Shown: positions 1 through 38,640 of the stretch, in pieces | How the letters are laid out: each line of letters opens with the position of its first letter | How positions within the stretch are numbered: the stretch's first letter is position 1 | Source: Terrimicrobiaceae bacterium | GTDB taxonomy: Bacteria; Verrucomicrobiota; Verrucomicrobiia; Chthoniobacterales; JAATET01 | Length of the DNA stretch: 38,640 nt | Assembly (NCBI GenBank): GCA_028713285.1 | Contig: JAQTOP010000025.1 | Span: 1-38,640 of the forward strand | Reading direction: 5' to 3' | Translations under genes and position numbers: made by a program | Notes under the pieces: model-generated | The model's input: the letters and a program-made list of their open reading frames with translations, nothing else | Told to the model about the DNA's origin: nothing | Database searches by the model: none

Positions 1-196
1 AACCACCAAGAACACCAAGAACACGGAGAGTCCAATTCGACGTGGGGCTCAGACGCGGGGACTGTCTGAGCGTATTGCCCAGGTCACCATCTGCGTCAAT
101 CTGCGCAATCTGCGGTTAAGTTCCTTCCCGCGCTCGCGTGAGCGTCTCCCCCGAATGGAACCACAGAGGCCGCAGAGCACGCAGAGGATGAGGGAA
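1..196. repeat. Partial copy of the 192-bp intergenic repeat at the window edge
   Basis: The window opens inside a copy of the repeat that forms the tandem array at 5378-6172. It carries the same modules in the same order: the AACACCAAG word, a CTCAGAC/GTCTGAG hairpin, three ATCTGCG words, and the ACCACAGAGG module. Bases 1 to about 400 match 5986 to about 6386 with one indel, so the whole 3' flank is duplicated downstream of the first two PEP-CTERM genes. The array probably continues to the left of the window. No gene is seen in 1-462. Confidence 0.85.
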
Positions 197-221
197 ACCG
201 AGGCGCCATCACCACCCCTGG

Positions 222-343
222 TGTGGTGTCACGCAAGTTCCTTGCATCAATGGGTAGGGCGGTTTCGCCGAAACCGCCGTCCCCGGACGCAAATTTCCGG
301 GCGGATCGCCATTTGATTTCTGCAAGGAACTTCTGCGACAGGA
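222..343. mobile_element. MITE-like 122-bp palindromic element, copy 1
   Basis: Near its ends are long imperfect inverted repeats, 227-246 and 321-340, sharing the core AAGTTCCTTGCA. An inner near-palindrome GGCGGTTTCG/CGAAACCGCC lies in the middle. The element is bracketed by the direct repeat CCCTGG (216-221 and 344-349). The matching place downstream of the third PEP-CTERM gene, around 7904, has a single CCCTGG and no element, which looks like an empty site. A non-autonomous insertion with a 6-bp target duplication is the favoured reading. A deletion between CCCTGG repeats in the third copy would look the same. It encodes nothing. Confidence 0.5.
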
Positions 344-404
344 CCCTGGCGCCCTTTGCGCGCGTGGCGCGAACCTCATCCCTCGATCCGGGTTGCAGGC
401 AAAA

Positions 405-441
405 GAAAAAACCCCGGGGGCGGTGGCCTCCCGGGGTTTTT
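405..441 (-). terminator. Rho-independent terminator of the beta-strand repeat gene
   Basis: A stem of CCCCGGG against CCCGGGG is flanked by A and T runs. Read on the minus strand it ends in TTTTTTCTTTT, as expected for an intrinsic terminator about 20 bases after the stop codon at 463. The flanking A/T runs could make it work in both directions. Confidence 0.8.
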
Positions 442-462
442 CGGAATTGAGTTTTGATTGGT

Positions 463-3400
463 TCAGAAGCCCTGCGCGGCCCTGCGGCGGCGGCGCAATA
501 CGACGAGCGCCAACAGGCCCGCCATGCCGAGGGCGTAGGTGCCCGGCTCGGGCACTGCCGATGCCGTGAGTGTGAGGTCATTGCCCGTTCCGCCCGAGTA
601 GCTCACCCCGTAGTTGTAGTTGCCGCTGCTGAAGTTCGAGCCGTCCGCCAGGTTGCTGAACGTTCCGGAAATCCCGGCACCGCCGGTGTTGTCGATAATC
701 GTGAAGACCGTGCCCGGCGTAATCGCGCTGCCGGGGTTCAGATCCGTGAAGCTGAAGGATGCCCCGCTGATCGTGACCCCGTTGGCCACGACCTTGTCCG
801 CGCTGTTGGCCAGGCTGCTGTTCAACTCGAACACATACGTGGCATCGGAGTTGAGCGACAGCGCCTGCGTCGTGGTGAAGGTCCCCACGCTGTTGCCGGG
901 GGCCAGGAACGAATCGCTGCTGCCAACGCTGTTGCCGACAGTCACCGTGCCCGTCGTCGAGCCGATGCCCTGCAGCGTGCCGGCTGTCACCGTCACCGCG
1001 CTTGTGAGGCTGCCATTCACCGCGAGCGTGCCCGCGCTGATCGTCGTCGCCCCCGTGTAGGTATTCGCGCCAGAGAGCGTCACTGTGCCGCTCGTGGTCT
1101 TCGTGAGCGTCGCGGAAGCACCGCCGGCGAGGATCGCGCTGATCGAGCCGTTTTGGACATTATAGAATGCGCCGGTCAGGACCGAGGTGCCGGTGCCGGT
1201 GATGCTGCCGTTTTCCAGGATGACTCCGTTGAACGCGTTGGACGTATTGAGGTTGGCGTGATTGTTGCCGAGGTCGAAGATCGCGTTCGCGCCGTTGACA
1301 TGAATGGATGAAAGGGTGCTGAGCGACCCGGTCCCGCTGACTGTCAGCGTTCCATCCAATACCAATGTCTCGCCGTTATAGGTGTTCGCCGCGCTCAGCC
1401 AGAGCGCGCCCGCGCCGGTCTTGACGAAGCCGCCGGTAGGGGTGCCGCTGATAATGCCGCTAATTTTGGCATCGATCGCCGCAGAACCGTTATCCACCTG
1501 CACCGTGCGATCCACCGCGCCTCCCAAGGCAATGGGATTTTGGAAATCGACCATGGCGTCTGCGCTGCTGGCGCCCAGAATGAGCGATGCGCCATTGGCT
1601 ACGAAGCTTCCGCTGGCCCAAGTGACCGCTGCGGATGCCCCGCCGAGGTTCACAAAACGATCCGCGCCGTAAGCAGCAAAGCCGCCGCTTCCGCCATTCC
1701 ATTGAACTTGGGTGACACCTGTGCCAAGCCCGCGTGTGAAGTCCGCAGTAAGTCCGATGACCCCGCCTCGGAAAAACAGGTTGCTGAGGCCGCCCGCCGC
1801 GCCGATGCCGCCTGGCAGAGCGTTTGCACTGCTGAGTTTCAAAACGCCTTCGGTGGCAACCGTTGCGCCGGTATAGGTGTTCGTGCCACTGAGTGAGACC
1901 AAGCCAGCTCCGGCTTTGGTGAGACCGGTCGGACCCGCGCCGTTGTTTTGGATCGTCGCGCCAATGTCCAGCGTGGTGCCGCCCGCTCCGCGATTGATGA
2001 CGATGAGATCCCCGGTGGCGCCGGAACTGCCTTGCAGATTCCCGCTGGTGATCGTCAGCGCCTTGTTATTGACGGCGCTGGTGACCAGGATGCCGTCCGG
2101 GACGGTCAGTGTCTGGCTGCCGAGATTCGGTCCGCCGGCCACGTCGTTGTTGAAGCGAAGGGAGTTGATCGTCGCTGCACTGGCCAGGCTTCCCGTGAAC
2201 CCGCCCGCCGTGGTGTTGGTGATGTTATTGGCGGCGATCCAGTTCGCCGATCCGACCGTGCTGTCATCGGTGTAAGCGGAATACGCCACGATATTGCTGC
2301 CGCCCTTGGTCGCCCAGTCGTTGCCATTGACGGTGAGCCGACGGATGAGCCCGCCCGCGTCGGTGCCGGATGTGGTGGTGACCCCGTTGGTGGCGCTGGA
2401 GGTTCCGCTTAGAGTAATGTCCAGGGCGCTGCCGGCAACGCCGTTGTTGATTCCGCCGAGGTTCAGCACGACTTCACCCGTGCCGCCTCCGGGGGCCATC
2501 ACGAGCCTAGAGGATCCCGCGTTCAGTGCCGTTGAGGCGACGGTCTGGCTGTTGCTCGTATTATCTTTTCCGGTCAATTTCAAGGTTCCGCCGTTGAATT
2601 GGGTACCGGCGGCGGAGGAGGACAGGATATTCGTTGTTGGCGCGCCGGTGGCGGAAAAATCGAGATTCAGCGTGCCGCCGTTCGCCACGAAGGTGGAGCC
2701 GGTGTAGGTATTGGCGGCGGAGAGATTCGTGGTCCCAGTGCCGCTGGCGGTAAATGACGTGGGCACGGAGTTGTCGGCGGCATTATTGCTAATGACGCCG
2801 GTGATATTGGTCGTGCCCCGGCCATTCAGAAAGATGGTATTGGCCGTGGCGGTGGTCGAAGAGAGATAGACATTCCCGGACAGCGTCAGCGCCGCTCCAT
2901 CGAGGTCGTTAAACAAATTCAATGTCGCCTGTCCTACGCCGCTAGCGCTGAAGGTCCCGCCGAACTCGATGCCTTTGTTGCCTTTGATGTCCAAACCATT
3001 GCTTTGGTAAACCACGTTGTTGGCGATTTTATTCGCACCGGTGAGGTCGGTGCTGGCCGAAAAGGCGCCGGAGTTATTGAGATAGACGGTGCCGGTGCTG
3101 AAAGCGGCCTTGTTGCCGAGAATGACATTGAATGCCTGCGAGCCCAGAATCGTGTCGCCGATGAAGGTATTGGCGGCATTCAGCGTGATCTGGCCGCCTG
3201 CGGACTGAAGACTGTTGATCGTCAAACCGCCGATGTTGGAGCTGTCCAGAGGGCTGTTGTACACGGTATTCTGGCCGGCAACGTGCAGAGCGATGGCGCT
3301 GGTGCTGTTCTTGATGCGGGCGGAGTAATCGGCGCGGTTTTGCAAACCGAGCACGCCGCCATTGAAGGTGATGTTGCCGCCATTGCCCAGGTTGCCGGAG

Positions 3401-5088
3401 ACGCCGGGTGTTTCAAAGCCGGCCACCGTATATAGATAGCCGTAGTTGATGTTTGTCGTGCCGGTGTAGGTGCTGGCACCGCCAAGGGTGAACCCAACAT
3501 TTCTATTATCCGTGTTGTAGGGAGCGATCTGCGTGACAGTGATACCCGCGCCGGCGGCACCCGAGATAGGCGCGGAGATAGTGACGCTTTGGTTATTGGT
3601 GGTGAGAACCAATTCATTGCTGGATCCGATGACCAGATTTCCCGACCCGCTCACCGTCAGTGCTCCGGTGCCGGCGTTCATCAAGCCGTTCAATGTGGTG
3701 CTGAAGCCGCCATTGGCCAAAGTTGCGGCGGCGCCGGTGTAGCGCAAGGTGTTGCCGGTAATGGCGCCGGTCTGGGTCGCGGCGGCGGCGAATTTATAAT
3801 TGGTCGTCGCGCTGGTCACGTTGCTCAAGTTGCCCGCCGTGCCATCGGTGGCGCTGGCGCCGTTGGCGATGATGTTGCCTCCGCTGACGGTAGCGTAGTC
3901 CAGGTTCGTTCCCGTGCCGACTGAAGCCCAGGTTCCCAGGATGCCGGTGGCGTCGTTGGCGTTGCTGGTTTTGACGATATTGACCGTGGCGGCCGGAGCG
4001 GTAAATGTGGCGGGAACCGCCACGCTGTTGGCGCTGAGGTTCAGCGTCGAATTGGCGTTGCGGGTGATGGCGCCCAGGTTGGCGGTAAGGGTTGAAGCGC
4101 CGTTCGCCGTCAGGACAACCGTCGAGTGGCCGGCGTTGAGTGTCGTTCCGTTGAACGCCTGGGTGTTGGTGCCGGCGACAGACGCCTTCAGATTCAAAAA
4201 CGGGGAATAGGACTCGTTAATATTGCTGTAGGAGGTGTTGAGGGAAAACAGGGATCCGCCGCCCAGAACCAGCCCGGAGGAGGAACTGACGATCGAAGCC
4301 GGCGCCGACACCGAGAAGTCCAACTGGAGCTGACCGGCCTTGACGGTGGTCGCTCCGGTATAGGTATTGGCTCCAGTCAGGATGACGCTGCCCCCCGCGG
4401 AAGTGCCGCTCCGGGTGGCCACGGTGAGAGCAATCGTGCCGACACCACCTCCATCGCTGATGACGCCGTTGAAAATCGTATTGCTTCCGCCCCCCGCACC
4501 AGCAGCGGCGACCGTGAGCGTAAGCGGAGTCACGGCACTCGTGTTCGTGACATTGTTGACGATCGTCAGGTTGGACCCGCTGGAGTTGTAATTGGTCCAA
4601 GTCTGGCTGCCGTTGAGCGCGACGTTCACTTTCTGACCGGCCGTCGCCGAACCGATGGTCACCGCGCCAAGGGGATTGATATACTGGATGCCTCCGGACC
4701 CGATGGTCAGCGTGCGGTCGGTGCCACCGCCAAGCAACGTATAAGGCGTTGAGTTTGTGCCGAAGGCCGGACTTATATTTCCAAAAATCAATCCTTGAAC
4801 AGCTTGGTCAGCATTCAGATTCACGGTCTTTAAAGGCGCGTTCAGATTCCCCGCGACATTGGTGCTAAAAACAGCGATGTCCGCGGCGCCGGGAGGCGAG
4901 CCCGGGTCGGGGGTACCCGCCGTACCGACTGTGGACCAGTTTCCAGCCGCGTCCCAACCCGCCGGGGTCGTTCCATCCCAGAAGATGTAAGCCGCTTGCG
5001 CGGTGCCACTGGCGAACGACGCCACAGCAAGCAGCGAGAGTGAGCGAAGGAGAAGATTGCGACTAAAAAAACGAGGGGACGATTTCAT
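463..5088 (-). CDS. Large exported beta-strand-repeat protein with PEP-CTERM sorting signal
   Basis: This 1541-residue protein is probably exported and anchored at the cell surface. Residues 1-32 are a typical signal peptide (basic start, hydrophobic core, ending near GTAQA). The body is rich in Gly, Ser, Thr, Asn and Ala and carries about seven repeats of the autotransporter-associated beta-strand type (form L-x-x-A-N-T-Y-T-G-x-T), near residues 239, 538, 639, 792, 1069, 1234 and 1342. A long right-handed beta-helix is inferred. The last 30 residues are a PEP-CTERM signal: VPEPGTYALG, a hydrophobic helix, then five arginines. There is no C-terminal autotransporter barrel, so exosortase processing rather than type V secretion is expected. 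Its terminator lies at 405-441 and a TTGACA box about 95 bases upstream. The ligand or substrate is unknown. Confidence 0.93.
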   Translation of the reverse strand: MKSSPRFFSRNLLLRSLSLLAVASFASGTAQAAYIFWDGTTPAGWDAAGNWSTVGTAGTPDPGSPPGAADIAVFSTNVAGNLNAPLKTVNLNADQAVQGLIFGNISPAFGTNSTPYTLLGGGTDRTLTIGSGGIQYINPLGAVTIGSATAGQKVNVALNGSQTWTNYNSSGSNLTIVNNVTNTSAVTPLTLTVAAAGAGGGSNTIFNGVISDGGGVGTIALTVATRSGTSAGGSVILTGANTYTGATTVKAGQLQLDFSVSAPASIVSSSSGLVLGGGSLFSLNTSYSNINESYSPFLNLKASVAGTNTQAFNGTTLNAGHSTVVLTANGASTLTANLGAITRNANSTLNLSANSVAVPATFTAPAATVNIVKTSNANDATGILGTWASVGTGTNLDYATVSGGNIIANGASATDGTAGNLSNVTSATTNYKFAAAATQTGAITGNTLRYTGAAATLANGGFSTTLNGLMNAGTGALTVSGSGNLVIGSSNELVLTTNNQSVTISAPISGAAGAGITVTQIAPYNTDNRNVGFTLGGASTYTGTTNINYGYLYTVAGFETPGVSGNLGNGGNITFNGGVLGLQNRADYSARIKNSTSAIALHVAGQNTVYNSPLDSSNIGGLTINSLQSAGGQITLNAANTFIGDTILGSQAFNVILGNKAAFSTGTVYLNNSGAFSASTDLTGANKIANNVVYQSNGLDIKGNKGIEFGGTFSASGVGQATLNLFNDLDGAALTLSGNVYLSSTTATANTIFLNGRGTTNITGVISNNAADNSVPTSFTASGTGTTNLSAANTYTGSTFVANGGTLNLDFSATGAPTTNILSSSAAGTQFNGGTLKLTGKDNTSNSQTVASTALNAGSSRLVMAPGGGTGEVVLNLGGINNGVAGSALDITLSGTSSATNGVTTTSGTDAGGLIRRLTVNGNDWATKGGSNIVAYSAYTDDSTVGSANWIAANNITNTTAGGFTGSLASAATINSLRFNNDVAGGPNLGSQTLTVPDGILVTSAVNNKALTITSGNLQGSSGATGDLIVINRGAGGTTLDIGATIQNNGAGPTGLTKAGAGLVSLSGTNTYTGATVATEGVLKLSSANALPGGIGAAGGLSNLFFRGGVIGLTADFTRGLGTGVTQVQWNGGSGGFAAYGADRFVNLGGASAAVTWASGSFVANGASLILGASSADAMVDFQNPIALGGAVDRTVQVDNGSAAIDAKISGIISGTPTGGFVKTGAGALWLSAANTYNGETLVLDGTLTVSGTGSLSTLSSIHVNGANAIFDLGNNHANLNTSNAFNGVILENGSITGTGTSVLTGAFYNVQNGSISAILAGGASATLTKTTSGTVTLSGANTYTGATTISAGTLAVNGSLTSAVTVTAGTLQGIGSTTGTVTVGNSVGSSDSFLAPGNSVGTFTTTQALSLNSDATYVFELNSSLANSADKVVANGVTISGASFSFTDLNPGSAITPGTVFTIIDNTGGAGISGTFSNLADGSNFSSGNYNYGVSYSGGTGNDLTLTASAVPEPGTYALGMAGLLALVVLRRRRRAAQGF

Positions 5089-5377
5089 GCTTTTGGGGTT
5101 GTTGCCCAGGGGGTTGGACAGGTTACTGAGGGGGGATTGGGGGGGTGGAGGATTGTTGGCAGCGTGGCGGTATTGAAAAAAATGTCAAAATAAATTTGAA
5201 CAAATTTCAATGCGGCGCGCGGGTGACGCAGTTTTCCCACCGAAAATGCAGGCGGACACAGAGAAGAACGGGCCGGAATGAAAATTTCGGAGGAGACGCA
5301 TTGCCGTGTCGAGATTTTGACAGCGGGAAGGCATCGCGGTTTTCTCCGCGCCTTTGCGCCTTCGCGTGAGATTTCCC
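5089..5377. other. Non-coding upstream region shared with the third PEP-CTERM gene
   Basis: No gene is seen here. From about 5170 to 5345 the sequence is collinear with 9230-9400 upstream of the third PEP-CTERM gene. Shared words are the TTGACA box, GCGGGTGA, GCAGTTT and AATGCAGGCGGA at matching distances. Bases 5343-5377 hold a dispersed module (CTCCGCGCCTTTGCGCC form) facing the ACCACAGAGG module of the adjacent array in inverted orientation. Confidence 0.6.
5183..5188 (-). promoter_or_regulatory. TTGACA box upstream of the beta-strand repeat gene
   Basis: On the minus strand this reads TTTTGACA about 95 bases before the ATG, followed by CAATACCGCCAC. The third PEP-CTERM gene has the same box and a nearly identical following segment at the same distance. 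The spacing of 17 bases leads to a poor -10 (ACGCTG), so it may be a -35 element or another protein-binding site. Confidence 0.4.
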
Positions 5378-6172
5378 TGAATGGGAACCACAGAGGGCAC
5401 GGAGCACACGGAGGATTGAACCACCAAGAACACGGAGAGTCCAATTCGACGTTGGGCTCAGACGCGGGGACTGTCTGAGCGTATTGCCCAAGTCACCATC
5501 TGCGGCAATCTGCGCAATCTGCGGTTAAGTTCCTTCGCGCTCTCGCGTGAGCGTCTCACCTGAATGGGAACCACAGAGGCCGCAGAGAACACGGAGGATT
5601 GAACCACCAAGAACACCAAGAACACGGAGAGTCCAATTCGACGTGGGGCTCAGACGCGGGGACTGTCTGAGCGTATTGCCCAGGTCACCATCTGCGTCAA
5701 TCTGCGCAATCTGCGGTTAAGTTCCTTCGCGCGCTCGCGTGAGCGTCTCACCTGAATGGGAACCACAGAGGCCGCAGAGAACACGGAGGATTGAACCACC
5801 AAGAACACCAAGAACACGGAGAGTCCAATTTGACGTGGGGCTCAGACGCGGGGACTGTCTGAGCGTATTGCCCAGGTCACCATCTGCGTCAATCTGCGCA
5901 ATCTGCGGTTAAGTTCCTTCGCGCTCTCGCGTGAGAGTCTCACCTGAATGGGAACCACAGAGGCCGCAGAGAACACGGAGGATTGAACCACCAAGAACAC
6001 CAAGGACACGGAGAGTCCAATTCGACGTTGGGCTCAGACGCGGGGACTGTCTGAGCGTATTGCCCAGGTCACCATCTGCGTCAATCTGCGCAATCTGCGG
6101 TTAAGTTCCTTCGCGCTCTCGCGTGAGCGTCTCACCTGAATGGGAACCACAGAGGCCGCAGAGCGCACAGAG
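5378..6172. repeat. Tandem array of a 192-bp intergenic repeat, four units plus a partial
   Basis: Units begin at TGAATGGG at 5378, 5561, 5753, 5945 and 6137 (partial). The first unit is 183 bp because it lacks one 9-bp CAAGAACAC subunit; the next three are exactly 192 bp. Each unit contains the ACCACAGAGGCCGCAGAG module, the CCACCAAGAACACCAAG module, a hairpin CTCAGAC-9 nt-GTCTGAG, three ATCTGCG words ending in GGTTAA, and a second hairpin GTGAG-CGT-CTCAC, altered to GTGAG-AGT-CTCAC in one unit. Copies differ by only a few bases. Short open frames across it are meaningless translations of the repeat. Similar words are widespread dispersed repeats in environmental bacterial genomes. Confidence 0.9.
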
Positions 6173-6207
6173 GATGAGGGAAACCGAGGCGCCATCACCA
6201 CCCCTGG

Positions 6208-6329
6208 TGTGGTGTCACGCAAGTTCCTTGCATCAATGGGTAGGGCGGTTTCGCCGAAACGGCCGTCCCCGGACGCAAATTTCCGGGCGGATCGCCATTT
6301 GATTTCTGCAAGGAACTTCTGCGACACGA
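6208..6329. mobile_element. MITE-like 122-bp palindromic element, copy 2
   Basis: This copy has the same length as the one at 222-343 and differs at only a few positions. Its inverted repeats are 6213-6232 and 6307-6326, and the flanking direct repeats CCCTGG are at 6202-6207 and 6330-6335. One difference (CCGAAACGGCC for CCGAAACCGCC) breaks a pair of the inner palindrome. Confidence 0.5.
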
Positions 6330-6391
6330 CCCTGGCGCCCTTTGCGTGCGTGGCGCGAACCTCATCCCATGATGCGGGTTGCAGGCAAAAG

Positions 6392-6427
6392 AAAAACCCC
6401 GGGGAGTGTTGACTCTCCGGGGGTTTT
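6392..6427 (-). terminator. Rho-independent terminator of the second PEP-CTERM gene
   Basis: A hairpin of AAAAACCCC and GGGGTTTTT arms continues inward as GGGGAGT/ACTCTCC with a bulge. The outer stem matches the terminators of the other two PEP-CTERM genes. The inner stem differs from them on both sides, so pairing is largely kept. It lies about 24 bases past the stop codon at 6451. Confidence 0.75.
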
Positions 6428-6450
6428 TGAATGGATCTATGGACGCCGTT

Positions 6451-7587
6451 TTACAGGCCACGCACGAGCCGGCGGCGGCGGCGCAACACGACGAGCGCCA
6501 TCAGGCCTGCCATGCCCAGAGCGTAGTTCCCCGGCTCGGGAACCGGCAGGCCGCCGCCGAAGCTGGCGGGTGCGCTGTTATACAGACGCAACTCGTCGTA
6601 GCTGACCGAAACCGTGTCGCCCGCTACCGGGGTATTCTGTCGAATGTTCCAAGCACCGGTCTGGAAGACGGACGATGCGGAAAGGCCCACGGACCCCGCC
6701 AGGTTGAACGTCTGGGTCACGAGCAACTGGGGGCTGCTTGCGCTCGTATCGATATCACCGGTTCCAGTCACTCCGAAGAGCCGCATGGTGATCAAACCGT
6801 TCAGGTCCGTTTCGAATGTGAAGCCGATGTGCAGGGAAATTCCCTCGGCGAAACCAAACCCATTCGCAGCCTGGCTGGTCGTGATAAAAAGGTTGTTCGT
6901 CGCTGCGACGCTGTTCGTGCCATTCGTTCCTGCCGCTCCGGGCCCGGTGACAGCGGCCAGATTCGAGAAGACATTGGGGCCACCAGCGGTGTTGGCACTG
7001 GCTGCAATCTGGATCTGGATATTGCCCAAAGGCGCGGTCGAAGCGTTATAGACCCCGTTGGTGCCGGTGATAATAAATCGCAAGCCGCCCGCATTTGCCA
7101 CGCTGCCCAGGTTGTTGCTGTCGAGCAGACGAAACCAGCCACTATGCTGCACCGTGTTGAGGGTGTCGGGGCGAACGAATACATCCATTCCTCCCTGGAG
7201 GGCGGTGAACCCATTCACCTGCCCCGCGTAAAAAGTGCCCAAACCGGTGGCGGAAGATCCAGCGCCCGGGGTACTCGGGGTAAAGGTGGCGATAGCGAAC
7301 CCGCTAACCGGCGTCGTCGGGGACTGCACGGCATTCAGGTAGCCGCCGGACAACGATGATAGCGGGTTGGCGAAGCTCACCGCATCGGTGCCATTCGTGA
7401 TCGATCCGACCACGCCCGTGCCGCCCGTCGCAACGATGTTGTTGCCGGGATTGGTGTCGGTGTTGAAACTTGCGTCGAAGACCGTAGCCGCATTGGTGGC
7501 GCCCGTTCCCATGAGGAGACAGGCACTGGCAACGGCGGCGAAAGCGCGCGTGGAATTTGAACGGGGATGGGAGGTTTTGTTTTTCAT
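6451..7587 (-). CDS. PEP-CTERM exported protein, paralogue A
   Basis: This 378-residue protein is secreted and probably anchored. Residues 1-33 form a signal peptide ending near TNA. The mature part starts ATVFDASFNTDTNPGNN and is Gly/Thr/Asn-rich, with alternating hydrophobic residues suggesting a beta-sandwich like those of lectin or concanavalin-type domains; no named domain was recognised. The C-terminus is a PEP-CTERM signal: LPVPEPGNYALG, a hydrophobic helix, then RRRRRLVRGL. It is nearly identical to the gene at 8022-9149 over the whole body. A TTGACA box lies about 112 bases upstream and a terminator at 6392-6427. Neighbours are only other PEP-CTERM genes. The function is unknown; a structural or carbohydrate-binding surface role is a guess. 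Confidence 0.88.
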   Translation of the reverse strand: MKNKTSHPRSNSTRAFAAVASACLLMGTGATNAATVFDASFNTDTNPGNNIVATGGTGVVGSITNGTDAVSFANPLSSLSGGYLNAVQSPTTPVSGFAIATFTPSTPGAGSSATGLGTFYAGQVNGFTALQGGMDVFVRPDTLNTVQHSGWFRLLDSNNLGSVANAGGLRFIITGTNGVYNASTAPLGNIQIQIAASANTAGGPNVFSNLAAVTGPGAAGTNGTNSVAATNNLFITTSQAANGFGFAEGISLHIGFTFETDLNGLITMRLFGVTGTGDIDTSASSPQLLVTQTFNLAGSVGLSASSVFQTGAWNIRQNTPVAGDTVSVSYDELRLYNSAPASFGGGLPVPEPGNYALGMAGLMALVVLRRRRRLVRGL

Positions 7588-7698
7588 TTTCCGGCTTGGT
7601 TAGGACGATTGCAAAGTTCGTTGCGTCAGCGTCTTACGGGGGTTTTTGTTGAGGATTCCGGGTGGGGTTTGAACGGAAATGCCCGGATGTCAGGTTGC

Positions 7699-7704
7699 TG
7701 TCAA
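7699..7704 (-). promoter_or_regulatory. TTGACA box upstream of PEP-CTERM paralogue A
   Basis: On the minus strand this reads ATTGACAG about 112 bases before the start codon. No good -10 sequence follows at 17 bases (CATTTC). It is listed because each PEP-CTERM gene has a TTGACA box 95-112 bases upstream, although the surrounding sequence here differs from the other two. Confidence 0.3.
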
Positions 7705-7739
7705 TAGAAATTCAGTCTCGAGGGAAATTTTATTCGCAC

Positions 7740-7903
7740 GGATTCCATTAAGGGCCGCAGATTGCGCGGATCCCACAGATTAAGAGCTTCGGCACATGGC
7801 GACACCCTCATTCTCCGCGCCTTCGCGTGAGATTCGCCTGAATGGGAACCACGGAGGGCGCAGAGCACGCAGAGGATAAGGGAAACCGGGGCGCCATCAC
7901 CAT
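7740..7903. repeat. Dispersed repeat modules between paralogues A and B
   Basis: This gene-free stretch holds three module types. GCCGCAGATTGCGCGGATCCCACAGATT-like words lie at 7752-7781. A CTCCGCGCCTTCGCGTGAG module lies near 7814-7832. An ACCACGGAGGGCGCAGAGCA module follows a TGAATGGG linker near 7840-7874. The order module, linker, inverted module is the same as just before the 192-bp array at 5343-5400. The rest of 7588-7740 is upstream DNA of paralogue A with no gene. Confidence 0.65.
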
Positions 7904-8111
7904 CCCTGGCGCCCTTTGCGCGCGTGGCGCGAACCTCATCCCTCGATCCGGGTTGCAGGCAAAAGAAAAACCCCGGGGGCGGTGGCCTCCCGGGGTTTTT
8001 CGGAATTGAGTTTTGATTGGTTCAGAAGCCCTGCGCGGCCCTGCGGCGGCGGCGCAACACGACGAGCGCCAACAGGCCCGCCATGCCGAGGGCGTAGGTG
8101 CCCGGCTCGGG
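7904..8111. repeat. 3' cassette copied from the beta-strand repeat gene
   Basis: These 208 bases match 344-552 with one single-base indel and one substitution. The block covers downstream DNA, the terminator hairpin, the stop codon and the last 30 codons, and stops within the PEP motif codons. Upstream of it in the reading direction the gene follows paralogue A instead. This marks a recent recombination or gene-conversion event. Confidence 0.85.
7966..8001 (-). terminator. Rho-independent terminator of PEP-CTERM paralogue B
   Basis: The hairpin is identical to that at 405-441 except for one A fewer in the A run. On the minus strand it ends with TTTTTCTTTT about 20 bases after the stop codon at 8022. 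Confidence 0.8.
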
Positions 8112-9149
8112 AACCGGCAGGGCGTCAAAGCTGGCGGGTGCGCTGTTATACAGACGCAACTCGTCGTAGCTGACCGAAACCGTGTCGCCCGCTAGCGCGG
8201 TATTCTGTCGAATGTTCCAAGCACCGGTCTGGAAGACGGACGATGCGGAAAGGCCCACGGACCCCGCCAGGTTGAACGTCTGGGTCACGAGCAACTGGGG
8301 GCTGCTTGCGCTCGTATCGATTGCACCGGTTCCAGTCACTCCGAAGAGCCGCATGGTGATCAAACCGTTCAGGTCCGTTTCGAATGTGAAGCCGATGTGC
8401 AGGGAAATTCCCTCGGCGAAACCAAACCCATTCGCAGCCTGGCTGGTCGTGATAAAAAGGTTGTTCGTCGCTGCGACGCTGTTCGTGCCATTCGTTCCTG
8501 CCGCTCCGGGCCCGGTGACAGCGGCCAGATTCGAGAAGACATTGGGGCCACCAGCGGTGTTGGCACTGGCTGCAATCTGGATCTGGATATTGCCCAAAGG
8601 CGCGGTCGAAGCGTTATAGACCCCGTTGGTGCCGGTGATAATAAATCGCAAGCCGCCCGCATTTGCCACGCTGCCCAGGTTGTTGCTGTCGAGCAGACGA
8701 AACCAGCCACTATGCTGCACCGTGTTGAGGGTGTCGGGGCGAACGAATACATCCATTCCTCCCTGGAGGGCGGTGAACCCATTCACCTGCCCCGCGTAAA
8801 AAGTGCCCAAACCGGTGGCGGAAGATCCAGCGCCCGGGGTACTCGGGGTAAAGGTGGCGATAGCGAACCCGCTAGCCGGCGACGTCGGGGACTGCACGGC
8901 ATTCAGGTAGCCGCCGGACAACGACGATAGCGGGTTGGCGAAGCTCACCGCATCGGTGCCATTCGTGATCGATCCGACCACGCCCGTGCCGCCCGTCGCA
9001 ACGATGTTATTGCCGGGATTGGTGTCGGTGTTGAAACTTGCGTCGAAGACCAGAGCCGCATTGCTGACGCCCGTTCCCATGAGGAGACAGGCACTGGCAA
9101 CGGCGGCGAAAGCGCGCGCGGAATTTGACAGGGGATGGGCAGTTTTCAT
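8022..9149 (-). CDS. PEP-CTERM exported protein, paralogue B (mosaic gene)
   Basis: This 375-residue protein is a near copy of the gene at 6451-7587; the visible body differences are few (for example SPTSPASG for SPTTPVSG, GAIDTS for GDIDTS). The start at 9149 is chosen because it aligns with the paralogue start and opens directly into the signal peptide (MKTAHPLSNSARAF, ending near SNA). An upstream in-frame start at 9242 would put 31 non-signal residues in front. The last 30 residues are identical to those of the 1541-residue protein, not to paralogue A, so body and sorting tail have different origins. The upstream region also resembles that of the large gene. It is exported and probably anchored; function unknown. 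Confidence 0.87.
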   Translation of the reverse strand: MKTAHPLSNSARAFAAVASACLLMGTGVSNAALVFDASFNTDTNPGNNIVATGGTGVVGSITNGTDAVSFANPLSSLSGGYLNAVQSPTSPASGFAIATFTPSTPGAGSSATGLGTFYAGQVNGFTALQGGMDVFVRPDTLNTVQHSGWFRLLDSNNLGSVANAGGLRFIITGTNGVYNASTAPLGNIQIQIAASANTAGGPNVFSNLAAVTGPGAAGTNGTNSVAATNNLFITTSQAANGFGFAEGISLHIGFTFETDLNGLITMRLFGVTGTGAIDTSASSPQLLVTQTFNLAGSVGLSASSVFQTGAWNIRQNTALAGDTVSVSYDELRLYNSAPASFDALPVPEPGTYALGMAGLLALVVLRRRRRAAQGF

Positions 9150-9246
9150 TTCGGGGTGTTTTGGGGTGTTTTTTTGAGCTGAGGTGAATGGTTGGGTGGA
9201 TCGCTGGGGCTGGGGTTTGAGGAGATAGTGGCGATATTGCATCCGA

Positions 9247-9252
9247 TGTCAA
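9247..9252 (-). promoter_or_regulatory. TTGACA box upstream of PEP-CTERM paralogue B
   Basis: On the minus strand this reads TTTTGACA about 98 bases before the ATG. It is followed by CAATATCGCCACTATC, closely matching the segment at the same distance before the 1541-residue gene. ACTATC at 17-base spacing is a weak -10 candidate. Confidence 0.45.
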
Positions 9253-9341
9253 AAGAATTCTGGAAAAATTTTAAGAGGAGAGATGCGGGTGAAGCAGTTT
9301 GTGCATTGGGAATGCAGGCGGATGCCGGGATTGGATGGCAT

Positions 9342-9358
9342 GGATGCGGATCGCATCC
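9342..9358. promoter_or_regulatory. Perfect 7-bp inverted repeat, possible operator
   Basis: GGATGCG and CGCATCC flank a 3-base spacer, about 190 bases upstream of paralogue B. It has no equivalent upstream of the other two PEP-CTERM genes. It could be a protein-binding site or a small cruciform; there is no further support. Confidence 0.25.
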
Positions 9359-9404
9359 GGTGTCGAAATTGCTCCAGCAGAACGACAGATCGGCGTCGAT
9401 TCAC

Positions 9405-9512
9405 CTCGATTTGGGAACCATGGAGGCACGGAGGACGCCGAGCGGGCCCGGGCAATGAATCACGACCAGGCCGCAGCCTCCCTCCGCGTCTCTGCGCCTC
9501 CGCGTGAGCCCG
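9405..9512. repeat. Inverted pair of dispersed repeat modules
   Basis: A GGAACCATGGAGGCACGGAGG module at about 9414-9440 faces a CTCCGCGTCTCTGCGCCTCCGCGTGAG module at about 9483-9509. The two are imperfect reverse complements and could pair as a long hairpin. They belong to the same loose family as the modules at 5343, 7814 and in the 192-bp array. The stretch 9150-9549 otherwise contains the upstream region of paralogue B and no gene. Confidence 0.6.
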
Positions 9513-9549
9513 AATTTCCCGGGCGAGGGGCGCTCGATTCGGAACTGGA

Positions 9550-11034
9550 TCAATCGTCGGGACGGCTGCCGGAACCGACGGTCTCGAGATTCACGCCGGC
9601 GGTCTCGATCCCAAAACGCCATGTGATCAGCGCGCCGGCCAGCGAGGCGGCAACGAGGCCATACAGCAGCGTGTCGACGCCAATATCCTTGAGCAAAATC
9701 GGAAAGAGGAATGCCGTGAGCACGGCGCCGATCTTGGCGAACGATGCGGCAAAGCCCGCGCCCATGCCGCGGATGCCTGTCGGAAAGACCTCGCCGGCGA
9801 TGAGGTAGGTCATCGCATTCGGTCCGAGATTCGTCATGAAATTGAAGAGCATGAAGCCCGCGAAAAGGCAGACCATTTTCACGGTCCCATCGAAATGCAC
9901 CGAGAGTGCGGCGAGAAAAAGCCCCGCCGCGCAGCCGAGGAAGCCGAGCACTTGCAGACAGATGCGGCCCACGCGGTCTGCAAGGAGCACGGCGCCGACG
10001 ATGCCGACGAGGAGCAGCACGTCGAGAAAGGCCGCGCCCTTCGCGGCATACATGTCCGCATGGATGACGTCGGCGAGATTGCGCGCGGGCCCGCCGGTCG
10101 AGCCGCCGAGGGTCGATGCGAGGATCGTCGGGGTGAAGATGCCGATGCCGTAGGTGGCGAGATCCTGGAGGAACCAGGGCGCCGAAGCGAGAATGGTGGC
10201 GCGCCGGTTCCGGGCATCGAACAGCCGCGCGTAACCCGTCCGGGATTTATGCGCGCCCGCGTTGTGGCCGGAATGCGGGAGCCGCAGCCGGATGCGGGCG
10301 GGATACGCGGGCTGGCGGTGCAGCAGCTTCGCGGTCTCGCGCTCCGCCTCGGCAATGCGCCCCTGCGCGACGAGCCAGTGGCCGCTTTGCGGAATAAAGA
10401 ACCGCCCGACCGTCACGAGCACGGCGGGCCCGATCGCCGTGGCATACATCATGCGCCAGTCCGCGATGGAGCGGTCCGATTTGAGAATGAGGAATCCGAG
10501 CGCCGTCCCGACCAGCGCGCCGAGGGCTTGAAACCCAAACGCGCCCAGCACCAGCCTGCCGCGCACGCCGCTGGGGATGCTCTCCGAGATCACAAGATGC
10601 GCCGTGGGGTAGTCGCAACCCAGCGCGAGGCCCACTCCGAAAAGGCCGACCACGAGCCACGCGAAATCATCGCTCATCGTGACCACGACAAGAAACGCGA
10701 CGAACAAGGCCATCTCGAGGATGAAGATCGATTTGCGCCCGACACGGTCCGACAGCCCGCCCAGCGCCGTGGCGCCCACCAGAATGCCCGCGAGCGTCGC
10801 CGCGCTCACCATGCCCTTCCGCGCCGGATCGAGCTGGAACTCGAGCACGATGAGCGGGAGGGCCACTCCCGTCATGAACACGACGAGGCCCTCGAAAAAC
10901 TTCCCCGCCGTCGCGAGCATCCAGATGCGCCATTGCATGGCGGTCATCGGCACATCGGCGACGCGCGTGCCATCCTGCCAGTTCGGCGTTTCGTCGATGT
11001 ATTCCTGAACGGTTTTTGGCAGCGGATCGCTCAT
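9550..11034 (-). CDS. Major facilitator superfamily transporter, sugar-porter-like
   Basis: This 494-residue inner-membrane carrier has about twelve hydrophobic segments and a cytoplasmic N-terminus of about 35 residues. The loop after the second helix carries the MFS motif A, GGLSDRVGRKS (residues 92-102); a related ADRVGR follows in the second half, and FPTGIRGMGAG near the C-terminus resembles the sugar-porter PxxxRG signature. The loop containing SGHWLVAQGR recalls the PES(P)RWL motif of sugar porters. The ATG at 11034 was chosen because the frame stays open far upstream only as a shadow of the opposite-strand gene at 11293. Substrate is not determinable; sugars or organic acids are likely. 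It stands alone on its strand. Confidence 0.88.
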   Translation of the reverse strand: MSDPLPKTVQEYIDETPNWQDGTRVADVPMTAMQWRIWMLATAGKFFEGLVVFMTGVALPLIVLEFQLDPARKGMVSAATLAGILVGATALGGLSDRVGRKSIFILEMALFVAFLVVVTMSDDFAWLVVGLFGVGLALGCDYPTAHLVISESIPSGVRGRLVLGAFGFQALGALVGTALGFLILKSDRSIADWRMMYATAIGPAVLVTVGRFFIPQSGHWLVAQGRIAEAERETAKLLHRQPAYPARIRLRLPHSGHNAGAHKSRTGYARLFDARNRRATILASAPWFLQDLATYGIGIFTPTILASTLGGSTGGPARNLADVIHADMYAAKGAAFLDVLLLVGIVGAVLLADRVGRICLQVLGFLGCAAGLFLAALSVHFDGTVKMVCLFAGFMLFNFMTNLGPNAMTYLIAGEVFPTGIRGMGAGFAASFAKIGAVLTAFLFPILLKDIGVDTLLYGLVAASLAGALITWRFGIETAGVNLETVGSGSRPDD

Positions 11035-11146
11035 GCGTGGGCGGGGAAGGCCGCCCCCGCGTGCGAGGGCAGACTTCGACCATGCGCAGCCCGCCGGGGT
11101 CAACCTCCATTTTGCGCCAATTCCGCGACGCGGCTCGCGGGAAGGA

Positions 11147-11175
11147 TTTCGCGCAAAGGTCGCAAAGCGCGCCAG
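11147..11175. repeat. Short dispersed repeat fragment (CGCAAAGG type)
   Basis: The words TTTCGCGCAAAGGTCGCAAAG resemble another class of the widespread intergenic repeats. The fragment sits in the gap between the divergent MFS and AraC/methyltransferase genes, where no gene is seen. Confidence 0.4.
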
Positions 11176-11292
11176 GGGTGGATAAAGGAAAAACCGGCGA
11201 CCCTGTCGCGAGCATCTTCCGGCGGTGTCCCGCTGTGGATCGAGAGCAGGAATCGGGTGTCGCCTCCGGGCGGAGCGCGGTAGGTTGCGCGC

Positions 11293-12129
11293 ATGAACCG
11301 GGACCGGCAGGACTACGACCGCATCGAGCGGGCCATCGCCCATCTGGACGCGCACTGGCCGGACCAGCCGGCGCTTGGCGAGCTGGCGGCGAGCGCCGGC
11401 TTGAGCGAATCGCATTTCCACCGGCTCTTCGCCCGGTGGGCCGGCGTCGGCCCGATGCAGTTCCTCCGCCATCTCACGAAAGAGGAGGCCCGCCGCCGCC
11501 TGCGCGACGGGATGAGCGTGCTCGACACCGCGCTCGACGTCGGCCTCTCGGGACCGGGGCGCCTGCACGATCTGCTGGTCACCTGCGATGCGGTCACGCC
11601 CGGCGAAACCCGGCGCGGCGGCGAGGGCGTCGCGCTGCGGCACGGCTTCGCGCCGACGCCCTTCGGCGATTGCCTGCTCGCGCAGACGCCGCGGGGGATT
11701 TGCGCGCTGGAGTTCGTGAATGGCCGCGCACCGGCGCAGATGCTGGCGGCGCTCCGCCGCGAGTGGCCGCGGGCGCGATTCGTCGAGGACGCGCCCGGCG
11801 CCCGCGCGCTGGCCGCCGCCGTCTTCGCCCCTGTCCGCGAATCGCCGCGGCTCCACCTGCGCGGCACGAATTTCCAGCTCAAGGTCTGGCGCGCGCTGCT
11901 CGCGATTCCCTCCGGGGCGCTCGCGACCTATGGCGGCGTCGCCGGGGCCATCGGCGCGCCCACGGCCAGCCGGGCGGTGGGCGGCGCGGTGGGCGCGAAC
12001 CCGATCTCGTTTCTCATCCCCTGCCATCGCGTGATCCGCGCCACCGGCGCATTCGGCCATTACCGCTGGGGCGCGGCCCGCAAGCAGGCGCTGTGCGGCT
12101 GGGAGGCGGCCCGCCACGAACGCGGATGA
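11293..12129 (+). CDS. AraC-type regulator fused to O6-methylguanine-DNA methyltransferase (Ada-like)
   Basis: This 278-residue protein repairs O6-alkylguanine by moving the alkyl group to its own cysteine. Residues about 8-105 are an AraC-family helix-turn-helix domain (LGELAASAGLSESHFHRLF). Residues about 195-272 are the methyltransferase domain with the active-site motif PCHRV, Cys244. It lacks the zinc-binding N-terminal domain of E. coli Ada, which senses methyl-phosphotriesters and switches on transcription. Regulation by the classical Ada route is therefore not possible, and the AraC part may respond differently or only assist DNA binding. It is divergent from the MFS gene at 9550 and followed closely by another MFS gene. 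Confidence 0.92.
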   Translation: MNRDRQDYDRIERAIAHLDAHWPDQPALGELAASAGLSESHFHRLFARWAGVGPMQFLRHLTKEEARRRLRDGMSVLDTALDVGLSGPGRLHDLLVTCDAVTPGETRRGGEGVALRHGFAPTPFGDCLLAQTPRGICALEFVNGRAPAQMLAALRREWPRARFVEDAPGARALAAAVFAPVRESPRLHLRGTNFQLKVWRALLAIPSGALATYGGVAGAIGAPTASRAVGGAVGANPISFLIPCHRVIRATGAFGHYRWGAARKQALCGWEAARHERG

Positions 12130-12202
12130 GGGTTTGACCGGCCGCCGTTCTCCGCAGCGCCGAGGTTGCGCGCCGGCGAGCGGGCCTGATAGCGTCGGCG
12201 AT

Positions 12203-13450
12203 GTGAACCTGGGCCGAATTCTGATTCCTTTCTCATCGCGAAATTATCGGCTCTACTTCGGCGGACAGCTCATTTCGCTGCTCGGCACGTGGATGACGCA
12301 GACCGCCACCGTGTGGCTCGTGTATCATCTCACCGGTTCTCCATTCTGGCTCGGCATGGTGATGCTGCTCGGCCAGTTGCCCGCCATCGTGCTCAGCCCG
12401 CTCGGCGGCGTGTGGGTGGATCGCGTGGACCGGCTCAAACTCCTCATCGGCACGCAATCCCTCGCGATGCTGCAATCGCTCCTCCTCGCGTTTTTCACCC
12501 TCACGGGCCACATCAACGTTCCGCTGCTCACGGTGCTCGCGATGTTCCAGGGGCTCATCAACGCCTTCGACGTGCCCACGCGGCAAGCTCTCAACGTCCA
12601 GTTGGCCGAGAAGCGCGAGCACCTGCCGGCGATCATCGCGATGAATTCCTCGATGATCCATCTCGCGCGCCTGGTGGGTCCGGCGATCGCGGGCCTTGTG
12701 ATCGCGGCCTTCGGCGCGGGCTGGTGCTTCCTGCTCGACGGCGTAAGCTACGTGGCGGTGCTCGCAGCGATCTTCGCGATGCGGCTCTCGCGGCACCAGC
12801 CGGAGCCAAGGGGCCGCTCGGTATGGCATGAGCTGCGCGAGGGCGCGATGTATGCATGGAGATTCCTGCCCATCCGCGCCCTGCTCCTTTTCACGGCCGC
12901 GATGGGCGTCTTCGGCATGTCGTTCTCCGTGCTCCTTCCCGCCTACGCGACCGGAATCTTCGACGGCGACGCGCGCACCCTCGGATGGCTGATGTCCGCG
13001 TCGGCGGCGGGATCGGTGCTCGCCGCCCTGTATCTCGCCGGGCGGCGCAGCGTTCACGGGCTCGGGCGCGCAATCATCTTCGGGGGCGTCATGGCCGGAT
13101 GCGGACTCGCGGCATTCGCATTTTCACGCAATCTCTGGCTGTCGATGGGCTGCCTCGTGGTCACCGGAATGGGCGGCATCCTCGTCCTCGCATCGAATAA
13201 CACCCTGGTGCAAAACCTCGTGGACGACGGCAAGCGCGGGCGGGTGATGAGCATCTACTCCGTCGCATTCCTGGGCGGCATGCCGGTCGGCGGCTTGATA
13301 ACCGGCGCGCTCGCCCAGCTCAAGGGCGTCAACACGGCGACCTGCGTGAATGCCGCCTCCTGCATCGTGCTCACGCTCGCCTTCGCATGCCTGATGCCAC
13401 GCCTGCGCAAAGAGGCGAAATCGGTGCTCGAGCGGGCGGGATTGATCTAA
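12203..13450 (+). CDS. MFS exporter of the EntS/MFS_3 type
   Basis: This 415-residue inner-membrane transporter has about twelve hydrophobic segments. The opening (FSSRNYRLYFGGQLISLLGTW) and the loop GGVWVDRVDRLKLL are typical of the MFS_3 / enterobactin-exporter group, which exports siderophores or drugs. The GTG at 12203 is preferred over the TTG at 12134 because the 23 residues in between do not resemble a transporter start. It begins about 70 bases after the Ada-like gene and may be co-transcribed with it. The GC-rich inverted repeat CCGCCTG/CAGGCGG just after the stop has no T run, so termination there is uncertain. Confidence 0.88.
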   Translation: MNLGRILIPFSSRNYRLYFGGQLISLLGTWMTQTATVWLVYHLTGSPFWLGMVMLLGQLPAIVLSPLGGVWVDRVDRLKLLIGTQSLAMLQSLLLAFFTLTGHINVPLLTVLAMFQGLINAFDVPTRQALNVQLAEKREHLPAIIAMNSSMIHLARLVGPAIAGLVIAAFGAGWCFLLDGVSYVAVLAAIFAMRLSRHQPEPRGRSVWHELREGAMYAWRFLPIRALLLFTAAMGVFGMSFSVLLPAYATGIFDGDARTLGWLMSASAAGSVLAALYLAGRRSVHGLGRAIIFGGVMAGCGLAAFAFSRNLWLSMGCLVVTGMGGILVLASNNTLVQNLVDDGKRGRVMSIYSVAFLGGMPVGGLITGALAQLKGVNTATCVNAASCIVLTLAFACLMPRLRKEAKSVLERAGLI

Positions 13451-13762
13451 ACCGCCTGTCCCGCGGCCCGGGAGCCAGGCGGGCCCGCGATTCCCGCGGC
13501 GGCCCGTCCCGCGGATTTCACCGGCCAGCCGCCGCCCGGAATGCGAACTCCAGGTGAATCGAGACATCCCGTCATGCATGCTCCCGCGTCCCGTGCCCCG
13601 CAGGGAGGAATTCCCTCGCGAAATTCTTTTCAAAATTTTGAACAGGTCCCCGACTGCCCTGTCGAATGGTTAACGACGTTAAATAAAACGCCCGAACTGA
13701 ATAACCGACCCGCCCTGGCGCGTCTTAACCAAGGAGAGAGTTCGTAACGGGCTCCGAAAACA
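13451..13762. other. Gene-free region upstream of the sigma factor
   Basis: The first part is very GC-rich with three TCCCGCGG words and a possible hairpin after the MFS gene. Around 13625-13720 it turns distinctly AT-rich (TTTTGAACAGG, GGTTAACGACGTTAAATAAAAC), which is where a promoter for the sigma factor would be expected. AAGGAGAGAG at about 13730 looks like a ribosome-binding site but lies about 25 bases before the annotated ATG. Confidence 0.4.
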
Positions 13763-14608
<846 letters not shown>

Positions 14609-14649
14609 TGCCGGTCGCGGGCGCGAAGCCCGGCGGCGCGATTTGAAAA

Positions 14650-14682
14650 GGCCGGACGTTCGGGGGGGCGTCCGGCTTTTTC
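14650..14682 (+). terminator. Rho-independent terminator of the sigma factor gene
   Basis: A perfect stem GCCGGACG / CGTCCGGC with a G-rich loop is followed by TTTTTCGTTT, about 40 bases after the sigma stop codon. The opposite-strand nuclease gene ends just beyond, at 14712. Confidence 0.88.
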
Positions 14683-14711
14683 GTTTGCGAATCCCGCGGA
14701 GCGAGGGCGGC

Positions 14712-16085
14712 TCAAAGCGGCAGCGCCGCGCCGGGAGCCGGCACGACGACCTCCGTGCCGGGAAGCAGGGAGGCCAGTTGCGAACGGAACCACTCGATGG
14801 CGGGCGGATCGCCATGCACGAGGAGGATCTTCTTCGGACGCAGCGCGACCGCGTAGTTCAGCAAAGGCTCGCGCGCCGAGTGGGCGCTGAAGTTGAAGGA
14901 TTCCAGATGGCATCGGAACTCGACCGGCGGCAGGTCGGGATCCAGCACGACCTTGTCGCCGGGTTTCGCCCGGCGCAACCTGCCCGCGGGCGAATCGGGA
15001 TCCGAGTAGCCGACGAAAAACAGCGCCTGTTTCGGGTCGGGAAGAATCTTGCGCACCCAGAGATTCGAGAGCGTGTGCTCGGTCATCATCCCGCTCGAAA
15101 GGGCGAAGATGCAGTGCTTGCGGGCCGCCATGGTGTGAACCTCGTTGCCCGACAGGACGTAGGGAGCCATCTCGTGGAGCAGGGCGAGTTCCGACCGCGA
15201 GCGGTCCGCGCTCCGGGCGAACGCATCGTAGGCGGAAGTGATTTTCGTGCTCAACCCGCCGATGTAAATCGGAGTCTGCGCGAGTTCCCCTCCCCGGCGC
15301 ATGCTCCAAAGCATCGCGAGGATTTCCTGCGTCTTGCCGAGGGCGAAGACCGGCACCGTCACACTGCCCCCGCGATCAAACGCCGCGCGGATCGCCGCCG
15401 CGAACCGCCGCTCCTCGGCCGCGCGCGTGAAATCCGCCGGCATCGGCGCGTCGCCGCGCGTCGTTTCCATCACCAGCACATCGACGCCCTCGGTCGGAAA
15501 ATCCGCCCCCCTCATGAGCGTCTGCGCGTCGAAATTCACGTCTCCCGTGTAAAAAACGGTGCGACCCTCGCCGCGAATCAGCACGCCCGACGAACCGAGG
15601 ATGTGGCCCGCGTGATAAAACTCGAGCGTCGGCTCCGCGCCATCCCCCGTCCCCCGCTCGCCGTCGAGCGTGAACGTCACGCGCGCCGGCGCGGGCCGCC
15701 ACATGGCTCGCGAGAACTCGATGCCGCGGTGCGTGAAGAGCGGATACTCGGTCATGCCATCGTCCTCCCGCTGCCGCGTCATCACGTTCACCGAATTGTG
15801 CAGCATGATCTCGCCGATCCGCCGCGTCGCCTCCGTCAAAAACACGCGCGCCTGCTGCTCGCGGCGGGTCAGCACGGGCAGCGAGCCGATGTGATCCTGG
15901 TGGGCGTGGGAGATGACGACCGCGTCCACCGAGCCGGGCGGAACGAGCGAATAGTCGGGCAGCGCCGCGAGCCCGCGCTCCTTCGGGTGCATGCCGCAAT
16001 CGAGCACGATCGACCGGCCGCCGACGCGCAGGAGATAGGAATTCGCGCCGATCTCGGTGCGCCGCGCGAGGTTGACGAATTCCAT
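14712..16085 (-). CDS. Metallo-beta-lactamase / beta-CASP family RNA-processing nuclease
   Basis: This 457-residue cytoplasmic protein is predicted to cut RNA using two metal ions. The metal site HxHxDH is seen at residues 60-65 (SHAHQDHIG). The middle, about residues 200-330, is the beta-CASP cap. The C-terminal RMMBL segment ends with KKILLVHGDPPAIEWFRSQL, with a conserved histidine. The length fits the bacterial YSH1/CPSF-like group. The ATG at 16085 opens directly into the first beta strand; the frame upstream to 16187 is shadow. It is divergent from the DUF1800 gene with about 100 bases between them. Confidence 0.9.
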   Translation of the reverse strand: MEFVNLARRTEIGANSYLLRVGGRSIVLDCGMHPKERGLAALPDYSLVPPGSVDAVVISHAHQDHIGSLPVLTRREQQARVFLTEATRRIGEIMLHNSVNVMTRQREDDGMTEYPLFTHRGIEFSRAMWRPAPARVTFTLDGERGTGDGAEPTLEFYHAGHILGSSGVLIRGEGRTVFYTGDVNFDAQTLMRGADFPTEGVDVLVMETTRGDAPMPADFTRAAEERRFAAAIRAAFDRGGSVTVPVFALGKTQEILAMLWSMRRGGELAQTPIYIGGLSTKITSAYDAFARSADRSRSELALLHEMAPYVLSGNEVHTMAARKHCIFALSSGMMTEHTLSNLWVRKILPDPKQALFFVGYSDPDSPAGRLRRAKPGDKVVLDPDLPPVEFRCHLESFNFSAHSAREPLLNYAVALRPKKILLVHGDPPAIEWFRSQLASLLPGTEVVVPAPGAALPL

Positions 16086-16185
16086 CGCGTGTTCATAGAC
16101 GCCGCCGCGGGCCCGTCCAATGCAAATCGCGGCTTTTCCCCCGCGAACGCCGAAACTCCTCCGGCTCCGCCGGGTTGAATCCCAC

Positions 16186-17637
16186 ATGCTGGCGCCATTG
16201 CCTCCGAACGACTGGTCGCTCGATCACGCCGCGCATTTGCTGAATCGCGCCGGCTTCGGCGGCACGCCGGAACAGGTGCGCGCCTTTCACTCGCTCGGGC
16301 TGGATGCGGCGGTCGGCCTGCTCCTCTCCGCCCGCGACAACCGCCTCGCGCCGCCTGCCTGGACGAACGACCCCGGCTCGCTGCGGCGGCAGGCAATGAT
16401 GATGATGCCAGCGGGCAACAGCGGGGATTCCGGCCCGGACGCCGACCGGCGGCGCGAAGCCATCCGCGACGCAATGCGCGAGGAACGGGAGCACATCGTC
16501 GAATTGCGGCGCTGGTGGCTGGAACGCATGCGCTCGGGCGGCCAGCCGCTGGTCGAAAAAATGACGCTGTTCTGGCACGGCCATTTCGCCACGAGCGTGG
16601 TAAAAGTGCGGAGCGCCTGGGCGATGTGGCGGCAAAACCAGACGCTGCGCGAAAACGCGCTGGGCAGCTTCCGCTCGATGCTCCAGGCCATGGCCCGCGA
16701 TCCGGCGATGATCCGCTGGCTCGACCTCAATCGCAGCAAGGCGGGCGCGCCGAATGAAAACTTCGCGCGCGAGCTAATGGAGCTCTTCACGCTGGGCATC
16801 GGCCACTACACCGAGGACGACATCAAGCAATCGGCTCGCGCCTTCACCGGGCACACCGTCTCCCCCGCGACGCAGGAGTTCTTCTTCGCGCGCCGCGCCC
16901 ACGACTACGGCGAAAAGCGATTCATGGGCCGCAGCGGGCGTTTCGACGGCGACGGGATCATCGACATCATCCTCGACCAGCCCCAGTGCGCGCGCTTCAT
17001 CGCGGGCCGGCTGTGGGAATTCTTCGCCTACGAGAATCCCGAGCCGGGCCTGCTCGACGCCGCGGCATTCACGCTGCATGGATCGAACTACCAGATCGCT
17101 CCTCTGCTCGGCTCGATGTTCCGCTCGTCCGCGTTCTATTCGAAGCGCGCCGTCCGCACCCACATCAAGAGCCCCGTCGAATGGCTCGTGCAAACCTGCG
17201 TCGATCTCGAGACCGGCCTTCCCGCGTCGCCGGCGCTCGACATCGCGCTCGAGCAACTCGGCCAGGCCCTCTTCCAGCCGCCGAACGTTCGCGGCTGGGA
17301 AGGCGGGCGCTCATGGATCAGCAGTTCGACGCTCGTGCTGCGCTACAATCTGGCCGGCTACCTCGTGGGCGCGACGGATCCCGCGGCGCGGCGCTTGTTC
17401 AACCGGCGCCTCGTCGCGCCGGTGGACATCGCGAAGCTCGCGCCCGCATCGCTCCGCGAGCAGCCGCAGGCGCTGGCCGACGCGCTCGTCTTCCGGCTCT
17501 TTGGCGCGACGCGATCCGCGCTCCTGCGCACCCGCGCGATGGCCTGCGTGGCGGACGCCGCGCAGCCGATCTCCGACACGAAGGCCCGGTCGATTTTCCA
17601 ACGCCTGATGAGCACGCCCGATTACCAACTCTCCTGA
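16186..17637 (+). CDS. DUF1800 family protein
   Basis: This 483-residue protein has the DUF1800 pattern: DHAAHLLNRAGFGGTPEQV at the start, then LVEKMTLFWHGHFATS, NENFARELMELFTLGIGHY and SPVEWLVQT. The family is common in Planctomycetes, Verrucomicrobia and Proteobacteria and nearly always sits next to a DUF1501 gene, as here, six bases apart. The molecular function is unknown. No clear signal peptide follows the chosen ATG; the frame upstream to 16120 could add 22 residues, but these are Arg-rich and not signal-like. It is transcribed with the next gene. Confidence 0.9.
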   Translation: MLAPLPPNDWSLDHAAHLLNRAGFGGTPEQVRAFHSLGLDAAVGLLLSARDNRLAPPAWTNDPGSLRRQAMMMMPAGNSGDSGPDADRRREAIRDAMREEREHIVELRRWWLERMRSGGQPLVEKMTLFWHGHFATSVVKVRSAWAMWRQNQTLRENALGSFRSMLQAMARDPAMIRWLDLNRSKAGAPNENFARELMELFTLGIGHYTEDDIKQSARAFTGHTVSPATQEFFFARRAHDYGEKRFMGRSGRFDGDGIIDIILDQPQCARFIAGRLWEFFAYENPEPGLLDAAAFTLHGSNYQIAPLLGSMFRSSAFYSKRAVRTHIKSPVEWLVQTCVDLETGLPASPALDIALEQLGQALFQPPNVRGWEGGRSWISSSTLVLRYNLAGYLVGATDPAARRLFNRRLVAPVDIAKLAPASLREQPQALADALVFRLFGATRSALLRTRAMACVADAAQPISDTKARSIFQRLMSTPDYQLS

Positions 17638-17642
17638 CCGCC

Positions 17643-18920
17643 ATGGCCCGCCCGACCCTTCACACCCGCCGCAAATTCCTGCGCACGTCGATCCTCGGCG
17701 GCGCCGTCGCCTGGACGCTCCCCGCCTTCATCGACCGCACGTTCGCCGCCCTCGACGCAGGCGCGGCCGGTTCGCTCGTGCAGACCGCCACGGGCAGGGA
17801 CGGCCCGATCCTCGTCATCCTCCAGCTCTCCGGCGGCAATGACGGATTGAACACCGTCATCCCCTACGCGGACGACGCCTATCATCGCGCACGGCCAAGG
17901 ATCGGCGTGCCGGAGAAGTCCGTGCTGCGGCTCTGCGACCACGCCGGCCTGCATCCCCGCCTGCCGAAGTTCGCGCAACTTTACGGCGAAGGCCACGCGA
18001 CCGTCCTGCAAGGCGTCGGCTACCCGAATCCCAACCGCTCGCACTTTCGCTCGATGGAAATCTGGCAGACGGCGAGCGACGCCGACCGCGTCGAGCCGCA
18101 CGGGTGGCTCGGCCGCTATTTCGATAATTGCTGCAAGGGCCAGGATCCCGCCGTGGGCATAAGCCTCGGCGCGCAGATGCCGCAGGCGTTCTCCGCCGCC
18201 GAACCCATGGGCATCGCCCTTGAAAACCCCGGCCGCTTTCGCTTCGCGGAGGGCTCGGAGGTGATGCGGGACGCCCCCGCGGAATCGTCGAACGACGGCG
18301 GCTCGATCGGCGCGCTTGCGGGCGGCACGACTTCCGACCTCGACGCGTTTCACTACATCGAGCGCGTCGCGCTGGACGCGCAGGTCGCCTCGGATCGCAT
18401 CTCGGAGATCGTGCGCCGCCACCCCGCCGCCGGCAATTATCCCCACTCGCGCCTCGGGCAGGATCTGCAGCTCGTCTCGCAACTCATCGCGGGCGGCATG
18501 CCGACCCGCGTTTATTACGTGAGCATCGGCGGCTTCGACACGCACGCGAACCAGGCGGGCGTGCATGAACAATTGCTCGGCCAGCTCGACGACGCGCTCG
18601 CCGCCTTCACCGCCGACCTGCGCACGCAGGGAAATTTCGACCGGGTGCTGCTGCTCACGTTCAGCGAGTTCGGACGCCGCGTTCAGGAAAACGGCGGCGG
18701 CGGCACCGACCACGGCACGGCCGCTCCCATGTTCCTGCTCGGCGGCGGCGTCCGTCCCGGCCTCGCGGGCTCCGCGCCCAGCCTCACCGACCTCGACGCG
18801 GGCGACCTCAAGCACACCGTCGATTTTCGCAGCGTCTATGCCACGCTCCTCGAGAAATGGCTGCGCGTGCCGGGCGACAAGGTGCTGGGCCGGAAGTTCC
18901 CGACCCTCGGCTTTATTTGA
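17643..18920 (+). CDS. DUF1501 family protein with Tat signal
   Basis: This 425-residue protein begins with a twin-arginine signal (TRRKFLRTS at residues 8-16, a hydrophobic stretch, cleavage near AFA-AL), so it is probably exported folded. The DUF1501 body has the motifs LSGGNDGLNTVIPY, LHPRLPKFAQLY, PNPNRSHFRSMEIWQT and VYYVSIGGFDTHANQ, and GTDHGTAAPMFLLGG near the end. The fold resembles the alkaline phosphatase/sulfatase superfamily. Its partner is the DUF1800 protein immediately upstream. The 3' end overlaps the convergent gene at 18913 by eight bases. Confidence 0.92.
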   Translation: MARPTLHTRRKFLRTSILGGAVAWTLPAFIDRTFAALDAGAAGSLVQTATGRDGPILVILQLSGGNDGLNTVIPYADDAYHRARPRIGVPEKSVLRLCDHAGLHPRLPKFAQLYGEGHATVLQGVGYPNPNRSHFRSMEIWQTASDADRVEPHGWLGRYFDNCCKGQDPAVGISLGAQMPQAFSAAEPMGIALENPGRFRFAEGSEVMRDAPAESSNDGGSIGALAGGTTSDLDAFHYIERVALDAQVASDRISEIVRRHPAAGNYPHSRLGQDLQLVSQLIAGGMPTRVYYVSIGGFDTHANQAGVHEQLLGQLDDALAAFTADLRTQGNFDRVLLLTFSEFGRRVQENGGGGTDHGTAAPMFLLGGGVRPGLAGSAPSLTDLDAGDLKHTVDFRSVYATLLEKWLRVPGDKVLGRKFPTLGFI

Positions 18921-19932
18921 ACCCGCGCGGAATCAGCGCGAGCAGCGGCAGCAGGGGCGCCACCGAGAGCGGAATCACGATGCGGAATTGTTGATAGAGC
19001 GCCATCGCCAAAAGCAGCCACCCGCAGGCTGCGGCGAGCGCGGCGAGCATGCGATTCATCCGGCTTTGCCGCCACCATGGCAGGGAGGCGACAAGCAACA
19101 CGCCGAAACCCGACCACGCCGGCGGAGCCTCCGCGTCGGCAAGATTGTCGCGCAATGCCGCGAGCCCGATGGCGCCGCCTCCGCCCGCGATCTCCACGGC
19201 AATCAATCGATCTCGAAAGAGATTGCTGAGATCCGCGACGATTTCGCCCCGCTCGCTCTGCTCCGTGCGAACCAGGAGCCGGTCGAGACTGATCCGCTCG
19301 ACGAAGCGCGCCGCAAGCGAATTGACCGCGGAGCGGCCCGCCACGTTCACCGGCGCGACGATCATCCCCCCGCGAATCATTCCCGGAACCTTCCCGCTCA
19401 GGGTCGGCCCGCGATCGACATCGAGCAACAACTGCAACGCGCTGGACGGAACGGCGCGGTCCGCGCTTCTGCCGATCACCAGCACGCCGGGCCCGGACGG
19501 CGCGGCGCATCCCACGGAATGGCCCGGCGGCACGGCAGCCGGGATGACAGGCAGCCGCGGCACGCCGGGAGCGATTGTTATGTCCGGCAAAACGATGCCA
19601 CCCGCATTGGCGGTAAATACGACCGGCAACTTCGCATCGCCCAGCTTCGACGTTAACAAGGGCATGCCGTCTCCGCTCGCGATGGGATCCAGGAATGCGA
19701 TGCCCTTCGGCGCGAAGCGGAGCACCGCCCGCAGCACGAGTGCGGCGTCCAGGGCGCCAATGCCTCGTTCCGCAGTCGCGGGAACTTCGACGGCCGCGAT
19801 GGTCTCCGGGTTCGACGGCAGCCCCGAAGCGCCGAGCCACGCCCTGCCCGGCGAGCCGAATGGACCGCCCTCGAACCACGCGGCGGCCGCTGCGATGACC
19901 GCGAACAGGAGAGCCCACAGCCTGCGCCTCAT
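18913..19932 (-). CDS. Membrane protein, possible stand-alone CHASE2-like sensor domain
   Basis: This 339-residue protein has one N-terminal transmembrane segment (residues about 5-20), a long probably periplasmic domain (about 25-265), and two or three C-terminal transmembrane helices (about 270-335). The layout, and the segment LDAALVLRAVLRFAPKGIAFLDPI, recall CHASE2 sensor domains, which normally precede a kinase or cyclase, but no output domain is present. The CHASE2 assignment is tentative. Its ATG overlaps the recN stop (ATGA), so it is translationally coupled to recN. The 3' end overlaps the convergent DUF1501 gene. Confidence 0.75.
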   Translation of the reverse strand: MRRRLWALLFAVIAAAAAWFEGGPFGSPGRAWLGASGLPSNPETIAAVEVPATAERGIGALDAALVLRAVLRFAPKGIAFLDPIASGDGMPLLTSKLGDAKLPVVFTANAGGIVLPDITIAPGVPRLPVIPAAVPPGHSVGCAAPSGPGVLVIGRSADRAVPSSALQLLLDVDRGPTLSGKVPGMIRGGMIVAPVNVAGRSAVNSLAARFVERISLDRLLVRTEQSERGEIVADLSNLFRDRLIAVEIAGGGGAIGLAALRDNLADAEAPPAWSGFGVLLVASLPWWRQSRMNRMLAALAAACGWLLLAMALYQQFRIVIPLSVAPLLPLLALIPRGFK

Positions 19933-21584
19933 GCGCCGAGCAATTCGCGCGCGTGAGCCAGCGCGGCTCCTCCGGCGCGATTCCCGAGCATTCGCGCGAT
20001 TTCCTCCTGCCGCTCCCGCGCGGACACGGCGGCCAGCGCGGAGATCGTGCGTCCGGCGATCACGGACTTGCTCACGACGAAGTGCGCGGTCGCGAGTGAG
20101 GCGACCTGCGGAAGATGCGTGATGCAGAGCACCTGCCGGCGCGCGCCAATTTCCCGCATCTTCGCGCCGACCGCATGCGAGACTTCGCCGCCGACGTTCG
20201 CGTCGATTTCGTCGAAGACGAGCACGGGCACTTCGTCCTGCGTGGCCAGGGCGGTCTTGAGCGCGAGCATCACGCGCGAAATCTCGCCGCTCGACGCGAT
20301 GGAGCGCAGCGGCTGGGCGGGCTCGCCGGGGTTCGGCGCGAAGACGAACTCGACGGCCTCAAGCCCATCCGGCGCGGGCTCGCCGGAATCGAGACGAATA
20401 TCAAATCCCGCCTTGAGGAATCCCAGGTCGCCGAGATGCCCGCGCACAATGGCGGCCAGCTTCGGTGCGGCGGCGGCGCGCAATTTCGACAGCTTCGCGC
20501 CCGCGGCGAGCGCGCGCGATTTTGCGGCGGCAATCTCCGCCTCGAGATCCGCACCCCGCGCCGCCTGCGCGCGCAGGGCGGCCAGGCGCGCGGCGCTCTC
20601 GTCGCCAAAGGAGATCACCTCCGCGAGCGAGCGGCCGTATTTTCGCTTGAGCGTTTGCAGCAGATCGAGGCGGCTCTCGGCGGCGGCGAGCGATTGCGGG
20701 TCGGCGTCAATATGGTCGCCGTAGGTCGCGAGGGCGCGTGCGAAGTCACCGATGTCGTCCGCGAGCGCGGTGTGGCGCGCGGCGAGTTCCGCCTGCGACG
20801 GGTCGAGCCGCGCGATTTCGCGAATGAGGCGCGCGACCTCCGCCATGCGGCTCTCGATGGAATCCTCGGCCTCGCTGATCGCCTGCGCCGCGCCGGCGGC
20901 GAGTTCCTTGAGCCGATGGGCATTCGCGCCGGTTTGCTGGCGGGCGACGAGCGCATCCTCCTCATCGGCGGTGAGCGCCGCCGCCTCGATCTCGGCGGTC
21001 TGGTGCGCAAGCAGGTCGATCTCGCGCTCGCGCGCCTGGCCCGCGGCGTCGCTCTCCGCCTGCTCGCGTTCGAGCGCGAGCCATTGCGCGCGGGCCTCTC
21101 GATAGTCGGCGAGCGGTTTCCCCGCGCCGCCGAAGGCATCGAGCAGCCGCGTCTGCGCCTCGCGGGCGAAGAGCGACTGGTGGTCGTGCGGGCCATGAAG
21201 GTCAATGAGCCGGTCGCCGATCTGGCGCAGCAACGCGAGCGTGGCGGGCGAGCCGTTTACAAACTGCCGCCCCGCGCCGCCGGCGGAAATCACGCGCTTG
21301 AGCAGGAGCTGGCCTTCCTCGCAGGGCTCTACGCCGGCTTCGACGAGGAGTTCGTGAATCGCCGAGCCATCCCGGAGCTGGGCGATGGCCTCGACGACAC
21401 ATTCGGTTTCGCCCGAGCGAATCGCGGTCCGGTCCGCGCGCTCGCCCAGCAGGAGCTTGAGCCCTCCGATGAGGATCGATTTGCCCGCGCCGGTCTCGCC
21501 GGTGATCGCCACGAAGCCGGCGGGAATGTCCCAGGAGAGGGATTCCACCAGCGCGAAATTGCGGATGCGGAGTGAGGCGAGCAT
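19929..21584 (-). CDS. recN: DNA repair protein RecN
   Basis: This 551-residue SMC-like ATPase acts in recombinational repair of double-strand breaks. The N-terminus MLASLRIRNFALVESL and Walker A GETGAGKS (residues 29-36) are typical, followed by LKLLLGERAD. The middle is a long Ala/Glu/Arg-rich coiled coil (about 160-370). The signature SSGEISRVMLALK and Walker B VLVFDEIDANVGGEV lie near residues 430-465, followed by LCITHLPQVAS. The length matches the family. The ATG at 21584 starts exactly at the conserved N-terminus. It is divergent from the MBL gene at 21624, and its stop overlaps the start of the CHASE2-like gene. Confidence 0.96.
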   Translation of the reverse strand: MLASLRIRNFALVESLSWDIPAGFVAITGETGAGKSILIGGLKLLLGERADRTAIRSGETECVVEAIAQLRDGSAIHELLVEAGVEPCEEGQLLLKRVISAGGAGRQFVNGSPATLALLRQIGDRLIDLHGPHDHQSLFAREAQTRLLDAFGGAGKPLADYREARAQWLALEREQAESDAAGQAREREIDLLAHQTAEIEAAALTADEEDALVARQQTGANAHRLKELAAGAAQAISEAEDSIESRMAEVARLIREIARLDPSQAELAARHTALADDIGDFARALATYGDHIDADPQSLAAAESRLDLLQTLKRKYGRSLAEVISFGDESAARLAALRAQAARGADLEAEIAAAKSRALAAGAKLSKLRAAAAPKLAAIVRGHLGDLGFLKAGFDIRLDSGEPAPDGLEAVEFVFAPNPGEPAQPLRSIASSGEISRVMLALKTALATQDEVPVLVFDEIDANVGGEVSHAVGAKMREIGARRQVLCITHLPQVASLATAHFVVSKSVIAGRTISALAAVSARERQEEIARMLGNRAGGAALAHARELLGA

Positions 21585-21623
21585 TGCGGCGGCGGCGGGG
21601 AATATGACAGCTTCGCCCGCGAA

Positions 21624-22421
21624 ATGAAAGTCGGGGCGGAACTGGAAATCACCTTCCTTGGCACGGGCACCTCGCAGGGCGTGCCGATGATCGCCTGCGA
21701 CTGCGCGGTGTGCCATTCGTCGGATCCGCGCGACACGCGCCTGCGCACCGCGGCGCGGGTGCGCACGCCGAAGGCCGAGTTCGTCATCGACACGCCGCCG
21801 GACTTCCGCACGCAGGCATTGCGCGAGAACCTCCGCCGCATCGACGCCGTGCTCTACACCCACGCCCACACCGATCACGTCATGGGCTTCGACGACCTGC
21901 GCCGCTTTTGCGAAACGCAGGACATGGAAATGCCGATCCACGCGACGCCCGCGGTAATCGCCGAAATGCGCCGGATTTTTTCGTTCGCTTTCGATGGAAG
22001 CGGAGTCGCGTTTCGCAATTTCATCCGCCCGCACGTTCACGAAATCACCGGACCGTTCGCCCTCGGCGACCTCGACGTCACATCCGTCCAATTGCCCCAC
22101 GGCCGCTTCAGCACGACCGGCTACATATTTTCAAAAGACCGGCGCCCGCTGCTTGCCTACTTCACCGACTGCAATGCCGTGCCGCAGGCGGCGCGCGAGG
22201 CGGCGCGCGGCGTCGAGGTGCTCGTGATCGACGCCCTGCGTCCCCACCCGCACCCGACCCATCTGAGCGTGTCGGAGGCGATCGAAGCCGCTCGCGGAAT
22301 GCAGGCGAAGCGCACGTTTTTTACGCACATGGGCCACGACCTGGGGCATGCGCAAACGGAGGCCGGCCTGCCGGATGGCGTGCGGCTCGCCTACGACGGG
22401 CTGCGGGTGAGCGTGTCATGA
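21624..22421 (+). CDS. PhnP-like metallo-beta-lactamase phosphodiesterase
   Basis: This 265-residue cytoplasmic hydrolase has the core ITFLGTGTSQGVP, a possible zinc-binding CDCAVC segment, and the metal motif THAHTDHVMGFDDL. Further metal-binding histidines appear in PHGRFSTTGY and THMGHDLGH. Relatives are cyclic phosphodiesterases (PhnP) and tRNase Z-like enzymes; the substrate here is unknown. It opens the long plus-strand operon: its stop TGA overlaps the next gene's ATG. Only 39 bases separate it from the divergent recN start, so the two promoters must be compact. Confidence 0.92.
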   Translation: MKVGAELEITFLGTGTSQGVPMIACDCAVCHSSDPRDTRLRTAARVRTPKAEFVIDTPPDFRTQALRENLRRIDAVLYTHAHTDHVMGFDDLRRFCETQDMEMPIHATPAVIAEMRRIFSFAFDGSGVAFRNFIRPHVHEITGPFALGDLDVTSVQLPHGRFSTTGYIFSKDRRPLLAYFTDCNAVPQAAREAARGVEVLVIDALRPHPHPTHLSVSEAIEAARGMQAKRTFFTHMGHDLGHAQTEAGLPDGVRLAYDGLRVSVS

Positions 22422-24019
22422 ATCGCCTGGCCGCGATTGCGGCGTGGTTGTTCGCACTGCTCGCATGCGCGCCGGCGGCCGAGCCCTCGCGCGAAGCCGC
22501 CGCAACCATCGTGCTCTACAAGCGCGACGATGCCGCCTCCCGCGCGCTGGCGGACTACTATGCCGAAAAGCGCGGCATCCCGTCCTCCCAGCTCCTGGGC
22601 CTGCCGTGCAGCGGCGCGGAGGAAATCGGTCGCGACGAATTCCTCGTGACCATCGAGGCTCCGTTGCGCGCGGCGTTCACGAAACTCGGCTGGTGGCAGA
22701 TCGCGAGGGACGCGGAGGGAAGACGGTTTGTCGCCTCCGCCAGCATGCGTTTCGTCGCCGTGATGCGCGGCGTGCCCTTGAAAATCCGGCCCGATTCCAT
22801 CCCGGCGCCCGTGGATACTTCCAGGGAAATCGAACCGGGCAGCCCGATGGAAATGCTGCGGCAGCACAACGAAGCCTCCGTGGATTCGGAGCTCTCCGCC
22901 TTGTTCGCACAGGCCGACGAACTCGCAGGCCCCATTGGGAACCCGTATTTTCACCGGTTCGCGCCCATTCTCGACGTGCCGCCCTCACAGGCTCCGCTGC
23001 TCGTCTGCCGCCTCGACGGACCGAGCGACGCCATTGTGCGCCGGATGATCGACGACTCGCTCGCCGCCGAGAAGCGGGGGCTGTGGGGCTGGGCCTACCT
23101 CGATGCGCGCAATATCCGTTCCGGCCCCTACGCGGTGGGCGACGACTGGATCACGGCGGCCGGGGCAACGATGCGCCGCCACGGCATACCGGTCATCGTC
23201 GATGATGCGCCGGAAACACTGCCGGAAGGCTTCCCCATGACGGATGCCGCCGTCTATTACGGCTGGTATACCGCGGAGGTCGATGGGCCTTTTGCGCGCG
23301 AGAATTTCCATTTTCTCCCCGGCGCCATCGCGGTGCATCTGCACTCCTTCAGCGCCCACACCCTCCGCGACCCGAAGATCGCCTGGGCCGCGCCATTGCT
23401 GGCGCGAGGAGCCGCCGCGACGATGGGAAATGTCTATGAACCGTATCTGGAACTGACTGTGCATTTCGACGTGCTCGAGGATCGGCTGCTCAATGGATTC
23501 ACGCTCGCGGAGGCGGCCTACGCCGGCTATCGCGGACTCTCGTGGATGGGGATCGTGGTCGGCGACCCGCTCTACCGACCGTATGCGAGCTGGTCTTCGA
23601 TGGAACCCGCGGGGGAACCGTCGAATATCTGGCAGCGCTACCGCGCCGCCGTGCTTGCGGCGGGAGGCGATCCCGTGGCCGCGGCCGATGCGCTGCGCAC
23701 ACTCGCCGCGCAAACGAAAAAATCGATGCCGCTCGAGGGGCTTGGCCAGGCGCAGGCGGCGGCCGGGGATTTCGCCGCCGCGCTGGCCACGCTCGACGAC
23801 GCCGCGGCGATGGAAAAAACGTCCGCCATCCGCTTCCGCATCGCGCTGGAGCAAATCGAGATTCTTCGCAGGACCGGACGCGTCGAGGATGCGCTCGCAA
23901 AAGTTTCCGCGGCGCTCGGAGTTTTCAAGTCCGGGGAGGCGCAGATCGTCCTCGGCCGCATCGTCCTCGCCCTCAAACCGCCGCCTCCTCCGGCGCCGCC
24001 CATTCCCAAACAGCCGTGA
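22418..24019 (+). CDS. TIGR03790 family exported protein
   Basis: This 533-residue protein has a signal peptide (residues 1-20); LLAC at 14-17 could be a lipobox, but ordinary cleavage after AAA is also possible. The core, about residues 25-390, matches the TIGR03790 pattern: ADYYAEKRGIPSSQLL, VAVMRGVPLKI, VCRLDGPSDAIVRRMID, GWAYLDARN, YYGWYTAEVDGPF, PGAIAVHLHSFSA and GATMGNVYEPYL-like segments, plus GDPLYRPYA. The last 130 residues look like TPR helices. From memory of the family description, it occurs only in species with exosortase, its role being unknown. It overlaps the MBL gene by four bases (ATGA) and the DUF2851 gene by four (GTGA), implying tight co-expression. An accessory role in PEP-CTERM surface sorting is inferred. 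Confidence 0.87.
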   Translation: MNRLAAIAAWLFALLACAPAAEPSREAAATIVLYKRDDAASRALADYYAEKRGIPSSQLLGLPCSGAEEIGRDEFLVTIEAPLRAAFTKLGWWQIARDAEGRRFVASASMRFVAVMRGVPLKIRPDSIPAPVDTSREIEPGSPMEMLRQHNEASVDSELSALFAQADELAGPIGNPYFHRFAPILDVPPSQAPLLVCRLDGPSDAIVRRMIDDSLAAEKRGLWGWAYLDARNIRSGPYAVGDDWITAAGATMRRHGIPVIVDDAPETLPEGFPMTDAAVYYGWYTAEVDGPFARENFHFLPGAIAVHLHSFSAHTLRDPKIAWAAPLLARGAAATMGNVYEPYLELTVHFDVLEDRLLNGFTLAEAAYAGYRGLSWMGIVVGDPLYRPYASWSSMEPAGEPSNIWQRYRAAVLAAGGDPVAAADALRTLAAQTKKSMPLEGLGQAQAAAGDFAAALATLDDAAAMEKTSAIRFRIALEQIEILRRTGRVEDALAKVSAALGVFKSGEAQIVLGRIVLALKPPPPPAPPIPKQP

Positions 24020-25380
24020 GCCTCGCCGCGCTGGATGCCTATCGAAGGGCGCTCTCCGCGGGTGGCGGATCGGTGCGCGAACCGGACGCGGCGTTCGCCG
24101 ACGCGGGCGAGCTCGCCCTGCAGGCTCGCTGGTTCGCTGGGGAGTTTGGCCGCGATTGGCTGACCGTCGATGGGAAGCCGGCGCGCATCGAGGATTTTGG
24201 ACGGTGGAACCATGAATCCGGCCCCGATTTCATCGACGCGCGCATCCGGCTCGGCCGCGCGGAGCGGCGGGGCTCCATCGAACTCGATCTCGACGCGCGC
24301 GATTGGGAACGCCACGGACACGCGACGAACCCCGCCTTTCGCGAAACGGTCGCGCACGTTTTCGTCCATCGGCCGGCGCAACAATTCTTCACCCGCACCT
24401 GCGACCACCGCGAGGTGCCTCAAATCCACCTCGCGCCGGGCGCGCACACACCCGCGTTCGCGCCGCCCTCGCACGAGCCGATCACGCTGGACGGGACGAA
24501 TGCCATGGCGCTCGTCGAAGCGGCGGCCCGGCACCGACTCGATCTCAAGGCCGCCGCGCTTCGTCGATCCGCGGCGGTGCGCGGCGAGGACGAGGCGTGG
24601 TTCGCGGCGCTCGCCGTCGCCCTCGGTTACAAGCGGAACCAGACCCCGCTGTTGCTGCTCGCGCAACGGATCGGCCTCGGAGCGGCCGCCCGGCCCGCCG
24701 GCGAGAGCCTGCTCTTCGGCGTGGCCGGATTCATGGATTTTCCGGAGCCTCCCGCCTCCGACCACGACGCGCGGGCGTATCTGCGGCGGCTGTGGGAAGG
24801 CTGGTGGGCCGAGCGCGCCCGCCGCGAGCGATGGATTCTCAACTGCAGGGCGTGGCGGTTCGCCGGCTCGCGCCCCGCGAATCACCCGCACCGGCGCGTC
24901 GCCACATTGGCGGCCATCGCGTCCGGTTGGAAACCCATCCGCGCGGCCCTGGCCGGCTCGCAGCGTGCCGGATTCGTCGCGGCGCTCGAGGCGCTGGATC
25001 ATCCCTTCTGGGCGACGCGCTTCAGCCTCCAGTCTGCGCGGCTGGCTCGCCCGCAGGCGCTGCTCGGCGACGAGCGGATCCGCGACATCCTGCTCAATAT
25101 CCATTACCCGCTCGCGGTCGAACGCGACGATTCCGCGTGGAGTGGCTTCCTTTTGGAACACGGACCCACGCCCGCGGCCATCATGCGCTCGGCGGCCGGG
25201 CGATTCTTTGGCGGCGCGCTGGGTCGCGCTCTGCAGCTTGCGGTGACTCAGCAGGGGTTGCTGCAAATCCAGCGGGACCATCTCGCGGCGGCGGAACCGC
25301 AGGCGTTTCTCGCGGCTCTGCGCGCGATTCCTTTTCCCCCCGCAAGCGAATGCTCGACGCCGCTCCCGCCCGACCGCTAA
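24016..25380 (+). CDS. DUF2851 family protein
   Basis: This 454-residue cytoplasmic protein matches DUF2851, known mainly from Bacteroidetes and PVC bacteria and of unknown function. Its N-terminal region carries FGRWNHESGPDFIDARI, then GSIELDLDARDWERHGHATNP and ETVAHVFVH, corresponding to the family's usual GDIEIH...DWxxHxHxxDPxY...VILHV. This acidic spacing resembles a PD-(D/E)xK nuclease core, which is only a suggestion. The C-terminal half is helical. GTG at 24016 is the chosen start because it gives the usual four-base overlap with the preceding gene and opens into SLAALDAYRR. Confidence 0.85.
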   Translation: MSLAALDAYRRALSAGGGSVREPDAAFADAGELALQARWFAGEFGRDWLTVDGKPARIEDFGRWNHESGPDFIDARIRLGRAERRGSIELDLDARDWERHGHATNPAFRETVAHVFVHRPAQQFFTRTCDHREVPQIHLAPGAHTPAFAPPSHEPITLDGTNAMALVEAAARHRLDLKAAALRRSAAVRGEDEAWFAALAVALGYKRNQTPLLLLAQRIGLGAAARPAGESLLFGVAGFMDFPEPPASDHDARAYLRRLWEGWWAERARRERWILNCRAWRFAGSRPANHPHRRVATLAAIASGWKPIRAALAGSQRAGFVAALEALDHPFWATRFSLQSARLARPQALLGDERIRDILLNIHYPLAVERDDSAWSGFLLEHGPTPAAIMRSAAGRFFGGALGRALQLAVTQQGLLQIQRDHLAAAEPQAFLAALRAIPFPPASECSTPLPPDR

Positions 25381-25401
25381 ATCATCCTGCTCCCCTCCAC
25401 C

Positions 25402-26463
25402 ATGACGCTGAACGAACTCTGCGAGGCCACCGTCCAGGCGGGCGCATCGGATTTGCTGCTGCACGAAGGCGAACCGCTTGCCCTGCGCATCACCGGAGGC
25501 ATCGCGCGCATCGACGCGACGCCTGTTCCAGCGGATGTTTTCGACGCGCTGTGGGCCGCCTGCGGCGCCGGCCCGGAGGCGCGCGATTTCGACACCGCCT
25601 ACGTCTCCGGGCGGGGCGAACGCTTTCGCGTGAATTTGTTTCGCCACCTCGGCCGCCGGGGCGCGGTGCTCCGCCACATTCGCGCCGAGATGCCCGATCT
25701 CGACGACCTCGGCGTGCCCGCGCCGATGCTGCGCGAGTGGGTCGCGCGGCAAAGCGGCATCATTCTCGTGACGGGTCCCGCCGGCTCGGGCAAATCGACG
25801 ACGCTCGCGGCCTGCCTCAACCACATCAACGAATCCTCCTCCCGCCACGTCGTCACCATCGAGGATCCCATCGAGTTCGTCTTTCGCGACAACGCGAGCA
25901 TTTTCACGCAGCGCGAGGTGGGCATCGACACGGCGTCCTTTGCCGACGGCCTCCATCAGGCGCTCCGCCAGGCGCCGGACGTGCTCTTCATCGGCGAAAT
26001 CCGCGACCCCGACTCGGCGGTGACGACCATTCGCGCCTCGGAAACCGGACACCTCGTGCTGGCGACGATCCATGGCGCGGACACGGCCGACGCCCTCGAA
26101 CGCATGTCGCAGCTCCTGCCCGAGAGCGAGCGCGGGATGCTTGCGCGGGTCTTTGCCTCGCAGCTTATCGGCGTCCTTGCGCAACGCCTGCTGCCGTGCA
26201 TCACGGCCGGCTTCGCGCTCGCCGCGGAGTATTTCGTAAACGTCGGCGCGGCCCGCACCTACATCGAGGAAAGCCGCGCCAGCGACCTGCGCGATTTTAT
26301 CGATCGCGCGCCGGCCGAGGCCGCAATGAGCATGTTGCAAAGCGTCGCCGGCCTGTGCCGGGCCGGGATCGTAAGCGAAAGCGTCGCCCTCGCGACGGTG
26401 GACAAGCCCGGCGAGCTTTCCCGCGCGCTGCGCGGCATCACCAGCCTCACCTCACGCCGATAG
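25402..26463 (+). CDS. PilT/PilU-type ATPase, divergent paralogue
   Basis: This 353-residue cytoplasmic hexameric ATPase belongs to the type IV pilus retraction family. Walker A is GPAGSGKST at residues 125-133; the Asp box is HVVTIEDPIEFVF; Walker B is LFIGEIRD; the His box is GHLVLATIHGADTADA. The C-terminal AIRNLI motif of PilT appears only as AARTYIEE. With the weaker His box, this suggests a PilU-like or specialised role. It lies four bases upstream of a more canonical PilT gene, a layout like the pilT-pilU pairs of other bacteria but in the reverse order. No pilus structural gene is in the window. Confidence 0.9.
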   Translation: MTLNELCEATVQAGASDLLLHEGEPLALRITGGIARIDATPVPADVFDALWAACGAGPEARDFDTAYVSGRGERFRVNLFRHLGRRGAVLRHIRAEMPDLDDLGVPAPMLREWVARQSGIILVTGPAGSGKSTTLAACLNHINESSSRHVVTIEDPIEFVFRDNASIFTQREVGIDTASFADGLHQALRQAPDVLFIGEIRDPDSAVTTIRASETGHLVLATIHGADTADALERMSQLLPESERGMLARVFASQLIGVLAQRLLPCITAGFALAAEYFVNVGAARTYIEESRASDLRDFIDRAPAEAAMSMLQSVAGLCRAGIVSESVALATVDKPGELSRALRGITSLTSRR

Positions 26464-26467
26464 ACCC

Positions 26468-27553
26468 ATGCGCGACCTGGTATCCCTTCTCGCAGATGCC
26501 GTCAGCCTCAAGGCCTCCGACCTTCATGTCGTGGCGGGCATGCAGCCGCTCATCCGGCTCAATGGCAACATCGCCGCCATGCAGGGCGAACCGCTGCCCG
26601 CGGAGGAGGCGCGCCGCATCGTTCTCGACGTGCTCACCGAATCGCAGCGCGCGCGGCTCGAGGAGGAATGGGAACTCGATTTCGCGCTGCAGGTCGATCC
26701 GCTCGGCCGTTTTCGCGGGAATGCCCACTACAGCCGCGGCGCGCTCGAAGCCGCCTTTCGCCACATCCCGGAGACCATCCCCGAACTCTCCGCGCTCGGC
26801 CACCGCCCATCGATCCAGCGCGCCTGCGAGATTCAACGCGGGCTTGTCCTCGTGACCGGCATCACCGGCTCGGGCAAGAGCACGACGCTCGCCGCCATCG
26901 TCAAGCAGATCAGCGAGACGCGCCAGGCGATGATCATTACGGTCGAGGATCCCATCGAGTTCATTTTCCCGAATTCCCGCAGCGTGGTGAAGCAACGCGA
27001 GGTCGGCAGCGACACGCACTCGTTCGCCGAGGCGCTCCGGCACGTGCTGCGACAGGATCCCGACGTGATTCTCGTTGGCGAGATGCGGGACCTCGAGACG
27101 ATCCGCGCCGCCATCACCGCCGCCGAGACCGGCCATCTGGTGCTCGGCACCCTGCACACCATCGACGCGCCCAAGGCCATCGACCGCATGGTCGATGCGT
27201 TCCCCGGCGACCAGCAACCGCAGATCATCGCGCAGCTCGCCAACGCGCTGGAAATGGTCATCGCCCAGCGCCTGCTGCCCTGCGAGAGCGGCGGGACGCG
27301 CGTGCTCGCCTCCGAGACGCTGGTCGCGAACACCGCCGTCCGCGCCTGCATTCGCGACCGCCGCTACGAGCAGCTCGTGGGCTTGATCGAGATCGGCGGC
27401 CGCGAGGGCATGAACACCATCGACGACTCGCTGGCCGACCTGTATCTCGCCCGGCGCATCAGCAAGGAGGAAGCCATCGCCAACGCGCGCGACGTCGTTC
27501 GCTTCGAGTCCCTCGCCCGCCAGCCCGAAAAGAAACGCGGTCTTTTCAGTTGA
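26468..27553 (+). CDS. pilT: Type IV pilus retraction ATPase PilT
   Basis: This 361-residue protein powers pilus retraction (twitching motility, surface sensing, DNA uptake). The N-terminal PAS-like part begins LLADAVSLKASDLHVVAGMQ. Walker A is GITGSGKS at 131-138; the Asp box is IITVEDPIEFIF; Walker B is VILVGEMRDLETI; the His box is GHLVLGTLHTIDAPKA. The C-terminal VRACIRDRRYEQL matches the AIRNLIRE region, and the SLADLYLARRISKEEA tail is usual. Its length is within family range. It starts four bases after the preceding paralogue. Confidence 0.93.
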   Translation: MRDLVSLLADAVSLKASDLHVVAGMQPLIRLNGNIAAMQGEPLPAEEARRIVLDVLTESQRARLEEEWELDFALQVDPLGRFRGNAHYSRGALEAAFRHIPETIPELSALGHRPSIQRACEIQRGLVLVTGITGSGKSTTLAAIVKQISETRQAMIITVEDPIEFIFPNSRSVVKQREVGSDTHSFAEALRHVLRQDPDVILVGEMRDLETIRAAITAAETGHLVLGTLHTIDAPKAIDRMVDAFPGDQQPQIIAQLANALEMVIAQRLLPCESGGTRVLASETLVANTAVRACIRDRRYEQLVGLIEIGGREGMNTIDDSLADLYLARRISKEEAIANARDVVRFESLARQPEKKRGLFS

Positions 27554-27575
27554 AACCCGCGGGGCGCCGGCGCAT

Positions 27576-27580
27576 GGAGG
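27576..27580 (+). promoter_or_regulatory. Ribosome-binding site deciding a GTG start
   Basis: GGAGG is followed by an 8-base spacer and GTG at 27589. It overlaps the alternative ATG at 27574, which has no upstream Shine-Dalgarno sequence of its own. This favours GTG as the start of the transglutaminase-like gene. Confidence 0.6.
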
Positions 27581-27588
27581 ATATTGCC

Positions 27589-29517
27589 GTGCCGCGTTGG
27601 ACCCCCATTTCGCTTGCGCTCTTGGCCCTCCTTGCGGGCGCCGCAACCGCTCAGCCCTTCCGCCAGCCACCCACGCCGGCGGAGCGCGCCTATGCGGCCA
27701 AAGTCGGGTGGGCGGCCGCCGCCGATCAGATCGGCAAAACCCTGCGCGCGGCCTACCAGCCCGGTCGCGCCGGCACCGCAGGCAGCGTGGGCAACGAGGC
27801 CTTTCAATCGTGGCTGCTGCTCTACCGCTGGTCGGAGCTGCTCTCCCGGCGCGCGCCCGACGAACTCGCGCGATTTCTCGGCCAGTTCTTTTTTGTGGAT
27901 CCGGAATCGGAGCGTCCGTCGCGGATCACCTTCGTCCCTCCCGGAGAGGCCCCGCCCGGGGATCTTCAGCCCGTTTCCGCCGCGAACTTGAAGGCGCTCG
28001 CAGCCGATCCCGAGGCCTTGCGTCCCGCCGTCTCACGCCTGTTGCCGGCCACTTTCCAGCCGGGTTCCGATGTTGTCGCCGACGGGCTGCGCCCGGATTT
28101 TCTCGCCGCGATGGCCGGCGACGAGGCGTTCCTGCGGATATTTTTCGCGAACCTGTCCGACCGGGATTTTGCTCCGATAGTGCTCAAAACCCTCGAGCAA
28201 ATCTGGGTCGCCGAGCGCGCGAAATGGCCCGACTATCGGAATCTCGCCATCGCCATCGCGCTCGTCCGCGACGAGCAGCCGCCCGACTGGTGGCCCCATC
28301 GGCAGGTGCGCCATCGCGATGTGCCGCCCGGTCCAGGCGCTCCGCTGGATGAGTTCCGCTTCTGGGTCGCGAGCAACGAGGGCAAGCGGCTTTTCACCGA
28401 CCTTCGCCGGCTCGAGCCTGAGGAACTGAAGTTTGTGGTGGACGCGCCCATCGCGGCCAGCGAACTCGAATGGGCCCAAAAAAACGTCCGCTTTCCGCGG
28501 GCGGACTTCGGTCGGGCCTTCAGCTCGATTGCCTATCGCGAACGGCGCCTCGAGGCCCAGTCCTTCACGTGGAGCGACGGCCCCTACACGCTCGCGGCGA
28601 TCCGGGAGAATGGCGGGATTTGCGTCGATCAAGCCTACTTCGCGATGCTCAGCGGCAAGGCGCATGGCCTGCCGACGCTCTATTTTACAGGGCAGGGCAG
28701 CGACGGCGGCCACGCATGGTTCGGCTACATGAAGAGCGAGAACCGCTGGGATATGGATTGCGGCCGCTACGAAAATCAAAACTATGCCGTCGGCGAAGCG
28801 CTCGATCCGCAGACATGGCTGCCAATCAACGATCACGAACTCGCCTCGCTCGCGCAGAGCTTCCGCCGCACGCCGGACTACCTCGACTCGCAGGCCGATC
28901 TCGCGATGGCGCGACTCTTCGAGCGCTCCGGCGATTCGTCCCGCGCGCTCGCGGCGCTCGACAGCGCCATCTCGGTCTGCCCGCCCAACGATCTGGCCTG
29001 GAGCGCCAAGGGGGATTTTCTCGATCGGTCCGGCGCGGCGCCCGCCATCCGCCAGGCTTTTCACGAGGAAGCGATCAAGCAGTTCGTGAATAACGACGAC
29101 CTCAAGGTCAGCCACCAGCGCGCGCTCGCCGCGCTTGCCCGCGGCGCGGGAGACGAGGCCGCCGCGCAGGCCCTCGAGTCGCAGATCATCTCCCAAAACC
29201 GCCGCTCCCGCTCCGACTTGAGCGTGAATGCCGCGGCCGCGCGCCTGGGCGGCCTCGTCGATGCCAAAAATTTCGACGACGCCATGCGCGAATATCGCAG
29301 CCTGCTCGGCCGCCTCGGTCGCACAAGCGGCGGAAATTTCTTCTACGAGATCGTCGAGCCGTTCACACACGCGCTGGTGCGCAATGGCGACACCGCCTCC
29401 GCCCGGCGCGCGGTGGATCTCGCGCGCGCGGCGCTGCGACCGGAGGGCGGCAGCATTCTGGATCAGGAACTCACGTCGCTTGCCGGCGACATTTCGACGC
29501 CTGCGGGCGCGCGGTAG
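27589..29517 (+). CDS. Exported transglutaminase-like protein with TPR-like C-terminus
   Basis: This 642-residue protein begins with a signal peptide (PRWTPISLALLALLAGAATAQ). The central part shows a transglutaminase-like catalytic pattern: Cys345 in NGGICVDQAYFAM, His375 in GGHAWFGYM, and an Asp at about 388-390 in RWDMDCGRY. In this superfamily a Cys-His-Asp triad cleaves or cross-links peptides. The segment from about residue 430 is helical with TPR-like character (DLAMARLFERSGDSSRALAALDSAI). GTG at 27589 was chosen for its Shine-Dalgarno sequence; ATG at 27574 would add five residues. It follows pilT by 35 bases. Substrate unknown; a periplasmic or surface cross-linking or proteolysis role is inferred. 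Confidence 0.82.
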   Translation: MPRWTPISLALLALLAGAATAQPFRQPPTPAERAYAAKVGWAAAADQIGKTLRAAYQPGRAGTAGSVGNEAFQSWLLLYRWSELLSRRAPDELARFLGQFFFVDPESERPSRITFVPPGEAPPGDLQPVSAANLKALAADPEALRPAVSRLLPATFQPGSDVVADGLRPDFLAAMAGDEAFLRIFFANLSDRDFAPIVLKTLEQIWVAERAKWPDYRNLAIAIALVRDEQPPDWWPHRQVRHRDVPPGPGAPLDEFRFWVASNEGKRLFTDLRRLEPEELKFVVDAPIAASELEWAQKNVRFPRADFGRAFSSIAYRERRLEAQSFTWSDGPYTLAAIRENGGICVDQAYFAMLSGKAHGLPTLYFTGQGSDGGHAWFGYMKSENRWDMDCGRYENQNYAVGEALDPQTWLPINDHELASLAQSFRRTPDYLDSQADLAMARLFERSGDSSRALAALDSAISVCPPNDLAWSAKGDFLDRSGAAPAIRQAFHEEAIKQFVNNDDLKVSHQRALAALARGAGDEAAAQALESQIISQNRRSRSDLSVNAAAARLGGLVDAKNFDDAMREYRSLLGRLGRTSGGNFFYEIVEPFTHALVRNGDTASARRAVDLARAALRPEGGSILDQELTSLAGDISTPAGAR

Positions 29518-29523
29518 TTCCGG

Positions 29524-29796
29524 TCAGGCGCTGCCGCGTGCCTTTTCCTTCTTCGTCTCGCGTTCTTCTTCGAGGCGGGCGATTTCGCTCGCGAGCTGCC
29601 GGCGCAGAGCCTCCTCCGCTTCCGGCTCGTCCGCGGCCTTTCGAATCTCTCCTTCGAGAAACACACGGCGCTCGGCCATCCGCGCCGCGTAGAGGTTTTC
29701 GATCTCGGCCAGTTCGGCTTTTTTGGCGTCGGTCAGCTTGACGCTCGGCGACGTCGCATCCAGCCGGTTCATCGCGATTTCGTAGGCGGATTTCAT
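29524..29796 (-). CDS. Small conserved coiled-coil protein
   Basis: This 90-residue protein has no signal or membrane segment. It starts MKSAYEIAMNRLDA, then KLTDAKKAELAEIENLYAARMAERRVFLE, and ends in a long charged helix (ASEIARLEEERETKKEKAR). Similar small proteins recur in Verrucomicrobia and Planctomycetes as far as I recall, with no known function. It is convergent with the transglutaminase-like gene (six bases between stops) and divergent from the HAD gene. A cytoplasmic coiled-coil oligomer is likely. Confidence 0.75.
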   Translation of the reverse strand: MKSAYEIAMNRLDATSPSVKLTDAKKAELAEIENLYAARMAERRVFLEGEIRKAADEPEAEEALRRQLASEIARLEEERETKKEKARGSA

Positions 29797-29878
29797 TATT
29801 CCACTTTGCCGCATCCCGCGCGCAAAATGAAGTCTCTTTCCGCCTTGCCGCCGCGCGGGGGCCGCGCAAAGTATCGCG

Positions 29879-30673
29879 ATGGCCGCCGGCATCCGACTCA
29901 TCAGCACCGATTTCGATGGCACGCTCGTCGGGCATCCCTCCGACGGCCGCTGCGTGCCCTCCCTCGCCCGGGCGCTTGCCGAATTCAAGGCCTCCGGGGG
30001 ACTGTGGGCGATCAATACCGGCCGCTCCCTGCCCCACATCATCGAGGGAATCGCGATCCTGGACGCGCCCGTTCAGCCCGACTTTCTGGTCACGCACGAG
30101 CAGGAGATCCATCACCGCGGTTCCGCGGGCGAATGGCGGGACTTCGGCGATTGGAACGCCGTCTGCCGCGCACGCCACACGGAGCTTTTCCGGCGCGCCG
30201 CGCCGATTTTCCAGCGCGTCCGCTCGCTCGTGAGCGCCGCGGCCGATGTCACGCTCATCGAGGAGAAGGACCGGCCGACCGGCCTCATCACCACCGACGA
30301 GCTGGTGATGGACCGCGTCGTCGCCGGCATCGAGGCCATGCGGTCCACGGTGCCGGGCTTTCACTACCAGCGCAACACGATCTACCTGCGCTTCTGCCAC
30401 GCGGACTATCACAAGGGATCGGCTCTCGGCGAACTCTGCCGGCTCACCGGCGTGTCACGCGACGAGACGTTTGCCATTGGCGATCATTTCAACGACCTCT
30501 CGATGCTCGATGGCCGCTATGCCCGCAACGTGGCGTGCCCCGCCAACGCGATACCCGAGGTGCGCGCCGCGGTCACCGCCGCCGGGGGCCGGATCGCCGA
30601 CGCCCCCTTTGGCGAGGGAACGGCCCGGGCGCTCGATGCCGTCGCACAAAAAAAGCCGGCGGTCGCATGGTGA
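29879..30673 (+). CDS. HAD superfamily phosphatase, subclass IIB (Cof/sucrose-phosphatase-like)
   Basis: This 264-residue cytoplasmic hydrolase removes phosphate from small molecules, probably a sugar phosphate. Motif I is STDFDGTL with the nucleophile Asp11 and acid Asp13; motif II is the T of WAINTGRS; the lysine motif is in HADYHKGSALGEL; motif IV is IGDHFNDLSML. The C2 cap lies between, at about residues 85-185. Its 3' end contains most of the terminator of the convergent AT-hook gene, so the last codons are constrained by that hairpin. Confidence 0.9.
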   Translation: MAAGIRLISTDFDGTLVGHPSDGRCVPSLARALAEFKASGGLWAINTGRSLPHIIEGIAILDAPVQPDFLVTHEQEIHHRGSAGEWRDFGDWNAVCRARHTELFRRAAPIFQRVRSLVSAAADVTLIEEKDRPTGLITTDELVMDRVVAGIEAMRSTVPGFHYQRNTIYLRFCHADYHKGSALGELCRLTGVSRDETFAIGDHFNDLSMLDGRYARNVACPANAIPEVRAAVTAAGGRIADAPFGEGTARALDAVAQKKPAVAW

Positions 30674-30684
30674 CGACCGCCGGC
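30648..30684 (-). terminator. Rho-independent terminator of the AT-hook gene, inside the HAD gene end
   Basis: A perfect 11-bp stem GCCGGCGGTCG (30655-30665) / CGACCGCCGGC (30674-30684) encloses an 8-base loop that contains the HAD stop codon. On the minus strand it is followed by TTTTTTTGTG, so it serves the gene ending at 30718. Without a downstream T run it is weak for the plus strand. Confidence 0.85.
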
Positions 30685-30717
30685 AGGATGATGTTAATTG
30701 ACTTAACTAAATCCGGC

Positions 30718-31212
30718 TCAGGCTTCCGGCTGCAGGCTCGCTCCGGTCGCCGGCTTGTAAGCATACCGCCCGGCGCTCAGCTTGACGACTTCCGCCAGCT
30801 TTTTGCCGGTCGTGCTAAACCAGACATGCACGTTCTGACTCTTTGCGCCGAGCTTGGCCGCGATGTCCTTAACGGATGCGCCCTCCGCGCCGGCCGCGGC
30901 GAGGAGCTTAAGAATCCCGCCTTTCAGCGCGCCGCGTTTTCCGGTCTTCACCGGCTTCGGAGCTTTGGGCGCCTTGGCAGCCTTGGGTGGTTTCGGCGCT
31001 TTGGCCGCTTTCGGAGCCTTGGCCTTCTTTGGCTTTGTCGAACTGCCGGCTGGCCGGCCCCTGCGCTTGCCTGGAGTGGCCGCCGCTTTCCCGGTGCCAA
31101 GGGAGGAGATGCGGGCGTCGATGGCAGCGACCTGTTTTTGAAGGGCGGATTTCTGCTCGCTGAGTTTGAGGAGCTCGCGGAGCACTGCGGGATTCAATTT
31201 GGTTAGGTCCAT
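30718..31212 (-). CDS. AT-hook / histone H1-like basic DNA-binding protein
   Basis: This 164-residue nucleoid-type protein has three parts. Residues 1-38 are a leucine-rich helix, perhaps for dimerisation (LRELLKLSEQKSALQKQVAAI). Residues 46-92 are a Lys/Pro/Ala tail with one AT-hook KRRGRPAG (49-56), then KAPK/KAAK repeats like histone H1. Residues about 93-155 resemble a small winged-helix domain (LKGGILKLLAAAGAEGASVKDIAAKLGAKSQ split across helices). It probably binds the minor groove of AT-rich DNA and acts on chromosome structure or transcription. The AT-rich upstream gap could allow self-control. A strong terminator follows at 30655-30684. Confidence 0.85.
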   Translation of the reverse strand: MDLTKLNPAVLRELLKLSEQKSALQKQVAAIDARISSLGTGKAAATPGKRRGRPAGSSTKPKKAKAPKAAKAPKPPKAAKAPKAPKPVKTGKRGALKGGILKLLAAAGAEGASVKDIAAKLGAKSQNVHVWFSTTGKKLAEVVKLSAGRYAYKPATGASLQPEA

Positions 31213-31287
31213 GGAGAATGCCTAAACAGGAATTAATGTGAATGCAAAGCTTATTTTAGCCGTTAGCTATTCATTTTTTTGGGCGTG
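31213..31287. promoter_or_regulatory. AT-rich divergent promoter region
   Basis: This short gap between the divergent AT-hook and phosphopantetheinyl transferase genes is far richer in A and T than anything around it (AATTAATGTG, GCTTATTTTAGC, CATTTTTTTG). It should hold both promoters and is a natural target for the AT-hook protein. On the minus strand GGCTAAAATAAG could supply a -10 element. Confidence 0.45.
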
Positions 31288-31971
31288 ATGAGACCGCTCG
31301 AAATCGAGGCATGGCTCTTTCGCCTCGACCGGACGGAGCCATCCGCACCCAGTCTCAGCGAAGAGGAGGCGCTCCGGGCCGCGGACATCTCCGACCCATT
31401 GCATCGGAGCCGGTATGAGCGCACGCGATCCGCGGTGCGCCGCGTGCTCGCGGAGCGCCTGGATCTTCCGCCCGATCAAATCGCTCTTACCCGTGCCGCC
31501 GGAGGCAAGCCGATGCTTGCGAACCGCCCCGGATGCGAATTCAGCCTCTCGCATTCCGGGGCTGCATTGGTTGTCGCGACCAGCGGTGAGCCGATCGGCG
31601 TCGATATCGAGACGCGGGGACCGCGTTCGGATGTCTTAACTTTAGCCGGACGCTTTTTCTCACCGGAGGATTGCGAGATGTTGCGCAGGGCGCAGGGCGC
31701 GCCGCGCGAAGAGATCTTCCTGCGGCAGTGGGTGGCGAAGGAGGCGGCGCTCAAGGCGGCGGGGTGCGGCCTCGCGGGAGGTTTGCGCGAGGCCGCGTGT
31801 GATTGCCTCGACGCGGAAATTCGCGCGGTGCGCTGGGCGGCGCACCATTATTCGATCCAGCCGTTCCGTCTCGAGGACTCCACACCCGGCGCAATTGCCT
31901 GGGCCGGTGATCGCCCGGCAGCGATTCGCTGGCGGGAACCAGGGGAACTGGCGGATCGGATTGCCTATTAG
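31288..31971 (+). CDS. 4'-phosphopantetheinyl transferase, Sfp type
   Basis: This 227-residue cytoplasmic enzyme transfers the phosphopantetheine arm of coenzyme A to a serine of acyl- or peptidyl-carrier proteins. The metal- and CoA-binding motifs are present: IGVDIETRG, FFSPEDCEML, and WVAKEAALKAAGCGL. FSLSHSGAALVV is also typical. ATG at 31288 is chosen over TTG 31279 and GTG 31285. No carrier-protein synthase is in the window, so the partner is unknown; it may serve fatty-acid ACP or a distant PKS/NRPS. Its stop overlaps that of the convergent Fe-S carrier gene by four bases. Confidence 0.9.
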   Translation: MRPLEIEAWLFRLDRTEPSAPSLSEEEALRAADISDPLHRSRYERTRSAVRRVLAERLDLPPDQIALTRAAGGKPMLANRPGCEFSLSHSGAALVVATSGEPIGVDIETRGPRSDVLTLAGRFFSPEDCEMLRRAQGAPREEIFLRQWVAKEAALKAAGCGLAGGLREAACDCLDAEIRAVRWAAHHYSIQPFRLEDSTPGAIAWAGDRPAAIRWREPGELADRIAY

Positions 31972-32351
31972 GCGGAGAAACTCTCGCCGCAGGAACAGTG
32001 CGCCACGGCGTTTGGATTGGTCACTTTGAATCCGCCCTTCTGCAGGTCTTCGCTAAAGTCGAGTTCCGATCCGCTAACAAACAGTGCGCTCTTGGGATCG
32101 ACGACCACGCGCACCGCGCGCGACTCCACAAGGATGTCCCGATTCGCCGGGCCGTTCACGAGGTCCATCTTATATTGCAATCCCGAGCAGCCGCCCCCGA
32201 TCACCGCCACGCGCAGCGCTCCCTGCGGACGCCCCTGGCGCTCAAGCAACCCGCGCAACTTCCGGCTGGCGGCGTCGGTAATGCAAATCAGCTTTTCGTT
32301 GCCGACGCGATATTGGACGGCAGGCTCGGTGGCGGTGGGCATTTGCACCAA
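31968..32351 (-). CDS. A-type iron-sulfur cluster carrier (HesB/IscA/ErpA family)
   Basis: This 127-residue protein carries Fe-S clusters to target apoproteins. The three cluster ligands are in place: Cys55 in GGGCSGLQY, and Cys119 and Cys121 in HCSCGESF. Residues 20-127 are the complete domain; the first 18 are a short extension, and a second Met at residue 4 is possible. No isc or suf genes adjoin it. It is divergent from the xylulokinase gene and overlaps the phosphopantetheinyl transferase stop. Confidence 0.94.
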   Translation of the reverse strand: MVQMPTATEPAVQYRVGNEKLICITDAASRKLRGLLERQGRPQGALRVAVIGGGCSGLQYKMDLVNGPANRDILVESRAVRVVVDPKSALFVSGSELDFSEDLQKGGFKVTNPNAVAHCSCGESFSA

Positions 32352-32459
32352 GCTATCGCCGAAACCGGGCGCTTACAAGCAGCGCCGCGCCTTGACACTG
32401 CAAGCAAGGGACCGGAAAGTTCCGCGGACGAACTCGCGACCGTCAGGAAACGCCAAACC

Positions 32460-33959
32460 ATGATCTTCCTCGGAATCGACTGCGGCACGCAGAGCACGAA
32501 AACCGTCGCCATCGACATCGAATCGGGCCGGGTCCTCGCCTCGGCGCAAAAAGGCCACGAGTTCGTGGCCGGCCTCCCGCCCGGAGCAATGGAACAACGC
32601 CCGCAGGATTGGTCCGCGGCCGCGGGCGAAACCATCGGCCATACGCTGCGGGATCTCGGCGCGCGAAGGAGCGACGTTCGCGGCATCGGCGTAAGCGGCC
32701 AGCAGCACGGCCTCGTCCCGATCTGCGCGGCGGGTGAAGTGGTGCGACCGGCGAAACTCTGGTGCGACACGACGACCACCGCGCAATGCGATGCGCTCAC
32801 GCAGGCGCTCGGCGGCCGGGATCGGGTGATCAACCTCGTCGGAAACGCAATGCTGCCCGGCTACACGGCGCCGAAAATACTGTGGCTGCGCGAGAACGAG
32901 CCGGAGAACTGGGAGCGCACGCGGACGTTTCTGCTGCCGCACGACTACTTGAATTTCTGGCTCACGGGCCATTCCCGCATGGAATTCGGCGACGCTTCCG
33001 GCACCGCGCTGGTCGATGTCCGCGCTCGCGAATGGTCCGATCCCGTCGTCGATGCCGTGGGCGGCGGCCTTGCCGAAAAGCTGCCGGCCCTCGGGTCATC
33101 GCTGCAATCCGCGGGCATGCTGCGCGATGCGTTGCGCCGCGAATGGAGCCTCCCCCGGGAGGTCACGGTGAGCGCGGGTGGCGGAGACAACATGATGGCC
33201 GCGATCGGCACGGACAACACCGCGCCCGGCGCCGTCACGGCGAGCCTCGGCACTTCGGGCACGCTGTTCGCCTTTGCCGCGCAGCCGGTGATCGACCCGC
33301 GGGGCGAGGTCGCCGGCTTTTGCGACAGCACCGACCATTGGCTGCCGCTTGTTTGCACGATGAATGTCACGCTCGTCACCGAGCTGGCGCGGGCCATGTT
33401 TGGCTGGAGCCATGCGGAGTTTGACGAGGCGGTCGGCCGCGTGCCGGCCGGCGCGGAGGGACTCACCCTGCTGCCGTATCTGGCGGGTGAGCGCACGCCA
33501 AATCTCCCGCGCGGCTGCGGCGTGCTGCACGGAATCCGGACGGAAAATTTCACGTCCGCCCACGTTGCCCGCGCGATCATGGAGGGCGTCACGCTCGGGC
33601 TCGGCTACGGGCTCGACCGGCTTCGCGCATTGGGCATCGAGGCAACGGAGATCCGGCTGACCGGCGGCGGGAGCAACAGCGCGGCATGGCGCCAGGTTTG
33701 CGCGGATGTCTTCGGCGCGCCGGTCGTCTGCCTGGAAAACTCCGGCGGCGCCAGCCTGGGCGCAGCGCTACAGGCGGCCTGGCTCGTCGCACGCGAGCAC
33801 GGCTCCGACGCGTCGCTTGCGGACCTTACCGCGGCACTGGTCAAACCGGATGCATCGACCCGCGCGGAGCCGCAGGCGGACGCGGCGGCGGTGTATGCGG
33901 AGCAACTGGAGCGCATGCACGGCCTCCGATCCGCGCTCGCGAGCACAAATCTTCTCTAA
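32460..33959 (+). CDS. xylB: Xylulokinase (FGGY family)
   Basis: This 499-residue cytoplasmic kinase phosphorylates D-xylulose to xylulose 5-phosphate for the pentose phosphate pathway. It shows FLGIDCGTQSTK at the N-terminus, GIGVSGQQHGLV, the catalytic Asp243 in AGGGDNMMAAIG, GTSGTLFAF, and the FGGY ATP-site segment IRLTGGGSNSAAWRQVCADVFG. QQHG and GGGDN favour xylulokinase over glycerol or ribulose kinases. No xylose isomerase is near, but the GH9 gene downstream fits plant-polymer use. The stop codon TAA shares its last A with the ubiX ATG. Confidence 0.93.
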   Translation: MIFLGIDCGTQSTKTVAIDIESGRVLASAQKGHEFVAGLPPGAMEQRPQDWSAAAGETIGHTLRDLGARRSDVRGIGVSGQQHGLVPICAAGEVVRPAKLWCDTTTTAQCDALTQALGGRDRVINLVGNAMLPGYTAPKILWLRENEPENWERTRTFLLPHDYLNFWLTGHSRMEFGDASGTALVDVRAREWSDPVVDAVGGGLAEKLPALGSSLQSAGMLRDALRREWSLPREVTVSAGGGDNMMAAIGTDNTAPGAVTASLGTSGTLFAFAAQPVIDPRGEVAGFCDSTDHWLPLVCTMNVTLVTELARAMFGWSHAEFDEAVGRVPAGAEGLTLLPYLAGERTPNLPRGCGVLHGIRTENFTSAHVARAIMEGVTLGLGYGLDRLRALGIEATEIRLTGGGSNSAAWRQVCADVFGAPVVCLENSGGASLGAALQAAWLVAREHGSDASLADLTAALVKPDASTRAEPQADAAAVYAEQLERMHGLRSALASTNLL

Positions 33960-34516
33960 TGCGAATCGTCCTGGCAGCCACCGGAGCAAGCGGAGCGCTC
34001 TATCTCCAGCGGCTGCTCGATCATCTGCGCGGCGGCGGCCACGAACTGCATCTCGTGCTGAGCGGTTACGCCAGGCAGGTCGTGAAGGAGGAGATCGGCG
34101 CGCTGCGGCTGCCCGCGGGTGTGATCGAGCATTCCGACAAATCCATGAACGCCCCGTTCGCGAGCGGCTCGGCCCGGTTCGACGCCATGGTGATCGTGCC
34201 GTGCTCGATGGGCACTCTCGGGCGCATCGCGGCGGGCACCAGCGAGTCGCTCATTCTGCGCGCCGCGGATGTGTTTCTCAAGGAGCGGCGGCCCTTGATC
34301 CTGGTGCCGCGCGAGACGCCGTGGAACCTCATTCACGCGCGCAACGCGGTCGCCGTGCTCGAGGCCGGGGCGCGGCTGCTGCCGGCAATGCCTTCGTTCT
34401 ACAGCCGCCCGGGCACCATCGAGGCCGCGATCGATACCGTGGTGTGGCGCATTCTCGATCAGCTTGGCATCGACTCGCCGAATGCCTGCCGCTGGCAGGA
34501 GCCGCCCGGAGGCTGA
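33959..34516 (+). CDS. ubiX: Flavin prenyltransferase UbiX
   Basis: This 185-residue enzyme attaches a dimethylallyl group to FMN to make the prenylated flavin cofactor of UbiD-type decarboxylases, used in quinone synthesis or aromatic metabolism. The family pattern is clear: IVLAATGASGALYLQRLL, MVIVPCSMGTLGRIAAGTS, LILVPRETPWNLIHARN, and AMPSFYSRPGTIEAAID. It overlaps the xylB stop by one base, so the two are translated from one message although their pathways differ. No ubiD is in the window. Confidence 0.95.
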   Translation: MRIVLAATGASGALYLQRLLDHLRGGGHELHLVLSGYARQVVKEEIGALRLPAGVIEHSDKSMNAPFASGSARFDAMVIVPCSMGTLGRIAAGTSESLILRAADVFLKERRPLILVPRETPWNLIHARNAVAVLEAGARLLPAMPSFYSRPGTIEAAIDTVVWRILDQLGIDSPNACRWQEPPGG

Positions 34517-34615
34517 ACCCCGGCGCTGGCGATTTGCTGATCGAAGCATGGACAGACCAAACGTCGGCGACTAGCGTCCCGCGCTAAGTTCAGGCGGCCG
34601 GCACTCCGGCGGCCG

Positions 34616-38640
<4,025 letters not shown>

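Follow-up and report, generated by a model that had tools for sequence, protein, structure and literature searches.

How a gene comes to carry the body of one neighbor and the sorting signal of another, unrelated one is the question raised by a cluster of three PEP-CTERM genes at the left end of the window analyzed here, the whole 38,640-nucleotide stretch of contig C48 from a draft genome of 157 contigs and 3.53 Mb. The genes, g1, g2, and g3, all lie on the minus strand, at the positions from which the original prediction started. Their translations begin with basic plus hydrophobic N-termini, as judged by eye, and TIGR02595 scores of 17.0 (g1), 16.9 (g2), and 19.2 bits (g3), set against the curated cut-off of 16, identify all three as PEP-CTERM genes. 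PF07589 is over the cut-off in g1 and g3 and below it in g2, and no body domain reaches the cut-off for the g2 and g3 bodies in the domain scan. TIGR02595 has 29 matches in the genome at E up to 10, and PF09721 is over the Pfam cut-off in two exosortase (EpsH) genes, at C79:13450-14235 (152.5 bits) and C20:29135-29941 (141.1 bits). The features of the cluster are as follows:

212..343, no strand assigned: hairpin-forming dispersed element behind g1, folding z = -5.1, 98.5% identical to the copy behind g2
344..462, no strand assigned: g1 3' flank, including the terminator at about 405-445; 98-100% identical to the g3 3' flank and 67% identical to that of g2 in the terminator part
463..5088, minus strand: g1, encoding a 1541-aa PATR/beta-strand-repeat protein with a PEP-CTERM tail (TIGR02601 x6, PF12951 x5, PF07589)
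463..552, minus strand: g1 tail region, with 89 of 90 bases as in g3
5089..5329, minus strand: g1 5' flank, homologous to that of g3
5351..6175, no strand assigned: 192-bp tandem repeat array of 4.4 copies behind g2 (between g1 and g2); another copy lies behind g1 at window 1-158
6198..6329, no strand assigned: hairpin element behind g2, 98.5% identical to the copy behind g1
6451..7587, minus strand: g2, encoding a 378-aa PEP-CTERM protein, the body paralogue of g3, with its own tail variant and terminator
7904..8021, no strand assigned: g3 terminator and 3' flank, g1-like, without the ~130-bp hairpin element found behind g1 and g2
8022..9149, minus strand: g3, the mosaic gene, encoding a 375-aa PEP-CTERM protein
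8022..8111, minus strand: g1-like tail of g3, from base alignment with g1
8101..8111, minus strand: switch point, CCCGAGCCGGG on the coding strand, the bases common exactly to both tracts
8112..9149, minus strand: body of g3, g2-like from the start codon to the PEP codons, with a 551-bp stretch identical to g2 and diverged outer parts
9150..9390, minus strand: g3 5' flank, homologous to the g1 5' flank (64% over 233 bp) and not to that of g2

Over its body g3 is nearly identical to g2, as had been predicted: 1017 of 1045 aligned columns are identical and 28 differ, and the identical columns include an uninterrupted run of 551 bp. The tails of g2 and g3 differ at 15 of 93 columns. Base identity in the tail is 89/90 for g1 and g3, 83.3% for g2 and g3, and 82.2% for g1 and g2, and the last 30 residues, VPEPGTYALGMAGLLALVVLRRRRRAAQGF, are the same in g3 and in g1, a PATR-repeat protein unrelated to g3 in its body (30/30). 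Read 5' to 3' along the gene, g3 tracks g2 up to CTGCCGGTT followed by CCCGAGCCGGG and tracks g1 from CCCGAGCCGGG on. The exact overlap of the g2-like and g1-like tracts is thus CCCGAGCCGGG, 11 bases encoding PEPG, and base alignment puts it at 8101-8111, inside the PEP codons and at the place (near 8111) where the switch had been expected. The alignments demonstrate both recent common DNA descent of the g2 and g3 bodies and a meeting of the two tracts within these 11 bases. Assembly error, which the original prediction had named among the outcomes that would refute it, would mean that reads of two loci were joined in a metagenome-like draft, and the 157 contigs, the repetitive cluster, and the beginning of the contig in a repeat all invite that suspicion. 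It is nevertheless very improbable, as the exact overlap at the switch is shorter than usual assembler k-mers, g1 and g3 differ at two places within their shared tract, and the same kind of junction is found in other, separate assemblies (described below).

The unit common to g1 and g3 is larger than the tail originally described. The shared block covers 212 aligned positions at 98.6% identity (window 344-552 against 7904-8111) and runs from the PEP codons through the tail, the stop codon, and the terminator to about 60 bp beyond. Terminator DNA is 98% identical between g1 and g3 vs. 67-68% for g1/g2 and g2/g3. Tails might be alike only through strong protein selection on the sorting signal combined with strong codon bias, given that the PEP, hydrophobic, and basic parts are common to all tails and that the PEP codons start CCCGAGCC in 30-58% of genes per genome. 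For g1 and g3 we rejected this explanation, the probability of which is negligible, on the basis of a codon test and noncoding identity. In their shared tail, 27 of 29 degenerate codons are identical, where the genome's own tails lead one to expect 10.8 (p = 1.9e-10); the same test, applied to 13,759 tail pairs drawn from different genomes, gives no value as low as 1e-5. The first 20 noncoding bases past the tail are identical (20/20), and identity runs about 120 bp into noncoding DNA and terminator. Because codons are shared and noncoding DNA is identical, convergence at the protein level is ruled out for this pair, and the comparison of bases establishes that g1 and g3 are of very recent common DNA descent from the tail through the stop codon and terminator into the proximal 3' flank.

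Homology between g1 and g3 is also present in the 5' flanks (64% over 233 bp, z 16.7), from which an older common descent is evident at the DNA level, and the flank comparison found no relation of the g2 5' flank to that of g1 or g3. In order, g3 is therefore g1-like in its 5' flank, g2-like in its body from approximately the start codon to the PEP codons, and g1-like in its tail, terminator, and proximal 3' flank; judged by these affinities, it is a g1-like frame enclosing a g2-like body. The description of g3 as one neighbor's body joined to another's tail stands as far as the junction is concerned, but the promoter side is g1-like too, so that g3 is equally a body set in a g1-type frame. 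A possible promoter element, TTTTGACAT followed by a spacer and then CAATAYCGCCAC, is conserved between the g1 (5089-5329) and g3 (9150-9390) 5' flanks.

Transfer from g1 to g3, the direction originally proposed, is slightly favored by the sequence comparisons, at little better than even odds. In the opposite polarity, to which we give somewhat less than an even chance, the tail would have belonged to the g2/g3 body family from the start, with g1 as the recipient, a PATR body placed in a g3-type frame. This polarity is suggested by the pattern VPEPG.YAL..AGLL..LRRRR, which occurs in the tails of the body-family members C19a and C85a as it does in g1, g2, and g3, and by C117, the closest body paralogue of g1 (71% over the matched part of the last 233 body residues), which has a different tail. 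The tail tree argues against it, grouping g1, g2, and g3 with C117, itself a long branch, apart from C19/C85 at 99/98, as do the UTRs of the three genes, which are nearer to that of C117 (60-62%; random median 45, 95th percentile 53) than to that of C19a. The evidence on polarity therefore conflicts, tail tree and UTRs against motif pattern, with both tail copies present. We detected no relatives of the g3 body in 56 other genomes of the order or in the wider genome-contig set, and orthologs from those sets consequently neither date nor polarize the event.

A second case of tail sharing lies in the same genome. The tail cores of C85a and C19a are 97% identical (76/78) from the PEP codons on, and similarity between the bodies is much lower. 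In its 3' flank C85a matches C19b and not C19a, and the gene after it begins like the neighbor of C19b; C85a thus has the tail core of C19a set between C19b-like flanks. On both C85 and C19 (L047:1-1700, L048), members of the g2/g3 body family stand in tandem, and their order on the one (C85a-C85b) corresponds to that on the other (C19b-C19a); the motif of C85b is VPEQ in place of VPEP.

A search of related genomes for genes with discordant bodies and tails, originally suggested as a check, also yielded cases, in G055/G035 and, more weakly, in G003. The tail and UTR of G055 L071, which has no FGE domain, match G035 L208 at 91.4% over 185 nt from the PEP codon, where L208, like G035 L202 and G033 L100, has a short or broken reading frame, such that missing body homology means little in these three. 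The same L071 tail and UTR match the FGE-sulfatase gene L203 at 86.8% over 151 nt, and G055 L309, again without an FGE domain, has 175 nt in common with the FGE-sulfatase gene L302, most of them in the final codons and the UTR. G003 belongs to the genus of the window, and two of its genes on different contigs, L198 and L200, have tail and terminator in common (80% over 158 nt from the V-PEP codon). Both are PATR-like, one of them below the Pfam cut-off, which makes the case weaker, and distant homology between their bodies is possible. A tail match between G033 L104 and L116 was dropped because the bodies proved to be homologous.

Farther downstream in the cluster the affinities shift: g1 and g2 share the hairpin element (98.5%) and copies of the 192-bp repeat, and g3 is without the hairpin element. 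Identity between the g2 and g3 bodies is uneven, with 551 bp identical and the outer parts diverged (P about 0.0016 if 12 events were placed uniformly). Uneven identity and shifting affinities together indicate that several exchanges of differing age overlap in the cluster. Local segmental duplication with unequal crossing-over in a repeat-rich cluster, without any gene conversion, could yield much of the same pattern from three neighboring genes in tandem, and the 192-bp tandem array, the hairpin element shared by 3' flanks, and the contig start inside a repeat are all in keeping with it. We regard this explanation as unlikely, although well short of negligible, since both the uneven g2/g3 body identity and the short C85a tract between differently related flanks need nonreciprocal short tracts, and since some of the genes paired in G055 and G003 lie on different contigs. 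The hairpin element, ~130 bp with inverted GTTCCTTGCA/TGCAAGGAAC arms, has relatives of 74-79% identity on C5, C54, C27, and C112; the matching site behind g3 has no such element and has CCCTGG at the junction. The contig starts within a copy of the 192-bp repeat and probably breaks in that repeat.

We favor, with a probability of about 0.8, the reading that g3 is a recombinant PEP-CTERM gene that arose by ectopic homologous recombination, most simply gene conversion, among three same-strand neighbors. Ectopic gene conversion between paralogous genes is an established general mechanism, and the locus resembles it in its sharp identity switches, the inclusion of noncoding DNA, and the uneven tracts; g1 and g3 have a near-identical tract that includes noncoding DNA, and other parts of them are unrelated. 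It differs in that the donor and recipient cargoes are unrelated, leaving only the sorting signal and flanks as homologous sequence. Each conversion tract would have one anchor in the GC-rich PEP codons, the first place at which cargo genes that are otherwise unrelated can align, and a second in the repeated 3' flanks. Because unrelated cargoes align only at the motif and flanks, the motif or its immediate vicinity is where any exchange that brings in a new tail has to end. The PEP codons in which the switch falls are themselves conserved coding sequence, and an anchor of coding sequence in a fixed frame would give an in-frame fusion; the motif being always read in one frame, the reading frame is kept. 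The product would retain a valid exosortase signal at its end and so stay sortable, and recurrent events would keep tails similar within a genome whose cargoes vary. A switch at PEP lies where homology ends and hence needs no special signal. Nor is a dedicated recombinase needed, and a scan of 10 further ORFs, from part of the 9.5-29.4 kb region of the window, found none.

The proposal that recombination at the sorting motif reassorts exosortase substrates is borne out to the extent that exchange is in frame, joins unrelated bodies, and has further examples in C85a/C19a, G055/G035, and the weaker G003 pair. The PEP-CTERM features are the same in shared tails and in those replaced, so that homogenization of tails fits at least as well as the new cargo and anchor combinations that had been envisaged. 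Shuffling of cell-surface anchor domains, such as those of LPXTG proteins, may offer a parallel, in that a C-terminal sorting signal is found there on diverse cargoes; the sortase is a different one.

The signals in g1, g2, and g3 and the two exosortase genes are those of the known PEP-CTERM/exosortase system (TIGR02595, PF07589, PF09721; PMC1569441). There the tail was described as a modular domain that expands within lineages and is more alike within than between species (Haft et al. 2006, PMC1569441), a likeness ascribed to paralogous expansion; recombination and shuffling go unmentioned in the text. The locus described here departs from that account in that DNA has been exchanged, with the switch inside the PEP codons and the terminator carried along. 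A literature search on PEP-CTERM tails and gene conversion, conducted outside subscription journals, found no paper. The mechanism itself is known; its location in the codons of the exosortase motif, with the terminator moving too, appears undescribed in the literature searched. We offer only tentatively the wider suggestion that in exosortase-bearing bacteria the tail and terminator might form a reassorting 3' module, with recombination at the PEP codons repeatedly joining new cargoes in frame and homogenizing tails within a genome. Such a module would account for tails clustering by species while cargoes do not, and an exchange point inside the sorting motif provides a testable alternative to gene duplication, the customary explanation, for within-species tail likeness (PMC1569441). 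Under this alternative, the motif codons may act as a recombination adaptor by which new in-frame exosortase substrates arise and tails stay uniform. Trees or ortholog calls based on tails need not agree with those of the cargo.

Tail reassortment happens, and recent swaps are rare. Codon-significant tail sharing between unrelated bodies was detected in 1 of 381 pairs in this genome and in none of 2379 pairs among the 71 tails of G041, counts that weigh against the favored reading. G041 has coding-level similarities only, and selection or codon bias is possible for its weak 75-80% coding-only cases. In a looser screen, sharing extends past the stop codon in 28 of 4517 within-genome pairs vs. 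27 of 25,137 cross-genome pairs, figures artificially raised by broken genes and by the inclusion of two genomes from a single genus; the cases cited above are hand-checked pairs only. The G035 and G055 loci L203, L213, L302, and L303 encode a family of FGE-sulfatase-domain proteins with PEP-CTERM tails, present in several copies per genome.
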